51,664 nucleotides of DNA from Saccharospirillaceae bacterium. GTDB lineage: Bacteria > Pseudomonadota > Gammaproteobacteria > Pseudomonadales > Natronospirillaceae. The notes beneath the pieces are model-generated. The model was not told the DNA's origin. It made no database searches and was given only the letters and a program-made list of their open reading frames with translations. Shown piece after piece: positions 1 to 51,664 of this stretch. A program made the translations under genes and the position numbers. Where the stretch lies: assembly GCA_007116635.1 (NCBI GenBank), contig SKIB01000053.1, positions 1 to 51,664 of the forward strand, given 5' to 3'. Position 1 is the stretch's first letter, and each line of letters starts with the position of its first letter.

Positions 1-30
1 AAAGGCAAGCTGCCGAAGCAAGCTTGCCTT
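1..30 (-). terminator. Terminator-like hairpin after the P-type ATPase gene
   Basis: A 9-bp perfect stem (AAGGCAAGC at 2-10 pairing with GCTTGCCTT at 22-30) lies 38 bp beyond the stop of the minus-strand ATPase gene. It is cut by the window edge, so any T-run following it on the minus strand cannot be seen. Confidence 0.5.
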
Positions 31-67
31 ACAGAACTCATTCAAACCCCTAGGGTTGGAAATAGGC

Positions 68-2779
68 TTAGGACTTGGTCTGTGACTGAGCTGGTGCTCC
101 TGCTTCAGCTTGAGACTGATCTCTAGCGTTCATCCAAGCCTTGACCAGCTCGACCACAACGAAGACAGCAACTGCGTAGACCAGCATCACCAGCCAATCC
201 ATTAGGCTTAAGGCTGCGCTTTGGAACCATAGCTGCATCAAAGGGTTATAAACAAAGAGCAGCTGAGCTACCAGCATTGACGCCACGCCTACTAGAATCC
301 AAGGGTTAGACCAAAATTGGATACGCCAAATGGGTAGGGTTAGGGTTCGGCAGTTGAATAGATAGGCTGTCTGCACCAGAACAAACAGGGTCACGGCCAG
401 TGTTCGAGCTTCTGCCAGTTCACGGCCTTGCTCCAACGCCCAAGTAAAGAGACCAAAAGCCCCAAGCAACAGCAAAAAGCTGATGAACAAGATTCGACCG
501 ATCAATACTTTATCCAAAATGGCGGAGTCTGCTGGTCTGGGTTTACGCCCCATAATGCCAGGCTCTTTAGGCTCAAAGGCCAGCATCAAGCCAAGAAAGA
601 TAGCTGTGGTCATGTTCAACCACAGGGCCTGAACAGGCAGTACAGGTAGAGTAACCCCTAACAAGACAGCCAACATGATCACCAAGCCCTGACCAATATT
701 GGTAGGCAGAATCCAAGCAATGAATTTGATCAGGTTATCATATACTCCCCTGCCCTCTTCCACGGCCGCAGTAATGGTCGCAAAATGGTCATCCAGCAGC
801 ACCATATCGGCGGCCTCTTTAGCCACCTCGGTTCCAGCAATGCCCATGGCTACACCAATATCAGCTTGCTTCAATGCGGGGGCATCATTTACGCCATCTC
901 CGGTCATGGCCACCACTGCACCCTGCTCTTGCAGAGCATGCACCAACTTCAGCTTTTGCTCTGGGGCTACCCGAGCAAAGACGCTGACATCCTTACTGGC
1001 CTCAGAAAACTCCTGCGGCGAAAGCTGACTTAACTGCAGACCAGTCAAGGCTTTAAGGCTACCGTTGTCATCTTGCGCACCCTCTATACCAATCTGCTTG
1101 GCAATGGCTCGAGCCGTCAAGGCGTGGTCACCAGTGATCATTTTCACCTGCACCCCAGCACGCTGACAGTCGGCAACAGCGGTAATGGCTGCCGCTCGTG
1201 GTGGGTCCATCATGGCTTGTAAGCCCAAGAAGTAACCGTCACTGATCTTGGCATCCAAGGCTTGCTGCAGATCACTACCAGGCCAGCGAGCAAATGCTAA
1301 CACCCTTAAACCCTGATCAGCATAGCTAGAAGCCAGCTGTTCAATGGATTCTTTATCAAGCGGGTTACCATTGTGGTCTTTATCACAGAGCGCCATGATC
1401 TTCTCTAAGGCACCCTTGAAGAAAACCTGCTCTTGCTGCTGCCACAGGTGCTTAGTGGCCATGTATTGACGATCCGATTCAAAAGGAATGATGTCCAGTC
1501 GAGGGTAGTCTGCAGAAAGTTGTAACTCGTCTTGAGCAAAACTGCGAGCAGCGAGCAGCAAGGCGCCCTCGGTTGGATCACCCTGGGTTTCTAGCCGACC
1601 AGACTTTTCCTGAATACTAGAGTCGTTACAGAGCACGCCAGTCAAAATCAAATCCTGCATAGCGCTGTCGTCTGTCAAGGTCACCTTGCTCCCTTCAGAG
1701 TTAAGCCATACATCTTGCTCCAGACGCCATTGTTGCTCAGTGGTAGCCAAAAACTGCACCTGCATTCGGTTTTCGGTCAGGGTGCCGGTTTTATCTGAGC
1801 AGATCACATTAGTGGAGCCTAGGGTCTCAACCGCAGGCAATTTACGAATAATGGCTTGGCGCTTGGCCATTTTACTCACACCAATGGCCAGAGTAATGGT
1901 TACCACCGCCGGTAAGCCTTCAGGAATGGCAGCAACAGACAGGGCAACAGCGGCCATAAAGGTTTCAATCAGTTCTTGCCCTCGAATTACGCCAACCACA
2001 AAGGTAATACCTGCCAAGCCTAGAACCACCCATAGGAGCCACTTGGAAAAATAACTAATTTTTCGTGTCAGAGGGGTATCTAGGTGTTGAGCAGTACGAA
2101 TCAGGCTAGCAATTTTACCAGTTTCAGTTTGATCCCCGGTGGCCACCACAGTAGCCTGAGCTTGTCCATAGGTCACCAGTGTTCCAGCATAGGCCATATT
2201 TACACGATCACCCAGCACGGTTTCTTCATCCAGATCAGCCAGTTCTTTACTTGAGGCCACCGACTCGCCAGTGAGTGCTGACTCGTCAACCTGTAGGTCT
2301 TTAACCTGCACCAAACGCATATCAGCAGGCACCTTATCACCCGAAGCCAAAAGCACTAGATCGCCCGGTACCAACTCAGTGACTGGCAACTGCTGCTTTT
2401 TGCCACCGCGAACAACAAGAGCCGTACTGGATAGCATGGAGCGCAACGAATTAATGGCATCCTGCGCTTTGGCTTCTTGTAAATAACCGATAATGGCGTT
2501 GGCTAAAACCACAGCAAAGATAACCGCAGCATCAATCACTTCGTTAAGCAACAAAGCCACAAGGGCAGCGGCCAACAAAATATAAATCAGAGGGTTATGA
2601 AATTGTTTTAAGAAACGCAGCCAAGCTGGGTCTTGTTTGAATTGACTGATTTGATTCAAGCCATATTCTTGTTGCCGCTTGCTTATTTCTTGCGAGCTCA
2701 GTCCTTGTTGTAGATCAGTTTCCAAATCCTGTTGCACCTGCTCTAAGGACAGGGCATGCCATTCTTTTTGGGTCGACAT
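68..2779 (-). CDS. Cation-transporting P-type ATPase (P2A-like)
   Basis: This is a 903-residue integral inner-membrane pump that couples ATP hydrolysis to cation transport. It has an N-terminal cation-ATPase domain, an actuator domain with TGES near residue 171, the phosphorylation site DKTGTLT with Asp329, and the hinge TGDGVNDAP, with about ten membrane helices. The start is the ATG at 2779, preceded by GGAGG at five-base spacing; an upstream in-frame TTG inside the Shine-Dalgarno site is rejected. The M4 motif PEGLP matches SERCA-type calcium pumps. In M5 the position of SERCA Glu771 is Gln (NIGQG), and in M6 the position of Asp800 is Ala (NMTTA). The fold is certain, but calcium cannot be assumed as substrate; Na+, K+ or H+ are alternatives. 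It stands alone between two hairpins. Confidence 0.93.
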   Translation of the reverse strand: MSTQKEWHALSLEQVQQDLETDLQQGLSSQEISKRQQEYGLNQISQFKQDPAWLRFLKQFHNPLIYILLAAALVALLLNEVIDAAVIFAVVLANAIIGYLQEAKAQDAINSLRSMLSSTALVVRGGKKQQLPVTELVPGDLVLLASGDKVPADMRLVQVKDLQVDESALTGESVASSKELADLDEETVLGDRVNMAYAGTLVTYGQAQATVVATGDQTETGKIASLIRTAQHLDTPLTRKISYFSKWLLWVVLGLAGITFVVGVIRGQELIETFMAAVALSVAAIPEGLPAVVTITLAIGVSKMAKRQAIIRKLPAVETLGSTNVICSDKTGTLTENRMQVQFLATTEQQWRLEQDVWLNSEGSKVTLTDDSAMQDLILTGVLCNDSSIQEKSGRLETQGDPTEGALLLAARSFAQDELQLSADYPRLDIIPFESDRQYMATKHLWQQQEQVFFKGALEKIMALCDKDHNGNPLDKESIEQLASSYADQGLRVLAFARWPGSDLQQALDAKISDGYFLGLQAMMDPPRAAAITAVADCQRAGVQVKMITGDHALTARAIAKQIGIEGAQDDNGSLKALTGLQLSQLSPQEFSEASKDVSVFARVAPEQKLKLVHALQEQGAVVAMTGDGVNDAPALKQADIGVAMGIAGTEVAKEAADMVLLDDHFATITAAVEEGRGVYDNLIKFIAWILPTNIGQGLVIMLAVLLGVTLPVLPVQALWLNMTTAIFLGLMLAFEPKEPGIMGRKPRPADSAILDKVLIGRILFISFLLLLGAFGLFTWALEQGRELAEARTLAVTLFVLVQTAYLFNCRTLTLPIWRIQFWSNPWILVGVASMLVAQLLFVYNPLMQLWFQSAALSLMDWLVMLVYAVAVFVVVELVKAWMNARDQSQAEAGAPAQSQTKS

Positions 2780-2797
2780 TGTCACCTCCAAGTATTA

Positions 2798-2816
2798 TTA
2801 GCTCTTATGTAGCTAA
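2798..2816 (-). promoter_or_regulatory. Inverted repeat in the leader of the ATPase gene
   Basis: TTAGCT and AGCTAA, separated by seven bases, lie just upstream of the ATPase ribosome binding site. This could be an operator or a small leader hairpin. The rest of the 303-bp gap (2780-3082) is AT-rich and shows no gene; apart from this repeat and the hairpin at 2998-3030 I see nothing convincing in it. Confidence 0.25.
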
Positions 2817-2997
2817 AAAATGATCTAACCATTATTTAGACTAGCATAGAGTCAAACAAAGATTGGCTGACATTAAACAACTATTAAGAGAAAATTACTG
2901 ACCATCTAGCAAGACAAATTGAGAACAGGATTGTTAAAGATGCCCTGTGGGATTGCCCCCTATGATATTGAAACAAAGCCAGTAGACACTGGTATAT

Positions 2998-3030
2998 AAA
3001 ATGCCAGCTAGGGACACTAACTGGCATTTT
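2998..3030 (-). terminator. Rho-independent terminator after the DUF4397 lipoprotein gene
   Basis: AAAATGCCAG (2998-3007) and CTGGCATTTT (3021-3030) form a 10-bp perfect stem with a 13-base loop, 53 bp past the stop of the minus-strand gene. The 3' arm ends in a T-run on either strand. Confidence 0.75.
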
Positions 3031-3082
3031 CAGTGTGATTAGATCGCAAGCTTCGTTGTTATGGAAGCTGCAAAACTGGTCA

Positions 3083-6280
<3,198 letters not shown>

Positions 6281-6509
6281 TCATCCTCAACTGATTTTTG
6301 TTGTATGGTTGTAAGAACCAGTGAGTTTTACGGTCTAATTATTCGGTAGATTAACCGCCAGCAGAGTAAATATTCATTGTCAGAGTTGGCGCACAAAATT
6401 AAAAGATGAATGAAATTTAAACAATCCATGGTTCTGGTTTGTGCGTATGGCGCAGCCTCAGTTAATAGTGGTGCAGCCCAGATAACCAGCAAACTTAAAA
6501 TTCATTGCG

Positions 6510-6863
6510 ATGATAGACAATAGGTTTGATTTGAACAGGCATCCTTGGTTTCTTTATTGCCTCCAGTGTCAGGACGGCAGCCTTTATACTGGTATTTGTA
6601 AGTCGGTCGTCAGGCGAGTGCGGCAGCACAATGGCGAGCTGGCAGGGGGCGCGAAATACACTCAGGGTCGACGGCCAGTGCAACTATTGGCCTGGCAAGC
6701 ATTTGTCGATCAGAGTGCCGCCCTGCAGGCCGAACTGCGCTTCAAGAAGCTGAGCAGGCCACAAAAACTGGCTCAGCTTAGCCACTGGCAGACCAGTCCA
6801 CCCCTGGCAAGCCCTGAGCCTGAAGCCAGGCCGCCAACTGCTGAAAGTGACGCTGCTCCTTAA
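6510..6863 (+). CDS. GIY-YIG nuclease superfamily protein (YhbQ/UPF0213-like)
   Basis: A 117-residue protein with a single GIY-YIG domain: WFLYCLQCQDGSLYTGI carries the two conserved short strands, followed by an Arg-containing helix (VVRRVRQHN), a GAKYT segment and a helix ending ELRFKKLSR. This matches small stand-alone YhbQ-type proteins of about 100 residues, some of which have DNA endonuclease activity. The last 86 bases overlap the 3' end of the convergent ung gene, which encodes the C-terminus of Ung on the other strand. The ATG at 6510 has no strong Shine-Dalgarno sequence. The low-complexity Pro/Glu tail after residue 95 is where the overlap lies, suggesting the frame extended into ung. 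Confidence 0.82.
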   Translation: MIDNRFDLNRHPWFLYCLQCQDGSLYTGICKSVVRRVRQHNGELAGGAKYTQGRRPVQLLAWQAFVDQSAALQAELRFKKLSRPQKLAQLSHWQTSPPLASPEPEARPPTAESDAAP

Positions 6864-7467
6864 AGCCACGATAGGCCGACAGCGGCGAAGGGTGAACGCC
6901 GGTCAAGAGCAAATGCTTGGCCTCAATCAAGGGCGCTAACTTTTGTGCATGCGCACCCCAAAGCACATAGGCATGGGCAGGCCGATCCTGCAAGGCTGCA
7001 ATGACCTCAGCGATCAAGGCCTGCCAGCCCAAATGGGCATGACTGTTGGCCTGACTCTGGCGCACGGTCAATACTTGATTGAGCAGTAACACGCCCTGAG
7101 CCGCCCAACCGGCCAGGCTGCCGGAACTGGGTGGCTGCCAGCCGTCAAACACCAAGGCCTGATAAACATTGCGCAAGGATGGCGGAATGGGCAGATCAGC
7201 GGACACCGAAAAGCTCAAGCCCTCGGCCTGATGCGGCCCATGGTAAGGGTCTTGACCAATGATCACCACCTGCAAGCCCGCCAAGGGGCAAAGCGCAAAG
7301 GCGTTTAGCCTCTTGCCAGCTGGCGGCAGCACGCTCTGTTTCTGCTCTTCCTGCGCTAAGGCCTGCCAGAGCTTAACATGCCGAGCTGAATTGAAAATTG
7401 GCAGCAACAAGGCCTGCCAGTCAGCAGGCAGGGCCGCCAATTCTGCAGCCATGCTGGCGGGCATCAT
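6778..7467 (-). CDS. ung: Uracil-DNA glycosylase, family 1
   Basis: A 229-residue base-excision repair enzyme that removes uracil from DNA. The water-activating motif GQDPYHG (Asp73), the uracil-binding LLLNQVLTV segment and the DNA-intercalation loop HPSPLSAYRG are all intact, and the length is typical. The start codon overlaps the alr stop as ATGA, so ung is translationally coupled to alr and is the last gene of the dnaB-alr-ung run. Its 3' end is antisense to the end of the GIY-YIG gene. Confidence 0.97.
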   Translation of the reverse strand: MMPASMAAELAALPADWQALLLPIFNSARHVKLWQALAQEEQKQSVLPPAGKRLNAFALCPLAGLQVVIIGQDPYHGPHQAEGLSFSVSADLPIPPSLRNVYQALVFDGWQPPSSGSLAGWAAQGVLLLNQVLTVRQSQANSHAHLGWQALIAEVIAALQDRPAHAYVLWGAHAQKLAPLIEAKHLLLTGVHPSPLSAYRGFKEQRHFQQLAAWLQAQGLPGVDWSASG

Positions 7468-8543
7468 ACTAGGGTGTAGGCCAAGGGCACCCGCAGGCTG
7501 CGGCGGGTTAAGAGTTCATAGCCTAGGGTGCCAGCAGCGGCAGCCACCTGATCGACACTGACTTGCTCGCCCCACAGCTCGGCCAAATCACCCACAGCCA
7601 CCGACAGACCGGTTACATCAATGGTGATCAAATCCATGGACACTCGGCCAACCAAGGGGGCCAACTGGCCATTAATGGCCACCGGCGTACCCGCCTGCAC
7701 CGACCTGGGGTAGCCATCGGCATAACCCACGGCCAGAGTGGCGATCTGACTGTCGCGCTCAGCCACCCAAGAGGCACCGTAACCCACGGCATCGCCCTTG
7801 GGCACTTGGCGCAGCGCAATGACCGGCGCCACCAGACTCATGACCGGACGCAGGCCCAATTGTTGCGCCTGACGCTCAGCAAAGGGCGAGGCACCATAGA
7901 GCATGATGCCAGGGCGTATCCAGTCGGCATGGGTATCCGGCATGCCCACGACCGCCGCAGAATTGGCAAAGCTGCAAGGCAGATCTGGGAACTGCTGTTG
8001 AATGCCAGCAAGGCGTTGGCGCTGCTGCGCCAGCCAAGGGCTGTCTGGCTCATCGGCGCTGGCAAAGTGGCTCATCAAGCCCAGTTGAAAACCCGCAGGA
8101 TGGGCACGCAAACGAGCAATGGTGGCCTCTATGCCGTCTAACGGCAGCCCCAAACGATGCATGCCGGTATCTAACTTGAGCCAGAGCTGCAGGCCAGTAA
8201 TGTGCAACCGTTCCAGCCATGCCAACTGCTGCTGCTGATGCACCACCAGATCAAAGCCCATTTCGGCTGCCAGCAGGCTTTGCCCCTCACTGGTCACGCC
8301 TTCCAACAGCAGGATGCGCTGCTGAATGCCGGATTCGCGAAGCTCCAAAGCTTCGTCCAGCGTGGCCACGGCAAAGCCTGACACCCTGTCCTGTAAATAA
8401 TTGGCCACCGCCACCGCACCATGACCATAGGCATTGGCCTTAACCACCGCCCAGACATTGGCCTTGGGTGCCAGTTGATGAATGCGCTCAAGGTTGTGAG
8501 CCAGAGCGGAGAGGCGAACAATGGCCTTGGTGCCACGACTCAT
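7464..8543 (-). CDS. alr: Alanine racemase (PLP-dependent)
   Basis: A 359-residue enzyme converting L-alanine to D-alanine for peptidoglycan. The PLP lysine lies in VVKANAYGHG (Lys35), and the C-terminal beta domain carries the conserved GYGASWV region with the catalytic tyrosine. Length is typical. The ATG overlaps the dnaB stop by four bases (ATGA) and its stop overlaps the ung start in the same way, so the three genes form a tightly coupled unit. The dnaB-alr order matches Pseudomonas. Confidence 0.97.
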   Translation of the reverse strand: MSRGTKAIVRLSALAHNLERIHQLAPKANVWAVVKANAYGHGAVAVANYLQDRVSGFAVATLDEALELRESGIQQRILLLEGVTSEGQSLLAAEMGFDLVVHQQQQLAWLERLHITGLQLWLKLDTGMHRLGLPLDGIEATIARLRAHPAGFQLGLMSHFASADEPDSPWLAQQRQRLAGIQQQFPDLPCSFANSAAVVGMPDTHADWIRPGIMLYGASPFAERQAQQLGLRPVMSLVAPVIALRQVPKGDAVGYGASWVAERDSQIATLAVGYADGYPRSVQAGTPVAINGQLAPLVGRVSMDLITIDVTGLSVAVGDLAELWGEQVSVDQVAAAAGTLGYELLTRRSLRVPLAYTLV

Positions 8544-9898
8544 TCAGATGACTCCTGATGATATTCTTCAGCCAGATCGGTAAAACGGGTGTACTGGTTT
8601 TGGAAGGCCAAGCGCACCGTGCCGGTTTCACCGTTTCGGTGCTTGGAGATGATTACTTCGGCCGTGCCCTTGTCTGGACTGTCTTGGTTGTAATACTCAT
8701 CACGATACAAGAACAGAATCAGGTCGGCGTCCTGCTCAATGGCCCCGGATTCCCTAAGGTCGGAGTTCATTGGTCTCTTGTTAGGCCGCTGCTCGACCGA
8801 ACGATTCAACTGCGACAGCGCGATCACCGGGCAATTAAACTCGCGGGCAATGCCTTTGAGCGAGCGTGAAATCTCGGAAATTTCCGCGGTTCGACCTTCA
8901 CTAAAGCCTTTAATTTGCATCAACTGCAGGTAGTCGATCATGATCAGGGCGATGTCGGGATGCTGGCGACTCAGGCGGCGTAGTCTGGCCTTCATGTCTG
9001 ATGGCCCTAGACCTGGGGTATCGTCAATGAACAAAGGTTTGTCTTTAAGCGCATTAAAGGCCCCCTGCAATTTAACAAAGTCGTCTGGCTCAAGCTGGCC
9101 AGAGCGCAAGCGCGAGGCATCAATACGACCCATGGAAGAAAACAAACGGGTGGTCAGCTGAGCCGCTGGCATTTCCAAGCTGAACACCACCACAGGCCTG
9201 TCTTGCGCCATTAAGGCCGTTTCCACCAGGTTCATGGAAAAGGCCGTTTTACCCATGGAGGGCCTGGCGGCCACGATCAGCAGGTCACCGTTCTGTAAGC
9301 CTGAGGTCATCTGGTCCATGCGCTTAAAGCCAGTGGGGATACCGGTAACATCGGCCTGATTATTGTACTTTTGTTCGACAACAGTAAGAGCTTCCTTGGC
9401 CACGCTGTCAATGCGCTGCAAGCCGCCCTCTTTGTTCTTTTGCTCGGCAATGGCCAGAATTTTACGCTCCGCTTCCGACAGCAGGGCATCGACATCGGTT
9501 AGGCCGGGCTCAAAGGCTTGATCAACGATCTCACCACAGTTGGCAATCAACTGGCGAATCAAGCTTTTTTCACGGATGATTTTGGCGTAGGAGGCAATGT
9601 TGAGCGGATCGCCATAGTCGTTCACTAGGCGCAGCAGGTAATCTCGCCCCCCCACTTCGTCCAAGCACCCCTGGGATTTAAGTTGGTCCTCCACCGTGAT
9701 CAGGTCAACGGCCTCATTATGCTTGGTCAATTGCTGCACGGCAGCATATATTTTGCCGTTATTCGGGCGATAAAAATCTTCTGGCCCGAGCAAGTCCGAG
9801 ATGTCATCCCATTTACTGATGTCCAGCATGACCGAACCAAGCAAGGATTGCTCTGCTTCAGTGGACTGGGGCGGCAGACGGCCTGTTTCTTTCACCAT
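8540..9898 (-). CDS. dnaB: Replicative DNA helicase DnaB
   Basis: A 452-residue hexameric fork helicase. The N-terminal primase-interacting domain (RLPPQSTEAEQSLLGSVM and following) is joined to the RecA-like ATPase with Walker A at about residues 208-217 (ARPSMGKTAF) and Walker B near IALIMIDYLQLM. No intein or insertion is present. It lies downstream of rplI, separated by a strong terminator at 9959-9978. The expected promoter would be in the short gap 9899-9958, where I do not recognise a consensus. Confidence 0.98.
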   Translation of the reverse strand: MVKETGRLPPQSTEAEQSLLGSVMLDISKWDDISDLLGPEDFYRPNNGKIYAAVQQLTKHNEAVDLITVEDQLKSQGCLDEVGGRDYLLRLVNDYGDPLNIASYAKIIREKSLIRQLIANCGEIVDQAFEPGLTDVDALLSEAERKILAIAEQKNKEGGLQRIDSVAKEALTVVEQKYNNQADVTGIPTGFKRMDQMTSGLQNGDLLIVAARPSMGKTAFSMNLVETALMAQDRPVVVFSLEMPAAQLTTRLFSSMGRIDASRLRSGQLEPDDFVKLQGAFNALKDKPLFIDDTPGLGPSDMKARLRRLSRQHPDIALIMIDYLQLMQIKGFSEGRTAEISEISRSLKGIAREFNCPVIALSQLNRSVEQRPNKRPMNSDLRESGAIEQDADLILFLYRDEYYNQDSPDKGTAEVIISKHRNGETGTVRLAFQNQYTRFTDLAEEYHQESSE

Positions 9899-9952
9899 GA
9901 CTTCCCGATAATACTTCTGACTTAGGGCTGACTAGAGTGCCACAAAATGGGC

Positions 9953-9978
9953 AAAAAAAAACCTCCCGCAGGAGGTTT
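9953..9978 (-). terminator. Rho-independent terminator after rplI
   Basis: AAACCTCC (9959-9966) and GGAGGTTT (9971-9978) form an 8-bp stem with a CGCA loop. On the minus strand it is followed by a long T-run (9961-9953). It ends the rpsF-rpsR-rplI transcript and separates it from dnaB. Confidence 0.9.
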
Positions 9979-9995
9979 CATGGTTGGTATAGAGC

Positions 9996-10442
9996 TTACT
10001 CTGCTACCACCTCAACCTTAACGGTTGCGGCCACTTCAGGATGAACCTGAACGGTGATTTCGTATTCGCCAGTTTGACGAATGGCACCGGTTGGCAATTT
10101 AACTTCTGACTTCTCAACAGGAACAAGAACCTGGCTGATGGCTTCGGCCAGATCACGCGTACCGATCGAACCGAACAGCTTACCACCGTCACCAGACAGA
10201 GCAGTCAGTGTCAGCTCATGACCTTCCAGCTTCTGAGCACGAGCCTGAGCTGCTGCCAGCTTCTCGTTATAGGCTTTTTCCAACTCAGCACGACGGCTTT
10301 CAAAGCTGGCGATGTTTTCTTTAGTCGCTGGAACGGCTTTACCCTGAGGGATCAGGTAGTTACGAGCATAACCTGCTTTCACCTTTACCTGAGCACCCAA
10401 GTCACCCATTTTTCCAACTTTCTCGAGCAGAATTACTTCCAT
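9996..10442 (-). CDS. rplI: 50S ribosomal protein L9
   Basis: A 148-residue protein of the large ribosomal subunit, binding 23S rRNA at the base of the L1 stalk. The N-terminal domain ([16 protein letters not shown], then [13 protein letters not shown]) is characteristic, followed by the long connecting helix and C-terminal domain. Length matches E. coli L9. It is third in the rpsF-rpsR-rplI operon and sits 77 bp after rpsR. Confidence 0.98.
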
Positions 10443-10519
10443 CTCGTTGATCCTCTATTTAGCGCTAACCACCGAACAGGCAATGGCGCAAATTAAATGG
10501 TTAATTGGCGGACTTCGAC

Positions 10520-10747
10520 TTACTCGTGGCTGTCGCTGTAAGGCAACAAAGCCAGGTAGCGAGCACGTTTGATCGCAGTGGTCAGCTGACGCTGGTAGCG
10601 AGCGCTGGTGCCAGTAATACGGCTAGGTACGATCTTCCCGGTCTCAGTTACATAGTTTTTCAAAGTATCCAGATCTTTGTAATCGATCTCTTTGATGCCT
10701 TCTGCCGAGAAGCGGCAGAACTTACGGCGACGAAAATAGCGTGGCAT
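10520..10747 (-). CDS. rpsR: 30S ribosomal protein S18
   Basis: A 75-residue small-subunit protein that pairs with S6. Motifs [24 protein letters not shown] and [12 protein letters not shown] are textbook S18. The ATG at 10747 is chosen because GGGAGG precedes it at seven bases; a longer reading from a TTG would start inside that ribosome binding site. It lies 20 bp after rpsF. No priB is found between rpsF and rpsR, as in Pseudomonas and unlike E. coli. Confidence 0.98.
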
Positions 10748-10767
10748 AAACAAGCCTCCCAAGCCTA

Positions 10768-11199
10768 TTAGTTATCGGTGTCTTCTGAATCGTCTTGCTC
10801 ATTATCACTGTCATCGGCCTCTACGGCTTCAACAGCAGTTTCTCGAGCAGTACGCTCTTCACGACGGCGTTGGTCGCGCTGTTCTGCAGCTTTAATCGGA
10901 GAATCTTCAGTGATGGCTTCATCACGACGGATTACCAAACTACGAACAATGGCATCGTTAAAGCGGAAAATCGCTTTCAGCTCTTCAATGGTTTCGTTGT
11001 CGCACTCGATGTTCATCAGAACATAGTGAGCTTTGTGAACCTTGTTGATTGGGTAAGCCAGTTGACGACGGCCCCAATCTTCTTGACGGTGTACTTGGCC
11101 GCCTTTGGCAGTGATGCTACCGGTGTAGCGCTCCAGCATACCTGGAACCTGCTCGCTCTGGTCAGGGTGGACCAGGAACACAATTTCATAATGACGCAT
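10768..11199 (-). CDS. rpsF: 30S ribosomal protein S6
   Basis: A 143-residue small-subunit protein beginning [15 protein letters not shown]. The start at 11199 follows GGAG at about six bases; a 20-residue upstream extension is rejected. The C-terminus has a long acidic tail (about residues 120-143, rich in Asp/Glu/Ser), the region to which RimK adds glutamates in other bacteria. It is the first gene of the operon and is driven by the promoter at 11302-11330. Confidence 0.98.
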
Positions 11200-11301
11200 G
11201 GAATCTCCTTGCGGGTTAAACAACCTCCCCACATAAAGCCAACTGGCTAAACCAGCCACTCAAGGGTAAGGTAAGGAGTGGACCCAAAATTGGGAGGCAG
11301 G

Positions 11302-11330
11302 ATTATAAAGAAAAGCCGACCATAGATCAA
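11302..11330 (-). promoter_or_regulatory. Sigma70-type promoter of the rpsF operon
   Basis: On the minus strand TTGATC (-35, 11330-11325) and a perfect TATAAT (-10, 11307-11302) are separated by 17 bases. They lie about 100 bases upstream of the rpsF start and beyond the end of the M48 peptidase gene, so the ribosomal operon has its own transcription start and a leader of about 95 bases. Confidence 0.8.
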
Positions 11331-11362
11331 CCAGCAGGCAAAAGTTGACTGCCAATAGAGAA

Positions 11363-13303
11363 TTAATAGCGCAATTGCGGCAGGCCAAGGCCCAACAAAT
11401 CGGCCAATAATCGCAAACGCTCGTACTCTTCGAGGCTGAACTGCCCGTCTTCGGTGATGATCTGAGCACAAAGCTCCATCAGCCTTGGCTTATCAAAGCT
11501 ACGCAACTGCTGCACCGATTTCACACTGGAGGCCAGCAATTCGGGCGTCAGTGCCTTTTCTGGCAGCCACTGCTGCTGACTGAGCTGTAATTCGTGCTTG
11601 AGTTGCTGCCACAGCTCATGGCCTGCTTGGCCATTGGCCCAAGCCAAATAGGACAACAACACCCAGAGCGGCGAGCCCAGCTCAGACAGGCGCTTGCGAC
11701 CCGCCACAGGCGGCTTGGCCTGAAGATGGTGCTGCAGATAGCGCCACACCAACCAGGCGTCCAGCTTGGCACGGGGTGCCTCTGCCGCCTGATCACGGTC
11801 CAAACGTGGTAGCAGAGCCAGCCAGGACTGCAACCTAGCCAGAGGCAAGGCCTGCAAAGCTCCCATGCTCAGCTCCAAGAGCGGCAACCGAGCCGCAGTG
11901 AATAACGAGGCCAATAAGGACTGATGCTCAACCAGCCAACCGGCTGCCCCAGCGTCCACTTCGGCCAGCTGCGCCTGAGCAAAGGGCGTCAAACCTGAGT
12001 TCCCAGCCCGCAAATACAGACCGGTACTGAGTGCCAGCGCCAAACTGGGCTGGCGCGTGGCATCGAGCAGCAAATCGGGCAAGGCGGTACGCACCTTGCG
12101 TGCATGATTGAGCGCCAAGGAATCAGCGCAGACCGCCAAGCCCAAACCCAAGGCTGGTGCCTGCCACAGCAGATCGCCGGGCAACAAGCCCTGCTGCGCC
12201 TTCTGCTGCAGTTGCTGCTTGGCCTTTTCAGGATCGCTGCGCTTTTGCTGCCCCATTTCACGCAATAAGGCTCGACCACCAATGGCCAGAATGCGCTCCT
12301 TAACCGGCGGGTGGCAAGCCAACCAATGTTCAGGCTGACTGGGCAGCAGCAACAGGTGTTGCAGCAGTTCGGCCATGCCACCGGCCAGTACGCGGCCTTG
12401 GTTTTGATGTTCAGCACGCCACAGCATCTCTGCCAAAAAGCGATTCATGCGCGTAAATTGCACCGCTCGGGCATCGGCCAACAGCTCACGCTGTCGGCAA
12501 AAACGCGCTCGTAGCCAGCGCCCAGCCCAGAGGCCAAGCGTGCCCAGCAGCCAAAACAGCATGGACAGCAACAGGATGATGGGGATCAAGAAGATCATGC
12601 CGCCAGAGCTTTTGCTATCACGCGCGTCCTGCATTAACCAAGACCGTTTGCCTGCCCTTTGCGGTTGAGGCTGCGCACCGGGCAGGACTGCGCGCCATAA
12701 ACTCTTGGCCTGCTCACTGGGGCCAGCCAGCACCGCCAGCATGATCAACAGGCGGTAATTGATCAACAGATCGGCATTAACAATATGGGCAAACTCATGC
12801 GCCACCATGGCCTGCAATTGTTGGCGATTGAGATCTTGCAAGGCGCGCTGAGTCACAAAGAGTGCCACGTCCTTGCTGTCATGACCAAAGACGAAGCTAT
12901 TGATCGATTGATCATCCGGGTAAACCCACAGACTGGGCATGGGACAGTTGGCGGCAATGGCCATTTCTTCACTGACCTGCTGCAACAGACGCACCTCTGG
13001 GCTATCGAGCTGATAGGCACAGCGCGCGTTCAACTGCAGGGCTAGGTCAAAGCCGCCGCGACGATAACGCTTCCAAGCCAATACGCCCGGCGTGAGCATG
13101 CTGGAGTAGACAAAGAGTAACCACAGATAATTCATCGGGTGATGCCAGACCCAAGGGTTAGTGTGCCAGCCCCAAAAATAGGTTAACCAGATGAATAGCT
13201 GACCCAGCAAAAAACCCAGCAGCAACACCAGCAAGGAAAACAGCAGCAGCAATAGCCGGCTGCGTTGCCGTGCTCGTCGCTGCTGCTCGAAAAAATCCAG
13301 CAC
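11363..13303 (-). CDS. M48-family membrane metallopeptidase with C-terminal TerB-like tail
   Basis: A 646-residue protein. Two hydrophobic segments lie near the N-terminus (about residues 18-45 and 55-80). The zinc motif HEFAH occurs near residues 168-172 (VAHEFAHIVNADLL), followed by a further membrane segment at about 240-265 and a glutamate-containing helix (RELLADARAVQF) expected to supply the third zinc ligand. The HtpX/Ste24 family normally ends near 300 residues; here about 300 more follow. The last 60 (AQIITEDGQFSLEEYERLRLL) resemble TerB/DjlA-type helical domains. The start codon is GTG at 13303, nine bases after the lemA stop. The LemA-M48 pairing is common in bacteria, suggesting a shared envelope role. 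The substrate is unknown. Confidence 0.85.
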   Translation of the reverse strand: MLDFFEQQRRARQRSRLLLLLFSLLVLLLGFLLGQLFIWLTYFWGWHTNPWVWHHPMNYLWLLFVYSSMLTPGVLAWKRYRRGGFDLALQLNARCAYQLDSPEVRLLQQVSEEMAIAANCPMPSLWVYPDDQSINSFVFGHDSKDVALFVTQRALQDLNRQQLQAMVAHEFAHIVNADLLINYRLLIMLAVLAGPSEQAKSLWRAVLPGAQPQPQRAGKRSWLMQDARDSKSSGGMIFLIPIILLLSMLFWLLGTLGLWAGRWLRARFCRQRELLADARAVQFTRMNRFLAEMLWRAEHQNQGRVLAGGMAELLQHLLLLPSQPEHWLACHPPVKERILAIGGRALLREMGQQKRSDPEKAKQQLQQKAQQGLLPGDLLWQAPALGLGLAVCADSLALNHARKVRTALPDLLLDATRQPSLALALSTGLYLRAGNSGLTPFAQAQLAEVDAGAAGWLVEHQSLLASLFTAARLPLLELSMGALQALPLARLQSWLALLPRLDRDQAAEAPRAKLDAWLVWRYLQHHLQAKPPVAGRKRLSELGSPLWVLLSYLAWANGQAGHELWQQLKHELQLSQQQWLPEKALTPELLASSVKSVQQLRSFDKPRLMELCAQIITEDGQFSLEEYERLRLLADLLGLGLPQLRY

Positions 13304-13312
13304 GACTAAGGC

Positions 13313-13975
13313 CTAGAACCTGACCTGAGGCACCTGACGCTCGGCATCGTCGACGATCTGCCAGAGCGGGATGGGAGCAAAGCCGAGGATGCTGGCGATG
13401 AACACATAGGGGATGGATTCGCGCACCGTGGCGTAGAGGGTAACGGCATCGTTATAGGCTTGACGGGCAAAACCGATGCGATCCTCGGTGTGCTCCAGCG
13501 AGGCGCGCAGCTCGGCAAACTGGCTGTCGGCCTTTAACTCAGGGTAGGCCTCACTGACGGCATAGAGCCGACCCAAGGCCAAGCCCAAAGTGCCCTCCGC
13601 TTGACCCAAGGCAGCCAGACTGCTGACCGGATCGGCCTGAGCGCGCTGGCGCAACTGCTCGGCACCGGAGCGAGCTTGCATCACGGCGGAGAGGGTTTCT
13701 TTTTCATGGGCGGCATAGCCCTGCACCGTGGCCACTAAATTGGGCACCAGATCATGACGGCGTTTAAGCTGCACATCGATCTGCGCCCAAGCATTGCGCC
13801 AATCATTACGCAAGCGCACCAAACGGTTATAAGGAATGGCAATAATAATCAGCACCGCGATGGCAACTAATAGCCAAGCCCACCAAGGCCATGAGTTAGA
13901 CTCAGCCATGGGCAGGGACTGAGCCAACAAGGCCTGATCCAGGACGGCCTGATCCAAAGAGAGGCTGACTGACAT
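13313..13975 (-). CDS. lemA: LemA family protein
   Basis: A 220-residue protein with one transmembrane helix (about residues 28-50, WAWLLVAIAVLIIIAIPY), followed by the LemA coiled helical domain (NRLVRLRNDWRNAWAQIDVQ, RRHDLVPNLVATVQGY, HEKETL). The N-terminal 27 residues are not part of the conserved family. GGAG stands upstream of ATG 13975. It is co-directional with the M48 peptidase, nine bases apart, and most likely co-transcribed. The biochemical role of LemA proteins is not established. Confidence 0.92.
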   Translation of the reverse strand: MSVSLSLDQAVLDQALLAQSLPMAESNSWPWWAWLLVAIAVLIIIAIPYNRLVRLRNDWRNAWAQIDVQLKRRHDLVPNLVATVQGYAAHEKETLSAVMQARSGAEQLRQRAQADPVSSLAALGQAEGTLGLALGRLYAVSEAYPELKADSQFAELRASLEHTEDRIGFARQAYNDAVTLYATVRESIPYVFIASILGFAPIPLWQIVDDAERQVPQVRF

Positions 13976-14040
13976 TAGGGTTCTCCTGTCTTAAGGGGCT
14001 AACGAGTGAGAACCTACTATCTTAACTGTTGTTAACAGTG

Positions 14041-14814
14041 TCAAGCCTTTTGCAATCGCTGGCGCACCACCTCAAAGAGAAGCACACCAGTGGCCACCGA
14101 GACATTTAGGCTGGACACCTGCCCCAGCATGGGAATTTTGATCAGGCCATCGCATGATTCTCTGGTCAGACGGCGCAGGCCGTCGCCTTCGGCACCCAGG
14201 ACCAAGGCCACTGGCCCAGTTAAGGACTGCTGAAAATGAGTGACCTTGGCTTCGCCTGCCGCACCATAGACCCAGATGCCCATTTGCTGCAACTGCTTGA
14301 GGGTGCGAGCCAAATTGGTCACCTGCACATAGGGCAGATGATCCGCCGCACCACAGGCCACCTTAATGGCCGTGGCCGATAGCGGCGCACTTTTATCTTT
14401 TGGCGCCAACACCAACTGCGCCCCTGCCGCCTCAGCGCTGCGCATGCAAGCGCCAAGATTGTGAGGGTCTGTCACCCCATCCAACACCACCACCAAAGGA
14501 GTCTCCCCCTGATCCATGGCCCGCCGCAGCAACTCAGGCCAGTCGTCTTCGCGGTGCAGCTTCATGCTGACGCAGGCGGCCATTACCCCTTGCACACCCT
14601 GCTCTGGCAAGCCCCAGCTTTGGCGGGTGCGATCAAAGGCGTCTTTATTGACTCGCTTAACCCGAATCCCAGCAGCCATGGCTTTTTGCTCCAAGGCCTG
14701 TACTCGCTGATCACGGCGCTGACCCAATAGAATCAGCTCGCGCACCTGCTCCGGGCGTTGCTGCAACAAGGCATCCACCGAGTGAATACCAAACACATAA
14801 TCAATTTGCGCCAT
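14041..14814 (-). CDS. rlmB: 23S rRNA (guanosine-2251-2'-O)-methyltransferase
   Basis: A 257-residue SpoU/TrmH-class enzyme that uses SAM to methylate G2251 in the peptidyl-transferase region. It has an N-terminal substrate-binding domain (DYVFGIHSVDALLQQ) and the SPOUT knot with motifs LDGVTDPHNLGACMRSAEAAG, LVLGAEGDGL and SLNVSVATGVLLFE. The ATG at 14814 has GAGG at five bases; an in-frame GTG two codons upstream is less likely. It follows rnr after 104 bp, the usual neighbour. Confidence 0.97.
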   Translation of the reverse strand: MAQIDYVFGIHSVDALLQQRPEQVRELILLGQRRDQRVQALEQKAMAAGIRVKRVNKDAFDRTRQSWGLPEQGVQGVMAACVSMKLHREDDWPELLRRAMDQGETPLVVVLDGVTDPHNLGACMRSAEAAGAQLVLAPKDKSAPLSATAIKVACGAADHLPYVQVTNLARTLKQLQQMGIWVYGAAGEAKVTHFQQSLTGPVALVLGAEGDGLRRLTRESCDGLIKIPMLGQVSSLNVSVATGVLLFEVVRQRLQKA

Positions 14815-14918
14815 GGGCACCTCATAAAAAATGGCCTAGCCCCCTCTAGAGCATCTCTAATAGGGTTTTAGGCCAATAACATCAAAATGACTGCATCCCA
14901 GATGCACCAATGCACCCT

Positions 14919-17312
14919 CTACTCTACCGTTAGCCAGCCGTCAGGTCCGCGCCTGGTCTTAATTTTTCGTTTGTTGACTGACTTGTTTTTCCGTTTTTTA
15001 GGTTTATTGGCCGGATGCTTAATATTGGGATCCAAGATCTTACCAGAGCGTTTAGCGCGCTTAGGTAAAGGAGGGGGATTGCTAGCTGGCTCAAAGTCAA
15101 TTTTACGTTCATCCAAATTGACTGACACCACACGAATACGAACCGTTTGCCCGCTACGGAACACCCTACCTGTACGTTCACCCATTAGCAGCTGACGATC
15201 ATTATCATAGCGATAATAATCCTGACCCAATGAGCTGATGTGAATCATACCATCCACATGATGATCAAAGAGAGTAACAAAAAGACCAAAGGGACGCACC
15301 GCACTCACTCGTCCTCGAAATTCTTCACCCACCTTATCCTGCATGTATTCGCATTTAAGCCAAGCAATCACATCTCTTGTGGCGTCATCGGCACGCCGCT
15401 CGGTCATGGATACTTGCTGACCCGCCTCAAGCATCAGGGGCAGGTCGTAAGGATAGCTCTGCTCCATGCTTTGCTTTTGGTATTGGCGTACGCGCCTAAG
15501 GCTAGGATGGCGCTTACCCGACCGTAATAAACCACGAATGGCACGATGCACCAGCAAATCGGCATAGCGGCGGATGGGCGAAGTAAAGTGAGTATAGGCC
15601 TCATAAGCCAAACCAAAATGGCCCTTATTTTCCGGTTGATAAACCGCCTGACTCATGGAGCGCAACACCATGGTTTGGATGTCGTCTTTGTCAGGTCGGT
15701 CGGCTACCTGCTGTAGTAACTGACGAAAATCTTGCGGAGTCCATTGCACCCTCGACGGCACGACAATGCCCAAGGCTGCCAGGTATTGCACCAAGGAATC
15801 CAGGCGCTCATCTTTAGGCCCTTCGTGCACCCGATACAGGGCAGGCACTTCCAGCTCCAGCAGCAGTTTGGCCGCACACTGGTTGGCGGCCAACATGGCC
15901 TCTTCGATCATTTTATGGGCATCATTGCGCTCACGATGTTCAATGCGCTCGATCTTACGCTCCTGATTAAAGATGATCAGCGGTTCTTGAGTTTCAAACT
16001 CAATGGCACCACGTGCCTGGCGATTTTTCCATAACAAGGTATAGAGCTGATGGAACTGCTTGAGGCCTTTAGTCAAGTGCTTCAGTTCACCACGAAAAGG
16101 CTCAGCTGCGCTGTCATCAGGATCACGCAAATAAGCAGCCACCTGAGTATAGGTTAGGCGCGCCTGTGAATGAATGACCCCCTCATAAAACTGATAGCTC
16201 TGAATATTGGCCAGTTCATCAAAGTCGATCTCGCATAACATCACCAAGCGATCTTGATTAGGATTAAGGGAGCAAAGACCATTTGACAGCTTCTCAGGCA
16301 ACATGGGCACCACCCGACCAGGGAAATACACCGAATTCCCGCGCTGAAGTGCTTCATTATCCAAAGCCATACCAGGGCGCACATAATGACCAACATCGGC
16401 AATGGCAACCCAAAGACGATAGCCGCCCTTGGGCAGCTTAGTTACTAAAATGGCGTCGTCGAAATCGCGAGCGTCCTCACCATCAATGGTGACAAAGGGG
16501 CGATCACGCAGATCCACCCTGCCCTGCAAATCCAGCTGCCGCACTCGATCGGGCAAGGCCGCTAATTCTTGCTCGGCATCGCCAGACCATTGCCAAGGTA
16601 ATTCAAAGGTCCTGATGGCCATGTCGGTTTCCATGCCCGGGCTTAAGTGCTTACCCAAGACCTCGATAACATGACCCACAGGTTGACGACGTTGATCAGG
16701 ATAGTGATCTATCTTAGCCACTACCACATCGCCATCCACAGCCCCAAGACAATTACTAAGCAATAAATGCTGTCTCAGCCTTGGGTTTTCCGGCATGACA
16801 TAGCCAATACCGGATTGCTTGTACAATCGACCCACTATTTCAGTATGTGCTCGACTAGTGACTTCTACCACTTGGCAGTAGCGTCTATTATTTGGGTCAT
16901 CATAGTCTGGCCTGACAGTGACACGGTCACCGTCCATCACTTGACGCATCTGCGCCGCGGGAATGTAAAGCTCGAGATTGCCTTCATCAGGAATAAAAAT
17001 CCCATGGCCATCATGGTGCTGACGCACTCTGCCGGCGATCAGGGATAATTTAGAGACCAAACCGTAATAGCCTTTGCGGTTAAGATGCAACTGACCATCA
17101 CGCACCATGGCGATCAAGCGACGACGCATGGCTTCGATTTGTTGTTCTTTGGTAATTTTCAACGCACGACAGAGTTGCTCAAGGGTAACAGGCTTACCAG
17201 CACTGGCTAACCATTCTTGGACATATTCACGACTAGGAACAGGGTCGGCATACTTAGCCGCTTCCTGCGCAGCCATGGGATCGGCGCCCTTCCAGGGGTC
17301 TTTTTTCGACAT
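14919..17312 (-). CDS. rnr: Ribonuclease R
   Basis: A 797-residue 3'-to-5' exoribonuclease that degrades structured RNA. The order is an N-terminal HTH-like domain, two cold-shock domains, the RNB catalytic domain with the aspartate cluster DGEDARDFDDAI near residues 275-290, an S1 domain (about 640-725, EFRGRVSAVRPFGLFV) and a strongly basic Lys/Arg tail (from about 740). Length and order are typical. rnr-rlmB are probably co-transcribed. It is separated from purA by a hairpin at 17401-17429. Confidence 0.98.
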   Translation of the reverse strand: MSKKDPWKGADPMAAQEAAKYADPVPSREYVQEWLASAGKPVTLEQLCRALKITKEQQIEAMRRRLIAMVRDGQLHLNRKGYYGLVSKLSLIAGRVRQHHDGHGIFIPDEGNLELYIPAAQMRQVMDGDRVTVRPDYDDPNNRRYCQVVEVTSRAHTEIVGRLYKQSGIGYVMPENPRLRQHLLLSNCLGAVDGDVVVAKIDHYPDQRRQPVGHVIEVLGKHLSPGMETDMAIRTFELPWQWSGDAEQELAALPDRVRQLDLQGRVDLRDRPFVTIDGEDARDFDDAILVTKLPKGGYRLWVAIADVGHYVRPGMALDNEALQRGNSVYFPGRVVPMLPEKLSNGLCSLNPNQDRLVMLCEIDFDELANIQSYQFYEGVIHSQARLTYTQVAAYLRDPDDSAAEPFRGELKHLTKGLKQFHQLYTLLWKNRQARGAIEFETQEPLIIFNQERKIERIEHRERNDAHKMIEEAMLAANQCAAKLLLELEVPALYRVHEGPKDERLDSLVQYLAALGIVVPSRVQWTPQDFRQLLQQVADRPDKDDIQTMVLRSMSQAVYQPENKGHFGLAYEAYTHFTSPIRRYADLLVHRAIRGLLRSGKRHPSLRRVRQYQKQSMEQSYPYDLPLMLEAGQQVSMTERRADDATRDVIAWLKCEYMQDKVGEEFRGRVSAVRPFGLFVTLFDHHVDGMIHISSLGQDYYRYDNDRQLLMGERTGRVFRSGQTVRIRVVSVNLDERKIDFEPASNPPPLPKRAKRSGKILDPNIKHPANKPKKRKNKSVNKRKIKTRRGPDGWLTVE

Positions 17313-17391
17313 ATCACTTACTGTTTTTTAGAAATGTATGCTCATTTTAGACCTTAAAACCGCATTAGGCCATGACATGATGAAAAGTAGT

Positions 17392-17429
17392 AACAACAAA
17401 GCCCCTAATTACCATCTGTAATTAGGGGC
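17392..17429 (-). terminator. Terminator after purA
   Basis: GCCCCTAATTAC (17401-17412) pairs perfectly with GTAATTAGGGGC (17418-17429) around a five-base loop. The minus strand continues with TTTGTTGTT. It lies between purA and rnr, both on the minus strand. Confidence 0.85.
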
Positions 17430-17461
17430 TTTCAAAGGCAAAACCTTAGGGCTGTTAGCTG

Positions 17462-19934
<2,473 letters not shown>

Positions 19935-19962
19935 ATTGACCCCTATCTTAAGCAGTATGACC

Positions 19963-19990
19963 AAAAAAAACCGGGCCTATGCCCGGTTTT
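19963..19990 (-). terminator. Terminator between hflC and hisZ
   Basis: AAAACCGGGC (19967-19976) pairs with GCCCGGTTTT (19981-19990) around a four-base loop, with an eight-T run on the minus strand. It ends only 28 bp before the hisZ start. Confidence 0.9.
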
Positions 19991-20041
19991 GCTATTCTAC
20001 ACAGGCCTGAGCCTGCTGACATCTATTTTCTTAGCTCATGC

Positions 20042-21043
20042 TCAATTAGCAGAGCTATTTGGCATTTGCGACGATCTTAGGTACTGGAAGAAGTCATCAT
20101 CCGGATCCAAGACCAAAAGGTCACGACCGCCAACAAAGGAGTCCTGATAGGCACGCAGGCTACGAGTGAAATTAAAGAATTCCACGTCCTGAGTGAAGGC
20201 CTCTGCATAGATATTGGCTGCCAAGGCATCCGCCTGACCACGAATAATCTCGGATTCACGGAAGCCTTCTGAGGTACGCTCAACAAAGTAACGATTGGCC
20301 TCTGCTTCGGTAATGGTTCGGTCACGTTCACCCTGAGTGATAAAATCACGGGCTTCACGCTCACGCTCAGAGATCATACGCTCAAATACCGAGCGAGACA
20401 CATCGGCAGGCAAGTCAATGGCTTTGATACGAATATCAATGATCTCAACGCCCAGGCTGGCTTGCAGTTCGCGGTTCAACTCAGCAGTCAGGTCGATCAT
20501 CAACTGATCACGCATATCAAAGGTAGGAACATTGTCTTCTACCGCTTCCACCACCTCAGCCTCATCCACCAAGCCAATGGCAACGGCTACCGGTGAGGGA
20601 GCATTAGAGCTGTCAACGCGAGACTCACGGCCTGACACCAACTGCGGCAAGGTACTGCGACCAAAGGCCACACGCAAACCATCGTTGGCACTGTTGTTGA
20701 TCAGGTTAATGGCACGACGTTCATCACCATTGGTGGAACGGTAGTACTGAGTCGGATCAGAGATACGCCATTTAACAAAGTAGTCCACACTCAAGAAGAT
20801 GTTTTCCCGAGTCTGGAAGGACTCAACAGGCACATCCAAGCTCAGAATACGACCGTCCATGCGTACCACGTTTTCAATGATGGGCCACTTGAAATGCAAG
20901 CCAGGCTCAACATCCAAGCGTACCGCCTCACCAAAACGTAGCAGGATGGCACGTTCTTTGATGGAAACTACATAAAAGCTGTTAGCCAACACCAGAGCAA
21001 CCACTGCTAAGATGGCAACAATGAATAAAGATTTATTGTTCAC
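20042..21043 (-). CDS. hflC: HflC, protease modulator subunit (SPFH/stomatin)
   Basis: A 333-residue membrane protein that with HflK forms a large periplasmic cage around FtsH and tunes its proteolysis. It has one N-terminal transmembrane helix (residues 5-27) and then the SPFH domain (YVVSIKERAILLRFGEAV) with a long alpha-helical coiled segment (REREARDFITQGERDRTITEAEANR). The start is GTG at 21043 with AGGAGG five bases upstream. It lies 12 bases after hflK. A long insert (about residues 150-175) is usual in gammaproteobacterial HflC. Confidence 0.97.
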   Translation of the reverse strand: MNNKSLFIVAILAVVALVLANSFYVVSIKERAILLRFGEAVRLDVEPGLHFKWPIIENVVRMDGRILSLDVPVESFQTRENIFLSVDYFVKWRISDPTQYYRSTNGDERRAINLINNSANDGLRVAFGRSTLPQLVSGRESRVDSSNAPSPVAVAIGLVDEAEVVEAVEDNVPTFDMRDQLMIDLTAELNRELQASLGVEIIDIRIKAIDLPADVSRSVFERMISEREREARDFITQGERDRTITEAEANRYFVERTSEGFRESEIIRGQADALAANIYAEAFTQDVEFFNFTRSLRAYQDSFVGGRDLLVLDPDDDFFQYLRSSQMPNSSAN

Positions 21044-21055
21044 TTCAACCTCCTA

Positions 21056-22237
21056 TTAGCGGCGCGTGCTTTGGTTCTGACGAGATTGCAGCTCATTCAT
21101 CACCTGATCAGCAATACGCCTAATATCTTGATCCGTGGTGCCTGGAGGCGCAACCCGGGTCGCTTGCCCAGCTACCGAAGCACCAGCCCCGCTTAACTGA
21201 TCCAAGGGCAAATAGAGCAAGTTATTGCCACCATCAGCCGCCAAGAACACCTTACCAGTACGGGCATAAACGTCAGAAATGGTTTCTAGGTACAGACGCT
21301 GACGCAAGACCTCTGGAGCCAAACGGTACTCAGACAGCAGGGCTTCAAAACGGGCTGCCTCACCTCGTGCACGGTTAACCACCTCTTCAGCATAAGCACT
21401 TGCTTCCTCAATCAGTGCCTGATATTCAGCATCAGCAAGGTTAGTACGCTGTGCTTTGAAGGCCTCACCCTGGTTACGCAAACGCTCCAACTCTTCGGTG
21501 GCACGGATTACGTCATCAAAGGCAGACCGTACCGCAGTGGGTGGCGTGGCTTCACGGATGTTTACCCGCACCACTCGGATACCGGTTTGATAAAGGTCTA
21601 ATGAGTTTTGCAAACGATTGGTGATCTGCTCACCTAGCTCAGCACGACCAGTGGTCATTACAGTGACTAGCTGACGCGAACCTACCTCATGACGCAATGC
21701 CGCATCCGCAGCTTCTTCCAACGAAATATCGGGACGACGAACTTGCAGAGCAAAACGCTCCGGGTCTTCGGCTCGATATTGCACAGTTAGGGTCACATCC
21801 ACGATGTTTTGATCGCTGGTGATCATGCTGGCTCGGTGAGTGTATTCACGAATACCCTGAGTATTAACAATCTCCACTCGGTCAACAATGGGTAATTTAA
21901 AGCGTAAACCTGGGCTTTCTGTGCTATGGAAAGCACCAAAGCGCAAGACAATGGCACTTTCTTGTTCGCCAACGGTATAAACGGATTGTGAAGCCAAATA
22001 ACCCACGGCCAAGACCAACAAAATGGCGATGATGCCCATGCCACCCGCGCCATTGCCGCTGGACTTACCGCCACCATTGCCGCCTTTGCCGCCCTTAGTA
22101 CCAAACAGTTTACCCACCTGTTTGTTTAGGTCTTTAAAAACCTTATCAAGATCCGGTGGGCCATCCTGATTGCCCCTAGGCTTTCGGCTCCACGGATCCT
22201 GATCGTCTTTTCTGCCTGGTGGTTCGTTCCAAGCCAT
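21056..22237 (-). CDS. hflK: HflK, FtsH protease activity modulator
   Basis: A 393-residue partner of HflC. A cytoplasmic glycine-rich N-terminus (about residues 45-67) precedes one transmembrane helix (about 68-86), the SPFH domain (YTVGEQESAIVLRFGAF) and the coiled helical region. The C-terminal tail is polar (QSRQNQSTRR). AGGAG precedes the ATG at 22237. Order hfq-hflX-hflK-hflC is the standard gammaproteobacterial arrangement. Confidence 0.98.
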   Translation of the reverse strand: MAWNEPPGRKDDQDPWSRKPRGNQDGPPDLDKVFKDLNKQVGKLFGTKGGKGGNGGGKSSGNGAGGMGIIAILLVLAVGYLASQSVYTVGEQESAIVLRFGAFHSTESPGLRFKLPIVDRVEIVNTQGIREYTHRASMITSDQNIVDVTLTVQYRAEDPERFALQVRRPDISLEEAADAALRHEVGSRQLVTVMTTGRAELGEQITNRLQNSLDLYQTGIRVVRVNIREATPPTAVRSAFDDVIRATEELERLRNQGEAFKAQRTNLADAEYQALIEEASAYAEEVVNRARGEAARFEALLSEYRLAPEVLRQRLYLETISDVYARTGKVFLAADGGNNLLYLPLDQLSGAGASVAGQATRVAPPGTTDQDIRRIADQVMNELQSRQNQSTRR

Positions 22238-22336
22238 AGTTCTCTCCTATTGATTATCGTTAAGGTTTTATTAGCCTAATGCATACGAGGGCAAGCAGCC
22301 AGAGTTTTTGTACTGGCCGTTACCAGCTCGTAGGAA

Positions 22337-23653
22337 TTAATCATCCAACCAAGGCGTTTCGCTTTGCAGCTGCATAAATCGCCCAGCAGGCAAATCCGCC
22401 TTGCTCAGCAGTTTACGAAAATCCTTGGCTTGCATACGCACCTGCAGCAGAGTGCGCCCCAAGTCATCATAGCGCTCACCTAGAATGGCTTGTTGCTGAT
22501 ACAGCATGGCTCGAAACTGTCCCTCTTCAGGGCGTAATACAATTTCTTGATCAAAGATTTCTTGGCCCAATAGCTCGGCAATGGCAGGTGCAATCAACTC
22601 AGTGCCTGCCCCTGTTTTGGCCGACAACCAAATGCGCCACGGCTTGCCTTGCTCATTTCGCTCTAAGGCCGGTAAAAAATCATCAAGCAGGTCAATTTTA
22701 TTAAATATTTGCAGCACCGGCACCTGTTCAGCACCAATTTCATCCAGCACTAGGTTAACCTGTTCCATGTTGTAATGCCGCTCTTCACTGGCGGCATCCA
22801 CCACATGCAGCAATAGATCTGCGTCACTGGTCTCTTGCAAGGTAGCTTTAAAGGCCTGTACCAGCTTATGCGGCAGTTGACGAATAAAGCCCACGGTATC
22901 TGCCAGTACTACAGCCCCAAGATCAGGCACCTCAAAGCGCCTTAGGGTTGGGTCCAGGGTGGCAAACAATTGATCGGCAGCATAAACCTCAGACTGAGTC
23001 ACGCGATTAAACAGGCTGCTCTTACCGGCATTGGTGTAACCCACAATGGCCACCTTGGGAGTGTCAGAGCGCAATCGCGCACGGCGGTTCTGTTGCCGCT
23101 GACGAGACACCTTAGCCAAGCGGTCTTTAATAGTGGTAATGCGATGACGCAACAAACGACGGTCTGTCTCTAACTGTGTTTCACCCGGGCCACGCAAGCC
23201 AATGCCGCCCTTTTGCCGTTCAAGGTGGGTCCAGCCACGGATCAGACGCGTGGCCTGGTAGTCTAGCTGCGCCAACTCAACCTGCAACTTGCCCTCATGG
23301 GTACGAGCACGCTGGGCAAAGATGTCAAGAATCAAACCAATGCGGTCAACCACTCGACATTTAACCACCGCTTCGACATTACGGGCCTGGCTGGGTGAAA
23401 TGGCATGATTGAACAGCACCAGATCGGCTTGATGCTCCTGCACCAAGAGCTGCAACTCTTCGAGCTTGCCCTGACCTATAAAGCTCTTAGCCTCGGGCTT
23501 TTTTCGGCTGCAACGCAACAGAGCCAAGGGTGTGGCACCTGCCGAGCGTACTAACTCATCAAATTCGTAGGGGTCTTGGCGGTCATCGCCTTCAGGAAAG
23601 TCTACATGGACCAGTATGGCCTGGTCCCCGCCTTTTTCGCGTTCAAAGAACAA
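22337..23653 (-). CDS. hflX: Ribosome-associated GTPase HflX
   Basis: A 438-residue Obg-family GTPase that splits or rescues stalled ribosomes under stress. It has an N-terminal HflX domain, a glycine-rich linker (RLIRGWTHLERQKGGIGLRG), and a G domain with G1 GYTNAGKSS, G3 DTVGFIRQLP and G4 NKID. The start is TTG at 23653, giving MFFERE, which matches the conserved HflX N-terminus, with AGGA upstream. It lies 12 bp after hfq. Confidence 0.97.
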   Translation of the reverse strand: MFFEREKGGDQAILVHVDFPEGDDRQDPYEFDELVRSAGATPLALLRCSRKKPEAKSFIGQGKLEELQLLVQEHQADLVLFNHAISPSQARNVEAVVKCRVVDRIGLILDIFAQRARTHEGKLQVELAQLDYQATRLIRGWTHLERQKGGIGLRGPGETQLETDRRLLRHRITTIKDRLAKVSRQRQQNRRARLRSDTPKVAIVGYTNAGKSSLFNRVTQSEVYAADQLFATLDPTLRRFEVPDLGAVVLADTVGFIRQLPHKLVQAFKATLQETSDADLLLHVVDAASEERHYNMEQVNLVLDEIGAEQVPVLQIFNKIDLLDDFLPALERNEQGKPWRIWLSAKTGAGTELIAPAIAELLGQEIFDQEIVLRPEEGQFRAMLYQQQAILGERYDDLGRTLLQVRMQAKDFRKLLSKADLPAGRFMQLQSETPWLDD

Positions 23654-23665
23654 TGAAATATCCTA

Positions 23666-23917
23666 TTATTCAAGCACCAGCTCGTTCTCACCCTGTTCGT
23701 CCTGTGTTATGCGCACATTACGGCTGGGAACCACGGTCGAGATGGCATGTTTGTAAACCATTTGGCTAACGGTATTTCGCAGCAAAATCACAAACTGATC
23801 GAAGGATTCGATCTGGCCTTGTAACTTGATGCCATTTACCAAAAATATTGAGACCGGAATACGCTCTTTGCGCAACTGGTTCAAAAAAGGATCTTGTAGG
23901 TTTTGCCCCTTAGACAT
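23666..23917 (-). CDS. hfq: RNA chaperone Hfq
   Basis: An 83-residue Sm-like hexamer-forming protein that pairs small RNAs with mRNAs. Sm1 ([21 protein letters not shown]) and Sm2 ([12 protein letters not shown]) are intact, with a short acidic tail. The ATG at 23917 has AAGGAG at six bases, so a nine-residue upstream extension is rejected. The 71-bp gap from miaA has a possible -10 (TATACT on the minus strand) with no clear -35. Confidence 0.98.
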
Positions 23918-23988
23918 GGACGGCTCCTTTATTTTAATTATCAAAACTGTCGAATAGTATAGCCAAACATTTTACGAATGACTGTGAT

Positions 23989-24927
23989 TTATTGGTTAGT
24001 TTGGGGATTTTGCAGCAGATTCAAGAGCTGGGGCAGTAAATTTTGCTGTTCGGCCGCTAGCAGACTTAAAGCCGGCATACCACGCATCCAGGTCATCTGC
24101 CGTTTTGCCAATTGCCGCGAGGCCGCTTGCGCCTGCAGCAGCATTTGCTCGGCGTCCAACTCGCCCGCCAAATGCTGCCAAACCTGACGATAGCCCACAC
24201 TGCGCATACTGGGTAAGTCCAGGCTTAGATCACCTCTGGCACGCAAGGCCCGAACCTCATCGATAAAGCCCTGCTCAAGCATCAGCTCAAAACGCAGGTT
24301 AATACGCTGATGCAACCAAGCTCGATCTTGTGGCATTAAACCAAGGGCCAAATAGTGCCAAGGCGGCTGTTTTTTGGGTTGCTGCCAGAAATGAGACATG
24401 GGCTTACCGGTCAATAGGCAGACCTCCAGCGCACGCAATAATCGTTGGTGATTATTATAGTGCATGCCCGCAGCGGCCTCAGGATCCAGACTGGCCAGCC
24501 ATTGGTGCCCAGCCGCCAAGCCTTCGGCTTGTAAGCGCGCATCGATCTGGGCCCGCAGCTGCTCGTCACGAGGTGGCAAGTCGTTTAGTCCTTGCATCAG
24601 GGCATGATAATAGAGCATGGTGCCGCCCACCAGCACCGGGAGGCGACCCTTACTTTGACTCTGCACCACCAATTCATGGGCATCTCGGCAAAAATCCGCG
24701 GCACTGTAATGCTCGGTTGGCTCAAGAATATCGACCAAGGCATGGGGGTAGGATTCAAGCTCCTGTTTGCTGGGCTTGGCCGTGCCAATGTCCATGCCGC
24801 GATAGACCAGTGCGCTGTCGACACTGATCAGATCCACGGGCAATTGGTCGGCCAACTGCATGGCCAAGGCGGTTTTACCACTGGCGGTTGGGCCAAGCAG
24901 CAAAAGTACCGGAAAGGGTGTCATCAT
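23989..24927 (-). CDS. miaA: tRNA dimethylallyltransferase
   Basis: A 312-residue enzyme adding the dimethylallyl group of DMAPP to A37 of tRNAs that read UNN codons. It has P-loop GPTASGKTAL, DSALVYRGMDIGTAKP and the catalytic GGTMLYYHAL region. The ATG overlaps the mutL stop by four bases. mutL-miaA-hfq is the usual order, so regulation of hfq may depend partly on promoters inside miaA, as known in E. coli. Confidence 0.98.
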   Translation of the reverse strand: MMTPFPVLLLLGPTASGKTALAMQLADQLPVDLISVDSALVYRGMDIGTAKPSKQELESYPHALVDILEPTEHYSAADFCRDAHELVVQSQSKGRLPVLVGGTMLYYHALMQGLNDLPPRDEQLRAQIDARLQAEGLAAGHQWLASLDPEAAAGMHYNNHQRLLRALEVCLLTGKPMSHFWQQPKKQPPWHYLALGLMPQDRAWLHQRINLRFELMLEQGFIDEVRALRARGDLSLDLPSMRSVGYRQVWQHLAGELDAEQMLLQAQAASRQLAKRQMTWMRGMPALSLLAAEQQNLLPQLLNLLQNPQTNQ

Positions 24928-26804
24928 TGGCCTCGTAAAAACAGTTTATCCAGTGCCGACAAAGGCAACTGAGTCCAGGTCGGGCGCCCATGGTTGCACT
25001 GACCGCTGCGCTCGGTGGCCTCCATGTCACGCAGCAGGGCGTTCATTTCGGTAACGCTCAAGCGATGATTGGCTCGAACCGCCGTATGACAGGCCAGAGT
25101 GGACAGCATCTGATTGCGCACTCGCTCAAGAGCATCCGAGTGACCCAGGGTCATCACATCCGCCAGTACGTCTCGCACCAACTGACTGTGGTCGGCCTTA
25201 GCCATCAAGGCCGGAACCGCACGCAGCACCAAGGATTCAGGGCCGCGACGCTCAATTTGCAAACCAAACTGCGCAAAGAGGTGCTGAGCCTCTTCCACCG
25301 CATCCGCTTCACGACTGGACACCGCCAAAGACAAGGGCACCAATAAGGGCTGACTGGCCACCTGACCCGCATCCACGGCCTGCTTGAGCTGCTCATAGAG
25401 AATTCGCTCATGGGCGGCATGCATATCCACCAGCACCAAGCCCTGGGCATTTTCCGCTAGGATATAAATACCCTTGAGCTGAGCCAAAGCATACCCCAGA
25501 GGCGGAATGACCTGCTCTGCTGATTCGGTCTCGGCTGCTGAACTGCTGATCGCTGAGCTTGGATGCAGCTGGGCATAGGCCTGCAACTGCTGACTGAAAC
25601 TGGCCTGGCGATTGGGCTCGAAAGGCTGCCCCCCCTGCTGAGCCGGCGCAGACTGACCCTGCCAAGGCCGCAAAGATTCCGAAACCTGTGTAGCCAAGCC
25701 TTGCTCTGCTGGCTGGTTAAGGGGCATTTGGCCTTGCTGCGGAGCAAAGCTTGGAGCAGCCTGCTGGGTAGGCAAGCTGGTATGCTCTACCCCCGCCTTG
25801 GCCTGCGCCAGGGTATGGTGCAGACTGCTGTAGATGAAATCATGCACCAAGCGGCCATCACGAAAACGCACCTCATGCTTGGTGGGATGCACATTAACAT
25901 CCACCAAGGCCGGATCAAGGCTCAAGTACAGGGCAAAAACCGGGTGTCTACCACCATGAATCAAGTCACGATAGGCCTGACGAACCGCATGGCCAACCAG
26001 CTTGTCACGAATCACACGCTGATTGACAAAGAAATATTGCATATTGGCCTGACTGCGCGTCAAACTGGGCAAGCCAACCCAACCCCAAATTCGCAACCCA
26101 CTGGCACTACGATCAATAAACTGGCTTTGACCAATAAAATCGCCACCCAATAACTGCTGCAGCCGACGCTGCTGCTCCAGCTCGGTATTGGCACTGGGCA
26201 GCAACCAGTGCGGTTTGCGATTATTAGTTAGCTGGATCGACAGATCAAAATTGGCCAAAGCCAAACGCCTGAGCGTCTCTTCAATATGAGAAAATTCGGT
26301 TTTTTCCGTGCGCATGAATTTGCGCCGTGCAGGGGTATTAAAGAACAGATCGCGCACCTCAACCATGGTACCCTCTGGCTGGGCACTGGGCTTGAGGTCA
26401 ACCGCCATATCGCGGCCTTCGGCCGCCACCTGCCAAGCCTGCTCGGCACCCATCCGGCGCGAAGCCAACAGCAGACGCGACACAGAACTGATTGAAGCCA
26501 AGGCCTCACCCCGAAAGCCCAAAGTAGTCACGGCCTCCAATTGCTGAAGATTATGAATTTTTGAGGTGGCATGACGCGCCAAAGCCAGAGGCAGATCTTC
26601 TTTATGGATACCACGGCCGTTATCCCGCACCCGCATCAATTTAAGGCCGCCCTGTTCGATTTCGACCTGTAACCTGGTGGCCCCCGCATCCAGAGCGTTC
26701 TCAACCAGCTCTTTAATCACCGAGGCAGGCCTTTCAACGACCTCGCCTGCTGCAATCTGGTTAGCTAGCCGAGTCTCTAACTGGCGAATCCTTGGTTCAG
26801 ACAT
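24924..26804 (-). CDS. mutL: DNA mismatch repair protein MutL
   Basis: A 626-residue GHKL ATPase coupling MutS recognition to downstream repair. The N-terminal ATPase motifs ELVENALDAGAT, DNGRGI and GFRGEALASISSV are intact. A variable Gln/Pro-rich linker spans about residues 345-430. The C-terminal dimerisation domain carries DMHAAHERILYE (near residue 459), matching the metal-binding endonuclease motif DQHA(X)2E(X)4E with Met for Gln. That suggests a nicking MutL, as in species without MutH. It overlaps amiB by eight bases and miaA by four. Confidence 0.97.
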   Translation of the reverse strand: MSEPRIRQLETRLANQIAAGEVVERPASVIKELVENALDAGATRLQVEIEQGGLKLMRVRDNGRGIHKEDLPLALARHATSKIHNLQQLEAVTTLGFRGEALASISSVSRLLLASRRMGAEQAWQVAAEGRDMAVDLKPSAQPEGTMVEVRDLFFNTPARRKFMRTEKTEFSHIEETLRRLALANFDLSIQLTNNRKPHWLLPSANTELEQQRRLQQLLGGDFIGQSQFIDRSASGLRIWGWVGLPSLTRSQANMQYFFVNQRVIRDKLVGHAVRQAYRDLIHGGRHPVFALYLSLDPALVDVNVHPTKHEVRFRDGRLVHDFIYSSLHHTLAQAKAGVEHTSLPTQQAAPSFAPQQGQMPLNQPAEQGLATQVSESLRPWQGQSAPAQQGGQPFEPNRQASFSQQLQAYAQLHPSSAISSSAAETESAEQVIPPLGYALAQLKGIYILAENAQGLVLVDMHAAHERILYEQLKQAVDAGQVASQPLLVPLSLAVSSREADAVEEAQHLFAQFGLQIERRGPESLVLRAVPALMAKADHSQLVRDVLADVMTLGHSDALERVRNQMLSTLACHTAVRANHRLSVTEMNALLRDMEATERSGQCNHGRPTWTQLPLSALDKLFLRGQ

Positions 26805-28188
26805 TAGGCACCCTTAAGCGTTGACCAATACGAATACTATTGGCATTGGTCATGTTATTTAAACGTAATAATTCGGCGACCGAGGTTTGATGACGAATGG
26901 CAATAGCCGATAGGGTGTCCCCCTCTCGTACTACATATTCGCCAAAACCAGAGGCAGCTCGATCAGGAGCATTTTTTTGTTGATAGACATAACTGCCCTC
27001 TGGCGGATTGCGCCAACTATACTCTTTGATGCCATTAAAAATCGACCGTGCCAACTGCTGGCGATAGGCATCATCGCGCAGGCGCATTTCCTCAGCAGGA
27101 TTGGAGATAAAACCGACCTCAATCAAAACGGAAGGCACGTCAGGCGAACGCAACACAGCAAAGTTAGCCTGTTCTACGGTATCTTTATGCAGTCTAGCCA
27201 CTCGCCCCATTTGCCTGAGAATGTCATCACCCAGGCGCAGGCTCTCACTGCGATTAGCACTCATGGACAAATCGACCAACACCTCGCGCAGCATGTCGTC
27301 TTTACCCTCAAGGGAAATACCACCCACACCACCAATCACATCGGCACGGTTTTCTTGTTCGGCAAGATAAGCAGCAGTGGTAGAGGTAGCCCCCCTACCC
27401 GACAAGGCATAGACCGAGGCACCATTGGCCTGGGCATTATGAAAAGCATCAGCATGAATGGAAAGAAACACATCGGCACGCTCACGGCGGGCTCGATTAC
27501 GCCGGTCCGCAAGAGAAATAAAGTAGTCGTTGGTACGCACCATAACCGGCCTGTAACCGGGCTCTGCCTCCAGCAAGCGGAATAAATGATTAGATACCGA
27601 TAACACCACGTCTTTTTCCCTGGTTCCTCTGGGGCCTATGGCCCCTGGATCCTCACCGCCATGGCCAGGGTCAATGACAATGATCAGATCACGCTGGCCC
27701 GAGGTGTCCATTCTACGCTCCACTGGTGGCGCTTGCTCACCCGGCTGGACTGCCAAAGGTGACTCCGGCTCAGAAAACTCTAGGTCTATGACCAAGCGAT
27801 GCGGATGCTGCTCATTTGGTGGCAAAGCAAATACACGGCCATGCATGGGCTGCTGCAAATCCAGCACAATTCGAATGCCTTGATCTCTGGTTCCGTGGCG
27901 AATGCCAGAAATACCGGTATCGTCCAGTTGCAGAGCATTTAAATTAGCACGAAACTGGGCCTGATTAACGTCCACTACCAAGCGATCAGGCTCTGTCAGA
28001 CTAAAGTAACTAAAGTCTACCTCTTGGTTCATGTCCAGCACTAGACGAGTTTGATTGGGTGAGGGCCAAATACGCACTCCCTGAACTTCGGCTGCGCTGG
28101 CCAAAGCAAGCCACTGCAAAGCAAGCAGCCAAAGCAGCAAGGTCGTGCGCCAATACAAGCGCGGCGATATATTATTGCGAACGTGCAT
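26797..28188 (-). CDS. amiB: N-acetylmuramoyl-L-alanine amidase AmiB/AmiC type
   Basis: A 463-residue periplasmic hydrolase that cuts septal peptidoglycan. The order is signal peptide (about residues 1-32, ending near LALASAAE), AMIN domain (about 33-130), Amidase_3 zinc domain (about 160-380, VIDPGHGGEDPGA, LSIHADAF, EVGFISNP) and a C-terminal LysM domain (YVVREGDTLSAIA). The ATG at 28188 has AAGG seven bases upstream; a longer reading from 28215 is less likely. It overlaps the tsaE end by 17 bases. Confidence 0.96.
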   Translation of the reverse strand: MHVRNNISPRLYWRTTLLLWLLALQWLALASAAEVQGVRIWPSPNQTRLVLDMNQEVDFSYFSLTEPDRLVVDVNQAQFRANLNALQLDDTGISGIRHGTRDQGIRIVLDLQQPMHGRVFALPPNEQHPHRLVIDLEFSEPESPLAVQPGEQAPPVERRMDTSGQRDLIIVIDPGHGGEDPGAIGPRGTREKDVVLSVSNHLFRLLEAEPGYRPVMVRTNDYFISLADRRNRARRERADVFLSIHADAFHNAQANGASVYALSGRGATSTTAAYLAEQENRADVIGGVGGISLEGKDDMLREVLVDLSMSANRSESLRLGDDILRQMGRVARLHKDTVEQANFAVLRSPDVPSVLIEVGFISNPAEEMRLRDDAYRQQLARSIFNGIKEYSWRNPPEGSYVYQQKNAPDRAASGFGEYVVREGDTLSAIAIRHQTSVAELLRLNNMTNANSIRIGQRLRVPNV

Positions 28189-28672
28189 GAATAAGCCTTT
28201 GCAAATGATCAACAATACCCTGCCCTCTGGCGGTGTTTGCGGCCAGAGTCACAAGCCTATCAGCCGCCTGAGCTTCAAGGCTCATCACTAGATCGGCTTC
28301 GGGCACAAAGCCAGCACCCTTGTCTGGCCACTCCAGCATGATAACCGCTGGTGACTCAGCACAGAGATCACGAATACCCAGGTACTCAAGCTCTTCCGCC
28401 TCTGCCAAGCGGTACAGGTCCAGATGATGTAAACGCCACTCCCCCAAATCATAGCTTTCCACAAGGGTATAGGTAGGACTCTTAACCGCAGCTTGCCAGC
28501 CCAAGCCAGCCAAAAGTCCACGGACAAAAAAAGTTTTACCCATGCCAAGATCGGCCTGCAAATACCAGACAAGGGTGTCATCCTTTGTTAAACTGGACAG
28601 CAAGGCTTGGCTACACAGCCTAGCCAATTCCAAGGTATCCTGCTCGGATGTTAACAACTGAGTATGGGGCAT
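28172..28672 (-). CDS. tsaE: tRNA t6A biosynthesis ATPase TsaE
   Basis: A 166-residue ATPase of the TsaBDE complex needed for N6-threonylcarbamoyladenosine at tRNA position 37. Walker A is LQADLGMGKT, followed by SPTYTLVESY, HHLDLYRL and the Trp-containing MLEWPDKG. AGGA lies seven bases before ATG 28672. In Pseudomonas an nnrDE (yjeF) gene is remembered between tsaE and queG. Here queG starts 37 bp away on the other strand. Confidence 0.96.
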   Translation of the reverse strand: MPHTQLLTSEQDTLELARLCSQALLSSLTKDDTLVWYLQADLGMGKTFFVRGLLAGLGWQAAVKSPTYTLVESYDLGEWRLHHLDLYRLAEAEELEYLGIRDLCAESPAVIMLEWPDKGAGFVPEADLVMSLEAQAADRLVTLAANTARGQGIVDHLQRLIHARSQ

Positions 28673-28709
28673 AAATCGTTCCTATAGGGGCTAACCAGTC
28701 TACCATCGA

Positions 28710-29825
28710 ATGACAACAGATAACCAATTGTTGCCAGTTCTGGATATTGAGCAAATAGTAAAGCAAATTAAGCAACTTGCCCAAAGCTTTGGCTTTCAAG
28801 ACGCCCGTATTTGTCGGCCCGATGTTAGCCAACATGTGGCTGATGTGGAGCACTGGCTGGCTCAGGGCTATGCCGCTGACATGGACTATCTGCATAACAA
28901 CAAAGAACTACGCTACCAGCCCGACCAACTCATTGCCAACTGCCGTTCGGTGATTAGCCTACGCATGGATTACTTGCCCCAGGCTGCAGCCATGAAGCCT
29001 TTGCTGAACAGCCCTGAAAAAGCATATATTTCTCGCTACGCCCTAGGACGTGATTACCACAAACTGATCCGCAAACGAGCCACACAGCTGGGACAGGCAA
29101 TTCATCAGCAGTTAGCGCCGCATGGCTTTCGCGCCTTTGTTGACAGCGCCCCCATTTTAGAGAGACAGCTTGCCGAACAAGCTGGCCTTGGCTGGCGGGG
29201 CAAACACAGCCTGTTAATAAACACCAAGGCCGGAAGCTGGTTCTTCCTCGCTGAGATCCTAACCGATCTTGAGCTGCCTGCAGACCCGCCCCAAGCCAGT
29301 CAACACTGCGGCAGCTGCACTGCCTGCCTTGAAGTCTGCCCAACCCAGGCCATTGTCGCCGAGGGTGTGGTGGATGCCAGGCGCTGCATCAGTTACCTAA
29401 CCATCGAAAACAAAGGAGCCATCAGTGAAGAGCTGCGCCCCTTGATGGGTAACCGCATCTATGGCTGCGACGACTGCCAACTGTTCTGCCCCTGGACCAA
29501 GTTCAGCCAACCAAGCCAGGAGTCAGATTTCCAACCCCGTCAGCAGTTAGACGACATCTCATTACTGGAACTCTGGGCCTGGACTGAGGATGAGTTTTTA
29601 CAGCGCACCCAGGGCAGCCCCATTCGCCGCACAGGGTATCAAGGCTGGCGACGTAACCTAGCCGTGGCTCTAGGCAATGCACCCTACCAGCAGGCTATCA
29701 TTCAGGCTCTGACACAAGGGCTTAATACGGCCAACGAGCTGGTAAGCAAACACATCCATTGGGCAATTAAACAACAAGAAAAACGCAGGCCTACCAATGC
29801 TGACGATAGCGCTGATGCAAAATAG
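28710..29825 (+). CDS. queG: Epoxyqueuosine reductase
   Basis: A 371-residue cobalamin-dependent iron-sulphur enzyme performing the last step of queuosine synthesis in tRNA. Two 4Fe-4S binding motifs are visible: CGSCTACLEVCPTQAI and CDDCQLFCPW, together with the earlier GRDYHKLIRKR segment and a C-terminal HEAT-like region. It starts 37 bp from tsaE in the opposite direction; no good ribosome binding site precedes ATG 28710. Its last 35 bases overlap the end of the convergent transglycosylase gene. Confidence 0.96.
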   Translation: MTTDNQLLPVLDIEQIVKQIKQLAQSFGFQDARICRPDVSQHVADVEHWLAQGYAADMDYLHNNKELRYQPDQLIANCRSVISLRMDYLPQAAAMKPLLNSPEKAYISRYALGRDYHKLIRKRATQLGQAIHQQLAPHGFRAFVDSAPILERQLAEQAGLGWRGKHSLLINTKAGSWFFLAEILTDLELPADPPQASQHCGSCTACLEVCPTQAIVAEGVVDARRCISYLTIENKGAISEELRPLMGNRIYGCDDCQLFCPWTKFSQPSQESDFQPRQQLDDISLLELWAWTEDEFLQRTQGSPIRRTGYQGWRRNLAVALGNAPYQQAIIQALTQGLNTANELVSKHIHWAIKQQEKRRPTNADDSADAK

Positions 29826-30474
29826 CCACCCGCTCAACATAGGCCTGGGTTTCGGCAAAGGGCGGTATGCCGCCATGACGACGCACAGCCCCAGGGCCAG
29901 CATTATAGGCTGCCGTGGCTAGGCGCACACTGCCCTGGTGTTGATTCAGCATCTGCGCTAAGTACTTCACCCCTCCATAGATGTTTTCTTCAATATCAAA
30001 GGCATTTTGCACACCCAGCTCAGCAGCTGTGGCCGGCATTAATTGCATTAGCCCCTGAGCGCCCTTGGGTGAAAGCGCATTGGCATTAAAGGCAGACTCA
30101 GCATGGATAACAGCCTGAACCAGGGCTGGATCTAGGCCAAAGGAGCGTGCTTGACGATTGATAATTTCGCGGTGCAGCTCAGGAAACAAACGAATACGCT
30201 GCCAATCAATGGTGCTATCGGCCTGGCAGGCAAAGCAATAAAAGCGCAGCTCATCAACCTCGACACCCTGACCTGGGTGCTGATCACTGAATACTCGCTG
30301 CCCATGCTCATTGGTAAAACTAAAAACCGAATTACCCACTCTGTTGCGCTGATTAGTAGGCAATGCAGGCGCACGGCCATCGGTAAACTCCACCCGACCA
30401 TCGGGGTGCTCTATGCGCTGAATGGCATGAACACAACCAATAAGCAATAATGACAGCAAAAGTTTTATCAGCAT
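29791..30474 (-). CDS. Lytic transglycosylase, SLT domain with DUF4124-like N-terminus
   Basis: A 227-residue exported enzyme that cleaves peptidoglycan glycan strands. The N-terminus is a signal sequence in which LIGC (Cys14) looks like a lipobox, but VHA just after it is an equally good signal peptidase I site, so lipid attachment is uncertain. A DUF4124-type segment (RIEHPDGRVEFTDG) follows. The SLT domain has the catalytic glutamate in HAESAFN (Glu126), then SPKGAQGLMQLMPATA and TAAYNAGPGAV. The 3' end overlaps queG by 35 bases. It lies 33 bp after orn. Confidence 0.93.
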   Translation of the reverse strand: MLIKLLLSLLLIGCVHAIQRIEHPDGRVEFTDGRAPALPTNQRNRVGNSVFSFTNEHGQRVFSDQHPGQGVEVDELRFYCFACQADSTIDWQRIRLFPELHREIINRQARSFGLDPALVQAVIHAESAFNANALSPKGAQGLMQLMPATAAELGVQNAFDIEENIYGGVKYLAQMLNQHQGSVRLATAAYNAGPGAVRRHGGIPPFAETQAYVERVAILHQRYRQHW

Positions 30475-30507
30475 CTTATTAATAGTGCTACCAAGGCTAT
30501 TAATGGT

Positions 30508-31050
30508 TCAAATCTTCATCACCCACTGACGGTAATATCGCAGCTCGGCAATGGACTCCTGAATGTCATCCAATGCCAGATGCGTGCCTTTTTTAGTAAA
30601 GCCCTTGAGCAATTCTGGCTGCCAGCGCTTTACCAATTCTTTGATTGAGCTGACATCAATACTGCGATAATGCAGATGATCGGCCAATAAGGGCATGTAC
30701 CGATAAATAAAGCGCCGATCCTGACCAATGGAGTTCCCACAGAGCGGCGATACCCCTTTGGGCACCCACTGACGAACAAAGTCCAGAGTGAGCTGCTCAG
30801 CCTGCTGCAAGCTGTATTGACTGGCTCGTACCCTGGCGGTTAAGCCAGAGTTGCCATGAGTTTTAGTACACCAGTCATCCATGGCCTGCAAGACCTCATC
30901 CGGTTGGTGAATGGCCAGCACAGGCCCCTGAGCCAAAACATTGAGCTCAGCATCCGTAATCAGGGTGGCTATTTCGATAATATGGTGCTGCTCTGGGTCC
31001 AAACCCGTCATTTCCATATCCAACCAAATCAAATTATTCTCGTTTTGCAT
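30508..31050 (-). CDS. orn: Oligoribonuclease
   Basis: A 180-residue DEDDh exonuclease that finishes degradation of 2-5-nt RNAs, including pGpG from c-di-GMP turnover, which is relevant to the c-di-GMP genes downstream. Motifs [31 protein letters not shown] and the final [11 protein letters not shown] are intact. The ATG at 31050 has AAGAG five bases upstream; a five-codon longer GTG reading is rejected. It is divergent from rsgA with 65 bp between. Confidence 0.97.
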
Positions 31051-31115
31051 ACTAACTCTTGGCACTCAGCAGCAAGCTGGTTAAGCTTGCGGCAAATAAA
31101 CAATATTGGACAACA

Positions 31116-32081
31116 ATGGCCAAGCCTAAACTCAGCCTTCAACAACAGCAGCGCATCGCCCAAAGACAGGCAAAAGCAGTTCGCTCAGGCAACGAATTAG
31201 ACCTAAAAACAGGCATTGTACTGGCGCAGTTCGGCAAAGAATTACAACTCACCCTGGCAGACCAACCGGACCAGGTTCTGGTGGCCAAAATCAGAGCCAG
31301 CTTACCCAAGTTGGTAACGGGTGACCGCGTCTGGTTTAGGCAGAACCCAGAACAACAAGCCATTATTGAGCACCTACAACCGCGCTCAAGCATCTTAACT
31401 CGCCCAGACCACAGGGGCAAACTCAAAGAAGTAGCGGCCAATATTGATTTAATGGTCATAGTAGCCTCTTTGTACCCAGAAACACCCATCAACCTGATTG
31501 ACCGTTACTTGGTGGCTGCCAAGATTTGCCAGATTCAGCCCCTGCTGGTACTCAATAAAACCGATCTAGAGGCAGGGCAGGAATTAGGCTCATTCTTCCC
31601 ATATTACCAACAAAGACTGGGCATCCTTAGCCTGCATTGCAGCCATCTAGACCAAGCCAGCATTACCAAACTCCAACAACAGATAGCCAGCAAAACCTCG
31701 ATCTTGGTCGGCCTGTCTGGTGCAGGCAAGTCCAGTTTGATTCATGCCCTAACCCAAGAAGACAGCATTCGAGTGGCTGCTGTCTCCAATGCCACGGGTA
31801 AAGGCAAGCACACCACCACCACAACCCAGCTTTATTTCCATCATGATTCCATGATCATAGACTCACCTGGTGTGCGGGACTTTAGCCTAGAGCACGCCAC
31901 TTTAGAACAGATTAAGGCAGGCTTCCCTGATATTCAGCAGCTAGCCATGCACTGCCGCTTCAATAATTGCAGCCACCTACACGAGCCAGACTGCGCCGTG
32001 AAAAACGCCAGCCCTGAGAAGCTCCACCCATTGCGTTGGCAAAGTTACATGCAGATCCTAAATAGCATCAGCAATAAATAA
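31116..32081 (+). CDS. rsgA: Small ribosomal subunit biogenesis GTPase RsgA
   Basis: A 321-residue circularly permuted GTPase acting late in 30S assembly. It has a basic N-terminus, an OB-fold domain, G4 NKTDLE preceding G1 GLSGAGKSSL and G3 DSPGVRDF, and the C-terminal zinc knuckle (CRFNNCSHLHEPDC). The ATG at 31116 is chosen because the N-terminal KPKLSLQQQQRIAQRQ segment is conserved; the ribosome binding site is weak (GGA). orn and rsgA are divergent neighbours, as in E. coli and Pseudomonas. A short weak inverted repeat (32095-32113) follows. Confidence 0.96.
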   Translation: MAKPKLSLQQQQRIAQRQAKAVRSGNELDLKTGIVLAQFGKELQLTLADQPDQVLVAKIRASLPKLVTGDRVWFRQNPEQQAIIEHLQPRSSILTRPDHRGKLKEVAANIDLMVIVASLYPETPINLIDRYLVAAKICQIQPLLVLNKTDLEAGQELGSFFPYYQQRLGILSLHCSHLDQASITKLQQQIASKTSILVGLSGAGKSSLIHALTQEDSIRVAAVSNATGKGKHTTTTTQLYFHHDSMIIDSPGVRDFSLEHATLEQIKAGFPDIQQLAMHCRFNNCSHLHEPDCAVKNASPEKLHPLRWQSYMQILNSISNK

Positions 32082-32215
32082 TCTCATTACCCTTGTTGCC
32101 CTGCCTTGGCAACTCTTTACCTCTACTCCATACCTGCCCCCCACACCATGCCATTCATCCTGCACCACGATCAGTCATCATCAAAATTTAACCAGTTGGG
32201 GCCAAGGGGTTGATC

Positions 32216-32422
32216 ATGGCGCGTTACAGCGAAGAGCGTAAACAGCAGATTTTGAGTAAATTACTTCCTCCCTCGAACCTGTCTGTAGCAGAAGTTGCCA
32301 GAACAGAAGGTGTTGGCCTTCAGACTTTGTATAATTGGCGTGACAAAGTAAGACAACATGGACTAACTCACAATTATAACCAGCAAAATCTAAAGCCCAA
32401 GAAGCCTGCCCCCTGGCTATAA
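32216..32422 (+). pseudogene. IS transposase OrfA remnant (N-terminal HTH part)
   Basis: A 68-codon frame. Residues 1-50 (ARYSEERKQQILSKLLPP, LSVAEVARTEGVGLQTLYNW) match the helix-turn-helix N-terminus of small transposase subunits of IS elements. After about residue 50 the similarity is lost and a stop follows. No second transposase frame, DDE domain or terminal inverted repeats are visible nearby. This is a decayed insertion sequence end between rsgA and the DUF945-like gene. Confidence 0.7.
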
Positions 32423-32466
32423 ATACAAGGACACAGGCGACCAATCACCACCTGAAAATTAACTAA

Positions 32467-34791
32467 TCACCTCAGATCCTCTCCACTTAGCAGCAAGGTT
32501 GCTGGTATCGGCTCCTGTAGTTGGTTAAAGCTACCCAACCAAATTCGATATTCACCCTCAGGAGCCAGTGGCCAATACAGCATAGGATCTAGATCACGCT
32601 CTAGACCATCATCATCGCAATACCACTGACCATCAGGCCCTAAAACCATGAGCGTGCCATCCCAGTCCTCTCCCGTTAACACCGCCATGTATAGAGACTC
32701 AACCTCTTCAGTTAGCATTAGCAGGGCATCAGGTCCCTCAGGCTGAAAGTAACCAACACAAAGCCAGTTATCACTTGAGCTTTGTGGGTATAGAGCCTCT
32801 AAGCTCATATCCCATTGCTGAATCAAGGCCGGAGTTTGACCCAGCTGGATAAATTGCTGGCGAAAGGGAAGCTCAGCATTCAAAGGCAAAGCTTGCTCAT
32901 CAAACCAGTTAAAATCATCATTGTCCACTCCCAGTTCATCACTAGGATCCTCACTGCCTATAAACAGCTCTGCCTGGCTGGCATCAAAGGCATTAAAACT
33001 TCCAACCCAGATACGATACTCTCCGACCTCGGGCTCTGACCAACTCAGCAGCGGGTGCAAAGTGCCTAGAATACCATCGTCATTACAGTAAAGGTCACCA
33101 TTGGGTGCCTGCACAAGCAACAGAGTATCGTCATCAGAAAGCACATAAAGATGAAGCTCTTGCTCAGCTACCAGTTGGTAGTCAAGCAACACATCAGGCC
33201 CCTGAGTATTAAAATACCCAGGGCATTCCTCTACCTCAACACCATGTTGATGCAGGTTTAGCAGCAAGGGCACAACCTGCGGATTCGGAAAGTACTCATC
33301 AGCTATGGATAGCCTTGCTTGGCGATATGCTGCCGTAACATCCAATTGTTCAAAAATCGGCTCAGGCCAATCAAAGCCGTTCTGCCCCCAATCCTCATCC
33401 CAGCCAAGGTCAGAACCATAGGCTTGCATGTTTAAAGCGTCATACCAAAGCATCTCCAGTAAAAACAACAACTCATCATTTACCTCGGAATTGACGGATA
33501 ACTGCGACGCTTCAAGTAACAGCTCTACAAACCAGTTAGGCTCAAGGTCTTGCAAGTAAGGCTCAACCATCATCCAGGTTGTGAGCAGATCAAACTCACT
33601 TAACAAACCAAACTCAACCGCTGTAGCAAGCAACTGATCCAAAAGCTGCTGATCTACCTGTGCAGCCAAGCGCAAACGCCCCTGCTCCACATACTGAGCA
33701 AAATCGGCAAGCAACAATAGTTGCTCAACTTCCAACGTCAAAATAAAGGGAGTCTGATCTGCCAAATGAACCGACAGACTACTGTTAAGCTGGGCTTGCT
33801 CTACCAGATCGGCCAGCAAGGCAATTATTTGCTCATCGTTCTGTAAGTTAGTAGCCTGATTGAACTGCTGCCAAGCAGCTATATCCATCCCCTGCATGGC
33901 TAACTGCCAATGCCAACTACTCTGCTTGACAAGGTCTTCAATCAGATGCCCGTCAAGGTCTAGATCAAGATCAAAACCTGACAGGCCAATGTCCATGCTT
34001 ATGGCCAGGCCTTCATCTTCTATCTCTGTCAGGGTTGCAAAGCTGATTGGACCAAGGGCCAGTGGTGGCTGGCCGTCAGTTAAGTCCAGGGTTAGGCGCT
34101 GAACTGATAGCTGCTGATCACCTAGCCAAATGCCCTGCTCTAGCGATTGATCTAAGGTTAACAACCAATTTTCAGAACCAAAGTGTAGGCTGTCTAGCCA
34201 GTCGGTAATGCTCAGTTCAATACTTTCAATCTGCGCCTCAGCCTGAAGCTGAGTCAGGTTATGATCGAACACCAGGCTTTGTTGCCAGTTTTCTGCCTCA
34301 AGGCTGATCAAAAGGTCTTCAACACCGAGCGTCAAGGCGAATAGCTGATAATCACTATCAAAGACCAGCTGATCACTGGTAAGCCAAAGTTGATCAGTAC
34401 CCTGCATTGTCAGCCCTTCAAACGGGCTATGACCAATACTGGAAGCCCGAGCCAACACAATGCCATGCTCAGCATGCCATATAGGCCCCTGGCGAACCGC
34501 AAAAGACCAGCTATGAGTTCGTTGCCACCAAGAGCTCGGCAACCAATCAAACACCTCTTCTAATTGTTGCTCAAAGAATACAGGGTCAAGACGATATTCA
34601 AAACTCAACAAACCATTGTGCAGGTTAGCGTCGTAATTTACATTGACTTGACTAAAGGCTGGGTTTTGTTGCAGCTCAATGCTTAATAATGCTCCTTGCA
34701 AACGAATCTGCTGGGCTATATAGGATTGCGCAAAAACATAGCCTATGGCCAGCACAAGAGCCAAAGCCAGGGCCCAAACAACCTTTTTCAT
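32467..34791 (-). CDS. DUF945-like envelope protein fused to two C-terminal beta modules
   Basis: A 774-residue, strongly acidic exported protein. Residues 1-22 form a signal anchor (VVWALALALVLAIGYVFA). Residues 30-470 resemble the YdgA/DUF945 family: a long beta-rich region with repeated LxLxxx strands and FEYRLDPVFFEQQL near the start. Two related modules follow at about 515-620 and 670-772, each with C-x-GYF near its start, GPD(V/A)LL, a (N/D)G.(L/W)YC(N/D)DDG motif, and a final GEYRIW(V/L)GSFN. They resemble pre-peptidase C-terminal (PPC-like) periplasmic modules. AAGGAA precedes ATG 34791. The function is unknown; no catalytic site is seen. It is divergent from the HDOD gene with 160 bp between. 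Confidence 0.8.
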   Translation of the reverse strand: MKKVVWALALALVLAIGYVFAQSYIAQQIRLQGALLSIELQQNPAFSQVNVNYDANLHNGLLSFEYRLDPVFFEQQLEEVFDWLPSSWWQRTHSWSFAVRQGPIWHAEHGIVLARASSIGHSPFEGLTMQGTDQLWLTSDQLVFDSDYQLFALTLGVEDLLISLEAENWQQSLVFDHNLTQLQAEAQIESIELSITDWLDSLHFGSENWLLTLDQSLEQGIWLGDQQLSVQRLTLDLTDGQPPLALGPISFATLTEIEDEGLAISMDIGLSGFDLDLDLDGHLIEDLVKQSSWHWQLAMQGMDIAAWQQFNQATNLQNDEQIIALLADLVEQAQLNSSLSVHLADQTPFILTLEVEQLLLLADFAQYVEQGRLRLAAQVDQQLLDQLLATAVEFGLLSEFDLLTTWMMVEPYLQDLEPNWFVELLLEASQLSVNSEVNDELLFLLEMLWYDALNMQAYGSDLGWDEDWGQNGFDWPEPIFEQLDVTAAYRQARLSIADEYFPNPQVVPLLLNLHQHGVEVEECPGYFNTQGPDVLLDYQLVAEQELHLYVLSDDDTLLLVQAPNGDLYCNDDGILGTLHPLLSWSEPEVGEYRIWVGSFNAFDASQAELFIGSEDPSDELGVDNDDFNWFDEQALPLNAELPFRQQFIQLGQTPALIQQWDMSLEALYPQSSSDNWLCVGYFQPEGPDALLMLTEEVESLYMAVLTGEDWDGTLMVLGPDGQWYCDDDGLERDLDPMLYWPLAPEGEYRIWLGSFNQLQEPIPATLLLSGEDLR

Positions 34792-34951
34792 TTTAAATTT
34801 CCTTAGACTATTAAAGTGCTTTAATGTATCAGCATTATCAGCAAGGCAAAAGTGTCAGTTAACCGCAATTAACTCAGCCATCTGTGCTCAACTCTTGACG
34901 CCAGCCTAGCCTAAAGCTAGCTTTACTATTCAAAGGTAAGAGTTTTCACAA

Positions 34952-36655
34952 ATGGATACATTTAGCCCCGAACTGCATCACTGGCTATCTCGCTTAAGTC
35001 AAAAGCCAATGCCCATATGGCTTAGCCAGACACAAATTGAATCGGCGGCTACTCAGGGCAATGCTCGCTTGGCACAACTGATTGACCATGATCCTCTGCT
35101 GGCCACGCGTATCTTCCATCACTGCCGTAACGCCAAAGATGGTGCAACCCTTAAAAGCATTAATCAGGCTGTGGAATCCTTTGGCGCGGGTCAGATTCGC
35201 ACCCTAAGCCAAGATCTACCTAGACTGAGCCCAGGTAAAACAACCGACCAACACCTACTGCAAAGCATCGGCGATGCCTTACTGGCAACCAGCCTATTAC
35301 GCGCCTGGTTTGAACTCAAGGGCATTCCTTGGAGCGACGAAGACTACTGGCTTTCAGTCATGGATGCCAGTGCCATCTGGGCCATGTGGTGGCTAGAACC
35401 TCAAATTATGGAAGGATTTGAATATCAGCTGGAAACCAAGGGAAAAGTACTACACAAGAGCATTTCCGAGCACCTAAATTGTCGCTACTTGGAGTCCATC
35501 ACTGGGCTAATGTCGCTTTGGCAACTACCAATAGCCCTTAATCTTGGTCAAGCTAAGGCCGCTGAGGGCCAATTACTCTACAAGCGCCAAGCGCTTAAGT
35601 TTTTTTTACGCTTTGCTCATGAACTTGCTCAGGCCAGCCGATATGACTGGCAAAGCATCAGCTTCCAGCAGCTTTGTCGCCGCGGCAGCATAGCTCTTGG
35701 TATACAAGACTTTGAGCAGCAGTTGATTAACTGGATGAGCGCAGCGAGCAAGCAACACCCTTTGATGCCTTGGGTCGGCACTGCGTTGAGCCAACACCAA
35801 CATGGACATCAACCCAATTGGCTCAGTACCGAGCGTTATCGTATGGCTCAGCAGCATAGCAATAACCATGAAGTCCAGAGCGCCAAGTCGCAGGTACTGG
35901 ATGACTGGCCAGCCCACAATGACAGCCGTACTAACCACCCATCTGTTTCGGTGGACAAGAGTTTTCAAGCCAAAGACATCGCGCCAGATCAGCCTGGCGA
36001 CATCACCGCCACAAACAAGTCAGAGGCTGCAAAGCCCAGAGCGCAAATTTCTAAAGCCATTAACAGCCAAGAAAACAATTTAGATATTTCAGGCACACCC
36101 CTGCATCAACGCATTCCTCCACAGGCCAAGCCAGAATCCAGAGCTTCCAAGTTCCAAGCCAAGCCTCTTTTTTATGATGTCAAACAGGCCATGCTCAGGC
36201 TTCATCCTCCCTTCTCAACCCAGCTAGACCTTGAGTACAGCCTGATACAGGCCGCACAAACGGGCTTAGAACTAGACAGTTTTATTCTCTGGCGTAAAGC
36301 CAATACTGACCCTTGGTTTGAATTGGTCAGCTGGAGAGGCAATGTTGAACTGGCCAGCCGCCTACCCTTAAAGGGCTCCACCATCTTGCAACAGTTTGCG
36401 GCCCAGCCTGTCAGCCTTTGGATCAATGATCAAAATCGAGACAAAACACAGGCACAACTACCCCTCAGCTTGAAGGAACTAACAACCAACCAACATCATT
36501 TTTTCCGTGGCGTACAAAGCTCAATGGGAGCCTTTTTGCTGCATGGTATTAGCAAAACCCTTGGGACAGATGATCAGCGCCAGCAGTATCAGCTGTTCCG
36601 TGAGCTTGCCAGCGCTTTTGGCAAGGCCTGTGAACAAATACAAAAATTTGGCTGA
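34952..36655 (+). CDS. HDOD-domain protein with C-terminal GAF-like region
   Basis: A 567-residue cytoplasmic protein. Residues 15-250 fit the HDOD fold (QLIDHDPLLATRIFHHCRNA, SINQAVESFGAGQIRTL), a catalytically inactive HD relative used in bacterial signalling and motility control. Residues 290-390 are polar and probably disordered. Residues about 400-565 (YSLIQAAQTGLELDSFILWR and onward) look like a GAF-type sensor domain. AAGGTAAGAG lies upstream of ATG 34952. The gene precedes psd, and a weak hairpin with T8 (36679-36709) follows. A specific partner cannot be deduced. Confidence 0.82.
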   Translation: MDTFSPELHHWLSRLSQKPMPIWLSQTQIESAATQGNARLAQLIDHDPLLATRIFHHCRNAKDGATLKSINQAVESFGAGQIRTLSQDLPRLSPGKTTDQHLLQSIGDALLATSLLRAWFELKGIPWSDEDYWLSVMDASAIWAMWWLEPQIMEGFEYQLETKGKVLHKSISEHLNCRYLESITGLMSLWQLPIALNLGQAKAAEGQLLYKRQALKFFLRFAHELAQASRYDWQSISFQQLCRRGSIALGIQDFEQQLINWMSAASKQHPLMPWVGTALSQHQHGHQPNWLSTERYRMAQQHSNNHEVQSAKSQVLDDWPAHNDSRTNHPSVSVDKSFQAKDIAPDQPGDITATNKSEAAKPRAQISKAINSQENNLDISGTPLHQRIPPQAKPESRASKFQAKPLFYDVKQAMLRLHPPFSTQLDLEYSLIQAAQTGLELDSFILWRKANTDPWFELVSWRGNVELASRLPLKGSTILQQFAAQPVSLWINDQNRDKTQAQLPLSLKELTTNQHHFFRGVQSSMGAFLLHGISKTLGTDDQRQQYQLFRELASAFGKACEQIQKFG

Positions 36656-36745
36656 GAAAAAGACTGACTAAGCAGTCATGCTGCATGCCTTGTTAAGCAG
36701 TTTTTTTTCCCCTAATCTAAGCGAACATTTTAGTTGAGCCACCTC

Positions 36746-37582
36746 ATGAGCCCTTTTGTTGCACTGCAGTACGTCATTCCTCAGCGCTTGCTTACCCAAC
36801 TCATGGGCAAGCTAGCTGAAAGCCGAACGCCTTGGCTAAAAAAACTGTTCATCCATTGGTTTGCTAAACGCTACCAGATTGATCTCTCACAAGCGGCAGT
36901 GCAAGAGCTAGACGACTTTGCATGTTTTAATGATTTCTTTACCCGTGAACTTAAAGCTGGTGCGCGCCCAATAGCATCAGCAATTGATGCCATCTGTTGC
37001 CCTGCTGATGGAGCCATTAGCCAATTAGGCGACATTTGGCATGATCGAATTTTCCAAGCCAAAGGCCAGGATTACTGCCTTGAGCAACTTCTTGGCAGCC
37101 AAGATTGGGCACAAAAATTTATTGGTGGTCAATTTATCACGGTTTATCTGTCCCCAAGAGACTATCACAGAGTACATATGCCATTGTCTGGCGACCTAAT
37201 TCAAACTCGCTATATCCCTGGCAAGCTGTTCAGTGTCAATCAGGCTACCGCTGAACAAGTACCAGCCCTCTTTGCACGCAATGAGCGCCTAGTTTGCTTG
37301 TTTCAGTCTGAGCTAGGCCCATTTGCCGTGATCCTGGTGGGTGCTATGGTGGTGGCTGGAATAGAATCCGTATGGGCAGGCCGAGAGCAAGCAACGCAAA
37401 ATGTGCGCGACACTAGCTTCAACGATGTTCACCTTAAACGCGGCGAAGAGCTAGGGCGCTTCTTGCTAGGTTCAACGGCCATAGTTGTCCTACCCAAGGG
37501 CATGAGTCAGCTAGATCCCAATCTGCAAGCCAATGACAATGTACGCATGGGGCAGGAGCTAGGTAAGATCAAGCCTGTTTAA
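36746..37582 (+). CDS. psd: Phosphatidylserine decarboxylase proenzyme
   Basis: A 278-residue inner-membrane enzyme converting phosphatidylserine to phosphatidylethanolamine. It is self-cleaving: the LGST motif at FLLGSTAIV (Ser243) generates the pyruvoyl cofactor, and the conserved SPRDYHRVHMP supplies the catalytic His. ATG 36746 is used; a four-codon longer reading from TTG is less likely. A terminator at 37609-37636 follows. In Pseudomonas psd is adjacent to fimW; here about 3.9 kb of ProQ and EF-P genes separates them. Confidence 0.96.
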   Translation: MSPFVALQYVIPQRLLTQLMGKLAESRTPWLKKLFIHWFAKRYQIDLSQAAVQELDDFACFNDFFTRELKAGARPIASAIDAICCPADGAISQLGDIWHDRIFQAKGQDYCLEQLLGSQDWAQKFIGGQFITVYLSPRDYHRVHMPLSGDLIQTRYIPGKLFSVNQATAEQVPALFARNERLVCLFQSELGPFAVILVGAMVVAGIESVWAGREQATQNVRDTSFNDVHLKRGEELGRFLLGSTAIVVLPKGMSQLDPNLQANDNVRMGQELGKIKPV

Positions 37583-37608
37583 CCCTCTTTTTTACTTATT
37601 TTTGCAAT

Positions 37609-37636
37609 GCCAGCTTGGAATTATGCTGGCTTTTTT
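37609..37636 (+). terminator. Terminator after psd
   Basis: GCCAGC (37609-37614) pairs with GCTGGC (37625-37630) and is followed directly by six T residues, 27 bp after the psd stop. Confidence 0.8.
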
Positions 37637-37811
37637 GTCGACAGAACCAATGGATCTCATAACTTTTTGACCCAAATATCATTAAAACCGGCCAACAAAC
37701 TGAATTGTATTTACAGATGCTTACACTCTACTGTGGAAGCTTTTGAGCCTAACTCGCGATCTGTAAAAAAGGACTAAAATCAGAACTACAGACACAACAA
37801 ACGGAGCTGTT

Positions 37812-38048
37812 ATGTACTCCAACAAAGTTTTACTCATTCTAAATAAAATTGCTCTGGAATTGCGACGCCATGACCATCTTCGCTTTTCACTGCATGAGCC
37901 GGAGCAGGTAACGCAAATGCTGGAACAGGCGCACAACAGTACTAACCCAAGAGTTCGCTGGCTAATTTACCTTCTGGGATTACAATCTGACTTATCAAAT
38001 CAAAGTTATTTCACCCAGATTCAGGTTACAGAGCGCAAAGCCTCTTGA
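37812..38048 (+). CDS. Small protein of unknown function
   Basis: A 78-residue basic protein beginning MYSNKVLLILNKIALELRRH and containing WLIYLLGLQSDL. I do not recognise the family. The ATG has GGAG at five bases, which supports real translation. The predicted structure is largely helical without a signal peptide. It lies between the psd terminator and the ProQ gene in the same direction, 61 bp before the latter, so it may be co-transcribed with it. Confidence 0.55.
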   Translation: MYSNKVLLILNKIALELRRHDHLRFSLHEPEQVTQMLEQAHNSTNPRVRWLIYLLGLQSDLSNQSYFTQIQVTERKAS

Positions 38049-38109
38049 GCCAAGAGCCAAGGCTAGGTATTCTAGCAGACTAATTTTTTCCATTCGGCAA
38101 TGTAGGGTT

Positions 38110-38736
38110 ATGACTGAGGACATCAAAGAGGTTGCAGCAGCGGCGGAGCAACAAAATTCAGACAAAGCGCCAAACCTAGACAAGGCTAAGCGTGACAAAA
38201 ATCGCCAAGCTAATCTTGCCTCAATGCAATTATTGCTCGATGCCTATCCAGAAGTTTTCAATCTGGAAAACCCTCGACCTTTAAAGATTGGCATCCATGA
38301 TGCATTGGCAGCTGATGGTAAATTGTCCAAGACTAAAATTCGTCGAGCTCTGGCCACCTATGTTCGCCAATCAGCATATTTACACTGTTTACGAGCCGAT
38401 GCTGATCGCATCAATCTCGAAGGCCAGGCCGATGGCAAGGTCAGCGCTGAAGAATCTGAACACGCAAGACTGCAGTTAAATGAACGCCGACAAAAACGAC
38501 AAGCCCGCCTAGCCAACCAGGAATCAGAAACAGGTCGGCCCGCTCGTCGCCCGAAGAGCCGTCGCCCACGCCCAGACAACAATAAGGCTGATCGCCCAAA
38601 ACATGAACATGCCAAGAAAATCTCTAGGCCTAAAACCAGCTCGCAATTAGGCGCTCAAAACGAAACGCCCTCTGAAGATAGAATGAAGGAAAAGCTTGAT
38701 CGCTTGCTGGCAACCCTGGGTGGGCCTAAAAATTAA
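38110..38736 (+). CDS. proQ: ProQ/FinO-domain RNA-binding protein
   Basis: A 208-residue RNA chaperone. The ProQ/FinO domain covers about residues 35-120 (LLLDAYPEVFNLENPRPLKIGIHDAL, then KIRRALATYVRQSAYLHCL). The rest is a lysine/arginine-rich, probably disordered tail (RPARRPKSRRPRP). The E. coli ProQ C-terminal Tudor-like domain is absent, so the protein is nearer to short FinO-type members; proQ is used loosely. A TAGGG near the ATG is a weak ribosome binding site. A bidirectional terminator follows at 38748-38777. Confidence 0.88.
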   Translation: MTEDIKEVAAAAEQQNSDKAPNLDKAKRDKNRQANLASMQLLLDAYPEVFNLENPRPLKIGIHDALAADGKLSKTKIRRALATYVRQSAYLHCLRADADRINLEGQADGKVSAEESEHARLQLNERRQKRQARLANQESETGRPARRPKSRRPRPDNNKADRPKHEHAKKISRPKTSSQLGAQNETPSEDRMKEKLDRLLATLGGPKN

Positions 38737-38747
38737 CACCGCAACAC

Positions 38748-38777
38748 AAAAAAGGCAGCCTCAAGGCTGCCTTTTTT
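38748..38777. terminator. Bidirectional terminator between proQ and epmA
   Basis: AAAAAAGGCAGCC (38748-38760) and GGCTGCCTTTTTT (38765-38777) form a 13-bp perfect stem with a TCAA loop, giving a T-run on both strands between convergent genes. Confidence 0.95.
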
Positions 38778-38798
38778 ATCAACTTATGCAACCCAGAA

Positions 38799-39746
38799 CT
38801 AGCTTTCAGGTAATCGAAAGCTAACCACCTGGTCTAGACTTTTGACTTGGCTAATGGCCATTTGTAGCCTATCAACACCCAAAGCCACGCCTGCGCATGC
38901 AGGCAAGCCAGATTCCAGCGCGGCCATAAACAGTGGATCAGGAGTTATGCCCTGCTTTGCTTCCTGCTGCATACGAAGCCTTTGCTCCTGAACATCCGTT
39001 AACTCATGATACCCATTTGCAAGCTCCATACCCCGCCAATAAAGCTCAAAGCGTTCAGCCACCCTAATGCTTTTCTTGTTAGGATTTTGTTCTCTCTCTT
39101 GCCAGCTGGTCAGCTCTGTGACCTTAGCCAAGGCTGCTTGACACTCAGGATAATGAACAATCAAGCTTAATTGCTCAGCAGGCAGCGAGGGCTCGATACG
39201 ATGACTCATTAGGTAATCTAAGCAACCCGAGCGATCTAAACCTGCGGGCGCTCTTTCTGACAGGGCCAAATCCTGCAACTCTTGATCTGTAGCCAGGTGC
39301 GGACAAAGACCAAAGTAGTCAGCGAATAACTGACCATAATCATAATGTTGCACTGATACAGGGTGTTGCGCACAGAACTCAATCAGATCGACCACCTCCA
39401 TGGCCAGTTGCATGTGGTCAAAGCCCAAACGGTACCACTCCAGCATACTGAACTCAGGGTTATGCTTATGGCCAAACTCCTGATCGCGAAACACCTGACC
39501 CAAACTGTAGCAGTCACCGATACCGGCGGCCAACAAACGCTTCATTTGCAATTCTGGTGAGCTATGCAAATAACCATAGCCCTGGACTGCAATGTTTTGC
39601 ACCTGCTGGTCAGTCACCTGATGGGCAACTAGCAGCATTGGCTGAACCTCAAGCACCTGCCTATCTGACATAAACTGTCTTATACGACTGTTTAACAGCG
39701 CCCGAAACCTAAGTTGGTCAAGCCCAGCACTGGGTTGCCATCTCAT
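38799..39746 (-). CDS. epmA: EF-P lysine lysyltransferase EpmA
   Basis: A 315-residue truncated class II lysyl-tRNA synthetase paralogue that attaches (R)-beta-lysine to Lys34 of EF-P. It has no anticodon-binding domain. Conserved segments are FRALLNSRIRQFM, YLHSSPELQMKRLLAAGIGD, HNPEFSMLEWYR and CAGVALGVDRL. The start is ATG 39746, one base after the efp stop; the longer reading that overlaps efp is rejected because MRWQPSAGLDQLRFRA is the usual EpmA beginning. efp-epmA are co-directional, with epmB divergent. Confidence 0.95.
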   Translation of the reverse strand: MRWQPSAGLDQLRFRALLNSRIRQFMSDRQVLEVQPMLLVAHQVTDQQVQNIAVQGYGYLHSSPELQMKRLLAAGIGDCYSLGQVFRDQEFGHKHNPEFSMLEWYRLGFDHMQLAMEVVDLIEFCAQHPVSVQHYDYGQLFADYFGLCPHLATDQELQDLALSERAPAGLDRSGCLDYLMSHRIEPSLPAEQLSLIVHYPECQAALAKVTELTSWQEREQNPNKKSIRVAERFELYWRGMELANGYHELTDVQEQRLRMQQEAKQGITPDPLFMAALESGLPACAGVALGVDRLQMAISQVKSLDQVVSFRLPES

Positions 39747-39747
39747 T

Positions 39748-40320
39748 TTAGGACTTGGCGCGACTGACATAGTCACCAGTACGGGTATCAATGCGAATAA
39801 CTTCGCCCTGATCAATAAAGAGTGGGACGCGTACGGTGGCACCTGTAGTTAAGCGAGCGGGCTTGCTGCCACCCTGAGCAGTATCACCCTTAACACCTGG
39901 GTCCGTTTCGACAATTTCCAACTCAATGAAATTAGGCGGCGTCACACTGATAATGGCGCCATTGAACAGAGTAATCACATATACTTCTTGCTCCTTCAAC
40001 CAATCTTTGGCTTCGGCAATGGATTTATCATCGGCAGCATACTGCTCATATGAGCCATCCACCTTCATAAAATGCCAAAACTCTCCATCGGTGTAGGAGT
40101 ACTCCATGTCCAACTCCATGACATCAGCACCTTCCAAAGTCTCTCCTGATTTGAAAGTTCGCTCCCAGACACGGCCAGTTTTCAGGTTCTTCAACTTTAC
40201 GCGATTGAAGGCTTGGCCCTTGCCTGGTTTGACAAATTCGTTTTCTACAATGGAGCAAGGCTCGCCGTCGAGTAGCACCTTAAGACCTGAGCGAAATTCA
40301 CTGGTAGAATAGTTAGCCAT
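39748..40320 (-). CDS. efp: Elongation factor P
   Basis: A 190-residue translation factor that relieves stalling at polyproline. The modified loop lysine is Lys34 in VKPGKGQAF, exactly where EpmA adds beta-lysine. AGGAAG stands nine bases upstream of ATG 40320. It is followed immediately by epmA. The gap to divergent epmB is only about 35 bp, so efp transcription signals must lie in or beyond the epmB 5' end. The proline/aspartate-rich lipoprotein encoded at 3083-6280 would be a plausible EF-P client. Confidence 0.98.
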
Positions 40321-40355
40321 CTTTAATTACTTCCTAATGGTTGAAAATTCACGAC

Positions 40356-41366
40356 ATGATACTCGCTTCTGATGCTGTTGTTGATACCCCAAGACCCAAC
40401 TGGCAGCAACAATTAAAAGAAATGGTACGCACCCCTGAAGAATTATTGCAATTAACGCAACTTGACGAACGGTGGTTGGCAGCGGCACAGGCTGCACATC
40501 AATTATTTCCTGTTCGTACAACTCGCAGTTTTGTCGCAAAAATGACCAAGGGGAATCCCCATGACCCTCTACTCCTCCAGGTGCTTCCATTGGCTGCCGA
40601 ATGTCTAGACGTCCCAGGCTATGTAGCAGACCCTTTAGACGAAAATCAGTTCAACCAATTACCCGGAGTGCTTAGCAAATATCATGGACGCTCATTGCTA
40701 GTGACCACCAGTGCCTGCGCCATTCATTGCCGATATTGCTTCCGCCGCCACTTCCCTTACCAAGAACAACAACAAAGCAGGGTACAGTGGCAACAGCAGC
40801 TTATTAAGCTATTGCAAAACCCAGACATCGAAGAAATTATTCTCTCCGGTGGGGACCCCTTGATGCTGGACACAAGCATGCTGCGTTTTTTCAGTGATCA
40901 GTTGCGCCTGTACCCACAGATTAAACGCCTGCGATTCCATACGAGACTTACTGTATTACTGCCTGAACGCATTGATGACGCCTTCTGCGCCTGGCTGCAG
41001 GAGCTTCCTTGGCAATTGGTGATGGTCATTCATAGCAACCATGCACAGGAACTATGCACACAAACGGCTGTGGCACATCAGCGACTAAGACAGGCAGGAG
41101 TGACCCTGTTGAATCAGGCTGTGCTGCTTGCTGGGATCAATGATCGCCTTTCAGACCAGTTAGGGCTCTGCCAAGCACTGATGTCGCAGGGTGTTTTGCC
41201 CTATTATCTACATCTCCTAGATCCAGTGGCAGGTGCAGCCCACTTTGATGTGCCAGAAGCTCAAGGGCAGAGACTCATTGAGCAGTTACGCAACCAGCTG
41301 CCTGGCTATATGGTACCCAAGCTTGTTCGAGAAGAGCCGGGAAAGTTGGCTAAACAGCCGCGCTAA
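40356..41366 (+). CDS. epmB: EF-P lysine 2,3-aminomutase EpmB (radical SAM)
   Basis: A 336-residue radical-SAM enzyme converting (S)-alpha-lysine to (R)-beta-lysine for EF-P. The CxxxCxxC cluster motif is CAIHCRYCFRR. SGGDPLMLDTSML and HTRLTVLLPERI are typical of aminomutases. The start is uncertain: ATG 40356 fits the family, but neither it nor the TTG at 40341 has a Shine-Dalgarno sequence. It is divergent from efp. Confidence 0.95.
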   Translation: MILASDAVVDTPRPNWQQQLKEMVRTPEELLQLTQLDERWLAAAQAAHQLFPVRTTRSFVAKMTKGNPHDPLLLQVLPLAAECLDVPGYVADPLDENQFNQLPGVLSKYHGRSLLVTTSACAIHCRYCFRRHFPYQEQQQSRVQWQQQLIKLLQNPDIEEIILSGGDPLMLDTSMLRFFSDQLRLYPQIKRLRFHTRLTVLLPERIDDAFCAWLQELPWQLVMVIHSNHAQELCTQTAVAHQRLRQAGVTLLNQAVLLAGINDRLSDQLGLCQALMSQGVLPYYLHLLDPVAGAAHFDVPEAQGQRLIEQLRNQLPGYMVPKLVREEPGKLAKQPR

Positions 41367-41467
41367 TCTTGAGATTGACGGTATTTGTGTTATTTTGCGT
41401 AAAGTTTAGATCAAACTCTTGTTAAGCTGCTATCTTTTAGGATGTTAACTGTAAATTTAGGTATCAC

Positions 41468-43096
41468 ATGGAAGATCACAACCAGCCATACTTGCCATCT
41501 GTGGCCAAGACAGAATTAAAGCACCTAAGCTTTGCTGATGCCAAGCCAGGGGCCTTGCAAGCCTGGCTCGATGCTCTGCCTAAAGTACAGCTTGGCGAGA
41601 CAGCCGGCCAACTATACATGGCGCTTAACGAAATTGCGCATTTACAAGTAAGGCCACAACAACGCATTCAGTTCATTGCCCAAGTGCTAGAACCAATGCA
41701 AAGCTTGCAAGACTCAATCATCCGCAAGTATTTACTGGCCTATACCATAGATCAAAATAGCGTTCGCCGTGCGAGTCTGATGCTGCATCGGTTAAATCAG
41801 TACGCCATTGCTGCTATTTGGGACAACCTTGAATTCAGCAGTAAACCCAAAGATGAAGAGCGCCTGGCCCTTGCCTGCATCTTTGAACGCTTACACCATG
41901 ATCTACTGGTCTATCAACTGTGTCATAAACATCCACACCCTGGACTCTGGCAATGCTTTAATCACCTCTTGGCAAAGGGCCAGGAAAATCACTGGTTTGG
42001 CCTAAAATTGCCTCTACGTCAGCACCCTGGCACCTTTGACCATTGTGCTTCAGCCATTCTTCTGCAGGCTTGTTGCCAACCAAATCAATGCGTTAAGGTC
42101 GAATTGGTTAATATCTTTGAGCAATTAGATGAATGGCGCCAGCTAGTGATATGGCATCATCCTAAGGCGCCGGGACAATCCCAGCTAATCGCCAGACCAG
42201 GAACCAATTTAGCCCCCCTTTCTAAACGCCAAGCCAAAGCCATGTGGACGGATCAACAGGTTGGCGTGGACACCAAAGCTTTGTGCAACCTTCTCAAGAA
42301 CAACATAGACACACCCAGTCAGCTGCACCCTGGTGTCTCCAATTACTTGTTAGCCCACCTCATTCAATGCTGGTCTGGCAGACCACCTCGCGGCCAAGAC
42401 CGCCTACCCGTAGACCATGATGTTCTGATGACCTGGGGCATGAAAAACATTCATACCAGACTTGGAGATAAGTCGCTAGACAAGCTCTTTGAGAATCATC
42501 ACCAATCACCCAGCATCAACAACTTTAGTAGTAGGGACGTATGGGAGAGCATTTATCATGTCGAACTCCCCAGCCCAGACAAACCCATAGCCAGCAGCAT
42601 TAAATCTGACCACTGCCAAGCAAGCATGGTTAACATCTCACCCAAGGGTTGCGGACTCACCCTTGATGAACTGCCAAAGGGAGTTGAAGTTGGTGAACTC
42701 ATCGCAATACGACAACCGGCCAGAGAGTGGCATCTTGGTATCATTCGCTGGCAGGATTTAGGAAAAAAATACAACCTCGGCATAGAGCTACTGGCTCCCC
42801 ATGCCCGCGCCTGCGCCATAAAGTTACAAAACAAGTCTGCCAATTACAGCAGAGCCGTGCTAACTAACCTTCGCAGCAAGGACAACCAAATTGAAACCCT
42901 GATTGCACCAAGATTGCCCTTCAAGACGGGTGATAAAATCATTTTGAACCTCAATGGCCATGAAAGTTTATTTATCCTTGAAGCAAGGCTTGCAGGCAGC
43001 AGCCGTATCAGCCTATTCAAAGTGCAACCCCTAGAAAAAAAGCCCAACGCAAACAATAACGCTGCCAAGGCTGAAAATTTCTGGAAACTGGAATAA
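41468..43096 (+). CDS. PilZ-domain protein, FimW-like
   Basis: A 542-residue cytoplasmic protein. The N-terminal two-thirds is helical and of unknown fold (SFADAKPGALQAWLDALPKV, YMALNEIAHLQVRPQQRI). A C-terminal PilZ domain spans about residues 365-455 and contains NISPKGCGL (near residue 387), matching the D/NxSxxG signature. The arginine-rich RxxxR motif that normally precedes it is not visible. Its position, directly before fimX and serB, and its domain layout agree with FimW of Pseudomonas, a c-di-GMP effector of type IV pili. TTAGG precedes ATG 41468. The assignment rests on context and domain layout, not detailed similarity. Confidence 0.75.
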   Translation: MEDHNQPYLPSVAKTELKHLSFADAKPGALQAWLDALPKVQLGETAGQLYMALNEIAHLQVRPQQRIQFIAQVLEPMQSLQDSIIRKYLLAYTIDQNSVRRASLMLHRLNQYAIAAIWDNLEFSSKPKDEERLALACIFERLHHDLLVYQLCHKHPHPGLWQCFNHLLAKGQENHWFGLKLPLRQHPGTFDHCASAILLQACCQPNQCVKVELVNIFEQLDEWRQLVIWHHPKAPGQSQLIARPGTNLAPLSKRQAKAMWTDQQVGVDTKALCNLLKNNIDTPSQLHPGVSNYLLAHLIQCWSGRPPRGQDRLPVDHDVLMTWGMKNIHTRLGDKSLDKLFENHHQSPSINNFSSRDVWESIYHVELPSPDKPIASSIKSDHCQASMVNISPKGCGLTLDELPKGVEVGELIAIRQPAREWHLGIIRWQDLGKKYNLGIELLAPHARACAIKLQNKSANYSRAVLTNLRSKDNQIETLIAPRLPFKTGDKIILNLNGHESLFILEARLAGSSRISLFKVQPLEKKPNANNNAAKAENFWKLE

Positions 43097-43191
43097 AGGC
43101 TTTATTTTTTTTGAGTTAGGTCCTATGTTTGGTAATCTGCTGGCACAAGAATTTTCTTAACCCAATTCGGCCAAACCGATTAGGCATAACA

Positions 43192-45252
43192 ATGATTATT
43201 AAAGCTCAGTCCATACAACTTCTAATCATCCACGATTCACAAAGCGAAGCTGAACCCTTAGTCAATTTGCTTCGCAATCAATCCATTGCAGTGCACAGCT
43301 ACTTCATTGCCTCTGAAGGTGAGCTTGAACAGCAGCTAACCAATAAGGTGTTTGACTTGGCTCTGATTAAGCAAGACACTCAAACTGTCGATATTCTCTC
43401 TTGCTTAAAACTGATCAAACAACTCCAACCCAGTCTACCCAAAATTCTATTGTTACCAGAATGGGACAGCAAGCTGATCAACCAAAGTCTGAGTCTCAGC
43501 GCCGATGCCTTGGTCAAAATCAGTGAACAACAGCTACTACTTCAATACTGTCTACAGTTACTTGAACTCAATCGACTGAGGCTAGAAAGTAAAATTTTAC
43601 AGTCTGACCTTAAAGAAACACTCCAGCGTTGTCAGTTATTACTAGACTCTTCCATGGATGCCATTGCCTATGTGCATGAAGGCATGCATATCTTTGTTAA
43701 TCCGGCCTATGCCGAAATGCTTGGCTATGATGACGTTGATGATTTGATTAGCATACCTTTTTTAGACCTAGTCAACTCCAAAGATACCGACCAGCTAAAG
43801 GCACTGTTTAAGAACTATCAACACTTAACGGATGAAGAAATTAGCACAAGCATCCAACACGCTCAGGGTGAATACTTTCCTGTACGAATGCAGCTAAGCA
43901 GGGCCCAATACGACTCTGAAGCCTGCCTACAGGTTGTGATCCGTAAAAAGGATTTAGGCAGCACCGAACTACAGGAAAAGCTAAAGCGGATCCAGCAGCA
44001 AGATTTACTGACCGGCCTATACAACCAACAAGCATTTGGCGATCAGCTGGATCAGGCCTATCACCAATTATTACGCAAGGAAAGTGGCCCACAAGCACTG
44101 CTCTATATTCAACTCATCAATATGATGGACATCAAAACGGAGCTGGGCATTACATCCGCTGACCAAGTACTAGCAGATGCTGCCGAGCAACTGAAGAATT
44201 CAACAGGCAACAAGGGCTGTCTTGGACGCTTAGCAGATGATGTATTCAGCTGGCTAATACCCGTTACCGATCAGGTAAAGGTAGAAACTCTAGCCAAGAA
44301 GCTCTATCACAGTCTTACTGAGTTTCTATATGAAACCGAAGGCCGTACAGTAACACTTAAGGTAGCCATTGGTATTAGTCAGCTCGATAGTAGCCTTGAA
44401 CACGCTAAACAAGTGCTGATGGAGTCACATCATGCAGCCAACTCCGCAGCAGACAAGCAACTACCCGTTCTACGTTATGACCGCACTGATTCCGCTAATG
44501 TTGCTGATAGCAGCCTGGTCGAACAGGTTAAACATGCGCTGCAATACGATCACTTCCGGCTATTATTCCAACCTATTATCTCCTTAAGAGATGATCCTCA
44601 AGAAAATTACGAAGTATTGATGCGCTTGCAAATTGGTGACCAATCGCATGGCCCCTATGAAGTGATTCGTGCTGCCGATGCCGCTGGCCTTGCTGTGGAG
44701 CTGGATCAGTGGGTCGCCGAGCACGCACTGCGAGAGCTCGCTCAGCATCGCCAACAGGGCAATGACACCAAGTTATTCTTACACATTACTCCTGCAACCA
44801 TGAGGGATGCAGCCTTCTTACCCTGGCTCAATGGTGTTCTAAGACAACATCGCTTACCAGGTGATGCCATAGTGTTCCAGATCAGTGAAGAGAATGCCCT
44901 TAGCTACCTTAAGGCGGCCAAGGCCTTTGGTCGAGCCCTTGCTGTCCTTAAATGTCGGTTAGCAATTTCCCACTTCGGCCATATGTCCGATGGGATTAGT
45001 CTACTAAAACATCTAAATATTGATTATGTAAAAATGGATGCCAGCTTTGTACAGAATGTGCAGAAGGAAGAGGTACTGAATAAACTGGGTGAACTTATCA
45101 AAGTAACCCAGCAACAGGACGTACGCACCATAGTGCCTCAAATTGAAGAAGCCAAGGCCTTGAATCTATTATGGAGTTGCGGCGCAGACTACATCCAGGG
45201 TTACTATGTACAGCGACCAAGTGAAGACATGGCCTTTGATTTTAGTAATTAA
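43192..45252 (+). CDS. fimX: FimX-type protein: degenerate REC-PAS-GGDEF-EAL
   Basis: A 686-residue regulator of type IV pilus assembly. Domains in order are a receiver-like N-terminus (about 8-120), PAS (about 150-250), GGDEF-like (about 275-420) and EAL-like (about 440-680). The GGDEF signature reads GRLADDVF and the EAL signature EVLMR; the DDFG site is ISHFG. Cyclase and phosphodiesterase activities are therefore both expected to be lost, as in Pseudomonas FimX, which binds c-di-GMP through the EAL fold. Length matches the Pseudomonas protein as I remember it. ATG 43192 follows TTAGG; a TTG reading from 43129 is rejected. Confidence 0.88.
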   Translation: MIIKAQSIQLLIIHDSQSEAEPLVNLLRNQSIAVHSYFIASEGELEQQLTNKVFDLALIKQDTQTVDILSCLKLIKQLQPSLPKILLLPEWDSKLINQSLSLSADALVKISEQQLLLQYCLQLLELNRLRLESKILQSDLKETLQRCQLLLDSSMDAIAYVHEGMHIFVNPAYAEMLGYDDVDDLISIPFLDLVNSKDTDQLKALFKNYQHLTDEEISTSIQHAQGEYFPVRMQLSRAQYDSEACLQVVIRKKDLGSTELQEKLKRIQQQDLLTGLYNQQAFGDQLDQAYHQLLRKESGPQALLYIQLINMMDIKTELGITSADQVLADAAEQLKNSTGNKGCLGRLADDVFSWLIPVTDQVKVETLAKKLYHSLTEFLYETEGRTVTLKVAIGISQLDSSLEHAKQVLMESHHAANSAADKQLPVLRYDRTDSANVADSSLVEQVKHALQYDHFRLLFQPIISLRDDPQENYEVLMRLQIGDQSHGPYEVIRAADAAGLAVELDQWVAEHALRELAQHRQQGNDTKLFLHITPATMRDAAFLPWLNGVLRQHRLPGDAIVFQISEENALSYLKAAKAFGRALAVLKCRLAISHFGHMSDGISLLKHLNIDYVKMDASFVQNVQKEEVLNKLGELIKVTQQQDVRTIVPQIEEAKALNLLWSCGADYIQGYYVQRPSEDMAFDFSN

Positions 45253-45285
45253 TCTTTCCCTCTAGCAGTTAGAGACTCTGTCACC

Positions 45286-45328
45286 GTAAATAAAAAAGGC
45301 ACCTTTAAATGGTGCCTTTTTTATTTAC
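45286..45328. terminator. Bidirectional terminator between fimX and serB
   Basis: GTAAATAAAAAAGGCACC (45286-45303) is perfectly complementary to 45311-45328 around a seven-base loop. It is an 18-bp stem with T-runs on both strands between convergent genes. Confidence 0.96.
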
Positions 45329-45368
45329 AGTGACAGCGTGGTTTCAAGCCTGCCAATGCTGATTTTAG

Positions 45369-46595
45369 CTAAGAGCGGGCCAACTCATGATCGTCACGGT
45401 CACGATGACCAAGCAAATAAAGAATGCCGTCTAAACCATGATTAGAAATAGCCTGCTTAGCACTCTGTTTAACTATGGGTTTGGCCCTAAAGGCAATACC
45501 TAGGCCAGCAATGCTCAACATGGGAAGGTCGTTTGCACCATCGCCAACAGCAATGACTTGCTGCAGGCTTAAACCCTCGCGGCGGGCCAATTCTTTTAAT
45601 AACCAAGCCTTACGCTGACCATCAACAATTTCACCCTGCACCTCACCCGTGACCTTGCCATCTAGGATTTGCAACTGATTGGCATGCACTTCGTCAATGC
45701 CTAGCTTTTGCTGCAAGTATCGGCCGAAGTAATCAAAGCCACCGGACAGGATGGCGGTTTTGTAGCCCTGAGCTTTAAGCGTGCGCACCAAACGCTCAGC
45801 GCCCTCAGTCACCCTAAGGCGCTGAGCAATGGTTTCCAATACCTGAGCATCCAGCCCCTTCAGCAAAGCTAAGCGGCGACGGAAACTGTCTTGAAACTCC
45901 AGCTCACCGCGCATGGCGGCTTCAGTGATTTCTGCCACCTGCTCCCCTACGCCTGCTTCAATGGCTAACTCGTCAATCACTTCTTGCTCAATCAGCGTAG
46001 AATCCATGTCAAAGACCACAAGACGTCTACTTCGACGCCATATATTGTCTTCTTGGAAGGCGATGTCCACGCCCATTTGTGCTGATATTTGCAACAACTC
46101 CGCACGCATTTCTTTATCTGATTTAGGGCTACCCGCTAGAGTCAGCTCAATACAGGCTTTGCCGTCGCTTTGCTCTTGTTGTAAATCAACCCTTCCAGTC
46201 AGGCGGGAAATATTCTCAATATTAAGCCCCTGACCATAAATAATATGCGATAAGGCAGCCAAATGGTCGGCTTGAAGCCGATGAGTCAGTAGTGTGATGA
46301 CATGACGCTGCTGCCCCTGTTCGGCAACCCATGCTTGATAAGCATCCAAGCCCACAGGGTTGAGCTTGAGGTTCATGCCCAAAGCATCGGCCGCAAACAC
46401 TAGATCTCGTACTATCTTCCCCGCTTCAGGGTCAGGAGGTAAACGCACCAGCATGCCAAGAGATACATTATCATGAATCACTGACTGACCAATATCCAAG
46501 AGCTCAATGGCATCATTTGCCATGATTTGGCTAAGTTTTGCGGTCAAACCCTGCTGATCAGGGCCAGTCAAGGTCAAAAGGACAATATCACTCAC
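45369..46595 (-). CDS. serB: Phosphoserine phosphatase
   Basis: A 408-residue HAD enzyme making serine from phosphoserine. The N-terminal region (about 1-175) has two ACT-like segments (LLTLTGPDQQGLTAKL and VITLLTHRLQADHLAAL). The catalytic domain has the nucleophile in VVFDMDSTLIEQ (Asp196, Asp198), SGGFDYF and GDGANDLPML. The start is GTG 46595, overlapping the stop of the preceding small gene by eight bases. Placement beside fimX matches Pseudomonas. Confidence 0.96.
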   Translation of the reverse strand: MSDIVLLTLTGPDQQGLTAKLSQIMANDAIELLDIGQSVIHDNVSLGMLVRLPPDPEAGKIVRDLVFAADALGMNLKLNPVGLDAYQAWVAEQGQQRHVITLLTHRLQADHLAALSHIIYGQGLNIENISRLTGRVDLQQEQSDGKACIELTLAGSPKSDKEMRAELLQISAQMGVDIAFQEDNIWRRSRRLVVFDMDSTLIEQEVIDELAIEAGVGEQVAEITEAAMRGELEFQDSFRRRLALLKGLDAQVLETIAQRLRVTEGAERLVRTLKAQGYKTAILSGGFDYFGRYLQQKLGIDEVHANQLQILDGKVTGEVQGEIVDGQRKAWLLKELARREGLSLQQVIAVGDGANDLPMLSIAGLGIAFRAKPIVKQSAKQAISNHGLDGILYLLGHRDRDDHELARS

Positions 46596-46773
46596 TGCTT
46601 TGTTCCTGGCTGGTCAACAACAACTTTTGCGCTCGGCTAACATGCAGGCGCAACTCGTCAACCAAGTCTTCGGTTTCATGAGTCGAGAGCGCTCGGATAC
46701 GATCACGACTCATCATGAAAAGACCTTTTTCCAGTGCTTGCAGGTGAGTTTGCAGTTCTTTATGCTCTTGCAT
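46588..46773 (-). CDS. Small helical protein upstream of serB
   Basis: A 61-residue acidic, helix-prone frame beginning MQEHKELQTHLQALEKGL. GAGG stands five bases before ATG 46773, which favours translation from here over a longer reading to 46875 that would enter the divergent gene. The final eight bases overlap the serB GTG, so it may serve as a translational coupler. I do not recognise the family; a coiled-coil is likely from the heptad-like Leu spacing. Confidence 0.55.
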   Translation of the reverse strand: MQEHKELQTHLQALEKGLFMMSRDRIRALSTHETEDLVDELRLHVSRAQKLLLTSQEQSSE

Positions 46774-46865
46774 GATGACCTCGTAGACAATAAATATTAA
46801 AACAGGGCTTGCTTGTAATCCAAGAGACGGTATTTTAGCCATATAAAGCCCAGGATGACAGAAGC

Positions 46866-48092
46866 ATGCCGACAAAAGCCAGGATATTTCCCGCCCACCA
46901 AATCACTCATGCATTTTTATACCTGGTGCTTCTAGCTATAGTAGCAGTACTCCTTTGGCCTCTACCTCAGGCCCAACAGCGTCATTTAGCAACTCAACAG
47001 CAGATACAGCTTGCCTTGGATGTTGTCTCACCCGCCTTAACCCTTGACCTGGTCAATCTAAATTTATTGAATATGCAGAATCGGCTTCAGGCCTTGATCG
47101 AGTATCCAGGGATACAAAGCATTCAAGTACTGGACCAGGATGAGCGAGTAGTGCTTCAGCTAGGCCAACCCTTACAGGGTGAGTGGCTTGAGCAGCAACT
47201 GAACCTCAACTCCGACTTCAGAGGCCAGCTTAGAGTTGAACTCCTCCCAGTTAGTCACTATTTCTGGTCGGAGCAAGCTGTAAGGCTAGTGATATTTTTA
47301 CTTATTAGCCTTGGCTTGACCCTAGTATTTCAGTTTCGCATTGCTCAACTCCTCAGGCTAAAGCGTAAAACTTTATTACAACCCCTAAGCGGTCATCTTA
47401 ATTCAGCTACCAACCAGCGCCTGATTCAGGATCAGGATTTAGAACAGCTACGCGATCAATGGTTGGCACACCTAAAGTTGGCCTGCACTACTAAGAAGCA
47501 TCTTCAAGTTGACGATGTTCTAACACTTAGACGCATGATAGCTCTGCCAAATAAAGAGCCATGGCAAGGAGAGCTGATCGTGGTCAGGATTGCCAAGCTC
47601 AAACAAGTTGACCTCAAACCAACTCTTAAACAATTACTTGCTTTATACGATGGCTATCATTGCCCCTTGAGTGACCAGATATTTTTTGGCTTAAATGGCC
47701 ACATAGAAGATAGCCTTTGGTCAGCCATTTGTGTCTGCTATGTATTAAGACTAATTTACCCCAAAGATACTCTATGTCAGGCCATTGACCTCGATCTTGC
47801 CGAGCTGAAGCCAGATCGTTTTGCCGGCTTGCCTTTGTGGCGTATGCACGGCCCTTTCGAGCAACGTTTAAACTGGTTCCTCGCCTGTGCTCCTGCCGAT
47901 GGCATTGTGCTTCGAGAAAATCTGTTTAATTTTATTGATGCTAATCGATTGGACTGTCAGATTTTTCGTGATTTAAGCTTACCTGACCAAGTCCATGAAC
48001 TTTGGCTACTGGAAAGCATCAAAGCCCCTTATAATAGCCTGCTTCAAAAACAAGCAGAGCATTTATTGGCATGCATGACTCCGGAAAAATAG
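46866..48092 (+). CDS. AhpA/YtjB-type inner-membrane protein
   Basis: A 408-residue protein with a transmembrane helix at about residues 14-34, a periplasmic segment (about 35-130) with the pattern LTLDLVNLNLLNMQNRLQAL and IQSIQVLDQDERVV, a second helix (about 135-157), and a cytoplasmic part (158-408) without recognised motifs. YtjB/Smp is the membrane protein divergent from serB in E. coli, and Pseudomonas has a relative in the same place, so context supports the assignment. The cytoplasmic region is longer than YtjB. Its last 22 bases overlap the ABC permease gene. Confidence 0.75.
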   Translation: MPTKARIFPAHQITHAFLYLVLLAIVAVLLWPLPQAQQRHLATQQQIQLALDVVSPALTLDLVNLNLLNMQNRLQALIEYPGIQSIQVLDQDERVVLQLGQPLQGEWLEQQLNLNSDFRGQLRVELLPVSHYFWSEQAVRLVIFLLISLGLTLVFQFRIAQLLRLKRKTLLQPLSGHLNSATNQRLIQDQDLEQLRDQWLAHLKLACTTKKHLQVDDVLTLRRMIALPNKEPWQGELIVVRIAKLKQVDLKPTLKQLLALYDGYHCPLSDQIFFGLNGHIEDSLWSAICVCYVLRLIYPKDTLCQAIDLDLAELKPDRFAGLPLWRMHGPFEQRLNWFLACAPADGIVLRENLFNFIDANRLDCQIFRDLSLPDQVHELWLLESIKAPYNSLLQKQAEHLLACMTPEK

Positions 48093-49072
48093 CCCTTTTC
48101 AGCCTTGGCTTGGTCATGGTACTGCTATCGACCTTTATCATAGCCATAAGTTTTGGCGGCTCGCGCATAGCCTTTGCAGAGGTCATTAAAATAATGACTT
48201 GGCAACAACCCAGCAGCGTGGCCCATAGCATCATTTGGCAGATTCGCCTGCCCCGTGTTCTGCTCGGCTTTGTGGTCGGAGCCCTACTGGGCATGGCAGG
48301 GGCGGTTAGCCAAGGGGTGTTCCGCAACCCGCTAGCTGAGCCAGGCCTGATCGGCGTGTCGGGCGGCGCCTCCTTAGCAGCCGTTGCCTGCATCATTCTC
48401 TGGCCCGATGGCCCATTATGGCGCATCCCACTGGCCGCCTTTGTCGGCGGCTTGCTGGCTACCCACGCCACCCTAGGCATTGCCAAGGCAGCAGGCAGCC
48501 AAGGCCTTACCCTGATCCTCGCAGGCTTGGCCGTAAATATCATCGCCGGCGCAGGGGTTGGCCTGGGCTCCTACTTTGCCGATGCCAATCAATGGCGCTT
48601 GATCACCTTCTGGCAACTTGGCAGTCTAAGCACAGCAAACTGGCCTAAGTTGTGGATTACCCTGAGCTTGCTGACCCTTACTGCCATACCCTTGCTGTCG
48701 CATTGGCGCTTCCTAAATGCCTTGCTGTTGGGCGAATCCGAAGCTCGCCACCTCGGCTTTAATGTGAAGCGCAATAAAAACATCTGCATTCTATGGATGG
48801 CACTGGCGGTGGCTGCAGCCGTGGCTTTTTGTGGCAGCATTGGTTTTGTCGGCCTGATCATGCCTCATGTGGTGCGGATTTTTACCGGCCCTAATCATAA
48901 GTTGGTCATTCCATTTTCTGCCTTGGCCGGGGGGTGCTTTTTGGTGGTAGCCGATTTAGTAGCACGAGCCCTGTTCGCGCCGCTAGAGCTGCCCTTGGGG
49001 GTAATCACCGCGCTGGTGGGCGGCCCAGTATTCATCTCGTTAATGGTACGCCAACATCGGAGAAGAGCATGA
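48071..49072 (+). CDS. FecCD-type ABC permease (iron/haem, HmuU-like)
   Basis: A 333-residue inner-membrane permease of the BtuC/FecCD family that transports haem, siderophores or cobalamin. About ten membrane helices are visible. Family signatures are RLPRVLLGFVVGALLGMAGAVSQ, NPLAEPGLIGVSGGAS and GFVGLIMPHVVR. It starts inside the last 22 bases of the preceding gene and overlaps the ATPase gene start as ATGA. No substrate-binding protein or receptor gene lies in the window. Confidence 0.9.
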   Translation: MHDSGKIALFSLGLVMVLLSTFIIAISFGGSRIAFAEVIKIMTWQQPSSVAHSIIWQIRLPRVLLGFVVGALLGMAGAVSQGVFRNPLAEPGLIGVSGGASLAAVACIILWPDGPLWRIPLAAFVGGLLATHATLGIAKAAGSQGLTLILAGLAVNIIAGAGVGLGSYFADANQWRLITFWQLGSLSTANWPKLWITLSLLTLTAIPLLSHWRFLNALLLGESEARHLGFNVKRNKNICILWMALAVAAAVAFCGSIGFVGLIMPHVVRIFTGPNHKLVIPFSALAGGCFLVVADLVARALFAPLELPLGVITALVGGPVFISLMVRQHRRRA

Positions 49073-49848
49073 GTTTAAGGGCGCAGAACATTAGCCTAAG
49101 GGGCAAAGACGGCGCGGCGCTGTTAACAGACGTTAACCTGTCTCTGGAGCCGGGTGAAACCCTAGCCATTCTTGGGCAAAACGGGGCAGGAAAATCGACC
49201 TTTTTACGCACCCTTGCCGGTGAGCTAAGCCCTAGCAAGGGTGAAATTGTACTCGAAGACAGGGAACTCAGCAGTTGGCCTGATGAGCATCGCGCGCGCC
49301 TATTGGCTGTTCTACCGCAAAAATCGCATCTCAACTTCGCGTTTAAAGCCCAAGAAATCGTAGCCTTCGGTCGCTATCCGCATCAAACTGGCTACGAACA
49401 GGATCAACAACTCATCACTCAGGCGCTGAAGTTTGTCGATGCTTGGCACCTGCGTGAGCGTGACTATAGCCAGTTGTCTGGCGGCGAACAGCAACGAGTG
49501 CAACTGGCCAGAGTGCTGGTGCAAATCTGGCAGCCCGTATCCCTTGGGCATCGTTACCTGTTACTTGACGAACCCACTACCGGCCTTGACTTGCACCATC
49601 AAGAAAGCCTATTCAAGCAGGTCAGGCAATTTGCTCGCCAAGGCATTGGCGTGCTGTTTATTACCCATGATTTGAATTTAGCTGCACGCTATGCCGACCG
49701 TATTGTGATGATCGAATGTGGCATGATTGTTGGACAGGGCAAGGCGCGCGAGCTGCTAACACCGGAGCGCATCAGTATGCATTTTGGCTTAGAGGTGCAG
49801 GTGATTGATCACCCTAAAACCGGCTCACCTCAATTTTTGGTGCTCTAA
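49069..49848 (+). CDS. hmuV: ABC transporter ATPase, HmuV-like (haem/iron import)
   Basis: A 259-residue cytoplasmic ATPase partner of the FecCD permease. Walker A is GQNGAGKST, the signature is LSGGEQQR, Walker B is YLLLDEPTTGLD and the H-loop is FITHDLNLA. ATG 49069 overlaps the permease stop by four bases; a 45-residue longer reading in the permease region is rejected. The length and the AFGRYPH motif favour HmuV over FepC, but the substrate is inferred. Confidence 0.9.
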   Translation: MSLRAQNISLRGKDGAALLTDVNLSLEPGETLAILGQNGAGKSTFLRTLAGELSPSKGEIVLEDRELSSWPDEHRARLLAVLPQKSHLNFAFKAQEIVAFGRYPHQTGYEQDQQLITQALKFVDAWHLRERDYSQLSGGEQQRVQLARVLVQIWQPVSLGHRYLLLDEPTTGLDLHHQESLFKQVRQFARQGIGVLFITHDLNLAARYADRIVMIECGMIVGQGKARELLTPERISMHFGLEVQVIDHPKTGSPQFLVL

Positions 49849-49849
49849 C

Positions 49850-50161
49850 GTGATTATTCCTCTTGAGACTCTTCCAGAGTTAGGCTCAATGTCCCTGCCT
49901 GAGCGGCCGGACATTTTCATCGTTCGCAAGGGCGAACTGATGGCCGCCTATCGCAACCGCTGTCCGCATCAAGGCATCGCCCTAAATTGGCGCGCTAACG
50001 ATTTTCTCGACCAGCAACATGCCCATATCGAGTGCAAGCAGCACGGTGCTCTGTTTGAACTGGACAGCGGCCAGTGCATCTTTGGCCCCTGCCAAGGCAA
50101 GTCGCTGGAGAAGATCGCCCTTAGGCATCTGCCTGATGCCATTGAACTGATATTAGAATAG
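49850..50161 (+). CDS. Rieske 2Fe-2S protein
   Basis: A 103-residue stand-alone Rieske ferredoxin. The cluster ligands are C-x-H in RNRCPHQG and C-x2-H in ECKQHGALFE, with about 25 residues between. The start is GTG 49850, one base after the hmuV stop; ATG 49889 is an alternative that would remove the first beta strand. No oxygenase partner is near. Position after hmuV suggests co-transcription, and a role in iron or haem handling is only a guess. Confidence 0.85.
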   Translation: MIIPLETLPELGSMSLPERPDIFIVRKGELMAAYRNRCPHQGIALNWRANDFLDQQHAHIECKQHGALFELDSGQCIFGPCQGKSLEKIALRHLPDAIELILE

Positions 50162-50170
50162 AGGTCTAGC

Positions 50171-51043
50171 ATGGGTTACATCGGCCGCTTTGCTCCCTCG
50201 CCAACAGGACCGCTGCATCTAGGCTCACTGTTTACCGCATTGATCAGCTACCTGCATGCGCGGCAACAGCAAGGAAAATGGCTGCTGCGCATTGATGACA
50301 TCGACCCACCCAGAGAAATGCAAGGCAGCAAGGAACACATTCTGCAGTCATTGCAAACCTATGGTCTAGAGTGGGACGGTGCGGTTATCTACCAAAGCGA
50401 GCAAAGCCAACACTATCAGCAGGCCATCGAACAACTAAAGCAGCAGAACATGCTGTTCTGGTGCTCATGCAGCCGCAAGCAATTGGCCGCCTTTGAGCAT
50501 TACCCCGGAACCTGTTATGGCCAAGGACCTAGGCCAGATTGCGCCATTCGTTTGCATCATCCTTATCAGCCTCACTGGCTGGATCAGCTACAGGGGCCGC
50601 AATGCCCTGCACAGCAACAGGCACAAGACTTCGTGATACAAAGACGAGACGGCCTGTATTCTTATCACTTAGCATCCGTGGTGGACGACCATTTGCTTGG
50701 CATCACGGATGTGGTGCGAGGATGCGATCTAATGGACAGCACCGGCCATCACGCCTGCCTACAACAGAGCCTCAACATCAGAGCGCCTCGTTATTGGCAT
50801 TTGCCGGTCATTTTAGCAGCAGATGGACAAAAGCTATCCAAACAAACGGGCGCGCAAGCGCTAAGCCTTGGGCCTGATCAAGCAAAGTATCAGCTAGCCG
50901 AGCTGATCAACGCTCTCGTTGGCAGCCAGTTAGTAACTGCGCAGCAGCCTTGCAGAGAGCAACTATTTGCTGCCCTGCAGGCCTTCGACATAAACAAACT
51001 AAAACAGCTGACAGCCTTTAAGCTCCAGTTCAGCAACCAATGA
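50171..51043 (+). CDS. gluQRS: Glutamyl-Q tRNA(Asp) synthetase
   Basis: A 290-residue paralogue of the GluRS catalytic core that attaches glutamate to the queuosine of tRNA(Asp) at position 34. The HIGH-like motif is GPLHLGS, the zinc site is CSCSRKQL with a later YPGTC, and the KMSKS-like motif is QKLSKQTG. There is no anticodon domain, as expected. AGAGG precedes ATG 50171. It uses the queuosine made by the QueG pathway encoded at 28710-29825. Confidence 0.96.
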   Translation: MGYIGRFAPSPTGPLHLGSLFTALISYLHARQQQGKWLLRIDDIDPPREMQGSKEHILQSLQTYGLEWDGAVIYQSEQSQHYQQAIEQLKQQNMLFWCSCSRKQLAAFEHYPGTCYGQGPRPDCAIRLHHPYQPHWLDQLQGPQCPAQQQAQDFVIQRRDGLYSYHLASVVDDHLLGITDVVRGCDLMDSTGHHACLQQSLNIRAPRYWHLPVILAADGQKLSKQTGAQALSLGPDQAKYQLAELINALVGSQLVTAQQPCREQLFAALQAFDINKLKQLTAFKLQFSNQ

Positions 51044-51054
51044 GAAAAAAACTT

Positions 51055-51082
51055 GCCACCCTGCGACTTCGCGCAGGGTGGC
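51055..51082 (-). terminator. Strong hairpin between gluQRS and the Rpn remnant
   Basis: GCCACCCTGCG (51055-51065) pairs perfectly with CGCAGGGTGGC (51072-51082) around a six-base loop. On the minus strand it is followed by AAG and a run of seven T; on the plus strand no T-run follows. It resembles a terminator for minus-strand transcripts or a short repeat. Confidence 0.6.
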
Positions 51083-51140
51083 GCTAAACTGATTCTTGCA
51101 ATGACGCACCCTTAAACACGGAAGACACAAGGAAGCCATC

Positions 51141-51664
51141 ATGGACGATATCCAGGAAAAACTCGCCAACCGCAAAGCCACCGACCTGCTCGACCCTCGC
51201 AACGACTATGTTTTCAAGCGCCTGTTTGCCGACGAACCGGAGCTGCTGATCGAGCTGATTAACGCCATCCGCTACCGCGAAACGCCAATTACAGAATTGC
51301 AAATCATAGACCCAACCGTCCGGCCTGAAAGCATTGAACAGAAGACCATCAAAAGGCGACAACTACCCCAGCCTGAATCCTGTGATTGGTATTTTCCTGC
51401 TGGCCCATGACTTTTTTCGCGCACAAGCACCGAAAGACAAAGCTTTGTGGCACTTTTCCATGCGCGACCCAGAGGTGCCAGAGCTGGAGCTGCACCCACT
51501 GCAGCAGCTCTATGTGCTGGAAATGCCCAAGGCGGAAAAGCTAGGCAACTTCCCGCCCAGCCTTACCTATTGGCTGGAATTCATTGAGCACTACAACGAC
51601 TCTGCTAGAATGAACAGTATTGATTACCAACCGGTGCAAAAAGCCATGAATAAACTGCGCAACA
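51141..51664 (+). pseudogene. Rpn-family recombination-promoting nuclease / PD-(D/E)XK transposase-like, disrupted
   Basis: The start is typical: ATG 51141, then TDLLDPRNDYVFKRLFADEP, as in Rpn/YhgA-type proteins with a PD-(D/E)XK nuclease core. After about residue 70 (KTIK) the frame breaks. A different frame continues from about 51350 with GDNYPSLNPVIGIFLLAHD and on to the window end. The catalytic middle (about 70 residues) is missing, so this is an internal deletion with frameshift, not a simple base change. The rest runs past the window end. Confidence 0.8.

Follow-up and report, generated by a model that had tools for sequence, protein, structure and literature searches.

Introduction

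The DUF945 family (PF06097) is present in Escherichia coli, where YdgA and YihF belong to it, and in many other Gammaproteobacteria. Passages in published papers place YdgA in the inner membrane of E. coli O157:H7 (PMC3210124), list it, ahead of the outer-membrane part of a table, among the proteins more abundant in the vesicles of a strain mutated in tolA (PMC7973035), and term its Y. pestis ortholog a putative phospholipid-binding protein, citing YdgA oligomers (PMC2663777). The literature found for DUF945 and, among the matches listed, for YdgA and YihF includes no functional study as judged by titles and the opening lines of abstracts.

PPC domains (PF04151), on the other side of the comparison made here, are jelly-rolls with an acidic calcium-type motif that sit C-terminally, often in tandem, in secreted proteases and collagenases such as ColG (its collagen-binding domain, CBD), KP-43 and Tk-SP. 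A related arrangement occurs in the ligand-gated channel DeCLIC, a membrane protein with two tandem periplasmic jelly-roll lobes at its N-terminus. According to the cryo-EM report, the side chains that coordinate calcium at Site 1 of DeCLIC are those of Asp76, Asp123 and Asp124, whereas Site 2 uses the backbone of Asp124, Gly126 and Gly128, and a calcium site of Tk-SP overlaps Site 1; the lobes become more mobile once calcium is removed (PMC12664993; related passages in PMC9897478).

Here we describe a gene of a Saccharospirillaceae bacterium in which a DUF945 protein is followed by two PPC-like modules. It lies in a contig stretch of 51,664 nucleotides that was analysed as a whole and is called the window below.

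Gene and domain organisation

The gene is a 774 aa open reading frame on the minus strand (32467-34791; protein P0001) with an ATG start, the stop codon being included at the 32467 end, and a stretch AAGGA at 34804-34800, 8 nt upstream of the ATG. P0001 shares with the DUF945 family its body (aa 1-434) and the hydrophobic N-terminal segment, and differs from it by about 280 extra C-terminal residues that hold the two modules. Its features are as follows.

32467-34791, minus strand: the complete gene, coding for 774 aa with a DUF945 body and two PPC-like modules (ORF, sequence)
34729-34782, minus strand: hydrophobic N-terminal segment, aa 4-21, a signal anchor, or perhaps a signal peptide cleaved between VFA and Q (sequence; predicted helix aa 2-41)
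33490-34791, minus strand: DUF945 body, aa 1-434, with the Pfam core at aa 145-336 (window-free profile, Pfam, model)
33319-33471, minus strand: linker, aa 441-491, predicted helix up to aa 461 and then a low-confidence part (pLDDT <50 at aa 463-466 and 468-486)
32956-33318, minus strand: PPC-like module 1, aa 492-612 (model strands, window-free profile, PPC-fold PDB matches)
33127-33129, minus strand: Asp555, first residue of the module 1 aspartate triad (D in 17/17 fused and 304/308 other modules)
33073-33090, minus strand: YCNDDG, aa 568-573, with Cys569 and with Asp571/Asp572 of the putative calcium site (motif, conservation; a DeCLIC stretch aligns)
32992-33024, minus strand: GEYRIWVGSFN, aa 590-600, conserved module 1 strand (G590 and W595 in 17/17 fused modules)
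32830-32874, minus strand: inter-module link, aa 640-654, probably flexible (pLDDT <50)
32485-32820, minus strand: PPC-like module 2, aa 658-769 (model strands; sister of module 1 in the tree, 99/91)
32605-32622, minus strand: YCDDDG, aa 724-729, second aspartate motif, together with Asp711 (motif, conservation)
32524-32556, minus strand: GEYRIWLGSFN, aa 746-756, conserved module 2 strand (motif)

P0001 is very acidic, with a net charge of -109, or -14.1 per 100 aa, the lowest density among the listed ORFs of at least 200 aa in the window (the next being -9.8 per 100 aa). A Pfam search at E up to 10 found nothing in it besides DUF945, and no protease domain; NCBIfam gave a single match, which lies below its cut-off.

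The N-terminal body

P0001 is a divergent DUF945 (YdgA-type) protein, and a chance resemblance is excluded. PF06097 matches aa 145-336 with 34 bits against a gathering cut-off of 26.8, and a body profile built from 62 relatives, with the window left out, aligns aa 1-434 to model positions 5-447 (43.9 bits, E 4.7e-14). The set searched with this profile held 52 sequences, namely P0001, its reverse and 50 shuffles, of which the top shuffle reached 2.9 bits and the reversed protein was not listed. In the same 52-sequence set, a profile from the 12 fused relatives alone scored P0001 at 21.1 bits (E 3.8e-7; top shuffle 5.0), and one from the 50 non-fused relatives alone at 25.3 bits (E 2e-8; top shuffle 0.8). 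All 63 members of the body alignment, the window's included, match DUF945 at E up to 1, and P0001 is the sole DUF945 match in the window's genome, in a search that recovered the E. coli DUF945 protein as a control. A preliminary description of this DNA, made from its letters, had proposed a YdgA-like N-terminal region; the Pfam match above cut-off and the window-free profile over aa 1-434 confirm both that region and its relation to DUF945.

The structural model of the body (pLDDT 79.9) consists of a helix at aa 2-41 followed by long antiparallel strands with short helices. With Foldseek its best match is the lipoprotein JlpA (3uau), whose half-barrel is open and hydrophobic on its concave side, at a probability of 0.97 but an E of only 0.013, and nothing was found at E <=0.001. 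JlpA ranks ninth in the VIA list (Z 9.7, 229 residues at 5.6 A, 9% identity), and porins and other outer-membrane barrels are spread over Z 8.3-10.2, up to above JlpA. We do not regard the porins as kin of the body and read these matches as a common strand arrangement; because the JlpA match is weak and porins rank above it, the half-barrel likeness of the body may itself be only such an arrangement. A search for solved structures significantly related by sequence to the body or to the modules returned none. The predicted strands are two-faced on average: over the 18 body strands of at least 7 residues, the mean face difference is 2.69 versus 1.56 in shuffles, none of 5000 being as high, a test that left out four shorter strands and in which four of the 18 show almost no two-facedness (0.1-0.6).

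PPC-like modules

The C-terminal tail of P0001 is a pair of PPC-like modules, and here too chance is excluded. A window-free module profile, from stretches of 74 relatives taken out of 173 tandem stretches found, covers aa 482-769 with 161.1 bits, the top of 50 shuffles reaching 1.6. PF04151 itself matches neither P0001 (E up to 10), nor the module stretch alone (E up to 1), nor anything else in the window's genome, and it is matched at E up to 1 by 55 of the 75 members of the module alignment, with a best E of 1.9e-9. The two pairs of YC(N/D)DDG and GEYRIW-GSFN motifs named in the preliminary description lie exactly at aa 568-573/590-600 and 724-729/746-756.

The predicted fold of the modules is a jelly-roll (pLDDT 81.7). 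The top Foldseek match is the tandem of ColG collagen-binding domains (E 1.3e-7), after which SID1-type RNA transporters follow in the list; VIA gave the ColG CBD at Z 9.2, Tk-SP at 8.8, a collagenase PPC at 8.7 and KP-43 at 8.5, with the C-terminal domain of a clostridial enterotoxin, another jelly-roll, at Z 7.8-8.5. We take the SID1-type transporters and the enterotoxin domain as sharing the fold only. DeCLIC was matched at Z 7.3-7.7 with an rmsd near 18-20 A over its two lobes. Since, according to the VIA documentation, a Z below 8 can reflect a common arrangement, the PPC reading also leans on the Pfam matches of the relatives, which together with the predicted fold bear out the PPC-like repeats proposed earlier. 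We term the modules PPC-like and do not file them as PF04151, because the Pfam profile missed them and other jelly-rolls reach Z 8.5. They further differ from PF04151 domains in a CxG...C(N/D)DD cysteine pattern and in a partner that is not a protease.

Modules of this kind were matched in 5 of 57 genomes of relatives (the window's own included) and in 14 of 390 genomes of the same order. In named genomes, 589 stretches matched the module patterns and 524 were confirmed; among the 80 of these that were listed, most belong to Maricaulis and other Alphaproteobacteria, and some to Bacteroidota, Chloroflexi and others. We also considered whether the modules derive from elsewhere in this genome and set this aside, as P0001 is the only module-bearing place found there. 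Carriers read by eye include standalone secreted proteins and trypsin-like proteases. Four secreted proteins (L003, L004, L005 and L017) join the module to a cysteine-bearing motif of the GDN(S/T)S...ANDGECDDPRF type, which is repeated in L017.

Conserved aspartates and a putative calcium site

Each module of P0001 carries an aspartate triad, D555/D571/D572 in module 1 and D711/D727/D728 in module 2. The full triad is present in 17/17 fused modules, which come from 13 proteins and include the window's two, and in 301 of 308 other modules; the 325 rows remained after dropping those with fewer than 95 residues, unread letters or identical repeats, and they were chosen by profile, which favours conserved motifs in such counts. 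The fused modules outside the count (L042, L200, L201 and L230) show the D...CDDD pattern by eye. The cysteine pair 523/569 is kept in 13/17 fused and 301/308 other modules. Four fused modules (L028, L029, L034 and L035) have lost Cys569 and kept the triad. These same modules carry another cysteine elsewhere (e.g. DSNCDS), so that their disulfide may have moved, and in the module tree they cluster with two modules that are not fused, L054 and L171.

By their motifs, the triads correspond to Site 1 of DeCLIC. The DD...G.Y.IW.G stretch of the module profile aligns to DeCLIC residues 122-150, which start with DDDGG, at an E of 0.42 that alone is not significant, and Asp555 would take the place of Asp76 by order along the fold, a correspondence at motif level and not a residue-level structural alignment. 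Judged by this analogy and by conservation, the modules of P0001 likely bind calcium, and the metal binding that the DDDG motifs had earlier suggested is a fair reading, the motif corresponding to the calcium site of the DeCLIC N-terminal lobe. Like DeCLIC, P0001 would be a membrane protein bearing a tandem pair of jelly-rolls in the periplasm, with an Asp triad and the DDDG motif of Site 1. The two proteins differ in that the DeCLIC lobes are N-terminal and belong to a channel, whereas the modules of P0001 are C-terminal; in DeCLIC, helices are also inserted between both parts of the calcium site. P0001 would add, beside DeCLIC, a non-protease and probably membrane-anchored setting for PPC-like modules.

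Recurrence and descent of the fusion

The fusion is not peculiar to this genome. Besides the window's we found 16 DUF945-PPC fusions, several of them mutually close, of which 15 belong to one family of the same order and one to a genome elsewhere in the class. We call the former family Pseudohongiella-type, since two of its fused proteins exactly match ORFs in named records, L139 one of an uncultured Pseudohongiella and L138 one of a Gammaproteobacteria bin. DUF945 occurs in 70 of the 137 genomes of this family, and 15 of the 35 DUF945 places examined there carry one or two C-terminal modules. The 35 places comprise 30 loci (12 of them fused), two in the genome G513 (L200 and L201, both fused) and three picked for their frame length or for a split match (L230-L232, of which L230 is fused). 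G513, a single contig of 6.6 Mb, holds three separate fusion genes (L199, L200 and L201), and one further fusion sits in a single-contig genome of 1.9 Mb. In the window's own family DUF945 is found in 8 of 22 genomes, and of these eight only the window's is fused. A wider search used a profile built from 12 fusions, including that of the window, with at most three candidates scored per genome. Besides the window it gave a single fusion in 390 genomes of the order (G360, a member of the Pseudohongiella-type family), a single one, confirmed, in 369 genomes of the class (G565) and none in 398 genomes of the phylum.

The preliminary description held the fusion to be undescribed. This stands as far as the literature is concerned, where we found neither a publication on a DUF945 plus PPC architecture nor a well-characterised family with it; the 16 further cases show that it is not a one-off. 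Because the fusion recurs among relatives with varying forms of the module, it offers a handle on an unstudied family.

The Pseudohongiella-type fusions have the same domain order as P0001, with one or two modules, but only 14-16% body identity to it, and their modules fall elsewhere in the module tree. A tree of 65 DUF945 bodies, built without the modules, has a starred set (97/90) made up of 14 fused rows and two non-fused ones from the window's family (L065 and L164). The fusion label needs two changes on this tree, versus 12.9 in shuffles, and the fused bodies are compatible with a single clade (p-AU 0.169), the window's body being a long branch. The module tree held 89 modules, namely the 17 fused ones, those of loci near the window's taxa and 45 drawn at random from the remainder; L042, which has unread letters, and L200, L201 and L230, fetched later, were left out. 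On it the fused modules require five changes, of which the starred branches force at least three, and one clade of fused modules is rejected (p-AU 7.5e-5 with 17 rows; 5.5e-50 without the window's two). Descent of all fusions from one inherited gene is thus allowed by the bodies and rejected by the modules, which indicates repeated capture or exchange of modules. A clade restricted to the window's modules and those of the larger Pseudohongiella-type group, of seven proteins (12 rows), is not rejected (p 0.216), so that the window's modules may share descent with these, in a tree with few columns, an unsettled bootstrap and a long branch for the window's module 2. Modules 1 and 2 of the window are sisters (99/91), which suggests that they arose by local duplication.

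Tentatively, and as a possibility that we rate well short of even, one DUF945 branch may keep a C-terminal position for calcium-binding PPC-type modules, filled anew on several occasions by modules of differing origin. These would then serve as an exchangeable part for calcium-dependent docking or switching in a periplasmic half-barrel that binds lipids or clients, which would be an undescribed type of envelope protein. The repeated uptake of one type of module by a single branch suggests that the free end of the body works near a target of such modules.

Proposed role and alternative explanations

We propose that P0001 is a DUF945 half-barrel that stands in the periplasm, is anchored in the inner membrane and docks through modules stabilised by calcium, a reading to which we give a probability of about 0.5. 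The N-terminal helix would anchor the protein in the inner membrane, and the body would form an open, one-sided amphipathic beta half-barrel. Its ligand, a speculative point, would probably be a lipid or some other hydrophobic or unfolded molecule. The two jelly-roll modules would sit at the free end of the body; a single disulfide probably closes each of them, and at least one calcium ion bound at D555/D571/D572 or D711/D727/D728 probably makes it rigid. With calcium bound they might form a stiff docking tip directed toward the wall, the outer membrane or a protein partner; without it they would turn mobile, as the matching DeCLIC lobes do. The modules are also the soluble part of an otherwise opaque family, and could be tested for calcium binding and used to fish for partners.

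It is unlikely, though it deserves weighing, that the modules are mere appendages for folding or stability, or are trimmed off when the protein matures, like the PPC domains of certain secreted proteases, with the body doing all the work. This would fit the frequent joining of the module to proteases: three of ten module proteins scanned (two of the ten being DUF945 fusions) have Pfam trypsin matches, and trypsin-like partners were read by eye in L006, L009, L011 and L013. One paper (PMC3327674) deals with mature forms of a protease that have or lack PPC domains. P0001, however, has no Pfam protease domain, and in three close relatives the modules are more constrained than the body: in all three pairs of L024, L030 and L031, dN/dS is 0.04-0.15 for the modules and 0.17-0.22 for the bodies, so that purifying selection keeps the modules there.

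An adhesin at the surface or outside the cell, with the signal peptide cleaved, a JlpA-like body and collagen-binding-like modules, seems to us a rather poor explanation. The surface lipoprotein JlpA and a collagen-binding domain are indeed the best Foldseek matches of the two parts, and cleavage between VFA and Q is possible by eye. The JlpA match is weak, however, and unlike the lipoprotein JlpA, P0001 has no lipobox, there being no cysteine in aa 1-500. Other fused members look by eye like uncleaved signal anchors, and E. coli YdgA was assigned to the inner membrane in the paper cited above (PMC3210124).

Quite improbable is a third explanation, in which the modules act as inhibitors of periplasmic enzymes on a membrane-anchored stalk, in the manner of PliG, the inhibitor of g-type lysozyme. 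PliG is among the VIA matches of module 1 (4dzg at Z 7.9, 4dy5 at Z 7.0), and the DeCLIC authors name it as a similar fold (PMC12664993), but values of Z near 8 are within the range of common arrangements, and the triad is nearly invariant over the 325 modules with their varied partners, which points to a structural ion site. Finally, a wrong joining of two genes in this metagenome-assembled genome, imaginable given its 146 contigs and the lack of a near copy of the whole gene in 57 genomes of relatives or 390 of the order, is effectively refuted by the recurrence of the fusion, the frame being single and unbroken and the same body-then-module order being found in 16 other proteins, three of them in the 6.6 Mb and one in the 1.9 Mb single-contig genome.

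Gene neighbourhood

The fused gene stands alone on the minus strand between plus-strand ORFs of the window. One of these neighbours we take to be rsgA; the other, a 567-aa ORF at 34952-36652 on the plus strand, has no Pfam match at E up to 0.1. Among 16 stretches compared, gene neighbours are common to near relatives only, and we therefore did not read a function from them. A 68-residue ORF at 32216-32422 on the plus strand, convergent with the end of the fused gene, matches HTH_Tnp_1 above the Pfam cut-off and is apparently the remnant of an insertion sequence. Further away, at 3086-6280 on the minus strand, the window holds another acidic protein, a lipoprotein-like ORF of 1065 aa (net charge -104) with seven DUF4397 stretches and a CBM5/12 module.
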